From Ptychodera flava (lineage: Eukaryota; Hemichordata; Enteropneusta; Ptychoderidae), in assembly GCF_041260155.1 (NCBI RefSeq), contig NC_091933.1:24647174-24711173 (forward strand): DNA of 64,000 bases. The letters run 5' to 3'. The position numbers and the translations under genes are program-made. The notes under the pieces were generated by a model. That model searched no databases and had not been told where the DNA came from. It saw nothing but the letters and a program-made list of their open reading frames with translations. Every line of letters begins with the position of its first letter. Position 1 is the stretch's first letter. Of the stretch, positions 1-64,000 are shown piece after piece.

Positions 1-349
1 GTACACGAATATTCCACATTGATAAAGGGTCATTAGCATAGAATTTTAATACCGAAACAATGCTCATTATTGTAATCTGCATATTTGAATATCATTATAC
101 CTCGCATCTTGCACTAATAGGGCTTTAAAGCAAAAAACGGGGCAATCTCAGTTCACAGAGAAAGTAATGTTCTGTAACACCCATAGAGGGCGCCCTGCAA
201 CAGTAGAACTCAGACATTGTCCACATCGTCCACAGAAGTCGTAAGTTCTTCAAAAGCACAGACTGAAGCTACTATCTCTGACAAAGCCATGCATAGGTAT
301 ATAACTTCACTCTCTCTGAGCTACAGAACATAAAGCATAGTTCTTTTAC
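1..349. other. PTPDC1 intron, continuing off the left edge
   Basis: No coding match was found here. A CTCF-like match CCATAGAGGGCGCC lies at 181-194. The terminal PTPDC1 exon or exons must lie further left, outside the window. Confidence 0.6.
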
Positions 350-3300
350 CTTCAGGTGTTCTAGCCATGAGTACATCAGACCACAGAGAACATACGGATC
401 TTCCTCGGTTGAAAGGATGTTCCATGCTGCACTTGTTGCATTCAGATCATTCTGGTATCACAAAAACACAACAATGCACATCTGGTGAATGAACATATTT
501 CCTCAGAGAATGGACACCCGGTGCCACATTTTAAAACATGAAAATGAACCTAACATTAACCTACAGATGTTTAATTTTTGGAGGTCACACTCTGACTTGT
601 TTGTGTGCATTAACTCTGGAAATCACATCCCCTTTACTAAGATTGTTTAGTCAACCATAAATTTCTGATAAATGCACAGAAAAAATACTTTATCAGATTT
701 ACCTGTGCCAACTATAGAAAGTGGCTGATTCTGGTTGCCTGAAGAAATGTTTGTTACTAATAAATATGAACAGGAATATTGTATAGATGTATTATACTTT
801 TAAGTTTTCGTGAGGTTCGCCATTGTGAAATGATTGAAATAACAGTGTCCCTTCTCTGATTTTTTTGGTTAAACTTAAGAGAGAATTATTCAGCTCCTTT
901 TGCACAAGGCAAAAAAGACATTCCAAAACTGTAACACTAGAGCCAAACAAGCAACCAATTTGCTCTGCATAAAATTTGTGTCATATTACCATTAAAATCA
1001 TGTTATTTACATGTGAACTGATCACTTAAAAAAACTCTTTTATAAAACCAATGTGCCTCTCCTTTGCGACTTCTTAAAACCAGATATGGATTTTTCATTA
1101 ACACAGAATGTGCTGACATCTCAAATATACTGGTCTGCATAGAATTTTCAATACACAATACATGCATACTCAAATTGATATATGGTTCTTTAAAAGCCTT
1201 TCACCACAGTGGTTTGGCTGAAACCCATTGTTATCATAGGTGAGTGTGGACCAGTCTATGGGCATTGGGGTAAACAGGTTGATAGGGACACTCAAATTTG
1301 GTATATGTGATCTGACACAAACAAAAATAACCCTTGTAAATCATCTCAGTTAGAGGAAGTTGCAAGCATTAATAATTGACAAGCTATCGGTAGATCATAT
1401 ATGGCGCCCTCTATCAGCCAGTGTCCTTCCCCCTAACAGTTGGCTGTGGGTGCTTGTTGAACTCATATTGTGTTTGTGTACTAATCGTGGGTGCAGCTGT
1501 TCACTTTTGCATGCGTTTACATTAAAACACAATCAATCAAAAGTATATGCTATAAAAACTAAACAATGCATGCGGTTTCCTAGGTGTGTGTGACTGGCGT
1601 AGGGGAGGGGACAATGGGGAATTATTTCATTCCTGCGGCACTCACATGAAATCTGGTGATGTAGTTTTCAAATTCTACAGGCAGAGTTTGCCAAAAAGTA
1701 AGACCATGAAACATGGCATGCATATGTTAATGAGCAGTGGCACTTTAAGCATCAGATGTCGCTCGTTCGAACGTGCGTGACGGTCGGTCAGATCTTATTA
1801 GCATATCAATAGAAGTCAAAGTTCCCTGCTGGAGTGAAAATCTTGATTACTCCTTGGAAAATCCGCCGAATTACGTAAACGAACCAGAAATTTTGTTCAC
1901 AAAATGAGTTAGGGAATGAGCAATAATCAGAGTTCAGGCAGGTATAGGTCATTTTATTGAATTACGCTCACTTTGGTTTATTTTGCCGTTCAAAGTTCCG
2001 ATACATGTTGTGTCGTCGTAATAGACCCACTTTCGATGGCAGTTGGCCCGCAGCTATCCGTGGCGGGGTTGACCTTTGACCTGCATAGCGATCCCCGCTA
2101 CCCCGCCAACAGATAGCTGCGTTTCCACAGCTAGTTGTGAGTGTAAGAAAACAGAGTCAGAAAAAGCGCCCAGGTGCTATGATGGAAGGTACATAAGAAC
2201 AAACTGAAGCTGAAATATCAGTAAAAGGTCTACAAAGTATCAAAATTTTTAATTTTAACGTGAAGTGACCTCATTATTGAAATGAAACCAGTGACCTAAT
2301 TCTGTTAATTGAGATGCTTTTTTCCCATGGGCTGTTGAACTTACAAAGTTGTTTTATTGAAATGCAGCTATGAGAATATTAGAATTACCGCTGATAACTG
2401 CATGGCTAGACAATGACACATAACTGTATGATGATGTATCTCTCATCACTTACAATGCCTATTCGATCGAGCTGAATTGTTTCTTCTGAAGTTGGCTTGT
2501 TAGTCGATGAAACACTGACGTGAGGTTGATATAATATCATTGTCAGCACTGAGTAATCACAAACCAGAATCAAGAGAAGAAATACCAGGAGTAAAAACAG
2601 AGGTTGACTGGTGTTGTACCTATAAAACCTTGTCAATTCTTCACCCAATATGAAGCGCAATGGTTTTGTGGCACTGTGTGTTATGATTGTCTCCACATGA
2701 CTGAGCACTAGTCTTTAAGAAGAAGTGCAATCAAAAATGTCAAGTGAGTGGCATGCTTGCGTGGAAAAACAAAAACAGTGCTGTGGTGCATAGTTGCAGA
2801 AAAAAAAGAGCGAGCTGCAAATTAAAAAAAAAACAAACCTATCAAATGAATGAAAATAAAAAAAAAACTGAAGCAATGACCTACTTGCAGTGATTCCAAC
2901 CTCTGTTTCAAAGCCTGAAAATTAGCAAAGGTAGAATATTTAGCGCTTGAATTATGGAACAAAAACGTGTACAGGATGAGTTGAAAGACATTAGATTCTT
3001 ATAAATACTTAAGAAAGTTGAACAATCATGAATGCATTAAAAGGACAAACAGATTATTTGTTGGTAGAGAATCTCAAAATGCAGATATTTTCATTTATAA
3101 ATTGACCTTACTGTACTTTATGTGGGAAGGATGAGTGCCTGAAAGCCTGATTTAATAAAGCATGTGAATACAATAAGAGAGCATTATGGGAAATTTTTAC
3201 AACCATAACATCACGGGCATCATCAATGTGCCCATTACTTACTTTTCACTAAATTCTATTTTGACGACTGAGATATCTAAAGAGAATGCTGTTAGTTACA

Positions 3301-6300
3301 ACCATTGTCAAATTATGGCTTGCTGCCACCTTAAGACCAGCTAACATTGAAAAAACCAATATCTTTGACTTCATGAATGGTGTTATTGTATATAAAGTAA
3401 ATGCATGGCAGCTTGGGCATCAGAAAAGTAAACGTTGCAAAAGAAAGGTAGTAAGCTTACCTGGAAAGCGTCCACTCGCACCCTCTCATGTTGGTCTACC
3501 TTCCTGTTCATGTTGAAGGCCATGGCTTTGGCAATGACCTGTATGTCTTGGTTGTCTTCATGTACTGAAAGAGATTCACTGATTTGACTCAGAATGGAGC
3601 TCCTCCTTGGCAGTGGGCCGCGGCTGAATCTTTTCCTGACGGGCCTCTTGTTTTTCCCGGAAATCAGCCCCGCATCGATTGACATGGCCGTGGACATGAG
3701 ATTCTCCCGACTGTCTTGGGAGTTGAGTTCTCTCTGCAGCTCAGCTCTTTTGATTCCCATGTACGACTCACTCCTCGTCGTCAGAGGCTCATCGTCCGAA
3801 CCGGAAGATCCTGCGTTTGTGTGCTCAAGATGTGACCTGAACCTCAAATTGGGACTCCCCGGCATTCGCTTGGGTAAGGGAACCTTCATCAAGTCATTGT
3901 CTCCATTCATTTCAGAATCAGGTACCAGTGATTCAGCACTCTTGCTCTTACGTATCGGCGGTAGTTTTAAACTTTCTCCAGGAGCATCGATTGGATTGTC
4001 GTTGATTATGTCAAAGGCTGACCTCTGTTTGTTTCTCTGCTCTGAGAAAGCATTGCCGGCAGTCTCCTTCTCAATCTCAAGTTTTTTCTCAAGTGGCAAG
4101 TGAAAGTCTCCGTAGTAGTTGCCAAGATCGCTGTTTGCAAGTTCTGCCAGCCTTTTGCAGACTACATGGACAATCTGAGAAGGAAACAAAACAGATGGTG
4201 GGTATTACTCTGTGATTCTGCTTGGCAAACACACAACAGACTGAATTCTTGGTGGACAAAAACAACATGTACAATGATCAGCATGGACAAATTTACAGTA
4301 TTCTCTCCAGGAACTTCTAATGAAACAGCAGGTTATCACTTAAAACAAAATTCCAGGCACATTTTTGATCTGAGGGATAATTTTTGGTCTACAGTACATG
4401 TATAACAGAATTACAGAAGCAGTACTACTTTTTTTTCCGTGAAACTGGACCCTTACGTGCAAAAAGATACTGGTTACTACTTGTTGATTGCTTTTGGCAG
4501 AAAAGTGATTACTCATATAAACTTCTTCCTTGTTTTGTCTTTCACAATGAGTATCAAAATCAACAATCCATGATACTTAGAAGTAACACTGCTTTATACC
4601 AAAATTTGGTTGTTTTGATTTCTCACCTTTGGTATGTATTTGAGTTCCCTTGCTTCATATCCATGTAACATATGCTTCTGTCGGATTAAGTACTGGCTCA
4701 GTGTAAATGCATAGGCACAGGGATCTCTGTAATCACATCACATTTAAGTCATCATTGCATGAAATCCTCCACAATTCACTTATCTTAATCTTTTTAAGCC
4801 CTCCATCCCCTTAATCCTTCCTTTCTGGGGTCAAACCATACAACTGGATGCCTTCATACACTGAGAGTTGGCTTTATTTTAATCTTACGGGAGCAGGCAA
4901 TTTATGTGCTTTTTTACAGGTAAATTGACCACTTTGATCAATATTTCAATGGGTCTAACACCATGAAAATACCAAATGTCAACAAGGACTAATGCAAGAA
5001 CCAGAGACTGAGGACAGCCCCTTTAATTTTTGCTCTGGGCAAACAAAAGAAAGTGTAAAATTCTTGTGTGTCATTCTTTACACATGAAAAAATGCTTGAT
5101 CACTTGTTGTCCTGCTAACAGTGCTCAAACTTTAGTCAAAGTAGAACCACTAAATTTTAACATTATCTTAATGTCATAGACTATTTGTAGTGTGTACGTG
5201 TCAGACAAAACCCTGAAATGATTATTTGGGAAAAAAAGAAAACAAACTCGTGCAACACCAGACAGTGACGATTCTCATAATCCCCTGAGGCTTAATTAGA
5301 AGGCATGAAAAATCTATGACGACAAAGAATACTTTCCGTACTGTTTTTTTAGACTGTGTGAGATCTTGTATGGTCTGCAACAAAACATAGCATTTGGTGC
5401 ATATGCAATACCTGGAAGACACAGGTTGGCAAACGGAGGTTAGAGGTCACTTTATAGAGTGACAGTAGGTACTTACACTGAGGAAAATACCACCCTGAGT
5501 GGTATCAAGAATTTACCAAATTGCTGGCAACACTCCACTTGACCTTTGGTTTGAATGGCACCAGGCCTGTAAAATTCAAAAAAACAAATCTGTTACCATA
5601 GGGACTGTAATTTCAAATGATGCAGATGTATGCAAATATTGAGCCTTGGTCACAATATGGCCCCTTTCACAATTATTTTTTGGTGTCAACAGAATCATTC
5701 TCTATAGCAAAACTGGTCTTTGATGTTAAAATACAGAAAATGGTGATGAAATGGGAAAATTTGGCAGTGTTCAGGTGATTTTGTCAGGACGTAAATCCTG
5801 AATCGATGCTGTGAGTTAAATTTTTCCTTTATTACAGTCTGATAAAACAAAACAATATTTGCTAGGTTTCACTGTGAATATAAACACCAAAAACATAAAC
5901 GTACTGAAAACATGTCGCAGATACAATGAGGTTATAGAAACAGTTATAGAGTTAACGAGGAACTTGAAGACTAACCTTTTTTCTCTGACAAAATGAATGA
6001 CCTGATCAGCTTCCATCCGCTTTGCATAAATGAGATAGCACGCTATGAGAACACCTGTGCGTCCAAGTCCTGCATGGCAATGCACGGCAGCCTGAAAACA
6101 CAATACATTCAAGAGTACAATATACACATGACATGACAACAAACAGCAATTGAGGGAAAAAGTGAAAGAAAGGGAAGATCCCCTCACCCACCATGTGTGG
6201 TCCTTCCCTCCTCCCCCCTTCTATCAGTCTACTTAAACATGAGGTTCAAGCTAGCAACAAATATTTTGACCAGTTTGGGAAATATTTTATTTATAATACA

Positions 6301-9300
6301 TGGACTGCAGCCCTGCAACTTTCATATTGTGCATTTTGCTGCGACAGCGACCTTTAATGGTGGGGCACTCTTAAAATGCCAATTTTTTATGTCATTTGCC
6401 GCTTGTGTTCAGATAAAATTAATATATCATATTTTACATATTACATGACTACATGATGATGTTGGCATTCACCAATTTATGACACTTGGTTACAAATTTG
6501 TTGGACTGTCTGCTTTCTTGTCTTCATATCTTTCAGGACTATGCTCTCATTGTTAATGTAACCTTTTGCTTTGTAAGTTTTTTTGTAAAAAAATAATTTC
6601 TAAATCAAAGTTCTCTGATATTGTAATTTATTACTGTGCAAAGAGCAAAAATCTGTACGAAATAGTTTGAAAAGGATAAAACATACTTCAAGAGAAACAT
6701 GATATACCTAAAACGAAAGTTGATCGGTGTGGTGTTGAAGTGACGACAATCTATGATTTGTAGGGTTCTCAAACAATAAATTTCAGGGATCAACAGTGTT
6801 GTATTGCTAAGAGTTCAGAGTAGGTTGTGAACTTTAGTGACCTGTGTGCGTGCATATAAAGCTGTGTTTTTGTTTGCTTTCTTCCCTCTGTTGCCATGAC
6901 ACCTGTCTAGGTTACCTGGTCTACTTGAATAACTCCAACGCGGTGTGGTACCAGATACTACTGTAGGCTTTGATAGAAGCTGGTTTCACTTTCTTACTAA
7001 TGCTGGATTTTTTATGATTTCACAGAATACCCTCACATGTTCCATGTTTCACTATCAGGAAAAATTTGTCTGAAAAGGTACGCTGACTCTAGTCTGAACT
7101 TAAATTTGGATAATCAAAAGCTTTACAATCATACCGGTAAACACAATTACTGAATTTTTCTTAGGTGTATTGATTTACTGCAAGTCTATGAAAACAAAAT
7201 AGTTTGGGTTGGATAGATCGACCTACATGTACTTTAGTGAAGGGGTGTCAGTTTGATAGTCTGGGTTGCGTGAGATTCTGTTGTACATAGAGGATCTATG
7301 ATTGTGAACACCCATTTCAAAGAGCAAATGCACCAAACACTCCACAAAGTCAAAGCATATATTTGCAATTTTTATAGTAATAGCTGATGTACTTTAACAA
7401 GTCTAGGGGTCAGAAATTCATGACATGGCTTTGTGTCAAATTCACTTTTCAAACATTCAAACATTCAGTCAGGCGACATGGTTGCAGTTTGCAGTTTAGT
7501 TGCAGTGTTTCTTTTGAATCACAGTGTAATACTGATGGTGAATTAGTTGGTGTTTTTATGTTTGTGATTTCATTCCTCTTACTATACCTTTCCCTGTTCC
7601 AAAGCAAACGACAACACTTTGACCATATCCAGGATGTTACGCAATGACCCTACACCATGATCTCGCCATGCAAAGTTATAGAAAAAGACTGTTGATGAAA
7701 TAAAAATACATATTTTAAAAACGAAAAATCAAGTCAACAGACACGAGGAAGACATAGAGGAGATGTTTACCTTTCCTTCCTGTAATGCAAATGACATGAC
7801 CTTAACCATATCAAGAATGGACGGCAACGATCGGACACCATAATCATCCCAACCAAAATTGTAAAAGAAAACTAGAGAAAAGAAATGAAAAAAAATTTTT
7901 ACATAGGTGAATGAAACATACAGCTGTGCCTGTAAGCCATGTAACATTTTGCTGTTCTGAAAAAGTTGACAATTACTTCCGGGTATCCCTTGGTACTGAT
8001 ACTATTACATTCTTTTCTGTATTATAAAGTGGTTCACTGTTAAATATGTTTTAATTTCACAAGAAATTAAAAAATACTGATTTTAAATCATCAAACTAAT
8101 GGAATATATAAACAAAGAGGATTTAACCTTGCTGGTAAAATTAGTAAGAAGACATTTTTTATACTTTATGACATTATATGTTTTATTGGTAATGTTGAGA
8201 TATAATTCAGGTACAGGAATCTCACGTCATTTTACTTTGCACATCGAACTAAATAAACTAAAGGTTTTATTTTCTAGGATCCTGACCATGGCATATTTTC
8301 ACTATTCAATTTTGAAATGAGCTAATATTATCAGCCATTTTTGGTTAAACAGTACGTTGAAAAATTTCAAACAAATTGGATTGGCAACCTGAATATTCAA
8401 TATTAAACAATAGATGCAAAGCAATAAAAATCAGATGTTGTGGTTGCAACTCTATTGACAAACCCACACTGACCAAGGGTTGAACCCAAAATGTCAGGTT
8501 TTTATTGTTCCTCTACCAGTGTTGTTACTCTGAATATCTGTTTTCTATCCTGAAAATCTGGTTTGCTGTTTCATATCTGTACTAAGGTACCGTTTTAACT
8601 CTTTTTTATGAGATGCTTTTTCTTTTGACTCTTGAAAAATATGTGGTCCTTGGTGCTCTCCAATCCTGTATTTGTTGACAATGGACATATCAAATTTACG
8701 AGCATTTTTGGCAGATATCCTGAACAATGACTGAATATTAATTTTGACCTGAAGCTGACCCACCAAAAAATGAAAAATTGAACTGTTTTCATAAATTATT
8801 GATGTGATTACCATCTTGATAACAAAGCTGCTCATAGACAATTTTTGCATTCGCCTTAAGATAGCAGCAATCCAATACCGTAGGTGCATCTACAGAAAAC
8901 TATGCAGAGTTTTGTCTCCTAGATCCATGTTTTCTGATAAATTAGACATACAATGTTTCAGGGCAACTAGCTGATATTTATCAGTCCTGAGGCTAATCAT
9001 CAAAATGGGCTATTCAATATCCCTGGCTGAATAAAAAAGGCTGAAAAAAAAATTCATCATTGATTTATTCATTTGCTATCAATTATTTATCTCTTTATTC
9101 ATTTACAAATCTTTCATAATGTTCCATACTCTTTTATTGTGTGTCATTCCTTCAAGTATGGCATCTAATTGTGTTTCTTGCTGTAAAATTTACCGTAAAA
9201 CCCTATTGATTCGACCACTTTATTAATTCGACCACCCTATTTTTTTTTCTCAAAAAGTAATTTTTTTTTTACCCTTATCAATGTGACCACAGATAGAAAT

Positions 9301-12300
9301 TGGGACCTTCTCAATCTCTAATAATTCGACCAACCAATAAGGACAAGGTGTTTTAAACATTTTATTTTTAATAAAATACACAGAACAATACAATGTACAG
9401 AATAGAATGTCTGTGTCGGAACTTCAGGAAAGTCACCTTTATATGTTTCAATCATCCAAGATAATTAAGCATATCACTTATGAACTGTTTAAAAAGTTGA
9501 AATCCCTAATAATTCGACCACTAAAATTATTTTGGCTTTGTTTATTTTCTAATAATTCAACACTTTAAAATTGTAATTATTTTTTCTGGTCGATTTGATA
9601 GGGTTTTTACAGCACATCACCCTGTAACCATGGTTTTGAACACACTGGTCCAAACATGCCCATAATGTCCTCAAAAAGTATAAGCAGGAAGTTCATAAAA
9701 TAAAATACTTTTGGCAACATGAAAAGCAACCTGAAGTCCATATACAAATGACCATTTGAGGAAGTATTGGGAAGAAAATATTTCACATTGTCAAATCAAT
9801 CAACAGTAGCTCCAATACAGTTAGTTCATGATTTATGTACATGTATGTGTAGTCAGAGCTACACAGATGGAGTTTGTGTAAAAGTTTGCAAGTCTTAACA
9901 GTGTTAGTTGTAAAATCAAAGTTACAAGTTCAATTTTATCCACATGTAAAAACTGGCATTGGAGTAGATAGAAATATGGATGTATTCTTTTACATGTCGA
10001 CTTGATAAACGCTAAATCAAATTTCTAAATTTAAATTCTTCAGCATTAGAGATAAAATGTATGTTCAAGATTTTGCTGAATGGTCAGGTATTAAAAATAT
10101 GTCTATTTTGATTATGAAATTCACATGACAGCAGTTTTTGTGAAACCTTGTGCGACACGGGGGGGAAGACACAGTGACTTACCATCATTGTCCATGAATG
10201 TTTGCGGTAAATAAGAAAACCCACTCTCCTCTTCAAGAGTGTTGCCACAACTGCTGTGCTCCCCTGGTCTCTGTAAATTAACTATCGATGTTATTCCCAA
10301 TCTGTGGAAATAAAAAAATACGCAAACATTGAATTAATATTAATTTTGTTTTCTTTATTCGTTTGATGAATTCATGTGACATATATTGCCAGCAGTACAA
10401 TGAATGATTAAAAACACAACACTAGACTTGTGGGAACATAACTGGATCATGCTGGACTCAAATATACCATTACCAAGGCCTATTATGTTTCTTCAGTTGG
10501 GTTTTTGTGTTTAATTTCTAAATTAAGCCAAGCTACCTCTTTTGACAAGCCATAGAAACAAAGCCTGGCTGACCTGTTCCTTTTAATTATTGAATGCAAA
10601 CAAAAGAGTAATAAAACCAATCAACTTAAAGTAACCACACAGACTATTGAAACCTACCCATATATGATCTATCATTCTGAAATTAACAAAAACCAGGCTG
10701 TACATTTTGAAATTGCTGATGGCAATCTCTTTTATGTTAATGGCAACATGAAAACTACACTCTTTGTTTACTGCTGCTCATCATGCATATGGAGGTACGT
10801 TGGTACAAGGTACAGTACTGAGAAACAAACATTACATGATGCACACCAATTGGTTGGAATTTTGGACTCATGTAAAGTCAAAATGGTAAAAGGTCAATTT
10901 TTATTGGGGGTTTACATTTAAAAGCCCTTGACAAAAATTTATTTGTAATATAGACCAAAGCTGCAAAGATGTGGTATTGAGCAGAATAATTTTTCTTCAA
11001 TTTTAGTGACAGGTATTATGACAGGCAGGCGGTAAGAGAGCATATTGTTACAACAATGTTGAATCACTCACTGCATAGTTACATTACTGGTTGATCCCTT
11101 AGCACACGAAAATGTGAATACACAGGACAAGTTATGAGGTATAATGTAGTACATGCAAGATGTACACCTATGATTTGTGAGACGTCTGCTTACTTTTTAA
11201 ACTGTCCTATGATGTCAAACTTGTCGACAATATCCGTTGATGGTCGAGATATGGCAATGATGTCGTCAGTAATCCTGCATGGAAAGAGACCAGAGAACAT
11301 CAGAGACAGTGTTTGCAATTAGGACTGTAAAATACTCCAAGATCAGCCACTGCCTTTGCAGCAATGACAAAGTAAGTGAAAATATCATACACTGTATACT
11401 ATGTGTACAAAAGACATACAAACAAAACACATGTTGCATGATAAGACGTACATTTAGGTTTTGTGGATCGTTGTATGTAAAAAGGATGTGGGTGAAATGT
11501 AACTCCTTCATCTGACTCACTGACTCACTGCTTCCTCCAAACAAAATGCTTGTTGTGAAATTTATTTCAAAGTAGCTACTCTGATCACATAAAGATGATT
11601 ACGGTATTCTTTCTTGTTGTGAAATTCACTTCAAAGCAGCTACACTGATATCCATCACATAAAGATGATTACGGTATTCTTTCTTGTTGTGAAATTCATT
11701 TAAACACAGCTACACTGATATCCATCATATATATCGTATAAAGGTGATTATTCTTTCTGGCTATGATTTAGATACTGGGTCAATTTTATATGAGAGAAAT
11801 ACAAAGACGCACAGACAGATTATTGCATGTGGGTTAATTCCTCAGAGGCATTTATCACTGATTTAATTTTCACGTTTGCTGTGATGACTTCTAGTTTTTG
11901 GTTTGATGAGCATCTGTTTGTGATTTTGATGTGTGGAATATAGAAACTGTTTGACCTCTCCCCCTCATCTCCACCTACCAATCCAAAAAGATGAAAAAAT
12001 CAGCTTTCACGTGCATCAGTGTTTTCAAGGATTGATGGCATCTCAATTACAATAATTCACCCTAAAATCCTTCACAGCATTTTAAATCTCTCAAATCTTT
12101 GACAGCAATGCATTAGTGATCATTTTTGTCTGTAGGTAGAAAATTATTGATGCCTTTGTTAAGTGCGTCTGGAGGCTGATAATGCATGTACTGGAAAAAT
12201 TGGCTGATAAATTGTAAATCTTCTTTTGGTGGTAAAGTGCACCTCTGGGACAAATCACAGAAAACTTAAAATCTCTTTTAAATCTTTCACATTTTTAATG

Positions 12301-15300
12301 ACAGCTTCCAGGGATTATTTTCAAAACAATAAGGAAACCAGGAAGCTTAATCTTTCATTTTAAAGAGCATAAGTAATTCAATTTTCTTGGGAGTTGACTC
12401 GGCCAATGAATTCCATTTTGAATTGCAAATACATCTACAGGTAAGTTTCAGGTACTTTGCTTCGCGAATCCAAAAATTTATTTTGTACCAGCATGCCTTC
12501 TGAGCTGAATTGACACGCCTATGACTCAAAAATGTTGTGTTTTTCGATGCAAGAATATTTTACACATTACCAGTTAATGGTATACGTGCAAGGCTGATGC
12601 TACGAATTTTCCACAATTTCTTAACAGATTTCAGATATGTCATATGCGTAACTGAAAGCGTATACAGATGGCAACCCTTGACCTCTATCCTTGATTATAA
12701 GAAGTAGTTAGAGTTCTTTGAGAAGAGAATGGGCAAAGCGTTTTTTTTAGGTTTAATATAGTGCATGATCTGAGGTCCCTATGGTTTGCATACTTAAACA
12801 CTACTAACAACTACACTTAAAGGTATACTGTCACCTGTTCCAATTTTGCCACAATTACCATAGGAAGAGAAAATCTAACCAATCACAGATTTTAAGCGGG
12901 TGGCCACTTTTTAAAAACAGCGCCCTTAAATGGGCATTTTGAATACAAAGGAACGCCCAGGAAAGCTCCTTTGACCATATATGGGCATATTTAAATTACA
13001 GGTGACTGTATACCTTTAAAATCTGTGATTGGTTAGATTCTCTCTTTCCATGGTAACTATGGCAAAATTTGAACAGGTGACAGTATACCTTTAAGGTGGT
13101 TGGAAAGGCTATTTTTGCACCAATTCTTTTCTCAGAGTTAATGTCAAGTTTCAAGTGTTAGAATCAAGATATTTAGTTCAAATTTTCAGGATAAGTCTCT
13201 TTGTTATTACTTTCTCCGAAGAATATAAAAATTGTATATTTGCAGCCATGATTTTGAAATATGACACCAGTAAATATTAAAATTTAGTTTTTCATATTTT
13301 TTTTACATATTTTAATTTAATAATAATTGGATAGTATTAATATTACCAAATTAGTTATAAATATGTTGACACTATTTATTGTAAGATTTGTACGGCAGGA
13401 TTTGTAAATAAAATTTGTTTTTATGATTTTACATAGGTTTATATATCAAAAAATTATTAAAAATTCTTTCAAATTTCAAAATGTGATTTTTCAAAAAGTA
13501 CTTCAAAGACAGGAAAATTGTGCAATACAAATCTTATCTGTAACCTTGTTAATAGGCTGTAAAAATTCCATGTCCATATCTCATTTCAAAGTTGGATTAA
13601 ATTGGTATACAATTACGTAGGAAAACTGTTATTCTGTCAAAAATGTTGAAAACAAGCCATATATGCACCCCTCGTTTGAAGTCATAGAGCAGTTTTTTTG
13701 GTTAATCTCACTTTTGACACCTCTTTGACACTCAAAGAATCTAAAAATGCATTTACAATAGCAGTCACTCACTCTGAATGCCAGCACCGCCTTGTCAAAC
13801 TTTCCTGAAAAATAGCAAATAATGACTTTCCCTTTTCAAACATTTTATTAAAAGCTAGGGGACCTCTACCATAGTTAATACACTAAGGACTCCCCAACTT
13901 CTTCTTATTTGGTCAGTTTTTCAGAAGTTTTAACAGGCTATAACTCTGCAATGCCTTTGTGCCCAAATGTCTAGTTTTTTTTATTCCACAGAGAATGTTG
14001 ACTACTTTTATATTTTAATAGTTTTGTTGAAATTTATAACTGACGCTCTAGCCTTTCCAACCACCTTAAGTCACGGCATAAACAAATACTAAAATGTCAT
14101 GCATTAGGTGTTTTAGTATCACAGTGATGTGTGCAATAAATCAATGAAATGAAATTAGAAGTTGCATGGTGGTGTCGGAACACTCCAGACAACGGTCACT
14201 CTAACAAGTGGTTTCATCAGATATCATTACGTAGACTCACCACTCAGAGAAGAGGCCTTTAACAACCATCCTCTCAGGGGGCCAGTTTCCTTTGCTTGGA
14301 TTGCAGTATTTACAGTTTCTGCCGCCACAGAACATAGAACACTGCCAGGATCCCGGCGTGATCTGTCGCAAGCCGTCCGACAGCACGCCATATTTAGCGG
14401 TTGGTTTGTTCGTACTGCCTATGTGTTCCCCTGCACTGGACGTCCACTTGATCTCCCCTCTAGGTGTACTAGCCATAGCATGGTCTGAGCAAAACAAACA
14501 GAATTAAAAATGTTAGAAATAATAACAGATTCAACAATGTCTGAAAATGAATGATTGATGTGAAATCATAGGCCCTATAGTCTATGGTGAAATCAAGACA
14601 AGAGTTGAAGGCATAGAGATATAGGCAATCTTGACTTTTCCATATTATTGTTGTTTCTCAGAGGGACAAGACATAGCTATTACTTTTGATAATATTTTCA
14701 TAATTTTTGTTCAACATATCAAGTAAAATTTTCTTCTTTGTCTCCTTTCTGTATTTTCAACTAAGTACAAAACATAATATAATGTTTTTGTCGACAAGTT
14801 AATCTTCGGAAGGCCTAAAATTCAGCTATCAACATAACCATTTCACATTACATCATAGACAGTACAATTGTAGAGGGGAGACCCTCTACTGTGTATGATT
14901 ACACAAACACATATACAGGTTGTGTTGACAAAAGTTGAACACTATGCATTTCAACATGATTTGGGGAGTAGAACAAAAAAAACCATTATTTTATGAATGA
15001 AACTAAATATATTGTGATTATCTTAGCAATATTCGTCTTGAAGGTTGACATTTATTTTGAAGTCGAGCTGTTTACATAGACATGAAATACATGCGCCATT
15101 GCCATAGCAACACATATTTATCTTTGATGCATTGATGTGGTTTCTATGAGAGAGAGGTCAAATATGATAGATGCATAACCACACTTGACCAATGATCATG
15201 AATGCATTCAAGAAAAGTAGTAGATCAAAGTGAGTATAAGTGTTGGTAATGCACAATGGGAAGACTGAAGAAAGACTGATGTCTAGTAAGTGCCTTTATG

Positions 15301-18300
15301 GCGAGCCATACATATCCACATGTATGTTTCTGAATGCTGGTAAATTCTTTCCTCAAATAATTGGCACATGTAGGTTTTCTACAAAAATTCAATAGAAAGA
15401 TCACAGCAGCCATTACAATTTCATGTTTATATGTACAACAAATATCATTCTACAACATGTCTAAGCCTCAGACAGATTGGAATATGACATTTTACAAAGC
15501 AGTTGTATGCTTACTTGTTGTGCTGCACATTACCAGCACCGATAGCGTGAAATTTCACCGGTGAACATCGCAGATGCACTTAATTGTGCAGGCACATTTT
15601 ACGTGAGGCTCAAATTTGTTGACTCTGATAATTTTTTGCAATAATGTACAAGGAATAAACTTTCCATAAATTTTAATTATGGTAGATTATTTAGATTAAT
15701 TATTGTGACAAACTTTTCAAGCTTCAAATTGCTCTACATTACCATTATCATGGTATGGTACATGTATCTCCAGGGTTGGGTGACATAAATTTTTGTGACT
15801 AATGTCCGGACCTAAAGATGATACTTCTTGATAAGTACATCGTGTCATAAGACAACAGTGCTGTGGGAATATTGAACCAATCACAGCACTTGTATATAAT
15901 ACAAGTCAAAGCATATATGCTCCTTATAAGCAAATTACTCCACTGTACATGAAGAAGAACTGCTCTATTGCTAATATTCAAATGTATTGACTCATGAGAT
16001 ACTGATACATTTTAGAAAATTTAGCAGATGAAATTATCACTCTTTCATCTGTTCTGATATACTTCCATCCAATAAAGATATCAAAATGAACAAAGAAAAA
16101 CAAAATTGTTCTTTGTATTCTACATTTCATATATTTAATACACATATAATTATATACAAGATATATTCATACATACACCTTTATATATGCATGTGTATGT
16201 ATAAATTTTGTGTGTTACATTTTGTCATGCTCCCAAGGGAAATTACTCAAAAGTACGGATCACAGAATGTTGAACTTTTTATTCATTATATTAGTCTTGT
16301 GAATCCTAATGAATATGGTGTTATTTTATTATGAATTCTGTTTCTCATGACAGCAATGTCTAGCATTCGAAAAGCTGTAACAGTGATCTGTCTCAAAAGT
16401 CGCTCATTTGTATGGAAAATAAATAACACTGCAGTTGATCTGTACAGAATGAAGAGAGACTTTCCATTATTCTCTAGTTCTTGTTCAATTTACACTTGGC
16501 AGCTCAGCAATATTTGAAAAGACAAAATTCTACTGTGGCAATTGTATACTTTTATATACATAGAAGAAAGATGATATTGGAGTCCTCATTTCAAAACACA
16601 CATAAATCCTGCCATGAAATTCTGAGATGTAAATTAAAATCTAGACTTTCTAAGGTCTGATTTCAAGACCACATATATATATACACGTAGTAAGTGCTCT
16701 GTCAATAGCCCATGAAGTACAGTGTACCATATGTATCGGCATATTTGCAAGACTAAGAGATATATTTGCATATGATATATTGATAAAGAGTTTTTTTTAC
16801 CATCAATTCTTGCTGTGCAGAAAACAGCTGATATCCATTACAAAATTTTTAATATTGATTTCATCCAAATCAAAAAATTAATTTTGTGTTGTAATTTCAG
16901 TAAAGCTAATTTACGGACATAATTGTGACATGGGTCAAATTGATATGCAATTTGAACTGTACAATCAAAATCCTAACAACCTATTTGCTGCACTCTTCAT
17001 CAAATTTCTGTCCCACAGTGACATATCTCATGTATATGTGGGACAACTATAACGAGGGAGAATGAACTGACATGTTGAAGGCACAGTATGTGCACGTAGT
17101 CAACAGACAGTGCAAGGCCCTGGATATCAGAGACACAGACAATTAGGCTACTCAGATCTATACCAGCTGTTGTATGGTACATGTGTTCTGATCCATGTTT
17201 TGGAATAGTAAACCTTTGAATTCCTTTGAATGTTGAAAGCTAGCTCACAAAAGGAAATTTGCTCACTGATTTATTGCTGTCATCAAGGAGAATGGAAATG
17301 TCAAATGTTTTGAGTTATGCTATTAAACCACATGGATAATTGCCACATATAAATGACAATATCACAAAGTAAATTTGTTTTGTTTTGTGTTGTTTCAAAA
17401 AGTCTTGTTTTACATCAGCTGTATCATTTGGCAAATGTTTCCAAGATTTGAGTGATCAGATGATATCTCAACTTAACTCAGTCATATCAATCATTGAATC
17501 ATAGCTGATGATGCATGTATGCAACAAACAGCAATACGTTTGCATGTGTGCTAAGCGACGTCTTGCGTCCTAATAGCTATTTGAAGTCATATCCTATCCT
17601 GGGTATTATATATACTACATGTGCAATGTATGTACAGGGGCGGTGAATGACGTAAGGATCATTTGTGCTGGAATCACTTTGAGTGCATAGCACCATCTGT
17701 TTGACATTGGCAGTGTGAATGATCTACAGGCATATTATTATAAAAGCACCAAACTCCAATCAACATGTACTCATCAACAGATCCTGGAAGCAGACCAGCT
17801 CAGACTGGGCAGAGTTTGCCAAATAATGGACTTGCTCGTTAGCAAAAAAATGACGTTAAGTCACTGACATCTCCTTCAATTGCCCTATTCAGACAAACTG
17901 GCAAATACAGGTAGATCATTTTGTGCCACATGTCCAGTAATCCTTGTACTGAAGGGCACAATCCACCCAGCCAAAGCAGTGGACATCCTAAACTTTTTTT
18001 CAAGCTTGTTCCTCTCTGGGTCAGAACCATAGTACTTGTATGTACATGTACAAGAGGGTAATAATAATATACTGATAAGTACTTTGTTACATACAGGAAT
18101 TTGATTTTCACATGATTGTTTCTCTGAGCTGAATGAGGACATTGATAGAGTGCTGTTTAGAATTCTTTCATTTGACATCATGAACAGCTTGTCCAAAACT
18201 AACAAATAACATTATTTATATGTAATGGACAATTTTTTTCTATTTTTAAAGGGAGGGATTGGGGTACATACAGGGCAGGCATACTCACAGAGTTACAGAG

Positions 18301-21300
18301 AATTACACAGAGAAAGAGAAATGTGAAATAAAAAGCCAAAAACAAACACAACAATAGATACTGGATCAAAAACTTGTAGTCTTTATCGTATGTCCAATAC
18401 GTAAAGTGTTGTACAGAGTCAACGACCCAAGAATTTATCACAGGTTGTTGTTCATCACTGTCGATTTCCAATTATGTGACGTCAATTAAAAGATCAACAT
18501 GAGTGGGCTGGCAGTAATATCCCTGCTTTCCGACTGGGATTCAATGGTGTCAGCTGAGAGATAGATGTGTACTGACTATGACTAATGTCTCTATGACTAC
18601 ATCACAAACATAGACATAATAGTATTACATGATGAAAAATGAAAAAATAAACATTTTGTTACATGTTTACAGTGCCCGTTTCCTTCCTTGCAATTCATGC
18701 CTGTATGAACAAACAAACAAACAAGCAACATCTCCATGTACAAGATGGCTGATATCACAATTCCTGGTATTAACCCTTTGAGCGCTGCAATTATTCCCAT
18801 TAAACTATAGTGTGCAACATTTTACCAATTTTGTGAATTTTTCTGTAATTTTTTTGACTATTTTGCATCAAATGAACATCACATTTTATTGGCTTCAGAT
18901 TTTTATCAAAATTTTAGCAAAAGTTAGAAAAAAATTGACTGGTGTATATTTTGATATTGGCGACAAAAATTGCCTTTGGCACTCAAAGGGTTAAAATAAA
19001 TAGCATGAATTTGTGGATTTGTTGAACTTAATTGACACGTTACAGATTACTGAAAGGTTGAGTTTTTAAACCAGAAATTATTGAACAAAAGCTCAATTTT
19101 TTCTTGATACTGAAGAAATCATGTTGTAAATTTTCTGCCAGAACAACAAAACAGAAAGTTTCGTATATCGGTTTAACCAAGAAAGGGTATGGAGTCACCA
19201 GAAAGAGTGTTGGGTAAATTGCTGACTCAGCAATTTGCCTAACCGAGAGGTCATTTCTTCTGAACTTTCTCAAAAAAGCATACATCTTATCGATTGTCAT
19301 TCATGTTCACACTAATGCTAACAACCAGTTCTTAACCAAGAGGTGTTTTGATCACATAATATGATATGGATATGGCCAAAACAAGAAAAGGTTTTGTTTC
19401 TCACCCTGGCACACGCCAGTCTAGCCTTTTTTTCAACCATCTCTTCAAAATTAAAGATGGAAAAATAACAGTGTGCAACACAATCACATGGTAGAAAATT
19501 GTACTGTCCATAGGATCACATGTATACACTACATAGTTAGTTCTGAACAGCAAATTTTAAACTGTTATCACCTTGCTGTACGTCAGAATTACCGCTGCAT
19601 GAGGACAATTTGTTATCATGGTAGTGGTTCTATCTTTATGAGCTAAAAATATGAAAATACAACAAAAAAATGCACATCATATTAGTCAGAGATCTAAGAT
19701 TAGAAACAAACCTGTAACTTCATATGGCCTAAAAGATTTATGAGGTAAACAAGAAAATGGATGCTTGTACCATGTAATGGAGTCATAAATTTATCTTGAA
19801 AAATAATTCTGCAGAGATAACAACAGAAGTTAAACTCTATTACTGGTGCTGACGTACAGGTAAGGCAACACTGGTCACTGTCGCCAAAGGAATAGTGAAA
19901 ACTACTTGAAGGTATGATCCTTTCTAACATGTATGGCAGTCCTGACAGGAAAACCGGATAAAAGTTGAAAAATATAATGATGAAACAGAGTGTCCCACAT
20001 ACTGTATATTCGAATCCAATGTCCTGATTTGCATCAGTTTATGATACATTTCATTTTCAGTAGTTTTATATTGCACATATATCTGTCCATTTTATCTATC
20101 AGTTTGATGTGAACTCATATAAACCATTTTATTTTCATTATTTGATTTATTCATTAATGTAATCATGTGCTAATTTGCTCTGGAGGCTATTGTAAATGAT
20201 AAACGTTACGCATGTACACAAATTTCATCAATAGTTACCCATTTCGAAGTGTCCGTAACAAGGGGATATACTGGAGCTATATATTCACACTGAAATTCAA
20301 ATCATATTGGAGTTACTTTGTATGATGAAAAGACTGTGCTCAGATCTCTATGTGTGGTAGGAAAATTCTCAATTTACATGAAACGTCTCTATCAATCAAA
20401 TCTTATGACTCTAATTCATCATTGCCATGGCAACTGAGATGGGAATCTCATCTCAGGCTGTAAATTAGTCACGCATACATGTACAGTAACCACGGATGGC
20501 CTTCAAAAGATGTGAGGTCCATTTGTGCAATGGTGATCTTGTGAAAATTGAGAAAATAAAATACATGTACAACTGATCCAAAAGATGGTATGAGAAATGA
20601 AATGCAAGTCAAACTCTAAACTGATAACTCGAAGACAAATATAGAACCCTTTCTCTGTTTCTATCTGAACAGTATGAGTGGCATGAGAGTATTGTAAGGG
20701 CAAACCATAGACCTAGGTCTATGGGCAACTATTATTTATTGTAAAGGTAAACTTTTGTTTAGTTTAGAGGTGAACCATTGTTTTCAGACGTCTTGGTACT
20801 CATGTACTCTGTGTTGTCTATCTATTTCTTGAAAAGAAAACAATTGTACAAAATTGACAATTACCATTATAATCTCCCTAAGTGACTGAAGAAATGTCCT
20901 ATCTGGTTGAAAAAACACATCACCACGGGCATTCCATAAAGCTGGATAAATTGTTCACAACTTTCCAGAGTACTGGCCTAGGGTGTTCCTTGTCCTACTC
21001 TGAGTTTTATACCAGTATGTTGCATCTCATGATAAATTTGTAAATAACTTTTATACCGCAAGGAATTAATAATTTTTGGTTGATATTTACAATTTGTCTG
21101 ACTTCAAGTTTCCTACAGCCTCACATGGCACACACAACAGGAAAAATGCCATTATACAGACATTGGGGATGGTATTTGTCGAGTAATTACATTTCATATC
21201 ATCTTGAGGACCGACCATGTATAACATGTTAGAAGAACATCAATGTACGTCATAGCTTGATGATATTGCCAAAGTTTACTGTAACGCCCCCCATTACCTG

Positions 21301-23845
21301 GTATTAATAACAAATAATCAAGTACATTGTATTTCTGGCACTGAAGATGAGCGGCTCATCTTCAGTGCCAGAATACGTTCGCGCAATATCATCTGACTGT
21401 GAAATATTCCATGAAACAAAGTAGGGTATGAATGGCTCATCTTGGACAAATGGCTAGTGAACAATGGGGGTCAACATCAGCCTGCAACGAAAACACAACT
21501 CTGGCATGGTTTGAACATCCTAAATTGTAACACACCTCATCCGCAGTCTGTATTCTAATTCGCCAATTGATAGTCACGTGGGATGCGTTCTTTTTGTGCT
21601 GATCCACGTAAACGACGTCATCAGGCATCATTTGTTGGAACTGTTGCCTGCCAGGCATCAGTTCCGAAAAATGATGCCCGCTGACGTCAAAAACGATATT
21701 TGACGCGAACGCGGACCGGAATGTAAACAAAGATGTCGTCTGCAGCCAATCGAAACTATAATCCAGAATTTTTTTGGTTTATCCTACTTTCTGAAGAAGA
21801 ATTGAATGCTTTGGTTTCCAACAAGGACTCGAAACGGACGAAAACTATAATCAAAGGTGAATTGAACGTTTTGCAGAAGTATTGCGATCTTTTTAGGAAA
21901 AACTTTTTCTCACTGAACCACTCAAACATATTACATCATAGACCTACATGCGACAAGTGTTGTGTATAGTACGTTCTTATGCATGGCTACGGATGAGGTG
22001 TGTTACAAAACACATATTGACTGGCATGAGGGCAACAGCATACGTCTTTAACCCCTCGGGCCTGTGAGTCACCCCCAAAAACAGATTGTTTCCCTCGGCC
22101 TACGGCCTCGGGAAACAGTCTGTTTTTGGGGGTGACTCACAGTCCCTCGGGGTACAGACGTATGCTGTTGCCCTCATAGCCAGTCAATATGTGTATACTG
22201 CAAACTGAGAATTGTAGCAAAATAGACTTGCATAAAAGACTAACTCATTTTAGGACTCTTCAGTCCTTTACGAATTTAACGCTGTTTGTTAAATCAATAA
22301 CAATATTTTGATGCAGTTGGTTAACCATCAATTCAACTGACATGTGCAATGTATATGTAGCTTAATACTATGCACATTTTGGTAATGTTTTGTCAGCTGG
22401 TATCTTTCCATAATTAGCTTACGTCCATTTCCTCCAAATTGAAAAAATGAATAATTGATTCAAAAGAAATTGAATATGTTAATGTGACATCAACTAGAAA
22501 ATATGCAAAAAATAGATAAAGTAATTACGGTCATCTATGAAAACATATTAGAGTTTGTGAGTCCTTTGCAACTTCCTCTTTTAGAAAATATACCCTATCT
22601 ACCAATTAATTAATAAATTTACTGCCGCAAATGTCAATTGCATGACCTATCTTGAAATGATGAAGTTACATGTCATATCCAAGGAATAGCACAGTATTTA
22701 CAGTAGGCATTTGATCATACTATCATAATATGTGGAAAACACAGAAGGAACTATGGCTTTCTACAAAAGTCGGTGTACCGGTATTGATGGCACTGAATAC
22801 TGTTATACCTTATATATCTTACTATACTGTTAAAAACTGCACATTATTGCAAAAGTTTGGACACAAAAATTTAGCAAAACTTATCCTTTTTTATCCAAAT
22901 CACTAATCACTAATTCTTGCCCTGATGGATTGATTGTCAAAAAACTATACGAATAAAAAGATATCAGAAATTAAGGGGACACATCGTACATATGTTGTTG
23001 ACTGTGGTGCTACCAGTAGTTACGAACATTGACAATGTTATATACAGGTACACGCACCCTCTGAACACAAACAACACATTACAGTATGTGTTGTCAGGTC
23101 GGGTAATCTAAGCCCTGGCCCAAGAATATCCTGTATACTATTTTAAGTGTTACATACCACAGTTCACCAAGTTACAGAATATTATTTCATTCTGCACCCA
23201 TCAAATAGCCTAATGTCAAATCTGGGTGAGTAACTCACTGACCCTTGCACAGAAAATAGAAAGATTTCAACCGCATAACAACTATAGTGTGTTGTTGTAG
23301 TTGGTTTTTAGGTTTTTTCAATACGTATGTAACATAAAATGAGAGGTTTTAGTGTTGGATTTACCTGATAAAGTACACTAAGGAGGAAGCCTCTTGTTTG
23401 TTAATAAATTATTGTTGTTTTTACTGTCTGGTTGTAATTGTTAGCATGCAAAGCCATGACTCAGAGGGTGTTTAAGACAGACATGCTGTAAATAGTACAA
23501 TGCAAATATAACGTCAACTGCTCTACCTATTTATAAAATTACCATTCTAATAACTGGAGTGTACACAGGATCAGTTATGTGGTTACTTTTGGATAACACT
23601 GAATGCAATGACCTATTTACACCGTAATGACAAAACATTCTTGAAATGAGGTAAAGCTTAAGCCACAGTCCAGGAAAGAAAAACACCCAAATTTCAGTGA
23701 CCAAGCAGTCCCCATGGCAACCCAAAACAACGCCTGAACATGTCACAATGCGTGGATGAGACGGATGCAGAAATGATTATTTACCTCGTAGAAATTCTGA
23801 CATCGATTTCTGGAGCTGACTGGCAGCGTAGCTTACAGTAAGCAT
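350..23845 (-). CDS. PTPDC1: PTPDC1-like protein tyrosine phosphatase, 3' end beyond window
   Basis: Phosphatase of the PTPDC1 family; in vertebrates it is linked to cilium length and cytokinesis. Exons in order of translation: 23845-23785, 14484-14241, 11274-11194, 10301-10183, 7871-7771 (or 7688-7588), 6091-5976, 5566-5477, 4726-4627, 4174-3461, 2914-2885, 451-350. All have GT/AG borders and matching phases, giving 586 codons up to the window edge. The N-terminal cysteine-rich stretch (FCGGRNCKYCNP) and QRPGEHSSCGN match the vertebrate protein. The P-loop HCHAGLGRTG gives catalytic Cys207 and Arg213. The general-acid loop is FGWDDYG with Asp178. Exon 9 codes a Ser-rich, basic, probably disordered region (residues 305-542), and exon 11 ends in a conserved EEDPYVLCGLMYSWLEHLK block. 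The C-terminus lies left of base 1. The first exon codes only about 20 residues; ATG 23845 was chosen because it splices in frame. An alternative Met lies five codons into exon 2 coding (near 14475). Confidence 0.95.
452..2884. other. PTPDC1 intron 10
   Basis: A 2.4-kb intron between the exons at 2885-2914 and 350-451. No coding segment was recognised. It contains an imperfect inverted repeat near 2053-2122 (arms of the form CAGCTATC plus GGCGGGGT) and a minus-strand CTCF-like match at 1403-1418. Reading frames here look like chance. Confidence 0.6.
2915..7587. other. PTPDC1 introns 5 to 9
   Basis: Outside the exons at 3461-4174, 4627-4726, 5477-5566 and 5976-6091 this stretch is intron of 450 to 1500 bases each. 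No mobile element or RNA gene was recognised. Confidence 0.55.
7588..7688 (-). CDS. PTPDC1: PTPDC1 alternative exon 5b, duplicate of 5a
   Basis: Also exactly 101 bp, with acceptor ATCAACAG and donor GTATAG and identical phases. It reads VFFYNFAWRDHGV followed by GSLRNILDMVKV and ending FALEQGK, 25 of 34 residues identical to exon 5a. Asp178 (WRD) and the hydrophobic core positions are kept, while charged and flanking loop residues change (D177R, Y179H, G175A, R182G). Its open frame, intact splice sites and substitution pattern argue for a used alternative exon rather than a dead copy. Expression is inferred, not seen. Confidence 0.82.
7771..7871 (-). CDS. PTPDC1: PTPDC1 alternative exon 5a (general-acid loop)
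   Basis: A 101-bp exon read as VFFYNFGWDDYGV followed by RSLPSILDMVKV and ending FALQEGK. It is bounded by a TAG acceptor and a GTAAAC donor. This is the version closest to the vertebrate sequence (FGWKDYGV). It enters in phase 1 from the exon ending at 10183 and leaves in phase 0 to the P-loop exon at 6091. It lies 82 nt upstream, in gene sense, of its duplicate. Because 101 is not a multiple of three, including both copies would shift the frame. Confidence 0.93.
7872..10182. other. PTPDC1 intron 4
   Basis: Intron of 2.3 kb upstream of exon 5a, containing the MITE at 9193-9612. Nothing else was recognised. Confidence 0.55.
9193..9612. mobile_element. TA-flanked MITE, ACCCTATYRATTCGACC family
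   Basis: A 420-bp non-autonomous DNA element in PTPDC1 intron 4. The left end reads CCGTAAAACCCTATTGATTC after a TA; the right end is the inverse, CTGTAAAAACCCTATC on the other strand, followed by CA. Internal half-sites of the form ATTCGACCA recur through its length. The TA target and TIR suggest the Tc1/mariner-pogo group. Related copies lie at 32750-33157 and 36226-36335. Confidence 0.75.
10302..11193. other. PTPDC1 intron 3
   Basis: Intron of 892 bp between the exons at 11194-11274 and 10183-10301. The only long frame, at 10664-10921, has no recognisable family and lies antisense to the gene. Nothing supported. Confidence 0.5.
11549..11757. repeat. Three-copy tandem repeat, unit 64 to 70 bp
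   Basis: A unit beginning CTTGTTGTGAAATT starts at 11549, 11613 and 11683. It continues through CAGCTACACTGAT and AAAGATGATTACGGTATTC. Units differ by small indels. It lies in PTPDC1 intron 2; no function is apparent. Confidence 0.85.
12821..13015. mobile_element. TTAA-flanked MITE with AGGTATACTGTCACCTGT ends
   Basis: A 195-bp element. TTAA at 12817-12820 precedes AGGTATACTGTCACCTGT, and the inverse ACAGGTGACTGTATACCT is followed by TTAA at 13016-13019. A TTAA target is typical of the piggyBac and Kolobok groups. It is the first unit of a chain of TTAA elements in PTPDC1 intron 2. Confidence 0.8.
13020..13090. mobile_element. Single inverted arm of the same MITE family
   Basis: Seventy-one bases that are the inverse of the left half of the neighbouring MITE (shared ATCTGTGATTGGTTAGAT and CAGTATACCT). 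It is bounded by TTAA on both sides (13016-13019 and 13091-13094). Probably a second insertion or a fold-back product. Confidence 0.7.
13095..14065. mobile_element. 971-bp TTAA-flanked non-autonomous transposon
   Basis: The ends are GGTGGTTGGAAAGGCTA and its perfect inverse TAGCCTTTCCAACCACC. TTAA lies on both sides (13091-13094 shared with the preceding element, and 14066-14069). The interior is AT-rich and codes no recognisable transposase. It lies in PTPDC1 intron 2. Confidence 0.8.
18774..18990. mobile_element. TTAA MITE with CCCTTTGAGYGC ends (copy 1)
   Basis: A 217-bp element between intact TTAA duplications (18770-18773 and 18991-18994). The ends CCCTTTGAGCGC and ACTCAAAGGG form the TIR. 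TTAA plus a CCCTTT end suggests a piggyBac-derived MITE. Related copies: 35481-35652 and 52744-52955. Confidence 0.8.
21333..21373. repeat. Perfect 20-bp hairpin with one-base centre
   Basis: Arms TTCTGGCACTGAAGATGAGC and its exact inverse are separated by one base. The loop is too tight for a microRNA precursor, so it is better read as a palindrome scar or cruciform site. It lies 150 bp left of the TIR element at 21525. Confidence 0.8.
21525..22008. mobile_element. TIR element carrying a recombinase-like N-terminal domain
   Basis: Bounded by an inverted pair TTGTAACACACCTCATCCG (21525) and its inverse ending at 22008. Inside is the plus-strand frame at 21733-21969. No clear target duplication is visible. 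Its right end abuts the 185-bp palindrome starting at 22010. It may be a truncated DNA transposon or a first exon caught between short repeats. Confidence 0.6.
21733..21969 (+). CDS. Tyrosine-recombinase (Crypton/KIAA1958-like) N-terminal domain fragment
   Basis: A 78-residue frame starting at an ATG. The segment LSEEELNALVSNKDSKRTKT followed by a predicted helix and ELNVLQKYC resembles the N-terminal core-binding segment of Crypton-derived and KIAA1958-type tyrosine recombinases, where a 'xDKDSKxT' motif is common. No catalytic domain follows; the frame stops just before the right TIR. It sits antisense inside PTPDC1 intron 1. Family assignment is from memory of the motif and is moderate only. 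Confidence 0.4.
   Translation: MSSAANRNYNPEFFWFILLSEEELNALVSNKDSKRTKTIIKGELNVLQKYCDLFRKNFFSLNHSNILHHRPTCDKCCV
22010..22194. repeat. 185-bp near-perfect palindrome
   Basis: The two halves are inverse copies: ACACATATTGACTGG at the left and CCAGTCAATATGTGT at the right. Inner parts match through GTGAGTCACCCCCAAAAACA and the centre lies near 22102 (CGGCCTACGGCCTCGG). GC content rises above the surroundings. It looks like a fold-back MITE. Confidence 0.85.
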
Positions 23846-24060
23846 GGTCTGACGATCACACGAGAGAGAGAGAGAGCAATAAAAGGGATCGATAGGATAA
23901 AAGAGCGAGAGTGAGACGAGCCACGTACGGTGGGTAAACAAGAGACAAGATGTACGCGTACAGTGTGCTGATCAATACAATAGACTAACTAGTAACTGGA
24001 TAAAAGACGTTTAAACAGGATAATAAAGGCAGAGATACGGGATGGTTGTTAGTGTTCTTT
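23846..24060 (-). promoter_or_regulatory. Presumed PTPDC1 5' UTR and promoter side
   Basis: Sequence upstream of the PTPDC1 start codon. It holds a short GA/TC run (23862-23877) directly before the ATG. No TATA box was recognised and the transcription start cannot be placed; a further non-coding exon upstream is possible. Confidence 0.3.
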
Positions 24061-24491
24061 CTATATTATCAACTCTTCTTCAAAAGCGACAATTTTAACC
24101 TATGGCTGTGTTCCTCAGCTTGACAGTAGTAAGCTTAAGTTCTGGTTTCGATATTAAAAAAACAGTGGGTTTCGATTTGTACACGACACAGCGGCATATA
24201 TATATCAACGTGTTATTCTGTAAATGGGTCTTTCGGCAATACCAAGAGTTTTGAGTAGAATCTCAGAGAGTTGTGCGACAGACTGATACCCGAAAAAGGT
24301 ATCTGTTAGAAGTAGATGTGTTACCTTGTCAGTTTGACGCCCGTGCTATCGTCGTTTTGGCTGTTCTGCGAGAGACCTATGAGTACACGGTCGATACTTG
24401 TCCACAAGTATGTTATTTCATTAGAGGTCATGTGACACGCTTGCTTCTGCATGTCCGCAATAGAGGGCGCCCTAAAAGTGTCGAGTGTATT
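24061..24491. other. Upstream of PTPDC1, no gene recognised
   Basis: The open frame at 24273-24578 runs into the LINE insertion and has no family resemblance. A CTCF-like match GCAATAGAGGGCGCC lies at 24457-24471. Confidence 0.5.
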
Positions 24492-24507
24492 AAAAGCCCA
24501 GTGACTG

Positions 24508-25223
24508 TCTTACTGACAGGTACAAAGCTACTCTATTCAGCCGTCTTAATTCAACAGAAATTGTCAGCAATTCAGTAAATGATTTAAATTGGAAGATTTT
24601 CCATCGAGGCCTAGTCACAGGAAGCTTGGCCAAAACTTTCAATTTAAGTGATGGGAAATGCCATATTTGTGGCCAAGAAGAAACACTGGAACACATCTTA
24701 TTTGAGTGTAAATATGTTAAAGAAATCTGGCAGAAATGTATTTCTTTCTTTGTCAGAAACCACAACTTTGGTAATAACATCAATATCAAAAGATTAGCAA
24801 TTGCAGGAATCGAAAATGATAATAATGCAACATCTGACATTATTTACTGTATTACTTCCTTTGTAAAATATACAGTTTGGAATATTCGAAATTCGGTTAC
24901 TCTTGATGGGATTAAAGTTTCCCTTCAATCCTATGTCATGCAATTGAAATGTCATCTCTCTTCATGGATGAATACATTGTATTTCATTTATAAGATGATG
25001 AACAAAACTGAGGATTTTATCACAAAGTTTTCAAGCCTTGTAAGACTGGAAGGAGAAGAATGCATCCTGAATGCATTCATATGATGATCTTTGTAATCAA
25101 ACAGCTAATTATTTGTTTTTTCACACAAGACGCATTGTAATTTTAATGCATTCACAGTTATGTAGATTTGTTTTATTTGTGACTATGTTGAAATAAATTT
25201 ATCTTTTTCAAAAAAAAAAGAAA
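24508..25223 (+). mobile_element. 5'-truncated LINE, 3' end with poly(A) and 16-bp target duplication
   Basis: The open frame up to the stop at 25084 is the C-terminal end of a non-LTR reverse transcriptase protein. It has a zf-RVT type knuckle, C-x2-C-x7-H-x4-C, in CHICGQEETLEHILFEC. An AATAAA signal lies near 25191 and an A-rich tail ends it. AAAAGCCCAGTGACTG is found directly before (24492-24507) and after (25224-25239), a perfect target-site duplication. The intact frame and duplication point to a fairly recent insertion. No RT catalytic domain is present. Confidence 0.88.
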
Positions 25224-25299
25224 AAAAGCCCAGTGACTGCCCAACAATGGAATTATAGCACAGCCTAAGGACCTCACACATCCAACACTACACTACTGA

Positions 25300-25462
25300 C
25301 ATTTGTTATAGTCATTATGTTATTGAAAATATTTTTTGTACATTATTTGTTTGCTTTACAGTTATGTAGACATTACGCTTCATGTTGATGCTAGACATAT
25401 CAGTCACTTTTTTGTGAGTAAATTTTACTTTCCTTTCAAAAAAAAATAAAAAAAAATAAAAA
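25300..25462 (+). mobile_element. Older 3' tail of a related LINE
   Basis: Shares ACAGTTATGTAGA and the A-rich tail pattern with the LINE just to its left, and is likewise followed by a variant of the same flank (AAGCTGACTGCCC). No frame remains. It may be an earlier insertion at the same site. Confidence 0.45.
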
Positions 25463-28400
25463 GCTGACTGCCCGAGCATTGAATTGAAGTACAGTACTGA
25501 ATATAAATACATTCATTTAGAAAGGATCTCACATATCCTAATATTCCCAAGTTATTCTTACAGTTTTTTTTTTCAGTTATTGTTTCATATATCAGCATAA
25601 AATAAGTAAAAATTTGCTGTTATCTTTGTAATCAAGTCTTGTGACAAATAATTCGAAAAAAATTCCTAATTATTCCTGTATTGTATTGAAATTTATTTCA
25701 CATGTTGATGCCCTTTCAAGATCAATAATGTCAGAAGCAGTGTAACGAGCTGTTTGATATACTTCTTTTTCACAAACTAGAGATACTTGACATAGTTAAT
25801 GAATGTTGAGTGAAAAGTAATTGAATATCTACCTAATAAGCTATCACAGCAGTCTGACCTGCCACTGTGTCGGAGTTATAATTGCAAAATTAAACCAGTT
25901 TTGCAATTACTATTTGTTTTCCAATTGTGATTACACATTTGATGGAATATTTTTTATACGCATGTCTTTTCTCAAGCTCACCTCAACAATTGTCTGCTTT
26001 TAAATCTGGGATAGCAAAGGTGAGATCTTCAAATGAAGGTGAATAACAAATACTCAGAAAGCTTTATTATGCTTTATTAACAACAGCTTGGCAATACTGA
26101 GCTATAATCTGTTATCATCTACGCATAAATGAGAAGATGCATGCATATAAAATATGCTAAAATCTGTCAGTAAAATTTGATGATACTTCATCATGATAGA
26201 GAGCGCCCTCAAGTGACTGCCGGCTCTTTCAGTCTAGAACAAACCTTACTGAGGTGTCAATCCAAGGAACCTCAATACTAAGTTTCAAAGAAAATTGGAC
26301 ATGCAGTTCAGAGAATGTTTTGACCAAAAACATTTAAAAAGGGCCCAACAAATACAGCTATGCAAGTTTTGCAACAATTTGAGCAAACTTAAGTCAATAA
26401 AGAGGTTTCAAAGCTTTTTTTGACCAAAACCAGGAAAAAATGTCAAAAAAGTACAAATATGCAAATTTCACTAGAATTTGAACAAACATGACTGAAGTCA
26501 CCCCTAGCAACTTGTATGCCAAATTTCAAACCAATTGGACATGCGTTATTAGAGAAGCAGCTTGGAATGTAAAAAGTTGACAGGTGCCACACCACTGCTG
26601 ACAATCATGATAAGATCTGTGATGCAGACATTGAAGCTAAAATGTTCAATTCTGTCATGTTCTTTGTTGATGTAAACTTCACTTCGAAGCAGTCAAAGAG
26701 GATTTCTTTGATTTCTATGCAGTACATGTATATTATTATAGTAGTCAAGAGAATTCCCCTGGTCTTTTTTTTTAAGAAGATAAATTTATTCCAACAAAGT
26801 GGCAAATAAAACAAATCTACGTGCACATGTTGCAGCAGTCCCTGGTCTAGATAGCCACCAATACATTTTGTACCTGCAGGATTATTGGGGTCATTTGGTT
26901 TCCTTAGCCCTTGTGTTATCAGGGTTATACCATTCCAAACTGGGTAGAAGTGCTTTCCAACTAGCTAAGCTTTTTCCTGAACACAGGATTTAATATTTAA
27001 CCCAGATGTCTGACTATCAAGGAAGCGATAATTTCAAATCGAATATAAACCAAAATCAAGCAACAAGACATGTTCTTTTGCCCAATATTACTAGTTGTCA
27101 AAATCGGGTATACTGTTGATCATCCGGAACTGTGAACCTTAGACTTCGGTCAGACAGTACATGCTCAAAAGAAAGCCTACATATCAAAGCAAAGTTGATC
27201 ATTAAGTGAACAATAACAAATTTTTCACGACAATTGGGTACAAACTAGGTCATTCCATACTGCTCAACACCTCAGTGAGTGCTGGCAAATCAAGATATCC
27301 CCATGAAATGACATTTCACTGGCCTGTGATTCTCTGCAAAAATTAGTTTATTCTGCAGTGAGGTCAGAACTTTATGACTAATATCTAATAAATACCCTTG
27401 CTGGTACACCTTGTACAATACCATTATGGGTATACCTCTAACCAAAGTATCCATTGAAGAGTTCAATACAGTTAAGACAACCATGCAGTCTGAGTTAGTG
27501 TGATGTCATCTGGATTTTATCATATTTGTTATCATTTTAGGGATGAAGTTGACTTTTACAACACGCTATTCCAACATATACAATTTTTTTTAAAATGTAA
27601 TGCATTGGAGTATGATTTAAAGTTCATCATTCATACCATGGCAATAGTTTATTGCCTTGTAACAAAGTGTCTGACATTGCACGTTTCAGTTCTGACTGAC
27701 TAGAAGTCTTTTTCTCTTGCAAAATCTGCCATTTGATTTTTATCAGCCCCTGGCTTTATCTGCATGACAGATGTTATCTATACCCCTGAGAAGTTTGCAG
27801 CACCTATAGAAAAGTGTGGGCTTGATTGATTTCAGCAGACTTAAAATATTCTCAAGTGATACACCAAACTTGTTCAAAGTCGTTACTGACAATCATGCAG
27901 TAGACCGTTTTAGCCACTGAGTACCACAAAGTCAGCAGAGATGCTCCAATGAGAATTTTCAAACGATTCAATGGTTCTCAAGAGGCAACATACTGAAGCT
28001 TGGAGATGACAGAATCACCCTCAAACACATAGTTATCAATTCAGAAATACTTCATACATATCAATAGAGATGCTGACAAGGTCAAGATCTCTAATGTTGA
28101 TAATGGTATCTCCTCCTCTAACTCAAACTGGACAGAATTTCTAACATGGGAGATGGACAGATATACAATCACCTTGTAGTGGTGTCATATTGCTGGAAAG
28201 AATGATTCCAGAGACATTTAATCAAACAGTAATGACTGCAATATAACGCTCCAATTTCTTTGGTTTTCTTTTTTATTTATTTATACATAACATTCAAATT
28301 ATTAAAAAAAATTTACAGTCTTTGGCTTTTATTTGCATAAAATTTGAAAAATCCCTGAATTGCCGTAAAAGAAAATATCACACTGTCTGCTTGTGATGAT

Positions 28401-29678
28401 ATGCAATTGTCATAGACACTAAGGTTTATCCTATAGTTTATCCTGTCAAGGATAAAAAGTGAATTAGTGAAAATCATGGTCACTTCACAAAGTTATTGCA
28501 GTAAAACTCACACCCACCAGTGGGACTGGGAGTAAAATTAATTGAAAGCACCTAGCACTTTCACCTGTGCATTTCAAGAATATTCATGAAGTGTAAAAAA
28601 AATCACTGGAATGTTATGATTCTAGCTGATCAGTTTGTCTGCATTAATTGTTCTGTTAGTTAATGAATAAGTTTTTCTTTGACACTTCTCTGAATGATGC
28701 TAGAACTACTCACACACATCAAAACAATTTTCAAGCAGCTGATTACTATTGTAAAACTTATCAAAGAGTTTATCAAAAGAAGAAAATTTGTCTGTTCTTA
28801 TATGCATGTAAATGATGAGAAATTTTAGGAAACTTTTCCAATCTCAACAGTTTGATCAAAGGAGCACGCCAGGGTGACACTGTTGATACTATCTGTTCAT
28901 GTTATGTATTTAAGTATACAACTTTTTATATCAGCTTGATTGTGTTGTACATAACTTTTCATAAATCACATACCAGCTTGCATTGTGCAGCATACATCAT
29001 CAATGCTAATACTGTGCATGAGATATCTGTCATTGGACATTACATCAAATTCATGAAGAACACTGTAAATGCTGTTGATCAAATTACTGTTTTTCAAGTA
29101 CTACGGATAAAACCGTAAAATGCTGATGACATGTCATAGAAGTGAAGTCATCTGCAAAATTTCATCAACGTTGGTAAATCATGGTACTATTTCTGCTGTC
29201 CGACCCTTACTGTGATTGCTAATACTTGGGACATCAGTAATATCTACTAGATTGCAATAATTTCAGGTGATGCTAATGTACTCTGATGCAGTTTTCACGT
29301 ATTGGCCTCTTTGGTAAAAACACGGCTTCGTATTTTGATACGATTAGTTGAATTCTGACCGTTAATCATACCAGTAGCCATTGGCTACTGGCTATTTTGA
29401 TCTATTTCTTCTACACACTTGAAATCATTTGATGGAATAGCAAAATGCTTTCACATATTGGTTTGGCATTACTTTTACAAACAGCAGCAATACTGTTGCT
29501 GAAACACTAGTTTTCAGAGATTAAAAGTACTGTGCTTGAGTTTGTTCTAATTTTCAATGCAAATCACATGCATGTGTTTATCAGCGTACGTCCACATGAC
29601 TTTGAAATTAGCCAAATGTTAATCATTCCAGTCAACAACGGGTGCAAGCATGTGTTGGTGCATTCAGTTCACTGCTCT
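25463..29678. other. Spacer between PTPDC1 and PHYH copy A
   Basis: Four kilobases of AT-rich DNA downstream of PHYH copy A. A degenerate interspersed repeat lies at 26190-26580. Otherwise nothing was recognised; the 3' UTR of PHYH A must lie just below 29679 but no confident poly(A) signal was picked. Confidence 0.55.
26190..26580. repeat. Degenerate interspersed repeat of the 'CCTAGxxACxTGTAxxCCAAAT' type
   Basis: Contains units similar to those at 32.1-32.4 and 33.2-33.5 kb: a CCCCTAGCAACTTGTATGCC segment, 'AAATTTCAAACCAATTGGAC' and 'ATATGCAAATTTCACTAGAA'. It is probably a non-autonomous element built of diverged internal units. Confidence 0.5.
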
Positions 29679-32600
29679 CTAACACATAGTTCCAGGTTGC
29701 CCATGGACAAGCCTTGCCTTGCTGTACCAGATGTCCTACAAAAGTGAAAAAAAAACATAATAAGTATAAGAACATTTTTGTTCCACACTAATTATGATTG
29801 CTGTTGAAACTGAAGTGATGACGGTGACTTGCTGACAGCATGGAGTTAGAAACGGTCTGTTTCTAACTCCATGCTGACAGAATTATACCAAATCAAATTA
29901 TGTGTGCCAGCAGTGCTGTTGTCAGTCTAATCTGGTTGTATACATACACCTTCTACGTATTCCGTCGAATCCTAAACTCAGCCTTCTAAGTATCTAACAA
30001 CCACTGTCTGGAGTAGCCAAACTGTGTTCTATGTTATAGACCTGCGCATTGCATGTCCAGTGAGACCACGACTGAAAGTAGCCAATAGCTTAAACTTATT
30101 TCACTATAGTACCATTGGTACAAATGGCATAAAAATACAACCAAGCTTAGATGACTGCAAAGGGATGTACTCATGAATTGTCATTTCCATTGCATTTGCG
30201 TTAGTAAGCTCCTAATGTTTAAATTATTCCATAGCTTCATAGCAAGGAAAGTGAGAATACATATTTGTAACACATCTCTTGGTAGAGTTAAATGTACTGC
30301 AAGTGCATCCAAAGCCATACATTGAAATTTACTGTCCTCTGTATTCAGTGTAAAAAATTAATCTTTATGGCCCTGATACCAACTTTGCAGACCCAAATAC
30401 CTGTATCAGGGCCGTGAAGGTTTTATCATTTATCTTATGGAAATTGACGAGTTAAAATAATATTCTGCAAAATTTTGGAAATAAAAATATTTGTTATTTT
30501 AAACATTTATTGCCATTTGTGTAAATTTTTTGGAAAAGTGATGGCTGCATGCCATCACAGATTGATATTCATAATAATATCAACTTGCTCCATTGAACAT
30601 GATACAGAAAATTATTACACAAGTGTGTGGGCATTTTTTCCCATAGCGTTACACAAGACTGTGGCTTGAGGTACACGATAAGAGGTAAAAACTACCACAA
30701 CATGTTAGCAAATATGATTCTGTTGCACAAACTGATATTTCAAAGAAGCAGACAAGATGGGAATTCAAATCTGATGAGACAGAGTTTCAAACCAGGATCA
30801 ATTGTACACTCACTTACCTTCATTGAAAGTGTCGGAGGATCGATACCTCTCTTTTTCAGGGTCATCCTGGCCATCTCCTCAAGTTCGCTTTCAGCACTGT
30901 TCTGAACATCTTCAATCTTATCCATGTAATAGCAGTCTGCACTGGCAAAGTGGCACGAAATGGACTGCGAATATATATATATGAAGAATTTTCTTATTTA
31001 TGTACCGTAGTATTCAAACTTGTCACAAAATTGTACATTAGCTCACAGACAGGAGAAGCGAGATTAGCTTCAGAGTTTTTGAGTGAAATCAACCCAGCAT
31101 GTATTTTGGTAGTCTGGAACTTCATCATGGTTTTGATAGATCGGTATGTGCTACGTATATACGTACCCCTTAAAGTTGTTAGAATTAAGGATAGCAAACA
31201 AAAACCATATTGGACTTCTGGACCAGTGCATTTGGCAACAATGTTGAATACTGGGCCCGAGCAAAACCTTTTCATTTGCCAAATATGACAATTATGGCTT
31301 GAATATGGGACTTGGCGGCAATCATTATTCATAGTTGCCCCGTCAGAAAGAGTTGAGTCATTGACCTTGTGATAGAGTTCAACAAACTTGATCACTCACT
31401 GAACTTTGGACACAACTGACACATGACCCTTGAAATATGATACGAATCAAAGTATGACACAACAGCCTCCACTCCCTACACAGTAGCTACATTGTGTATT
31501 TATAAAACCAGTTATCAGCTATTATGCCATTCGAGGTGAAGTCTTTAAAGTAGAACATGGCTTCAACACAAATATTCAGACTCTCAAATTTTTTCAATTC
31601 TTCTCTGATCAAGCACTTGTGGCTGTTCATTTAGAAGCTCTTTGAGTACGAAAAACTTTCAACCTCTTATTTTGGCAAAACAAAAATTTTATTTTTCCGT
31701 ACGGGGTTAACAAAGGGATGGCAGCCATTTTGAATTTCAAACATCGGTAAATCTTGGGTAATTGTTTCTCTAGTACCAAGATTTGCACGGTGACCCCCAA
31801 TGTTTGATCTTGATTTTGAAAGCGAATGGTTGGAAGATTGAGGAAAATTTGCGTGACAGTTTAAGTCTTTTACTTTTGAGGCGCGTACTACCTTTATAGC
31901 ATACATTATTGCTTCTGTTTCCAACTTTTGTCAAGATTCAATTTGAACAAATAAAGCTGTGCAGAGATATAATGATTCTGTCACAGCTATAGACAAAATT
32001 CTACATTACCTTAATGGTTCTGATCAATTTGTTCACAATAAAAACATAGGGCCAAAGTCCCTGAAGCTACTATAGACATGGATACAAAATTAAGTATTTC
32101 CTGACTGCATGAAATTATCTCACTAAGGCCATTCTAGGGACATGTAACCCAAATATTAAAGCTGTCTGACCAGCGGTTTTGAAAAAACAAGCGACTCAAC
32201 ATTTGACAGAGCTCTGCTGTGTTATGTAGAGAATAACCTTTTGTGACACATGTATTGATGAAGAAGGTGGATATCTTTGATAGCTCATTTCAGGATGGCC
32301 TGACCAAAAATGGAAAAAAATCTGTAAAAATACAGATTTGCATATTTCATCAGACTACATTAGTCTATAATAGCAAATAAACGAGAGTTAATTACATTCT
32401 AATTAAAGTAAACAAGACTTGCTTAAATCAAGATTTACGTCATAAAAAAACAGCATATCTGTCAGGTTATAAAGAATCTTGAGTTGGTTATCTTTTAATA
32501 TCAGTATTTTCACCCTATTAACCAAGCACATTTTAACTTTCAAATTAACATTGTAAGTAAGTCCTGTTGAATAAGTTGAGACTGTACGTACTCAGAGAAA

Positions 32601-33534
32601 GCACACTGAAGAGACAAATGTTTGAAACTTAAGAAGTTCAAGGTCATCAAAAGCATTATAAGGAATCATGTTACACTTTCATTGCACTGTTTACACAGAT
32701 TGCATAATTGCTATAAATAGCACATGAGAAATCTTACAGCCCAGCTTTACCATAAAACCCTATCACTTTGACCACTCTTTTAATTGACCACTCTATTTTT
32801 TTCCTCAAAAAGTAATCTTATTTTATCCTTACCGAAGTCAACCATAAATGGAAATTAGAACTTTCTCTATCTCTATTTATTTGACCACCCTATCATGACA
32901 AACTATTATGAGCAATTCTCTTTTAGATAACATAAATGTGGTTCAGAATATATCAAAGTTGGGATTCAGGAAAGTTGCCTTTACATGTTTTAATCCTCCA
33001 AGATGGTAAGCATTTCACTATGAACTGTCAAAAAAAGTTGAACTTTCTGATAATTCCACACTAAAATTATTTTGGCTTTGATGATTTCCTAATTAATTCA
33101 ATTATTTAAAATCATATTAATTATTTTTTTCTGGGTGAATTGATAGGGTTTATACAGTACAAGAATTACATACAATGTAAGTCAAATTTTGACCAAACAT
33201 GACCAAAAAAATCCTTAAAAATACACATTTGCATATTTCTTCACAATTTGAACAAATCTAAGTTGGGTTATCCCTAGGGACCTGTACACCAAATAACAAA
33301 GCTGTCTGACCAGCATATACGAAAGAAGATTTTTTACCAAAACACCTTTTTTGGCATTAATTTGCCTATTTTCGACAATATCAAAAATTAAAAAAAAAGT
33401 TTCTCAAAACATATTAAAAAAGTTTCTCAAAATCATATTTTTCATCTACACAACAAATATCAAATCAGTAAGTACTGCGGTTCTCAAGATATTTGAGTGG
33501 ACGGACGCCTCACAAACGGACATACATACATACA

Positions 33535-33566
<32 letters not shown>

Positions 33567-36500
33567 CATACATACAGACTGACGCCGGACGCCGGACGGA
33601 TACCCATCCCAATAGCTTCTATAGACTATAGTCTATAGTAGCTAAAAAGTATTGTACCATATGAGAAAGAGATTTCTACTAAAGAGAATTGGATGAACTG
33701 TTCTCAGGGTGCATCATGAATCATGATGATTGCCACTCAGCATTACTATTAATTGTATCTCACATGATTGGAGGATGATCCTGTTTTCTACAAAATGCAC
33801 ATCTGTGTCTCAGGTTCTGAGAAACGTAATTATTTACCTTTCTGAATCCAGTTGTCCTGTTCGTGCCAGATCCGTGGATCAACAGGGGATGGAAGAAGAC
33901 AGTATCTCCAGTTTCCATTTCCAGATGTAGACGTGGCTTATCAGGAGAGTAATCCAGGATTCCATGGTATAGTTTGTTGACACCACCCTGAAAACCATTA
34001 ACACCAGCTTTAATATTAAAATACGCTCATTACCAAGGGTTGCCTATGGCACTGATTGCAAATGACGTCATGTTTTTCTCTCATTAATATGCATATATAA
34101 ATATTTGTCTGCATTTTCCTCACAAACAATGAAAATAAAACCTGGTAGCGTTACAACGCTTACTAAAAGTCACACTAGTTTGTCACTTTGTGGTATTTTA
34201 TGGCTCAGACTACAAGCTGCAACAACAGCCGCGCATGCAACAACAAAGTTTGTCCGAATTTGTTGTTTGAAAGTCGTGCACATGCAGCTACATGTAGTAA
34301 CAAACCTGAAATCACAACCAGCGCTATTGCAATTTGAATCCAGTTATACATCTGGCTATGCATATCTCCAAAATATCAAGTCCATTAAAAATTTCTGTAC
34401 CAGATTATTTGCAGTATTATTAATTTGAAAATGTTCACTAATGTCAACACTGATGACTATCCAATGGATGACATATCAAAAGTTATAGACCTTGTAGAGA
34501 AGAGTTTATTCTAATCTTGGACAATTCGCATCGCAATCCTGTGATTAAATACAGATTTACAAAAAATGCTTAATTTGAGGTGACAAACTTCCGCTCTCCT
34601 GCAGCAAAATCCTGACGTCACATTTCTGATCCAAATTATCACTGCAGAGTAAATAAATCCCTTATCTGCTTCCTTCCAATATTTCATACCTCCCACTGTG
34701 GATATCCATGAGGCAAGATTTTCCCTTTGTGCGATCCCGGAATGACAACCAGGCATCCATTCTGGCGATGTACTTTCTCCATTGCTGTCCAGGAGCACAC
34801 TACTCTTTCCGCAGGACGGAATGGAAAATAGTACAAGTCCTGGTGCATTGGATGGCGGGAACTCTTCGTACCTGTGATAGCAAAAATATTGTGAAGGTTG
34901 AAAAACAGTATGAAGTTGTACAGCATTAAGCATGCAAAGCCCTCGGAGTAACAATTCAATTTATTCATAGATTTATTAATCCCAGTGAAAATGCTGATTG
35001 TCTAGTTTTGTTGGCAAATCAATCGATTTAAATAAAACCCTTGTGCAGATTTGAATACTAAAGCACAAAAGGTGGAATTAATTAAATTCACATGGAAAAT
35101 TAAATAATTTTACAGAATATATTTTAGTGATACACGAAGTCTCAAATGGTATATCAAATTTTTGTAAGTTAAACAGTTCATGCTCCGAAAAATCTTCCAA
35201 AGGCTCTATTGAGATTTACATTCCAAAGGTATGAGTCTGTACATTGAAGCTTCTAACCCTTAAAATTTCTCCTCAATCATGTTATCAATTGGTACAGATA
35301 AAAGAAGGCTCAAACTTGTGGACATTAAGCGATAATAACACTTTGGTGGCAGGAATACAGTGTGTATTGTGTAATGATGTTCTTCCATGCCTTGCTTATG
35401 AAAGAGTTTTGAAAACATGTGTCAATAACACAGAATATGACATGAATACACAGACTACATGATAATGATACTGTGTTTAACCCCTTGAGTGCCAAAGTCA
35501 ACTTTTGTTGCCTTTAATAAAATATACCACGGTCAATGAAATGTGGTGTCCATTTGGTCCAAAATTATTGAAAACATTTTGTATCGAAAATTCATAAAAT
35601 TGGCAAAATGTTGCACTAAAATTTGTTGGGAAAAATAATTGCACTCAAAGGGTTCAAAGTACATGTATCTGTTTAGAAAGTTCATCGGTGTGTCCGACAT
35701 GTAAAGGACACTGTGGGTAGATGCACATCCATTTTTATCATATGTTCTAGGATCAGTATATGACTGACAGGATCCAAGGGTTACTGACAGGAAGGATCAG
35801 GAAAAGTTTGTTGACAATTTGCATAAGATACCAATGAGCACAAAGAATGACCCTTCTGATATACTTATATACTAGAAATCAAGAATGCCGTTCATACACA
35901 GGCCATTGAAACGTCTCTGAAACGGTTCTGGGCCAATACTGACACAATAAGTTATGTGTGGACACTCCGAAGTGGTTCTGAAGCGTTTCAGATTTGAGAC
36001 GGTTTAGTCGGCCCGACCAGAGCCGTTGTAGGGATTAACTCTATCCGCAAATCGCTGTGTGGACAGACTGAGCTGCTTCAGAAGCGTTTCAAACGCCCTC
36101 ACGCGACAGGTATTTGTAACATAAAACAAACAACAACCAATATACAATATTCACTTTCGCCATGGCTGCCGAACACAGTACTACATCTCGCGGTATACTG
36201 GTCCGACGAAGAGATAAGCTTGCTACCAAAAACCCTATCAATTCGACCAGAAAAAAATAGTTACGATTTGAAAAACGTCGAATTAATAGGAAATTAAAAC
36301 TGCCGAAATAATTTAGTGGTCGAATGAATTTAATTTGGAACGACGAGGATGAAATTTAAGCGAGACATGTTTGCCATGTTGAGACTGCTTCAAAGCATGC
36401 ACTGAAATTTTGTGATGTCGACAAATTTCGTAACAAAAAAACCTCAAACGCACGTTGGTGTCACATCAAAATCAAAGTGGCCGCGATTACAGACGGAACA

Positions 36501-39500
36501 ATCTGTGACACTGCCACCGGCCGCTCGACCGACGACACGTAAGCTGACACATGTGTGCCAGCCCTTGGAAATATATTGTAACTCCTTGACAGGCAGATGA
36601 GATTGTCTTATAGCGTTTGATGCATTGAAAGTTTGTAAAAAAATAATAACAAATGGCATCACCGATCATAAGAAACGTGGTGTTGAAGATAATAGTTTTT
36701 AAAAGAAGACTATGACAACCATATTTTGTCTGTAAGTATTATCTAACTTTCGAAAACCAACATCTAAAGATTTACTTCAACCAACACTTTTGGATTTGTT
36801 CTACTCTTTATTATAAGATTAGTCGATTTCTGGAAAGTAGGTGTACATTTTCGATGTCTGTGTATCATCTACACCGAAGTTATATCCGAAAGAGTATAAT
36901 CAGTTCCCGACAGCGTAAACCTCTCTCTCCCTCTCTCCGGCATTTCAATGTTTTATATTGTCGACATTTATATATCAGTCTGAAGTTTCAGGTCACTGCT
37001 CAATGCAAGTACTGGGTAGTTGATGTCAATTTTTCCGTATCGGGCATGGTCTCTATCGTCACTCTAATCGTTAGTGTTTTCCTGTTATATTCCATATCAA
37101 ACTCAAAACACAACGTGAACAACGCTGATAATGTATTGCTATTTGTATGGAAGTTTGGATTAGTGTGGACGGTAATGTTTTGTTTGTGTGGGGAAAGCTT
37201 ATGGCGAGGCGAAACAAACATTTTTATTAACACAAACAATCGGATAAGAATGTACGAACACATTTTAGAAACCAATAAAACACAAACTCGACACAAAAAC
37301 ATTTGGATAGTTAGGTGGGGAGCCTCTTTGACATTCTTTACAGCCAGTACGACGTCGTCCATTTCAGCCATCTTGTTACAAACAATGCTTGGCCATACAC
37401 ACCTTTTGAACTCGAGAGGGCGCATTAAGACGTCTTAAACATCAAAACAATGGCTCAATTTTGTGTATGTGGACGCAAGCGGACTCAAGCTATTAATCCC
37501 CTGTGTTTACAAATCACAAATAGTGTTGCAGAAGCGGTTCAATTTTCCCTGTCTGAACATAGTAAAGAATGGCCAAATATCTTTCTTACCTGGATCAGGT
37601 GGTTTGTTGATCAGCATGGTGTGCATAGCCATAATGTTTGGTCCAGTGAATGCTTCAACATACTTCAAAAGCTGTACAGAAAATTTAAGAACCGCTAGAT
37701 ATACATTTACCACCAACAAACAGATTTACAATACAATTCAATTTATAATTAAAAGAATTTCTTGGTACAAATCCCCATGTTCTACACAGTGGTTCAAGAC
37801 TACAACCATTATCTCAGTCGTCTCCTGACAATTATGTACACATATACATACATACACATGCACAAAACCCACATTCCATCATCCAGACTACCCTGGGTTC
37901 AACTCCAGGAGAAGAGCACAACCATCGCCAGGCTGCTGATCTAGCTGCATGTACACTGACATGACAAATGTTTCAAATATTAGTTTGTAACATGTTACAT
38001 CACAAATTGCATTCATGACTGAAAATGTATAAATATCAATAGCTCTCGTCTATCATATTTTATAATATAGATGAGGTTTTTCTAGCTCTCATCTATCATA
38101 TTTATAGATGAGGTTTTTCAAGGTGTCAATTGTAATAATGTATCTTGTAGAAATGTTGACTAAGTAATAAATTCTGAATGCCATTTTCCTTAACTTTAAA
38201 AAATTGAAAATATTAATCTCATGGCAATGCATGAGGGTTTCATTTTTCTGCTAGATTTAAATCTAATTTAAATTCCATGATGAAACACAACTTGCAAAAG
38301 TGGTGAAAGAGCTAAAAAAAAGGCTCAAGGTTCAGTAAAGTTAAGCCATTTGTTTTGTCTTTGACACATCAGCTGGAACGAGATGTCTGACTGACCTCAG
38401 GTAATCTGCAATAGTGCATCATCTCCGGAACATCTTGGAAGTTCTGTATCTTGGTAACCGCTTTCTGGCCTGGCACAAACTCTGCCTTTGCTATGGCAAC
38501 ATCTCTCATGATCGTCAAAGTTGGTGGTTTTGGCATTTCTCCCTTGCACAGCAGTTCAAAACATTCTCTGGGAAAGGAATACGCAATTGAAAGACAGTAA
38601 TTCTGTGGCAAGGTTTAACCACTTCACCGCTATGGTTGGTCTCCCACAATCATTATCAACAGTGAATGTGGAGTTGTTCACAGGAGCATTCAGGGGTGAG
38701 GGTTTAAACAGCATAGAGATATGTTTAGGAAACACTGAAATTTAGTTTAAATAACTTTGACAAGTTACATGGGTACCAGTCAACTCGCACCTTTTCCAAG
38801 CCGCCCAGAACCAACTCGCCCGATACCAACTTGCCCGATTCCAACTCGCCCGATGCCAACTCCTCGATACTATTTTACAGTTTTATGAGTACGTGGTGCA
38901 TATAAAACGATTTGTTCCTAACAACAAATATTTCTAACATTGGGAACCACAGGTGCGCGCTTGAAATATATGTGCCAACACGGAAAAGTTTTTATTTGCG
39001 ATTTTCACGTTTTGGAAATCTCTTGAAAGAGTAAATTTCATTCCGCTTCTTTACATATACGGAAAGTTACTGCAGTTACAGGCTCACGTCTTCAGAACAG
39101 CAGGACTGTCTTTCAAGAGTTACTGGCCCAGCATGAAAATAGCTGGCCTCGGGCCATCAGGTTAGTGTACATGGAATCTAGAGCTACATCTCAAACCAAG
39201 GGTGAGTTGGCATCGGGCGAGTTGGAATCGGACGAGTTGGTATTGGGCGAGTTAATTGGTATCGGGCGAGTTGGAATCGGACGAGTTGGTTCTGGGCAGG
39301 TTGGAAAAGGTGCGAGTTGACTGTAATTCGGGGTTTGCGTAACATTTAGTATAATACAAATGGTAATTAAGTTTGCATATCATGTACAACTGATCATTTG
39401 TATCTATTTCACACAGTGGTGAAATAATCTAAAAAGTGTCAATTTTTTTTTTCATTTTATCTCAGTCATGAAGACTGAAGAGAAAGCTGATACTAGTACC

Positions 39501-42500
39501 TGTACTTCTCTAACTTTTCTGGTGATACCAGTTTCTCGATAACCAAGTATCCATTCTTCTCATAGAAGTCTGCCTGCTCTGGTGTCAGTACTCCATTGTT
39601 CAGAGTGTAATTGATCGCTGGGTGGGCAGCCACAGCCACAGCGGATGTATCACAAGGACTCTACAGTCATGGTTAAGGTATTTTTTATGTCCATGGGTAG
39701 ATGTACTGAATGAATCCCCTATTGTACATACTTTTCACATGACTTATTTGTTGCAGCTACATTAGGGGATGACATCACAACTTTCTGGCAGCAACTTTTA
39801 AGTAAAATCATAGAATGAGGATAAAAACAGTTTGTTTATTGTACAACTTGGATACATTGTTGCCCTTTTGAAAGTGTTCAGTTTTGTACTTTTTCTAATT
39901 TTGGAATGTCCCATACCACTCTTAGCCCTGCGTATGACACTGATGCTGTGTGTTCTGACGTTAACGTACAACGTTGGGAACTCACAGCATCGTACGCAGG
40001 GCTTATAACCTCACTCTCTGCTAGTGTGATTGAGTATAATAAAGATTGATTGATTAACAGGTCACATAAATTGTTTTGTGTGTTCAATGTGAGGGTGGAG
40101 GTAAATTTTATTTTCACTTCCATGGTATGTTACACAAATTCACATAATGATCTCCGCAAGTCTAAAAGAAATAATTATATACAGTTTGGAAGTGGCTAGT
40201 CGCACCAAAGCGATGCGAATAATGAATTTAAATTTCTTATTTGCCCCTGACAGCCTAAACACCAATCAGAAAGCGGTTTACATGCACCAAAAGAAATTGT
40301 TGCTTTCAAACATACAACAAAATCTATTTCAACAGATTTTGCTGTTTAAAGTGGAAACTTTGGGCTGTTTAATGTCGATTGACAAGCTTTGATACACCAA
40401 GGCCAGAAACACATTTTAATGTCATAATTATATTTAGTTGGATTTCACAAAGATTGTGAAAACATAATCAATCAAGTCAACTTAGTGTAAGCTCTGATAC
40501 TTGGGTGACACTTGAGTGCCATGAAGGCTGTCCGAACTTCTTTTCGGGCTTTCCGTTTCCAAGCTTTCCAGGCAAGTGAAAATCCTGATGTTGTTCATTC
40601 TCCCTGGAACTTTATGACACAAGTTCATTCTGTCTGTTTAATATGTCCCTGATCCTTGTCAGGGGATGACGGATTTCGCTGCGAGACATAACGATTCTTT
40701 TTTTCTGTATCCACCATGCTGCTGGGTGAATTACACGTTCAGTCCTTATCCGACCCGCTGAATAAGAAATTTACAGGCCGAATAAGAAATGTACTTTTCT
40801 TACGAAATTTAGATTCCTTATTTGCACCGCTGCGGTGTGAATAACATCCTCCTCATAGTTGGGTCCTACTTATTACTGTTTACCGAAAAAAGTACCAATG
40901 AAATGTACGTCTCCATATTTCTTCAGACAGGAAACTGACATGTATCATAGCAATCTGTATTGTGTGGTTGTTGACAGAACTGAGTGTTCACACTCATAGT
41001 GCCTCAATTTGATGTAAATTGATAAATAGGCGTATACCATTGTTTATTGTCCGTATTTTACAGTATTGGTATTCAAATCAGTTATTTTTGTACGATGGGC
41101 GTCTGCTTTGTCAAACGCATTCAGTGTTATTAATGGCGTACGGCAAGGCAGCAATCTCTCACCTATGCTCTTTGCTGTGTATGTAGACGATCTAAGTACA
41201 AAGCTACAATCAGCCTGTTGGATGCTGTTTGGTAAACACAGTTGTTAATCACCTATTTTATGCAGATGACTTAGTTTTGATTTGCCCCTCGGCAAAAGCA
41301 TTACAAAAATTAATTAACATATGTGAACACTATGGGGACAAGCATGATATTGTTTTTCATCCCACTAAAACAGAATGTATGGCTATTTTCCCGAGGTCTT
41401 GGAAACCTAACAGAATTCCTATCGTATTTTTATATGGAAAATCTCTTAAATTTGTTAACACTAAAAAGTATCTCGGATATATTGTTTCTTCGTCGGGGGA
41501 AGACAACGCTGATATGCACAGGCAACTTCGATGTGTTTATGCTAGAGCTAATTGGATTGCGCGCAATTTTAGCTGCTGTTCACAGATTGTGAAATGTACC
41601 CTTTTTAGAAGCTTTTTATATAGTATGTATTGTCTTAATGTTTGGTGTAACTACAGTGCTAGACAGATGTCAACTCTAAAAGTGGCTTATCATAATGCAT
41701 TGCGAATAATTTTTGATCTTAAACGTGATGCGAGTATCAGTCACAATTTTGTATCAAGAAATATTTTGAATTTTGCTTCATTGCAACGAAAGTTACTATT
41801 GAACTTTTGCAAAAGATTAACAGAAAGCAAGGATTCTGTAATATACAGTTGTGTTAATTCTGATTTTTACTTTAATTCAACTTTCTGGCAGCATTGTAGG
41901 AATGTATGCATTAGTATTTTCAGTAGTTTTTTTATTCTTTTATAAAATTTATTTTTCGCTGTAATGCCTACATTTTAATGTTTTTCTTGGTATGGGCCGA
42001 TGGCCTGAAATAAAGGTAATAATAATAAACGATGATGTGACAGAACTCAGTATAAACGCATTTATTTACATGCAGACGGGAGACAGTACAGTGACACTGG
42101 TGCTCGGAACCACAGGCACCCTGACCCATGGCATGGGTTGGGTAGTCTGCTTGATAGAGTGCTCGTCTGCTCGATCTGTCGACCGCGTACCTGATCTGCC
42201 CATGGATGTAAAATTTACATCCATGATCTGCCCTACACTGCAAATACATTGCAGGAGGGCAGATCGAGTGCGCGATCGCGATCGACCAGACGATCGACCG
42301 ATCGATCAAGCAGACTACCCAACCCATGGACGCCTGTGCTCGGAATTGCCAATGTATATACGCAGAGAGAAAGACTGAACTCCTCCCCTCGTCCCTGTGG
42401 TACAGTACAGCAGCTGAATTCTGTATCACCGTCTTACCAATGCAATCCGTGCGCACATTCAATGAGTGCGGCGAATTGTGATGGAGGAAAGGATACAATT

Positions 42501-42565
42501 CCTGGGTACTGAGTTGCCGCCCCTCTCAAATGCTGTGACAGTACCTTCAGTCTCTCGTCCGCCAT
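29679..42565 (-). CDS. PHYH: Phytanoyl-CoA 2-hydroxylase, copy A (peroxisomal)
   Basis: Fe(II)/2-oxoglutarate dioxygenase that hydroxylates phytanoyl-CoA in peroxisomal alpha-oxidation. Exons in order: 42565-42438, 39658-39500, 38567-38396, 37671-37590, 34871-34690, 33987-33838, 30964-30818, 29735-29679 (stop TAG), 358 residues. The N-terminus [13 protein letters not shown] contains a PTS2 signal (RL-x5-HL, residues 5-13). Iron ligands are His190 and Asp192 ([14 protein letters not shown]) and His279 (LLIHGSG); Arg290 (GFRK) binds 2-oxoglutarate. Blocks [16 protein letters not shown] and [19 protein letters not shown] match the vertebrate enzyme. It is head-to-tail with copy B 12 kb away. Exon 7 after [12 protein letters not shown] is diverged from other PHYH (no GTxQENI segment). 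Intron 1 is phase 2, unlike copy B; the second of two AGs at the exon 2 acceptor was chosen to keep the frame. Confidence 0.95.
29836..29876. repeat. Perfect 18-bp stem, 5-nt loop hairpin
   Basis: CAGCATGGAGTTAGAAAC, loop GGTCT, then the exact inverse. It lies in the last intron of PHYH copy A, 101 bases before the terminal exon. Similar in form to the hairpin at 21333, so probably a small fold-back insertion. Confidence 0.8.
32040..32370. repeat. Interspersed repeat, copy in PHYH A intron 6
   Basis: Contains AGCTACTATAGAC, TTCTAGGGACATGTAACCC and AAAGCTGTCTGACCAGC, followed by an AAATACAGATTTGCATATTT stretch. These match parts of the repeat at 33170-33645; the two may be halves of one element split by the MITE at 32750. 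Confidence 0.55.
32750..33157. mobile_element. TA-flanked MITE, ACCCTATCA family (copy 2)
   Basis: A 408-bp element between TA (32748-32749) and TA (33158-33159). Ends CCATAAAACCCTATCACTTT and the inverse of CTGTATAAACCCTATCAATT. Same internal pattern as the copy at 9193-9612. It lies in PHYH A intron 6. Confidence 0.75.
33170..33645. repeat. Interspersed repeat ending in GGACGGACGCC and a CATA microsatellite
   Basis: Internal units include TATCCCTAGGGACCTGTACA and AAAGCTGTCTGACCAGC. These are followed by GTGGACGGACGCC, (CATA)n at 33521-33575, GACGCCGGACGCCGGACGGA and a terminal CTATAGACTATAGTCTATAG palindrome. The layout of internal unit, GACG-rich box, microsatellite and short terminal hairpin parallels the array at 47.3-48.5 kb. 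Confidence 0.65.
35481..35652. mobile_element. TTAA MITE with CCCTTTGAGTGC ends (copy 2)
   Basis: A 172-bp copy inverted relative to 18774-18990. TTAA lies at 35477-35480 and a decayed TTCA at 35653-35656. It lies in PHYH A intron 4. Confidence 0.75.
35890..36225 (+). mobile_element. Possible 5' part of a DNA transposon
   Basis: Starts near GCCGTTCATACACAGGCC and contains several GAAGCGTTTCA/GAAACG inverted motifs and GTGTGGACA boxes. An ATG in a good context (GCCATGG, 36161) opens [21 protein letters not shown]. The frame runs into the MITE fragment at 36226. The GTGTGGAC and AAACGxTTC style recalls Harbinger ends, but no right end was found. Confidence 0.3.
36226..36335. mobile_element. 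Fragment of the ACCCTATCAATTCGACC MITE (copy 3)
   Basis: After TA, CCAAAAACCCTATCAATTCG matches the inverted right end of the copies at 9.2 and 32.8 kb. It then decays into ATTTAGTGGTCGAAT. The other end is missing. Confidence 0.65.
36336..37589. other. PHYH A intron 4, left of exon 4
   Basis: Overlapping frames exist on both strands (plus 36854-37438, minus 37000-37425, the latter with an internal ATG in good context reading [18 protein letters not shown]). Neither resembles a known family. A GAGAGGGCGC motif lies at 37414-37423. Possibly the rest of the element starting at 35890. Confidence 0.4.
38040..38121. repeat. Two-copy tandem repeat
   Basis: TAGCTCTCRTCTATCATATT followed by ATAGATGAGGTTTTTC occurs twice. 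Each unit can fold on ATCTAT/ATAGAT. It lies in PHYH A intron 3, before exon 4. Confidence 0.75.
38776..39323. mobile_element. Fold-back element with TIRs of repeated CCAACTCGCCCGAT units
   Basis: A 548-bp element in PHYH A intron 2. Both ends start CAGTCAACTCGCACCTTTTC on opposite strands. Each arm (about 95 bp left, 125 bp right) is made of 15 to 17 bp units of the form CCAACTCGCCCGATA. TA lies at 38774-38775 and 39324-39325. The right arm has extra units. Confidence 0.85.
39925..40002. mobile_element. Small MITE with GCCCTGCG ends, PHYH A intron 1
   Basis: Seventy-eight bp between TTA (39922-39924) and TTA (40003-40005). Ends GCCCTGCGTA and TACGCAGGGC, inner inverted GATGCTGTG/CACAGCATC. 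A 3-bp TTA duplication suggests Harbinger/PIF ancestry. A homologous copy occupies intron 1 of PHYH B. Confidence 0.8.
41045..42030 (+). mobile_element. LINE fragment: RT palm/thumb region and 3' end
   Basis: Non-LTR retrotransposon in PHYH A intron 1, opposite strand. Motifs: [10 protein letters not shown] (RT block 4), then [14 protein letters not shown] with the catalytic FADD-type box, then the KYLGYIVSS block and an ARAN...[10 protein letters not shown] region. The frame changes once near 41220, between VYVDDLS and FYADD, so it is broken. It ends at 41945, followed by AATAAAGGTAATAATAATAA. The 5' part is missing. The style is CR1-group-like, but the clade is not certain. Confidence 0.85.
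42060..42390. repeat. Nested inverted repeats, CGATCG-rich
   Basis: Outer arms CATGGGTTGGGTAGTCTGCT (42132) and its inverse (ending 42329). Inner hairpins around ATGGATGTAAAATTTACATC (42202) and CTGCAAATACATTGCAG, and a run of CGATCG/CGACC motifs at 42270-42308. It lies just 50 bases from the donor of PHYH A exon 1. Probably a fold-back element. Confidence 0.75.
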
Positions 42566-42689
42566 GTTAGTTAGGAAATGGTCGAGATACTTCTAACGTA
42601 ATATTGACCTAGTTATATAATGTCATTGGTTTATACCATTTGGGTTCCGGGGAGACGCAAAGTGGGTGACAAAAACCAACCTCGATGAG

Positions 42690-43745
42690 AGCATGATCAT
42701 GGATACATATGATGCACAACAAAAAGATAAAATTTTCCCTACATCTATTCAATGTTTTCATTAAACCTGTTTTACTGTATGGCTCAGAGATTTGGGGACA
42801 AGATTTCATGGATTACAAGAAGTGGGATAAATCAGCAATTGAAAAAAACTCACCTCAAATTTTGTAAGAACATTTACAGTGTAATAGACAAGCTTGTAAT
42901 GCCGCTGTGAGGGGTGAACTAGGACAATTTCCACTTCTACTTGAGATCAAACTTAATATTGTTAAACACTGGCTTCATATCGTACAACTGCCACATTGTA
43001 ATCTTGCTAAAGAAGCTTTTCTGGAGCAAATGGTAAACAACACTAACAATAGATCCTGGTTTAACTGTTTAAGTGCTTTAATTAAAGACAATGGAATGGA
43101 CTTTCTCCTTGATAAAGCTCCATCACTTAAACACCACAAAGTTATAACTGGTTTAATGAAGACAAATTTAACAAACAATTATGAAGTCTTTTGGAAAAAG
43201 TTGATCACTGATGAAAATAGTAAACTAAGAATGTATGCCAAAATAAAACGTAATTTTAGATTAGAACCCTACTTAACACAGTTGCAAGGTGAGAAAAGAA
43301 AATTGCTCACCAAACTTCGCATTAGCAATCATGATCTAGCAATTGAAAAAGGGAGACACACTGTTCCAAAAACCCCAATTACTGAAAGATACTGCAATCA
43401 GTGTAACACCAACAGTATTGAAGATGAAACACACTTTTTATTAGTCTGTCAGAAATACAAAGTCCAAAGAAAGTACTTTTTCAGTAAAATCAATTTCCCA
43501 AACGACGATACTGAAAATCAGCTTATTTCTCTACTAACAAAACAAGAGTTATCTTTTAATGAACAACTTGCAGATTATATTTTACTTTATATAAACAAAG
43601 AAATACCTAGTTATATCATTATTTACTATTATTATTATACTGTAATACTTTATGTATTATTTTTGTATCACACTTTTATTGCCACAAATGTGATGTAAAT
43701 CCTATATTTACAAGCAAGCAATAAAAATATTATTATTATTATTAT
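42690..43745 (+). mobile_element. LINE 3' end of a second family, (ATT)n tail
   Basis: Upstream part reads FIKPVLLYGSEIWG, the typical segment after the RT domain. A long frame from 42907 follows with a C-terminal knuckle CNQCN...DETHFLLVC (C-x2-C-x9-H-x4-C). Stop at 43698, then an ATTATTATTATT tail. At least one frameshift separates the first segment from the rest. It sits about 125 bases upstream of the PHYH A start codon, pointing away. Confidence 0.85.
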
Positions 43746-44456
43746 GATGAGATAAACATGACAACGCTGAAACAGTCGGTAAATTGCCCAATACCAAAAA
43801 CCAGTATGTGACACAGGCTAGATCCAAGGCTCGAAATTAGCGGTAGTCCCGCGTCCACAGACTACCAACTTTTCCCTGGGGCTACCAAAACGAATGAAAT
43901 GGTAGCCCACAGCCACACGGACTACCAAAGCCTGGGACATGAAATTACTTTTTGGGCGACATGATCGATGTTGATCGCTGTGAGATGACCGACGCTCATA
44001 CAGTCAACCCAGCTGGACATGTACACAGAAAGGACATGTCGACTTTGTTGCGACAAACTTTCAATAAAATATCTGATGTACTTGGATTACAGGCTCGGGA
44101 AATGATGGCCAATGAAAATTTATTTTCATAGTTATTTAATCACAATTTATCAATCACAATTAAACACAAAATTATTCAAACTGCAAAGAAAAAGCTGTCG
44201 GGTCATCAACAAATTTCGCAATGATAAAGGTGGGGAAATATAGTCAAAATTGCCACGAAAGTATTAGGAACATGACTGTACCAAGTTGTCATCCTGAAAT
44301 TCATAGCCAATCTATTTTTAGCCATGTTATGTTTACACATGCTGAGTGAAAAGTCGTGGTCATTGCGAACATCAAAATTTGCATAAGCTCTGCGTATGTG
44401 TGAATAGGTCGTCAAAACTTTGAGGCGTCACCGTTGTCCACTGCACATGCTATACC
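43746..44456. other. Spacer, no gene recognised
   Basis: Contains several ACTACCAA/GGTAG motifs at 43838-43935 that form loose inverted repeats. Otherwise nothing. Confidence 0.45.
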
Positions 44457-44876
44457 GTTCTCCTCACAGGTTATCGTAACCACGGGGGACCGTGTCGTAA
44501 CGTTGCTTGGATAGTCGTTCGAGGCGGGCGGCCGAAAGTCGCCGTTTAGGGGTGAACCATTTGATTTCCGGGGGGTGGAGGAAATGGGTGGGGCAACAAT
44601 TTTTTTTTCCCCATGACTGTGACAGCAAATTTTTTTTTTTCTATTGTCAGTCCTGCATCAAATTATTTTTTCTGTATGCAGTGGCAAAGCAAATTTTTTT
44701 TTCTCGCTTGCCAATTTTTAATACAATATATATGCTATGCATACACGTTATTGGTTCACAACCGGATGTTTTAATAATTTGTTGTGTTCATGGTTCTGCT
44801 ATTAAAATTTTATGTACAACAAATAACTTGTAAAAAATCCATTTGGAGCTGACTGATCTTGTGAGTGCTGTACCTA

Positions 44877-45380
44877 ATGCAATTAAAAGAGGGAGACAAG
44901 CTATCTGCATTCAATCAGGAAAAACACCAGCAACTGTATAGCGATATGAAAGAAGTATCCAACCAGACTGACAAACTTGACCAGCTGTACTCAAGCTGTG
45001 TAGCAGACGTGGAAAAACTCAACAAGAAATCTGCGTCATACCAAGAAAGTATGGTTTTCTACCGCTCTCTACAAGCCAAGGTCAAGGCAGTTGTGCAGAT
45101 GGTAAATGAGAAAATGGCCACCATATCAGCTGTGCATGAGAAATACAAAGAACTGTACGGAGCTAGCCAGCAGGCAGCAGCCAATAACAGGAGAGCTGCT
45201 AACGAAAAAAGAAAGAAGAAGAAAAGAGCTGCGATATCAGCATCACTCAATACCAATCCACATGTCAAGGCAAAGTGCCGAAGAGAGATGGCAAAGGACA
45301 TCCACTCAACTGACATTGTCACTTTATTCAACAGACAAGAAAGGGGAGACAAAGGTAGTCATATCAGCAGATTATTTTGA
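44877..45380 (+). CDS. Coiled-coil protein or exon inside TIR element
   Basis: A 167-residue frame from the ATG at 44877, closed upstream by a stop at 44862. Residues 10-110 are strongly heptad-like (KLDQLYSSCVADVEKLNKK, YRSLQAKVKAVVQMVNEKMA). A basic stretch NEKRKKKKRAA and a conserved-looking tail (MAKDIHSTDIVTLFNRQE) follow. A GACAAAG/GTAGTC junction at 45346-45358 and a TTTCTTACAG at 45550-45559 could be splice sites, so this may be one exon of a longer gene. No family recognised. It is the only coding candidate in the transposon, so it may be captured host sequence or an accessory protein. Confidence 0.45.
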   Translation: MQLKEGDKLSAFNQEKHQQLYSDMKEVSNQTDKLDQLYSSCVADVEKLNKKSASYQESMVFYRSLQAKVKAVVQMVNEKMATISAVHEKYKELYGASQQAAANNRRAANEKRKKKKRAAISASLNTNPHVKAKCRREMAKDIHSTDIVTLFNRQERGDKGSHISRLF

Positions 45381-45659
45381 GTGATGACTTTGTTTATGTT
45401 GGAGTAAGCTTAATATAAAAATGCATATAAAAATCACCAATATTAACGCTTTTGTCCCTTTCCAAAGTGAGAAACCTTTTAATCAAACACAAAACTACTG
45501 CAGACAATTTTTAATAAAAATAACAATTTTCCTTTCTTTCAATTTTCCTTTCTTACAGGTGCTCAGCAGGTACCTGCATGTACCGAACCAAAAAGATATG
45601 GGATCTGCCTACTGTCACCCATGAAGCCACTGCCATAGTCTCCAGTAGAGTAATAGTAA

Positions 45660-45725
45660 CCTGGTTAAACCAGAAAGCTGATCTGTTCCATCCACTGAAC
45701 AGATCAGCCGTCTGGTTAAACCAGG
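45660..45725. repeat. Two-part hairpin inside the TIR element
   Basis: CCTGGTTAAACCAGA, two bases, GCTGATCTGTTC, an 8-base loop, then the inverse of both parts. The outer arm is itself a palindrome (CTGGTTAAACCAG). It lies 280 bases after the coiled-coil frame. Confidence 0.85.
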
Positions 45726-46470
45726 CTGATAGTGACTAGTATAGAAGTGTAGTGATCATACAGTTGTGAAAGTCAGTACTATAGCTGTGTTTTATATAAA
45801 ATCAGTACTGTCAACTTCTCAGGAAAGAAGTCATGTTTTACAAAAGTTGTGTTTGTATTTCATTATTTGTTATTGTATTTTCATTGCAAGGAAAGACATA
45901 TATTTTGAGAATAATATACTGCTTTTAAAAGTAGTTCATTATATCGTGTCGTTTGTTTTAAATTTTCAGTAGATACAGATCACAGCAAGTCCAATGGTTC
46001 CCCTTTTAATACTGACTGTGTCAATGCTTTATTGCAACATATTTAAAACACTGTCATCACAATGAAACTTTGAACATTGTGTAGTATTTAAGTTTATTTA
46101 TATGCCAGATTTTTACATCAGGATTCACTCTAAAATATTGAAAATATTAGTGCCGCCGTAGGCGGCTGCCCTCCAGCGTTTTTTTTTAAATCAGTCCCAA
46201 ACTTTGGTGATTTTAGCACATGGCGACAAATTTTTTTTTCTCTCCTGTCTGTTGGAACAATTTTTTTTCTCAAGCCATTGTTGGATCAATTTTTTTTTTT
46301 CTGTCCTTCACCTGCCGATAAATTTTTTTTCCCCAGATCCTCCATCCCCCCAGAAATCAAATGGTTCTCCCCTTCCTTGGAAATACTTTTTTTAACAAGT
46401 AAACGGCGACCTGCGGCCGCCCGCCTCGATCGACTATCCAAGCCACGTTGCGATAACCTGTGGTTCTCCT

Positions 46471-46839
46471 AAGGCTATGATCTGCAGGTATTGATGTCAA
46501 ATGACTATAAAATTCACTTGCTGGATAGAATCATGCAAAACCCTCTTCATTCATGCATGGGCTACCAGACCTTAGCCCAATGGGACTGCCGGAGAAAAAA
46601 GTTAATTTCGAGCCCTGCCAGACCACAGAGCCACAGGCTCTTGGAGCTCGTGTTCGGCCACAGTCGCAGTCCCCGTGTGTATATGGACTGTGGTCAATGG
46701 TCCAATCCACGCACCGGCGGGCACAAGCCCGACCTCTAGTTTGCACACACACAGTCCACAGGTCAATTAGGCATTATTTGTGATGATTTTTCTATTATTA
46801 TAATCAAAAATGATTATGAATGTTAATAAATTATTAATA
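46471..46839. other. Gap between two large TIR elements
   Basis: GC-rich part 46590-46760 with overlapping frames on both strands but no recognised product; short inverted motifs only (GAGCCACAGGCTC). No A/B box could be confirmed, so it is not called a SINE. Confidence 0.45.
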
Positions 46840-47046
46840 TGAATGTTGCAGAATATTAAAAATTTTTTTTACAAAGAATGTCGTCTACTTTGTGTAAATA
46901 CCGTCTGGAAACCCCATTGTTGTGATGATTATTAATAAACTATGATTATGATTAATAAAATCATATTTTACACATTGTAATCTGCTTATGTGAACAACCC
47001 TCTGGAAACCCTTACATAGTTTCACAATCTATGCCAAAATATACAA

Positions 47047-47152
47047 GTGACACCATTGCCCATGCAGGTTCAGTCTACGCCAAGTGTTACTACACAGTGT
47101 ATACACTGTGTAGTAACTCTCGCTGTAGACTGAACCTGAGCAATGGCGTCAC
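47047..47152. repeat. 106-bp palindrome
   Basis: The arms match through GGTTCAGTCTAC and GTTACTACACAGTGTA, with outer GTGACRCCATTG; the centre is GTATAC near 47101. Contained in the larger TIR element. Confidence 0.85.
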
Positions 47153-47309
47153 CTGTATGCTTTTGCATATATCATGAATTAAATATGGATTTCCAGAGGG
47201 TTGTTTACGTAAGTAGAGATTACAATGTGAACAAGTCATCGTTGATGACACAGTCCCCACTTGTTAATGGGTGCTTTGATTACAGGTCCTCAGAGAGGAT
47301 AGAGTCCGG

Positions 47310-48483
47310 TAGTTCAATGTCCTTGTACCAACTTTTGATTAAAATTGGTTGAAATATGCCGAGTTATGGCTTTGTACATGAAAAAATCATAACAAAAAGG
47401 CCGCCACAGCAGCCATATTGGATCGTATCACAAAACTAATTAACATGCATATGTATGACATTGGTCAATCTCCTTGTACCAACTTTGAATAAATTTGCTT
47501 GATACATGTCTGAGTTATGGTTCTGGACATGAAAAAACATAATAAAATGGCCACACGGCGGCCATATTGGATCGTATCACAAAACAAGTCAATGTGCATG
47601 TGTATGACATAGGTTGATGTCCTTGTACCAACTTTGAATAAATTGGTTGAGATATGCCTGAGTTATGGCTCTGTACATGAAAAAATCGTAACGAAATGGC
47701 CGCACTGCGGCCATATTGGATCGTATCACAAAACAAATTGATGTGCATAGCTATGACATTGGTCAATGTCCTTGTACCAACTTTGAATAAAATCTGTAGA
47801 AACATGCCTGAGTTATGGCTCTGTACATGAAAAAATCGTAATAAAATGGCCGCCTGGCGGCCATATTGGATCGTATCACAAAACAAATTGATGTGCATAT
47901 GTATGACATAGGTCAATGTCCTTGTACCAAGTTTGAATAAAATCGGTTGAGATATGCCTGAGTTATGGCTCTGTACATGAAAAAATCGTAACAAAATGGC
48001 CGCACTGCGGCCATATTGGATCGTATCACAAAACAAATTGATGTGCATAGCTATGACATTGGTCAATGTCCTTGTACCAACTTTGAATAAAATCTGTAGA
48101 AACATGCCTGAGTTATGGCTCTGTACATGAAAAATCGTAATAAAATGGCCGCCTGGCGGCCATATTGGATCGTATCACAAAACAAATTGATGTGCATATG
48201 TATGACATAGGTCAATGTCCTTGTACCAAGTTTGAATATAATCGGTTGAGATATGCGTGAGTTATGGCTCTGTACATGAAAAAATCGTAACAAAATGGCC
48301 GCATGGCGGCCATATTGGATCGTATCACAAAACAAATCGACGTGCATCTGTATGACATATGAAGTAATCCTTGTACCAAGTTTGAATGAAATCGCTTGGG
48401 CATCTCTGAGATATCTGCGTGAACGACGGACGGACGGACGGACGCACGCACGCACGCACACACGCACGGACATGACCAAACCT
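47310..48483. repeat. Tandem array of eight 149-151 bp units with dimeric order
   Basis: TCCTTGTACCAA starts at 47320, 47471, 47620, 47769, 47919, 48069, 48218 and 48368. Each unit holds GAGTTATGGCTCTGTACATG, ATGGCCGC..GCGGCCAT and ATTGGATCGTATCACAAAAC. Units at 47769 and 48069 share AATCTGTAGAAACATGCC; units at 47919 and 48218 share ATCGGTTGAGATATGC, so a two-unit repeat of about 300 bp exists. The array ends in GACGGACGGACGGACGCACG and a hairpin AGTCCCCCCGGAC/GTCCGTGGGACT. Long minus-strand frames across it are a by-product of the near-150 period. Confidence 0.92.
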
Positions 48484-49000
48484 ATAAGTCCCCCCGGACG
48501 GTGTCCGTGGGACTAAAAATATGACTTTATTATTCATAATCATAATTTCGTCATAATTATCACAACAATGGGGGTTTCCAGACATAATCATAATTTATTA
48601 ATGATCATAAGTATCACAACAACGGGGTTTCCAGATGGTATTTACACAAAGTAGACGACATTGTTTGTTAAAAAAAGGTTTCAATATTCTGTAACATTCA
48701 GTTCTGTACACCTGAATAAATCCAGGAACAGCCAACCAATTCAATTCTGCTATCCATGAAGAAACAGATATTATCCTCGATTATCTTTACAGAGATGATA
48801 TATTTACAAATTACAAAGCTAGTATTTCATAAAAATAATGACAATACTTTGAAGAGCTATTCAAAGTAGTATAAGTCCGCTAGGCCCTATGTTTCTCATG
48901 TTATGGATTGCAACTTCAATTGATAAATGGACTGAAAATAATTTCTATTTTTACAAAAAACTTTGTGCATTTCCTAAACATAAGGCAGTTTTACTATTAA

Positions 49001-49888
49001 AGAGGCACTCCCATTTGGTAACATTTTTAAAACACATTTTTTTAATGCCAACGGTCGATATTTGACGTGGCAACTGCGCGGATCGCGAGATATCGATAAA
49101 AACATGTCATTTCCCGAGCGTATTTTTCACATCCCGAAGTTTTACGATCGTTTCTGATTATGACGCGAAATCCACCAAAGGTTTGTTGTTGTGCTGATTG
49201 ACGATATTCTAGGGAGTCCATAATAAGTTCGAACGACGCAATTTTACCTCTCACTGCGAAGACTTATATACAGCATTATGCCTTTACCACAGGTCAGTTT
49301 TTGAAAACTTCTTCTTAGCTTTGTCGTTGTCATTATTCTAAATCAGTTGTATTATATTTTTAAGCAATACCACATAAACATAAGTTTTTACGTGTTAAAC
49401 ATTAGCCGCCTCCGATGACTACATTTTGTCGTCTGCCACGCAGTACTTGACAGTGGTTCGCCACGCGCGTAGTATGCGTCTATGCATACCACGCGGTGGC
49501 CGCTATGTATCAACCGTACGTAACTGGGCTAGTCACCTATGCGAATTCTGGTGGTGTCAGCAAAAATTGTTTTTCGTTTTATCACCAAGTCAGTAAGACT
49601 CAGCTTTCTCCCACGGGGCATGACCGATCACCGAGGCAAGTGGTACTGTGGCGTACAGCAGTGTAAGTGTAGACTCGTACTCCATAGCTTAGTTGACAAT
49701 GGCCCAAGTGCCGAACATTCGATGTTCGGAAGCTGAATTTAGGTGGGCCATCGGAATTCAAACTTTTATTTTTTTGAAGACATATCTTTATCGATATCTC
49801 GCGATCCGCGCGCAGTCGCCACGTTAAATATCGACCGTTGGCACTAAAAAAATGTGTTTTAAAAATGTTACCAAATGGGAGTGCCACT
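49001..49888. mobile_element. 888-bp TTAA transposon with 108-bp TIRs
   Basis: TTAA at 48997-49000 and 49889-49892. Ends AGAGGCACTCCCATTTGG and the inverse of AGTGGCACTCCCATTTGG. The arms stay alike through GCCAACGGTCGATATTT and GGATCGCGAGATATCGATAA. The interior is CpG-richer (TACCACGCGGTGGCCGC) with a CCGAACATTCGATGTTCGG palindrome. No transposase. Kolobok- or piggyBac-type by target. Confidence 0.88.
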
Positions 49889-52043
49889 TTAAGAATGTCA
49901 CTTTGAGTTTTAAGTCCTTTTCATGATGCAGATGATAAATGGAAAACATTCCTTGGTAGAATTTTGCATGCTTTGAAATTGGTGCCACAAACTTTTGGAG
50001 TCTAAACAGTGATACATCTACATTTTTGCAACAGTATTAATGATTAACTGACCTAGCCGAAAACCATTCGTTAGCACCAAATGTAGACAAATACAATACT
50101 GGGTAACATAAAGTAAATTTCTGCTATTCTCCAACTTTGGAAAATGTGTTCCCCCACTGCGGAAAATTTCATGGAATTGTGTTGCGCTTTGTTATCATAT
50201 CACAGTGTCCAATGCCAGCGAACTGTTTCCCATGGTTCCAGCTTTACCATGTACGAGGCGAGTCTTCATCAGCCAATATTCCTGTAAAAAACAGCGAATA
50301 AACATTCACTCACCTTTCAAACAATTTCAAATGACAAATTATGATGAAAGAGATATTTATTTACCATAAACAGCGAGAGAATTTCATACTTGATCCTGCT
50401 TGATGTCTTAGTAGCTCTCCCACATATGCTATGTAAGGGTAAAGTGGGAACTGCCTCTTTGATCACAGGGACCTCAGGCTGACTAATAAATAAGTAGGAA
50501 CAATAAAAAACAAACAAACGCCCCATAAACAAACAATGAAACAAAGACGAACACAAGCCCATATACAGACTGACTGCAAAAAACATACAACAACTATTTA
50601 CAGTACAGCAATATTGTAAGATTGGACCTCTCTCTAATTGAGACTAAAATTACAGAAAGCATCATTCCTCAGCTGAGTGATTACAGAAGTCTGCTCTAAA
50701 AATTGTACATATTTGCCAGATGTGTTCCCAGTGTCTGCGTCTGTGTTTATTATCTGTTAGTTAGGTTAATGGTTTATTATCTTGCATGCCTCCTTTTATT
50801 TCATTCTCTTTCATTTGTATGTTGGTTTCAATTTACCCTAAGCAACCCGCTCCCCCATGCTAAAATATTGCACATCTTCGAGGCATTGGGATGCCAAAGA
50901 CAATAACCAAATGAAATATGAACTACCAGGAGAAAAACGCTTAGAAAGCTCTCAGCCAACTATTTTTGTGTGAGGTTCAACTGACGACAAAGTTTATTGA
51001 CATGATGATCTAGAAGGACTTTTGACTATGGAGCGTTAAGTGTCATGAACCTGTCAGCTGATGTTCAGTACAATGCTTGTCTATAAATATTGTGATAATT
51101 GTGCTCTTAAATATCTCTGAAATCATAATTTTGAGCTGGACTTTGGGCGATGACTTAACTTTGCAAGGCAAAACAACAAGTACACAAATTGAGGCATATA
51201 TGGATGTATCTATGTACACATTTTGGTCACTTGTAATTTGTTCCAGGACATTATCAAAAAGAATGATAAAACATAAAACTTAAAGTTGTTCAATTCATTG
51301 TACAGTTTGTTCAAATTGATTGATACAATTTGTCATACATTATTGTACATGATTGTGTCCCTGCATTCCTTTCTCAAAATAAACTTTGCAAAACTTTGTT
51401 CCTGTTAAACACACCTTTATCTCATCATTTGACAATGGCATGATTGAAGATAGTGGACTTGTGAAGCATTTCATACCAACCACCAGTAAATGCATACCAA
51501 AGGGTGGCTAAGATTACAGATAGGAGTGCACTACATTAAAATGATACAGAAGTAAAACTTTGAATAGTAAAGACTAAAACAAAAAATATGTGACCAAATG
51601 GAATTATTTTTTAACCAAATTTGCAATTATCACACCCAAAATTTCAGAGATTAAAACATTTATTTGATGGAATATTTTAACCTTCCGGTATTGTCAATTT
51701 TGAGTAGCATCTAATTCATATAGGTCTTGTAGTTTTGAAACAATTTTTGGTAGGTCACTGTGGAATACGGCAATTAGCCAGAATTCACAATTTTCCTACT
51801 CTCTCATGATTGCATTTTGTGTACTCTTCAACAGGAGCAATTGACCTGGCCAGAGTTGGATTAACTCAAGTTGGCTTTTAGACCAATAAATCTAAAAAAT
51901 TCACTGATGCATTTAAAGAACTTGCCTTGGGAATACAAAGTGCTAATACAGGTAGTGTTGAACACCTGTGAGCAGAACGGCCCAATACATGTTTATTTTT
52001 TCTGCGCTCACATCCCTTACAAATATGCGGGCCTGTGATAGTT

Positions 52044-52172
52044 GGGGGGGGGGACTTGAAAAATTTTGACCATATAGAGGGGGCATTTGAAAATTTTTTA
52101 GGGTACTTGGGGGGGGGATCTGAAATAAAATAAGATTTCAATCGAGATCCCTCCAGCCCCCCCCCCCCCCCC
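52044..52172. repeat. G-run / C-run cluster
   Basis: Two runs of nine to eleven G, each followed by CTTGAAAA- or TTGAAAA-like sequence (GGGGACTTGAAAAATTTTG, GGGGGCATTTGAAAATTTT), then a long C-run near 52157-52172. A G-rich simple repeat that could form quadruplexes. Confidence 0.7.
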
Positions 52173-52743
52173 CAAATTGTGTTTTGTTAACGCAGCCTAA
52201 GCTCGCCAAAACATGGGCTGTACTATTTTGGTAAAAGGTGAGGTCGGTAACCAATAGGAGGGGTTTCAATGGTTCATTTCCCACTGAGTATGTTGGATTG
52301 TTATTAAAGTGAGCAGTAATTTTCACTTCAAATATTAATAGACTAGTAATATAAATATGTTTTCTCACACAGATACTGAAGATTAATCAGGTCACCATCC
52401 TCATTCTAGCAGCCAAGACCTTTGCTTCTTGGCAAAAAGTTGGTTCATGTATAATGAGCTTTCACCCCTGAATGGCTCATTCCAAAGGTTTGTATGCAGA
52501 CATGTACAACTCTGCTGTCTTTGCTGTGAGGGAAATTCCTCAAGCTTCTTGAGTTTGCATTGTACGAATGAATTTTGTAACATATACAGTAGTGCAGATC
52601 TAGCAGTGCTGTGCACACACATTTATGGAAATCTGTTGTATTACTAAAGTCTCTCATGGTATTTGCTGAATGAGATGAGCATCTCAAATTTACTGTAAAC
52701 TGAAATCATTCACACTGACAGTACAACGGTAAAATTTGCTTAA

Positions 52744-52955
52744 CTCTTTGAGTCTTATTTTTCCCTCCAGAAATTTTAGTGCGACATTTTAACAATTTTA
52801 GTGATTTTTGCAATTTATTTTGATAATTTTGGACCAATTGGACTTCACATTTCGTTGGCTACAGTTTTTTATCGAAATTTTTGCAAAAGTTCGAAAAAAA
52901 CTGACAGGTGTATAAATTGTAAAAGTGACAATAATTGATTTTGGTGCTCAAAGGG
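52744..52955. mobile_element. TTAA MITE with CYCTTTGAG ends (copy 3)
   Basis: A 212-bp copy in the same orientation as 18774-18990, with TTAA at 52740-52743 and a decayed TTAT at 52956-52959. The right flank has a small duplication of CAAAGGGTTATT. Confidence 0.75.
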
Positions 52956-54802
52956 TTATTCAAAGGGTTATTCAAATAATTAAAATTTGCTCTGACAAGG
53001 GATCTTTAGTCTTATAAACTGGAAGCATGCATGCAAATGATGCATTCTCAAGAAACTCTTATTTCTATAGGTTTCAGCATGAAAATCATCATATGCTGAT
53101 TTCCGACAATTTCAATGATTACACTAAATTGATCAAACCCAAAGCCCTGAGGTTCAGATTTTAACATAACAATCACTCAGCAGTTTCAAAAATGAAAGTT
53201 ACTAGTAATTACTATGAATCAGACTGGAAGATTTTGTGTTGGAGAGACGGATATTATGTATACAATTGATAAAATGAAAACTTGAGTATAGCAGAAAATG
53301 TTTAGGAGGACGGAAATTCTGGGTTAACTTTATTCTTTTTGTGGCATATAATATGTAAACAAGCAAATCTAGCTGTGATTGGTAAGTTATTGTGTCAACT
53401 GAAACATCAAACACATTCTGCACAGAAGTTTATTTTCATGCAACATTTTATTTTTAATGACGAAAATATTCCAATAATTTTAGAAAATATTAAAATCCAG
53501 GTCAACAGGGTTTTTTTTGTCATTTAAAACGATAAAAAACTTACTTTTCAAAAGTATCAAATCACCCTTTTAAATTGAAGAATCAACTTCATATCCTTTT
53601 CATAAAATATATTTTATATATTATTTGAAAATGTTTTGGAAATAATAAACCACCAAGCTACCCTTAGTGAATCAGAATTCTATTGTCTCATTGACAGCGC
53701 AAACACACAAAAGAAACAATTTTGTAAATATAACAATAAAGTTGAGACATTAAAAGCGTGACTACCATGGCGGCTATTTTATGGTAGCATAAGCTAATTA
53801 TGATCTTCATGAATAAGCTTTCTCAATGTTTATGCATATTATACCATATAGGACTGCTTCCAAGGCAGAAGAGTTTGGCAATGGGCAGAAGATATACGGA
53901 TTACTCCAAAAGTCATCTTGAATCATGCTCAGTATTGTAAATGTCCGTAATATGAAACTCAAAGATTAAAATGTTCAAACATTTGCTTAGTCTTTGCTCA
54001 TTGACACTTCAAAGTGCATGCATTCTCTTTACAATCAAGAATGAAAATTAAGTGTTGCCATGCACATCCGTGGATTACAGTAACAAACTGCCTCAAATTA
54101 ACTAACACAGTACTTGAAACTAGAGGTCTAGGATTGTGAGCGTTCTCTTTTCTGACTCTGTGCACAACCGTGCTCTACAGATTTCAAATTTAGTCCACAG
54201 TCAAGGAAATTGTCCTTGAAGTATGTGTGATTTAACAGCTGTAGCTGACTTATGCAAGCATTCATGTTCTTCTAATTTTAGATGTAGCAATACATTTTAT
54301 TGGAATTGTTAGGGATTGCGCCATTCCTTTTCACCATTGAAATATTATAAAGATAAGGTAATTTCTAGTCAGTTAGAATCCAGCTCACATGTCAAGGTAC
54401 TGTACACACTAGCATCACAACCATGGAAATTTAAGCTTTTGTTCATAATCAAACATTCACCTAGGCTGACCTAGTACAATTTGTAAACCATGAGCACATT
54501 ACCCAAGATTCAAAATCACCTCTTTCAAAATGTCTTTCCTAAATCAACCAAGACGTTTTGCAATGCAGAATGTCGAGTCATATGTGTTCTGTGATAAAGT
54601 GGCAAACGTAAGCATCCTGACAAAGCCAGTATAACTTGGTAGGCAGAAACTATCAAGCATAAAGATATCAAGCATAAAATTATCGAGCATAAAGAATGAA
54701 TGATGAAAACAGTCAATCTTTGGCTTGAATTTTCACATCATTCATGCCTATGTCAATTGAGGCTTTGATTCAGTCAATTTTTCTCCTGATGTCAAGACTC
54801 AC

Positions 54803-57800
54803 TCAATCCATGCTTCCCTCATCACCCTTGACATGTCGGGACTTGACCTTCCATAAATCCTGAAACAGAGCGAGATGTAAGAAAACAAAAAATTGATGAA
54901 AAATTGTCTTGAGATACAGTTCAGCCCTAACTAAACATACAATGCAATAATACAGGTTTTCTATTGGCTTGCTCACTTCAATTTAACATATCATATGCTG
55001 AACCAGAATCCAAACCCAAAAGTCTTGGAGAATATGGAAGCGTCTACACACTGATTCTGTTGTTCAATGACAAAGAAATGACAATTTAACATATCATATG
55101 CTGAACCAGAATCCCGACCCAAAAGTCTTAGAGAATATGGAAGCATCTACACACTGATTCTGTTGTTCAATGACAAAGAAATGACAATACCTGGTAGGAG
55201 ACTTCAACACCTTGCCCATATCGTTTGTGCACAAGATCATCAACTTCTTTTGCAATGTTCTCTTGGGTAGTACCTCTGACATCGATGTAGTAGCAGTCAC
55301 TGCTGGCATAGTGACATGAAATAGCCTAAAAGACACAGCAAAAACATACCATTGAAGTCTGGACAGCATTGAACTTGGAATGGCTGGGTGCGTCTACTTT
55401 GGTGCTATAATTATTAGCAATACGTACTTGCAAGAGTGAAGGCCAATCTGCCCATACTATGGTCTAGTACAATTAAACATTGTGTTAGGGGGTATGTTTG
55501 TATTTATTTTCCATGAAAGGCACCCTTAGACAGGCATTGATTACTACCATGGGGAGGATATGGCTGAGTGTTCTTCAGGTGATAAATGAAGCACCCGTCA
55601 TTGGGTTGGTATGGGACTCATCCCAATTTGTAGCAGCACACTACCTTTCGGAATCCAGTAGTTCTGTTTGTCCCAGATCCATGTATCAATATGGGATGAA
55701 AGAAGACAGTGTCTCCAGCTTCCATTTCCAGATGGACCCTGGGATGATCCGGAGAGTAGTCCCTTACTCCATGATACATTTTGTTGACTCCTCCCTGTAA
55801 ACAGCACAAAGTTGAATAAGGTTCCTTTAATCTCCGTAATGATGTACGTTTAATTTCCCTGATCTGAAGTGCAATACAGTGGAAATTATAAATCTGGACC
55901 ACTGGACATTAATACTAGTGGCAAAAGTTTGTTGACTTGTGGAGATGAATCTTTACAGGTCAGAGTTCAGCTGAACCCTAAATGGATCTTCACAATTGCT
56001 GCACTGTAGATCCACAACAAGTTGCAGCCCCTAAGAGAAGGCCCCTTCCTGCCAAAAACATTAGCCTCCCTGACTGCCCTCCCTCCCTCAACATCTGCCT
56101 CCCCCTATAAAAGATCCTGATATCATGGTTCTCAAAAGAACAGTTTGAGCCCCCTGGGTGGTTGCAAACAACTGAACCCCTCTCTCAGCCCAAAGGGAAG
56201 CCTCAAATGGGGATGATGGCTCTAAACTATTTTCAGAAAATACCAGAATATGATAACTCTCTGAGCGCCACAATATAATTTTATGACTACATGTTGCATG
56301 TAATCAATGTGCTTTGTGCTATCTGAAAATGTATTCTAATTGTTTTACAATTATGTTCAAATTTAAACTAGAAAAGCATGATTCCCAACACTCCTACAGA
56401 AAGACGGTAATATCTGGAGTTTCTATTGAATACCAACCTCCCACTCTGGGTAATCGTGTTGTTTGAGAGTTCCTTTGTGTGTGCCTGGTAGAACTACCAG
56501 ACAGCCGTTGTCACGGTGAACCCTCTCCATGGCTGTCCATGAACACACTATTCTGTCCGCAGGTCGGAATGGGAAGTAGTGCAGGTCCTGATGCATCGGG
56601 TGCCGTGAGGACATGGTACCTGTAGCGCGAGTCGGAGTTGAAATTTGAAGCATTAAAATTAAAAATGTACATCATGGCAATAAAAGAACCATGTCAACTT
56701 TCCACACAGTTTGTACGATAAATAGAATTGAACATTTCATCACTACACTGCAGGAATGAAATGTTGAAGTGAGAACCTGCTGAGAGAAATGCTGCATACT
56801 TGCTTTCAAATCTGCAACTACAGAAAACTTCAAACCTTTTGTCTTCAGGTTTTGCAGAGATTACTCACCCGGATCTGGTGGTTTGTTGATAAGCATTGTG
56901 TGCATGGCTCTGATATTAGGACCAGTAAAACACTCCACGTATTGTAAGATCTGAGGAGAAAGATTTAATCCCCATGAAAAAAGTAGGCTGCTTAAATCAA
57001 AAGTTTTGATATTTACAAAACTGAGGGAGCATGCTCTAATTACAGCTACTTAAATTATGGCTGGTACTTTGGCAGATGACAAATGCTGTACAGACTTTTC
57101 TGACAAAAAATCAAGGGGGGACCTGCCCCAGCTCACTCAGAAATGGTTTTTAGAGAATTCAAACTTTTCCTGTCAGAGATTCACCACAGATGTTTGTCAT
57201 TACATCTTTCTGATGAGTAGGGCAAACTACACAGTAAGTCAAATGTGCCAACCCACTCACAGAATGTCTAAAAGCAACCATACCTCTGGAAGACAGCAGT
57301 ATTCAAACATGACAGGGTCTGACGCCCAATCTTGGATCTTGGTGATGGCTTGTTCTCCTGGTACAAACTCTGACTTTGCTATGGCAACGTCTCTCATGAT
57401 GGTAATCCCTGGCACTTGAACAGTTTTGTCACAAATTTCTCGAAAACGCTCCCTTCAAATCAAAGACATGAGCAGTGTTTTTGCAAGGGTTTTGGAAGAG
57501 ATGGAAATGATCTGGGAACCTCGGCACCATTTATGTTGTGCTCTAATGGGATATACATTCATAAAACAGGGGGGACCCTAGTAAAATTTACTGTGGTACT
57601 GGCCTTAAAGTCCGGGTACTCAATCCCAGAGATCAAGTTTGTTCTACTCTATAAGAGGATTATGGAGATGTCATAGCCTTTTGTTTTCCATTGACATTGT
57701 AATCTAGAAAGCAAATTTCCTGGCAAGACAATCTGGTGCCTGATACAGGCCTTTAACAAAAAACACTGATCAGGTCATGTTTTGGATGCCATGACATAGA

Positions 57801-59677
57801 AGTAAACTGCATCAAGAATTGTTAGAGTGTAACACTATAAAAGTTGTTAACAACTATATAACAATTTGCTCTTGTCATGTACCTTCATGGCTATCTTATT
57901 AGCTGCCTATGTAACTTCTCAAATCTGATATAAGATTATTGTTATGGCGACAGATAGATGGCCTGAACACCACAGTTTATTTGTTATTTTTGTCTTCCAG
58001 GACTTGCTGCTGGCAGGCAACACTCAAAGCAATTTCAATACATTGGCAAACACTGTGAATGACTTAGTTTGTTTGTTAACAACAGAACCTACTCAGGGAT
58101 TTCATTTTAAAAATTCAGGCTGCAATTCGCTATAAATACTATAAAAAAGTCTTTGATTGAATCATTTGAATACGAAGTCATAAATAAAACCACTTTGGCA
58201 AATTATTAGATCTGACAATTGTAAGTTACCCATTCATCTATGATTTTTTTTGGCACGAAAACCTTGACACTGCGTAGGCAATTGACTTACTTGAATTGGC
58301 GGAGTTTGTCTTCAGAAACCAATTTCTTGATGACCAAGAATCCATTCTCTTCATAGAATTTCCGCTGTTCAGGGGAGAGAACTGAATTTCCAAGCACATA
58401 CGGTTCACCTACGTTTGCTGCTACGGCTGCAGCGGTACTGCTAGTTGTCTGTATCATAAGGTTAAGGTGTGTTGATGTGAAGCCAATGTATGATTATGAC
58501 GATCTCTATAATGGTGAACGAACGTAGCTACTGACTATATGTGACAAGACTTAGTGACAGTAGGCTCATCATGTTATTTCAAAGCAAAATTAGATATAGG
58601 TTTTGAAATTTATGTACTGGCCTAGCCCTGCGAACAATGAATGCTGTGTGTTCCCGGCATTATATAGCCTCATGATGGGAAGCCGTACAACGCCGGGAAC
58701 ACACAGCATCGTACACAGGGCTTATACTGGGCTAACTGCAGTGAATAAAGGACGATGCATCAAGTGAGTTAGTTCAACCAGAGTGTTAAATTTAAAAGCT
58801 GAAAGTAATGTTTGGTTTGGTGGATAAACTATAAATTGCAGTATTATTTTTTATAGTTGTCTGCATATGATATGATTGACTGGGGTGTTTCAGTCCAAGT
58901 CTTTGCACATAGACTTCTTGTATTCTGCTCTACTATGCTGCACGTGTGCATAGATACAACGGGAATGAGTGTGCCAGTAAGTTTTGCAACATGGTAGGAC
59001 TTACAGTCCGAAACCGCTCCTAATCGAACGTACAAATAACAAAGGGTCTGTCAGTAAACAAGAAAATTACATTTTGAAAGTGAAACATGCAGAAAAAGAC
59101 CCAAGTTCCAAGTTGAGTGTTGTCTTATTCACTTACTTGTAGTTGTTACCACAGGCTTTCGACTCAATGCAGGAATACCGCCAAACCTGCAATGAGTCGA
59201 AAGCCTGTGGTTGTTTACTGTAATGGTTTCATATACCATATATACCATGAGACGGTGGGCCCTACATTTGAAGTCATAAGGGTGTTCGTGTCATCTGACA
59301 GTTACGTCACGTATATCCATGGAGCTCCGTTTATAGCTCCGTGGTATACCCTATACAGTTTATCACACACGGACGTGCACGGACCATCAGTTACGTCTTA
59401 ACCGAAAAAGAGAACTCTCGAACTTTGATCAAACACGGTTACAGTACAATGTACAATATTATTATGTGGATCAAGTGAAGTTTCAGTGAGTGTTTGGCAC
59501 CTTCGTTCCTTGCTTATAGCAATTGAGACTGATCATATCGATAGAAACACCTGGATTCGAGCAGCTACCAACCTCTGAAGCACTGATTCTAGTAGTTAAG
59601 GATACAATATCATATTGCTGGCCCGTAGCTCGGTTTTTCAGGTGGTCACGAAGAACCTGCAGCCTTCTGTCCGCCAT
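54803..59677 (-). CDS. PHYH: Phytanoyl-CoA 2-hydroxylase, copy B (peroxisomal)
   Basis: Same enzyme family as copy A. Exons in order: 59677-59573, 58448-58291, 57452-57284, 56950-56869, 56619-56438, 55794-55645, 55325-55191, 54859-54803 (stop TGA), 345 residues. [13 protein letters not shown] carries a PTS2 signal (residues 5-13). His181 and Asp183 ([14 protein letters not shown]) and His270 (ILIHGSG) bind iron; Arg281 (GFRK) binds 2-oxoglutarate. Exon 7 keeps the vertebrate-like [20 protein letters not shown] segment, so B looks like the more conserved paralog. In exon 5, 47 of 61 residues match copy A. All intron positions agree with A, but intron 1 is phase 0 here. Compact: 4.9 kb against 12.9 kb for A. 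Confidence 0.95.
54980..55183. repeat. 102-bp direct duplication in PHYH B intron 7
   Basis: Copies 54980-55081 and 55082-55183, both starting CAATTTAACATATCATATGC, differ at only about four bases. The second copy ends seven bases from the exon 7 donor. A recent local duplication. Confidence 0.9.
58625..58721. mobile_element. Small MITE with GCCCTGCG ends, PHYH B intron 1
   Basis: Ninety-seven bp, ends GCCCTGCGAACAATG and GTACACAGGGC, inner GATGCTGTG-type arms plus GTTCCCGGC/GCCGGGAAC. CTA on the left and TTA on the right. Same family and same intron as 39925-40002 in copy A. Confidence 0.8.
59148..59211. repeat. 25-bp hairpin in PHYH B intron 1
   Basis: CCACAGGCTTTCGACTCAAT continuing to GCAGG, 12-base loop, then the inverse with one mismatch. 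Probably a small fold-back insertion. Confidence 0.85.
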
Positions 59678-60079
59678 CCTTGTCCTATTATACTTGGGTC
59701 AAAGGTTGTTGATCGACCTACTAATTGCGCCACTCCCGAGTACTTTGTATATGCTTTTGTTTTTACATGTCCCGGCGACAAGGGCCGGTGTCACAACAGC
59801 CAGGGAACGATGCTGTCTTTGGACTCGGTTTTTTCATTTTGTGAAACATGAAATTAACCAGATTCGTGAATGAACATTACTTTTCCTGATAGATTTGTAG
59901 TAATAATGTATCTACAATCACAACATATTTGATCAATATGCATATAAAAGACAGAAGTGCAGTTGTAAAAAAGGTGATTTATCTTATTCTGCTTACAAAA
60001 ATACTTACCTGTAATCATTGGCAATCATAATTCTATACTAGTCCTTCTAGTAGGAACAACAATTAAATCCCTCAAATGT

Positions 60080-61335
60080 TGAAATTCTTTCACAGATCAG
60101 ATATTGCCTTTACATGTAAAGGTGATAGTGTCTTTGGAAACTTTCATGGTCTTGTTTTGGGAAAATCAAACATGTAATTTTCCTAACAAAAGACGCCAAA
60201 ACCCAGGTGTGCGACATTACTTGCAAAATATATGGGATCCCCAGAACCGCAGCTGTTACATGTCCAAAACGTTCCTGGGTCAAGAACATGGTGTCAAAGT
60301 TGGAAACATTTTATCACTTACAGGTAGTCCTATCAATAAGGCCTGCGCCAAACCCATTTGAGTCTCCTTTCATGTAAAAAGGTGTCTGAGGAACAAGCTA
60401 AAGCGTTATTACTACCAAACAGGCTAAACCCCTTTTTCTCGATAAAATGAGGCATATTTTCTGAGTCGAACATATAAAACATTGATACACCGCCATCCGC
60501 CCTACACCTTTACGTTTTTGCCAGAGGCCTGGCGTTTTTGAAGCTTTTGGCTTTTCAGGCGACAGAGCACACGACCTAGGCCAAGTTAAGATGCAGGAAA
60601 TAATACGTCTTCCCGACAACTGGATTTATCTTTAATCTAGCTGTGGGTCCATAGCTGTGGTGTTTTCAGACGGTAACCCCGCGGTTAAAATCGTAAAAGT
60701 CAAAACCAGCCCGTAAAAGGCATGAATCCCGTCTGAAAACACCACAGCTATGGACCCACAGCTATCTTTAATCATACTTTCGGGAAAAGTCTCAAAGGGT
60801 CTGGTACGAATCTTTTCGCTGTTAAGAGATGTGGTAAGTGCTCATGTACTTGGAAGGATACTTTAAACTTGCATCAAAACCTTGACCTTAAAACTGGCTA
60901 TTGTGTTCGGCCAATCAACCCGCATAGGATAACAGAACAAAAACTCTTTTCATCACAGGCAGCCTAACAGAGATTGAAAACGTATCTACTGGAAATAGGT
61001 ATTGATGCCGGTGAAACCCAATTGTGTAACCCCGCAGGGCTGGGCATGCGTCTCCCTAGCCATGATGGAAACTGATATCAAGTCACTCATGTCTCGTGTG
61101 GGTTTGAAAGAAAAAGAGACAGCTTATTACCTGTATATTAAGCTGGGAAAAGTAATACGATGTGGGGCCCCAGCAAAATCACTGTCAGCTTTATCTGGGG
61201 GAAATAGACAAGACACACAATATTCCAAGACTTTAAGGCATGGTTCAGGCGTCAGATTGTCTTGCCAGGAATTTTACCGTGACTTACTAGACTACATTTT
61301 CAATGGAAAACAAAAGGCTAGGACACCTTCATAAT
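60080..61335 (+). mobile_element. Decayed tyrosine-recombinase element (fossil)
   Basis: Conceptual protein similarity to transposon-borne tyrosine recombinases is clearest at 60960-61190, where a segment reading ETDIKSLMSRVGLKEKETAY resembles the C-terminal helix-Tyr region of the catalytic domain. Weaker traces continue to the left. The parent could be a Crypton or a YR retroelement. The copy is old and broken in several places. A 127-bp MITE has inserted at 60638-60764. Confidence 0.45.
60638..60764. mobile_element. 127-bp MITE, perfect 36-bp TIRs, 9-bp target duplication
   Basis: Ends TAGCTGTGGGTCCATAGCTG and onward to CAGACGG are exact inverses for 36 bp. TCTTTAATC lies directly outside both ends (60629-60637 and 60765-60773). 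The 9-bp target fits Mutator-like or Merlin-like elements. Perfect arms suggest recent movement. Confidence 0.88.
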
Positions 61336-61849
61336 CCTATTACAGACTAGAACAAACTCGATGATCCCTGGGATCGATTCCCCTACCTTTAAATGAGATA
61401 GTTTGATTATCGAAGGCATTTCAATAAATTGTATGGGTGTGGTATCCAATACTAAATGCTATCATTGCACAATGAACATCGTCCTAACAATTGCAGAATA
61501 TGTGGATATGTATAGAATAATAATAAGAGTTTAGGGGTTTAGTGATGTAAGTTGAACGTTTGCCATTTTTTCATCCTTTTGAGTAATAAACGACAAGAAT
61601 AACTTAATAATGGTAATAAAGGTGTTGGTTTTAATGTGTTTATTTGTGTCACTAATTTTCAGGATTTGGGGAAAGAACAACTTATGAAGCAGATCACTAA
61701 GCCTGGAGAGGAGGCTTTGCATCTCGGGAAGCCTCCCAAATCCTCCGCCCAAACTTACAACAATAGGCAATATCCTTGAGCGAAGTGATAAGGCTAAAAT
61801 ATCTAGAAATTTAAATGGGTATTTACAAGCGACATTTTGTAATCTGCCA

Positions 61850-62035
61850 AATTTAAATGCTTTCCAACAGTTTTTGATGATAATTATGTGCATATAATTT
61901 GAGATCAGTAGAGACTCGAAATATTTACATCACGTGAATAAAAGATCCTCCACCTAACGGTATGAAGCCCGCGGCCGCCGTTGGGATGAAGAACACTGGC
62001 TCACGTTGAGGGCGCTAACTTACCTTCCTGGAAAA
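61850..62035. repeat. Direct repeat, copy 1 of 2
   Basis: Contains ACAGTTTTTGATGAT, GATCCTCCAC, GCCGTTGGGATGAAGAACAC and CACGTTGAGGGCGCTAAC, all recurring in order at 63790-63993. On the minus strand CAGGAAG|GTAAGT at 62019-62035 would make a good donor, so this could be a duplicated exon edge; no protein was recognised. Confidence 0.65.
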
Positions 62036-62089
62036 AAAGTACTAAAGTTGTCCCAGAAACATATCGGAAAAGAATTGGGTCAGACAAAT

Positions 62090-62530
62090 TGGCAAGAAGA
62101 AGATTGATGAGCTAATCAGCATGGAAAGGGACACCATGTCTCTATGCAGTTGTTAAAATTCAAGAAAAGGTGTAAGTTACAGAGAATGATTTAAACAGGA
62201 AGATATTTCATGAAGGTTTCGTGATGGAGAGTATATAGTCAAGAGATGGGAATTGTCATAATTGTGGTCAAGATGAATCCCTTGATTTTTGTTTCATTTC
62301 TTTTAAAAACCTGTACAAAACAAATTGTGGGAAAACCTGCAAATGGTACTGAGTTGTGATGGAAACGCAATGATATCATCAATGTAATAAAATTAGTGAC
62401 AGCAAGAATAGACAAATATCATATACTAGTTTTAAGAGTAAACATTAGGGGTCACTGTGGGTAAAGGAAAAAATCATCTAACACTCTTCCCAACATTTGA
62501 AATAATTGGAACTCGTTTATATTGTAAAAA
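62090..62530 (+). mobile_element. Old copy of the 24.5-kb LINE family
   Basis: LNRKIFHEGFVMES and NCHNCGQDESLD match LNWKIFHRGLVTGS and KCHICGQEETLE of the LINE at 24508-25223, in the same order. Interrupted by stops and frameshifts; no tail or target duplication found. Confidence 0.6.
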
Positions 62531-62548
62531 TGATAATATATATGTGTC

Positions 62549-62576
62549 ATATATATATATATATTATATAATATAT

Positions 62577-62610
<34 letters not shown>
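62549..62610. repeat. AT microsatellite
   Basis: (AT)n with a few TATAATAT interruptions. Confidence 0.95.
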
Positions 62611-62677
62611 GAACAAAGCAGGTCAAGACGCACCAACTCAGGACACCAAGCTCTTCATTTATAAAATTTATTACACC

Positions 62678-62711
62678 GACGTTTCGTGGGAGTAATCCCA
62701 CTTTATCAAGG
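62678..62711 (-). ncRNA. Hammerhead-ribozyme-like motif, Penelope-type
   Basis: On the minus strand: TTGATAAA, a 6-bp stem GTGGGA/TCCCAC with loop TTAC, then GAAACGTC. This follows the hammerhead layout CUGAUGA, stem II, GAAA, with imperfect core match. Such motifs mark Penelope-like retroelements and some retrozymes. Catalysis is doubtful; no element body was recognised nearby. Confidence 0.45.
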
Positions 62712-63145
62712 TTAAAACAATCTGAAATAAAATAACAACGACAAACTTAAATATAAATACACATGCTAAAAAAGATTGAATCATACAGAGACTGGAAACG
62801 TGTAAAGTTAAAAATAAAAATTGGCGCCACTTACAAAAAAGCCGAGCAGAAAACTGCCTCGCTTTCCTTCAAACCCAGGAGTCGAATGGTCAAAGTGTGG
62901 GTATTGTTTCAAAACAACGTCAAGGCTTATTTATACTTGAAAGACATTTGCATATTAAAGTGTAGGAAAGGTGGCAGTGCAAACCACACAGAAATGACGT
63001 ACTAAAAATATCCGACTCTAAAAAATACAGCTCAAACAGGTGAAATTATGAACCGTGGACAATAGCGTACATCCAAGGACACTTATGTAACAACTGAAAT
63101 TCTACAATACATCAAACTAGAACAGTTACAAAGAAAACTAAATCA

Positions 63146-63168
63146 ATATATATATATATATATATATG
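63146..63168. repeat. AT microsatellite
   Basis: Short (AT)n run. Confidence 0.9.
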
Positions 63169-63226
63169 ATTGCTTAGCGCATGCAACAGCCTGTAGAGTG
63201 ACAACTACAAGTTTCCTAGATTCTTA

Positions 63227-63227
<1 letters not shown>

Positions 63228-63306
<79 letters not shown>
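63228..63306. repeat. AT microsatellite
   Basis: Uninterrupted (AT)n of about 78 bases. Confidence 0.95.
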
Positions 63307-63308
<2 letters not shown>

Positions 63309-63789
63309 TACATAGGTGGGAAAGGGCAAGAATAAATAAAATATCTTACCATCCGTAATGCCAGTCTCAATTTTAAACCTCAATAACATAAGGAAAACAG
63401 AGAAAATCTTTCAAATATGACACATAAATAGCAAACGAAAATCTATCTCTGTTATGACTGGCTAGCTAGTGAATATCTATTTTGCATAATACTATTACCA
63501 ATGGAATGAAACATGTATGCAAGCTATTTACCATCAAAGCCACTGCATGATGGGAGATGTGACAAAATATAGATATCCTCTCATCTCGTGGAAAAATCAT
63601 CACAAATTTGTCCTTTCTCTTGTCTGCATTTCTCACTGCTAAATGTCGTCTTGTAATTGCTAACAGCTTTTTCGAATGCACCCGAGCCTGAGTTATGACA
63701 AACAAAGTCACAATAATCGATGTAATTTGAAGTTCTGAAATGTAAAAGAGTTTTTAAAAGCTACATTTTTTCACCAGCCAAATTTTACT
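63307..63789. other. No gene recognised
   Basis: The minus frame at 63466-63711 has no recognised family. Nothing else supported. Confidence 0.4.
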
Positions 63790-64000
63790 GCTTTTTAACA
63801 ACAGTTTTTGATAAAAACCTCCCAAAAACCAGTTTTTGATGATCATATGTGCTTATGATTGTCAATTCGGGACCAGGTAAGGACTCCATGTGGAATCCTC
63901 CACGTAGTAGTGAAGGAACAGACTGCGTATGAACTCCGCCGTTAAGATGATGAACACTGACTTACGTTGAGGGCGCTAACAAACCTTCTGGGAAATGAAT
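63790..64000. repeat. Direct repeat, copy 2 of 2, cut by the window edge
   Basis: Shares CAGTTTTTGATGATCATATG, ATCCTCCACG, CTCCGCCGTTAAGATG and TACGTTGAGGGCGCTAAC with 61850-62035, with about 60 extra bases. Continues beyond base 64000. Confidence 0.65.

What the first reader, a model, noticed from the sequence alone, without database searches (positions are those of the whole stretch)
7588..7871. Mutually exclusive exon pair swapping the general-acid loop of PTPDC1
Two adjacent exons, both exactly 101 bp with the same phases and good splice sites, code alternative versions of the segment just before the catalytic P-loop. They share 25 of 34 residues and both keep Asp178, but the loop reads GWDDYGVR in one and AWRDHGVG in the other. 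Inclusion of both breaks the frame, and the 82-nt spacer is short enough to hinder splicing of both. This would give two phosphatase isoforms with different charge around the general acid. I know of no such pair in vertebrate PTPDC1.
Basis: partly seen in the sequence, partly recalled or inferred. Interest (0 to 1): 0.8.

Follow-up and report, generated by a model that had tools for sequence, protein, structure and literature searches.

The report
Two interchangeable phosphatase acid-loop exons
An animal phosphatase gene appears to carry two old, interchangeable versions of the exon that encodes its catalytic acid loop, so one gene could make two enzymes with the same phosphate-binding pocket but different loops.

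Summary
On the minus strand, inside one PTPDC1-type gene, lie two 101-nt exons, 5a (7771-7871) and 5b (7588-7688): AG/GT borders, phase 1 in and 0 out, 82 nt apart, 25 of 34 residues and 69 of 101 bases identical. No third copy lies between exons 4 and 6. Synonymous sites are randomised (8 of 23 conserved non-M/W residues keep the codon; 7.9 expected by chance) while dN is 0.16. Both copies therefore stayed under purifying selection after an old duplication. Including both or neither gives early stops. The two best predicted branch points of the 82-nt intron lie 37 and 42 nt from its donor, inside a published <50-nt steric criterion; weaker ones at 55-56 nt lie outside it. I conclude: a genuine mutually exclusive pair swapping the WPD-loop module (GWDDYGVRSLPS or AWRDHGVGSLRN) and keeping W and the general-acid D. 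5a is vertebrate-like; 5b is derived, has the weakest of ten donors scored, and is probably the regulated form, so "good splice sites" does not fit the 5b donor. No transcripts or animal relatives could be examined; exon use and spread are inferred.

The parts
7771..7871 (-). Exon 5a: 101 nt, phase 1 in / 0 out; V|FFYNFGWDDYGVRSLPSILDMVKVMSFALQEGK; vertebrate-like WPD loop
7588..7688 (-). Exon 5b: 101 nt, same phases; V|FFYNFAWRDHGVGSLRNILDMVKVLSFALEQGK; derived WPD loop, weak donor AAG|GTATAG
7689..7770 (-). 82-nt intron between the pair; two best predicted branch-point adenosines 37 and 42 nt from the 5a donor, weaker ones at 55-56 nt
   Evidence: branch-point matrix recalled
10183..10301 (-). 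Upstream exon 4 (LGITSIVNLQRPGEH...FMDND|), ends in phase 1
5976..6091 (-). Downstream exon 6 with the catalytic P-loop HCHAGLGRTG, starts in phase 0
   Evidence: Pfam DSPc
11194..11274 (-). Exon 3 of the same gene
14241..14404 (-). Exon 2, part matched by the recalled human PTPDC1 (5' border of the exon not settled)
5477..5566 (-). Exon 7
4627..4726 (-). Exon 8
3461..4174 (-). Exon 9 (long; only its first residues resemble the recalled human protein, E 1.9)
350..451 (-). C-terminal exon (NDLNATSAAWNILSTEEDPYVLCGLMYSWLEHLK); exons between 3461 and 451 not mapped; the gene probably continues past the window edge

Best explanation
It is a tandem-duplicated, mutually exclusively spliced exon pair in a single PTPDC1 orthologue of an animal. 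Shown from sequence: two homologous, equal-length, phase-matched exons, each of which alone keeps the frame, both held under purifying selection until synonymous sites were randomised. Inferred: mutual exclusion comes from (1) steric interference, since the two best predicted branch points of the 82-nt intron lie 37 and 42 nt from the 5a donor, so 5a is not easily joined to 5b, and (2) a frame-shift and early stop with decay of any transcript that has both or neither. 5a, with the strong pyrimidine tract and the better donor, is the default; 5b, with the weakest donor scored, needs activation in particular cells. The protein consequence, inferred: one phosphatase scaffold and one P-loop are combined with either of two WPD-loop modules. 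Both keep the W and the general-acid D, but 6 of the 9 replacements fall in the 12 residues of the loop, including the residues just before and just after the acid (D-D-Y versus R-D-H), with a gain of about two positive charges in 5b. Both isoforms should be catalytically competent but differ in loop dynamics, pH profile or substrate preference.
For: Exact anatomy and frame logic. Constraint: 20 of 31 differences in the 33 whole codons are at third positions (binomial P 0.0004); 8 of 23 non-M/W conserved residues share a codon against 7.9 expected from uniform synonymous choice; Nei-Gojobori pS 0.95, dN 0.16; neutral simulation 0 of 20000. One gene: nine tblastn hits of a recalled human PTPDC1 with E at most 1.4e-5, all on the minus strand in gene order from 14404 to 350; apart from overlaps of up to ten residues at exon edges, only 5a and 5b cover the same query segment. 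Steric criterion: branch points at 37 and 42 nt against the <50-bp criterion of Hatje 2017 (PMC5740500, passages seen), met by 57 of 629 human clusters; 377 of 629 have frame-breaking lengths. Base rate: in a Drosophila X-chromosome test only 90 of 16180 non-exclusive exons share these features with a neighbour (PMC3228551, passage). Competence of 5b: the Y_phosphatase match, which starts at the loop (residue 46), is better with 5b (31.6 versus 29.1 bits); LAR domain 1 reads AWPDHGV against AWRDHGV of 5b.
Against: No RNA reads, ESTs or animal relatives could be examined. No whole genome is held; four collection scans found no relative, in viral and prokaryotic collections where none is expected. 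The 5b donor is weak. Steric exclusion is only predicted: two weaker branch-point candidates at 55 and 56 nt (2.1 and 2.6 bits against 5.8 and 5.2; best of intron 5 is 3.4) lie beyond 50 nt, and some animals splice introns of about 60-80 nt routinely (recalled); the seven introns of the isoform-a model run 409-2966 nt, so the species' minimum is unknown. The equal DSPc scores (44.1 bits) do not test the loop, as that match starts at residue 52 (5a) or 54 (5b), after W-x-D. Fewer PDB sequences pass E 0.001 with 5b than with 5a (105 against 163). Very recent loss of 5b cannot be excluded from one genome. No significant docking-type pairing was found.
Confidence: 0.87

Rival explanations
1. 5b is a decaying relic of an exon duplication: once used, now spliced rarely or not at all, with 5a the only productive exon.
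For: 5b has the weakest donor of the ten scored and is the more derived copy: of 9 a/b differences the recalled human residue equals 5a at 5 sites, 5b at none, neither at 4.
Against: An intact frame, intact AG/GT, preserved length and phase, and 25/34 residues after synonymous saturation need constraint over most of the copy's history. 5b keeps W, D and, apart from M to L and Y to H, the large hydrophobic and aromatic residues of 5a.
Confidence: 0.08
2. The two exons are not strictly exclusive: 5a+5b or neither-exon transcripts are made as regulated, unproductive (poison) outputs that lower expression of the phosphatase.
For: Both outcomes give early stops upstream of further junctions. Weaker branch-point candidates at 55-56 nt would allow some joining. 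In 83 of 377 frame-breaking human clusters exon-joining reads were seen (PMC5740500 passage).
Against: The best predicted branch points at 37 and 42 nt make 5a-5b joining inefficient. It does not explain why both coding versions are preserved at the protein level, so at most an addition to the main explanation.
Confidence: 0.04
3. Assembly error or a second gene copy: 5b comes from a collapsed paralogue or haplotype.
For: No direct evidence; tandem repeats and transposon remnants occur elsewhere in the window.
Against: 32 of 101 bases differ with randomised synonymous sites, too much for haplotypes; no convincing second copy of exon 4 or 6 in the window (next best E 0.53 and 0.058); 5b sits in the right order, strand and phase.
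Confidence: 0.01

Closest known systems
Tandem-duplicated, mutually exclusive internal exons (236 tandem-duplicated events in the human gene set, half of them internal; Martinez-Gomez 2022, PMC9741552: abstract, outline, passages and part 1 of 4 of Results seen)
   Same: Adjacent homologous exons, functional residues kept in both copies, large hydrophobic residues changed least, ancient origin.
   Different: PTPDC1 and words beginning 'phosphatase' do not occur in its main text, but it names DUSP13 (a dual-specificity phosphatase, recalled) as one event covering the whole protein. [quoted passage not shown]
KHK exon pair, one catalytic arginine inside the swapped exon, conserved in both (PMC9741552)
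   Same: An enzyme whose alternative exons carry a catalytic residue that both copies keep.
   Different: A kinase of another fold (recalled); not a mobile general-acid loop.
Human exon clusters with branch-point proximity or frame-breaking length (Hatje 2017, PMC5740500, passages seen)
   Same: Both criteria apply here: best predicted branch points under 50 nt from the donor, and lengths not divisible by three.
   Different: There backed by RNA-seq; no transcript data here.
Laboratory WPD-loop swap chimeras of classical PTPs (PMC12905499 and PMC8031367, passages seen)
   Same: WPD-loop sequence is exchanged on an otherwise constant phosphatase scaffold; the passages report changed stability, loop conformation and, for one set, reduced activity.
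   Different: There engineered between different classical PTPs; here natural, by splicing, in a PTPDC1-type phosphatase.

Membership tests
Mutually exclusive exon pair (criteria of Pillmann 2011, PMC3228551, passages seen) | About the same length | tested here: met
   101 and 101 nt
Mutually exclusive exon pair | Conserved splice-site pattern and reading frame | tested here: met
   AG/GT in both, phase 1 in and 0 out; the 5b donor is weak
Mutually exclusive exon pair | Sequence similarity, adjacent in the gene | tested here: met
   25/34 aa, E=1.5e-14; 82 nt apart
Mutually exclusive exon pair | Joint inclusion prevented or non-productive | tested here: met
   Frameshift and early stop, a sequence prediction; steric criterion met by the two best predicted branch points, not by two weaker ones
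Mutually exclusive exon pair | Exactly one of the two present in each mature mRNA | not testable with these tools
   No transcript data
PTPDC1 orthologue | Colinear homology along the length of PTPDC1 | tested here: met
   Nine tblastn hits with E at most 1.4e-5 in gene order from query residue 8 to 626, with no such hit for query residues 264-591; the human query is recalled and unverified, so orthology rather than close paralogy is inferred
Cys-based PTP / dual-specificity phosphatase, catalytically equipped | P-loop HCxxGxxR and W-x-D general acid | tested here: met
   HCHAGLGRTG in exon 6; W-D-D and W-R-D in 5a and 5b; Pfam DSPc above its gathering score for both isoforms (44.1 against 33.5 bits), Y_phosphatase likewise (29.1 and 31.6 against 20.9)
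Dscam-type docking/selector exon cluster (PMC11802352, passages) | Competing RNA pairing between introns | tested here: inconclusive
   Best of six segment comparisons reached 28, met by 22 of 400 shuffles, and by 15 of 60 against the whole intron 5; whole intron 4, 27 of 60. Only ungapped stems in one genome were scored

The most novel reading that the evidence does not exclude
A natural acid-loop exchange: an animal uses splicing to fit one phosphatase scaffold with either a PTPDC1-type loop (WDDYGV) or a loop that has moved toward the classical tyrosine-phosphatase form (AWRDHGV, compare LAR AWPDHGV), giving cell-type-specific enzymes that differ in loop dynamics, pH optimum or substrate class. 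The pair would be very old and could be shared across a phylum.
Probability: 0.35. Interest if true: 0.75.

Novelty: new member of a known kind. Interest (0 to 1): 0.52.

Why it matters
[quoted passage not shown] a pair that exchanges the catalytic acid loop of a tyrosine-phosphatase-type enzyme was not found in the searches made. If used, it is a loop-swap experiment that evolution has kept: same scaffold, same P-loop, two WPD loops, so how loop sequence sets PTP activity could be tested on one natural enzyme. It also gives a handle on PTPDC1, a poorly understood phosphatase linked to cilia and centrosomes (recalled).

Tried and rejected
Docking/selector RNA pairing: six segment comparisons with 20 shuffles each; the shuffles reaching the observed score were 5, 11, 13, 5, 2 and 0 of 20. 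The last, the 82-nt intron against the last 400 nt of intron 5, was re-tested: 22 of 400 shuffles reach it, and 15 of 60 against the whole intron; whole intron 4, 27 of 60. With six tests this is not evidence.

A third exon copy: none between exons 4 and 6 and none in the window at E below 0.3. A second gene copy in the window: none convincing.

Relatives: four collection scans, two each of viral contigs and genome contigs, confirmed no relative (29, 275, 148 and 58 pattern matches, none passing tblastn). These hold viruses and prokaryotes, so this says nothing about animals. The species was not identified. Rfam found nothing in the window at gathering thresholds.

Rbfox-type motif TGCATG: one copy inside 5b at 7667-7672, the only one on this strand between 5900 and 10400, 32 on that strand of the window. 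It is made by the F-A-W codons and may be chance; not used as evidence.

Nei-Gojobori pS of 0.95 exceeds the random limit, probably an effect of two-fold sites in a short exon; the codon-match count is the sounder measure.

Full report
WHAT IS THERE. The minus strand of the window carries a PTPDC1-type phosphatase gene. A human PTPDC1 sequence, recalled from memory and used only as a probe, gives nine tblastn hits with E at most 1.4e-5, all on the minus strand and in gene order from 14404 down to 350; weaker hits (E 1.9 and above) were not used except to place the start of exon 9. Splice borders were fixed by eye for exons 2 (3' border), 3, 4, 5a, 5b, 6, 7, 8, 9 and a C-terminal exon. Joining exon 2 (from an arbitrary start), 3, 4, 5a and 6-9 gives one open frame. 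Only one stretch is duplicated among those matched: exon 5, at 7771-7871 (5a) and 7588-7688 (5b).

THE PAIR. Both copies are 101 nt, enter in phase 1 and leave in phase 0, and are flanked by AG and GT. They share 69 of 101 bases and 25 of 34 residues. Between them lie 82 nt; the introns on either side are 2311 and 1496 nt. A scan for stop-free, phase-compatible AG-101 nt-GT stretches between exons 4 and 6 finds five: the two exons and three unrelated ones. The flanks have little ungapped similarity (36 of 80 upstream, including shared acceptor signals; 23 of 80 downstream).

AGE AND CONSTRAINT. Differences are concentrated at third codon positions (20 of 31 in whole codons, P 0.0004). Of the 23 conserved residues other than M and W, 8 use the same codon against 7.9 expected if synonymous choice were uniform and random, so silent sites carry no memory of the duplication; dN is 0.16. 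Neutral evolution of 5a to the same DNA distance kept at most 21 identical residues, so 0 of 20000 runs gave 25 or more without a stop (an assumed half of mutations are transitions). Both copies were therefore selected as protein for most of a long time. With the recalled human residues as outgroup, 5a is the ancestral-like copy: 27 of 33 identical for 5a, 22 of 33 for 5b, and at the 9 differing sites human equals 5a at 5, 5b at 0, neither at 4.

SPLICING LOGIC. Exon 4 + 5a + 6 and exon 4 + 5b + 6 are both open. Including both gives a stop inside 5b; including neither gives a stop in exon 6. Further exons follow, so decay of those mRNAs is expected (inference). In the 82-nt intron the two best branch-point matches lie 37 and 42 nt from the 5a donor and 45 and 40 nt from the 5b acceptor; two weaker ones lie 55 and 56 nt from the donor (recalled matrix; only positions 15-60 nt from the acceptor were ranked). 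A donor-to-branch-point distance under 50 bp is the published criterion for potential steric interference (57 of 629 human clusters), and frame-breaking length is the more common feature (377 of 629) (PMC5740500, passages). 5a has the better donor (4.06 against 1.64 bits) and the better pyrimidine tract (19 against 13 of 20); 5b has the weakest of ten donors scored. I infer 5a as default and 5b as regulated. Docking-type RNA pairing was sought and nothing significant was found.

PROTEIN LOGIC. The exon encodes the WPD (general-acid) loop and the helix after it (placement from the alignments to solved PTPs, and recalled PTP anatomy); the next exon holds the P-loop HCHAGLGRTG. The W and the acid D are kept. 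Nine residues differ, six of them in the 12-residue loop: G/A, D/R, Y/H, R/G, P/R, S/N. D to R immediately before and Y to H immediately after the acid change charge next to the catalytic group. Pfam DSPc scores both versions at 44.1 bits, but that match starts after W-x-D and so does not test the loop; the classical Y_phosphatase match, which includes the loop, is higher for 5b (31.6 against 29.1 bits), as is PF22785 (40.2 against 38.4), while PF22784 is level (29.6 and 29.7). The best PDB sequence match for both is LAR (E 7.9e-10 with 5a, 1.2e-9 with 5b), whose domain 1 loop AWPDHGV aligns with 5b AWRDHGV; fewer PDB sequences pass E 0.001 with 5b (105) than with 5a (163). So 5b does not look like a dead version. 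In classical PTPs, exchanging WPD-loop sequence between enzymes alters loop conformation and stability and, in one set, lowers activity (PMC12905499 and PMC8031367, passages); a functional difference between isoforms is a fair inference, not a result.

WHAT IS KNOWN. The published criteria for predicted mutually exclusive exons (length, splice pattern and frame, similarity; PMC3228551, passages) are met; in that paper's Drosophila X-chromosome test only 90 of 16180 non-exclusive exons share these features with a neighbour. [quoted passage not shown] Five library searches gave no paper that I could recognise as describing such a pair: searches returned none; the papers listed (5; 30 of 94; 5) were judged from listing and abstract starts only. 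A further search (15 of 23 listed) brought the exon-prediction papers. Subscription papers and genome annotations were not searchable.

LIMITS. One genome window, species unknown, no transcripts, no animal relatives. Constraint is inferred from the two copies themselves. The recalled probe and recalled weight tables affect gene naming, polarity and splice scores, not the frame, identity or codon results.

Noticed in passing
window 47310-48398: About seven head-to-tail copies of a 150-base unit (also fitted as 299- and 449-base periods), partly open as a repetitive ORF on the minus strand; no Pfam match at E 0.05 for the ORF 47518-48174.
   Followed up: partly
window 38777-39323: Element with long inverted ends (68-nt arms, 91% complementary, 411 nt apart) built of 15-base tandem units (ACCAACTCGCCCGAT), resembling a non-autonomous DNA transposon.
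   Followed up: partly
window 24494-25084 and 41196-41945: Probable remnants of non-LTR retrotransposons: zf-RVT (E 1.5e-8) and a reverse-transcriptase fragment just below its gathering score (29.4 against 29.6 bits, E 8.2e-7).
   Followed up: partly
window 36716-37438: Plus-strand ORF with a sub-threshold match to DUF4534 (24.6 against 29.2 bits), perhaps an exon of another gene.
   Followed up: no
window 44865-45380: 171-aa open frame, coiled-coil-like by eye, with no Pfam match at E 0.01; possibly an exon of another gene.
   Followed up: no
window 7667-7672: TGCATG, the Rbfox-type motif (recalled), inside exon 5b and nowhere else on that strand between 5900 and 10400.
   Followed up: partly
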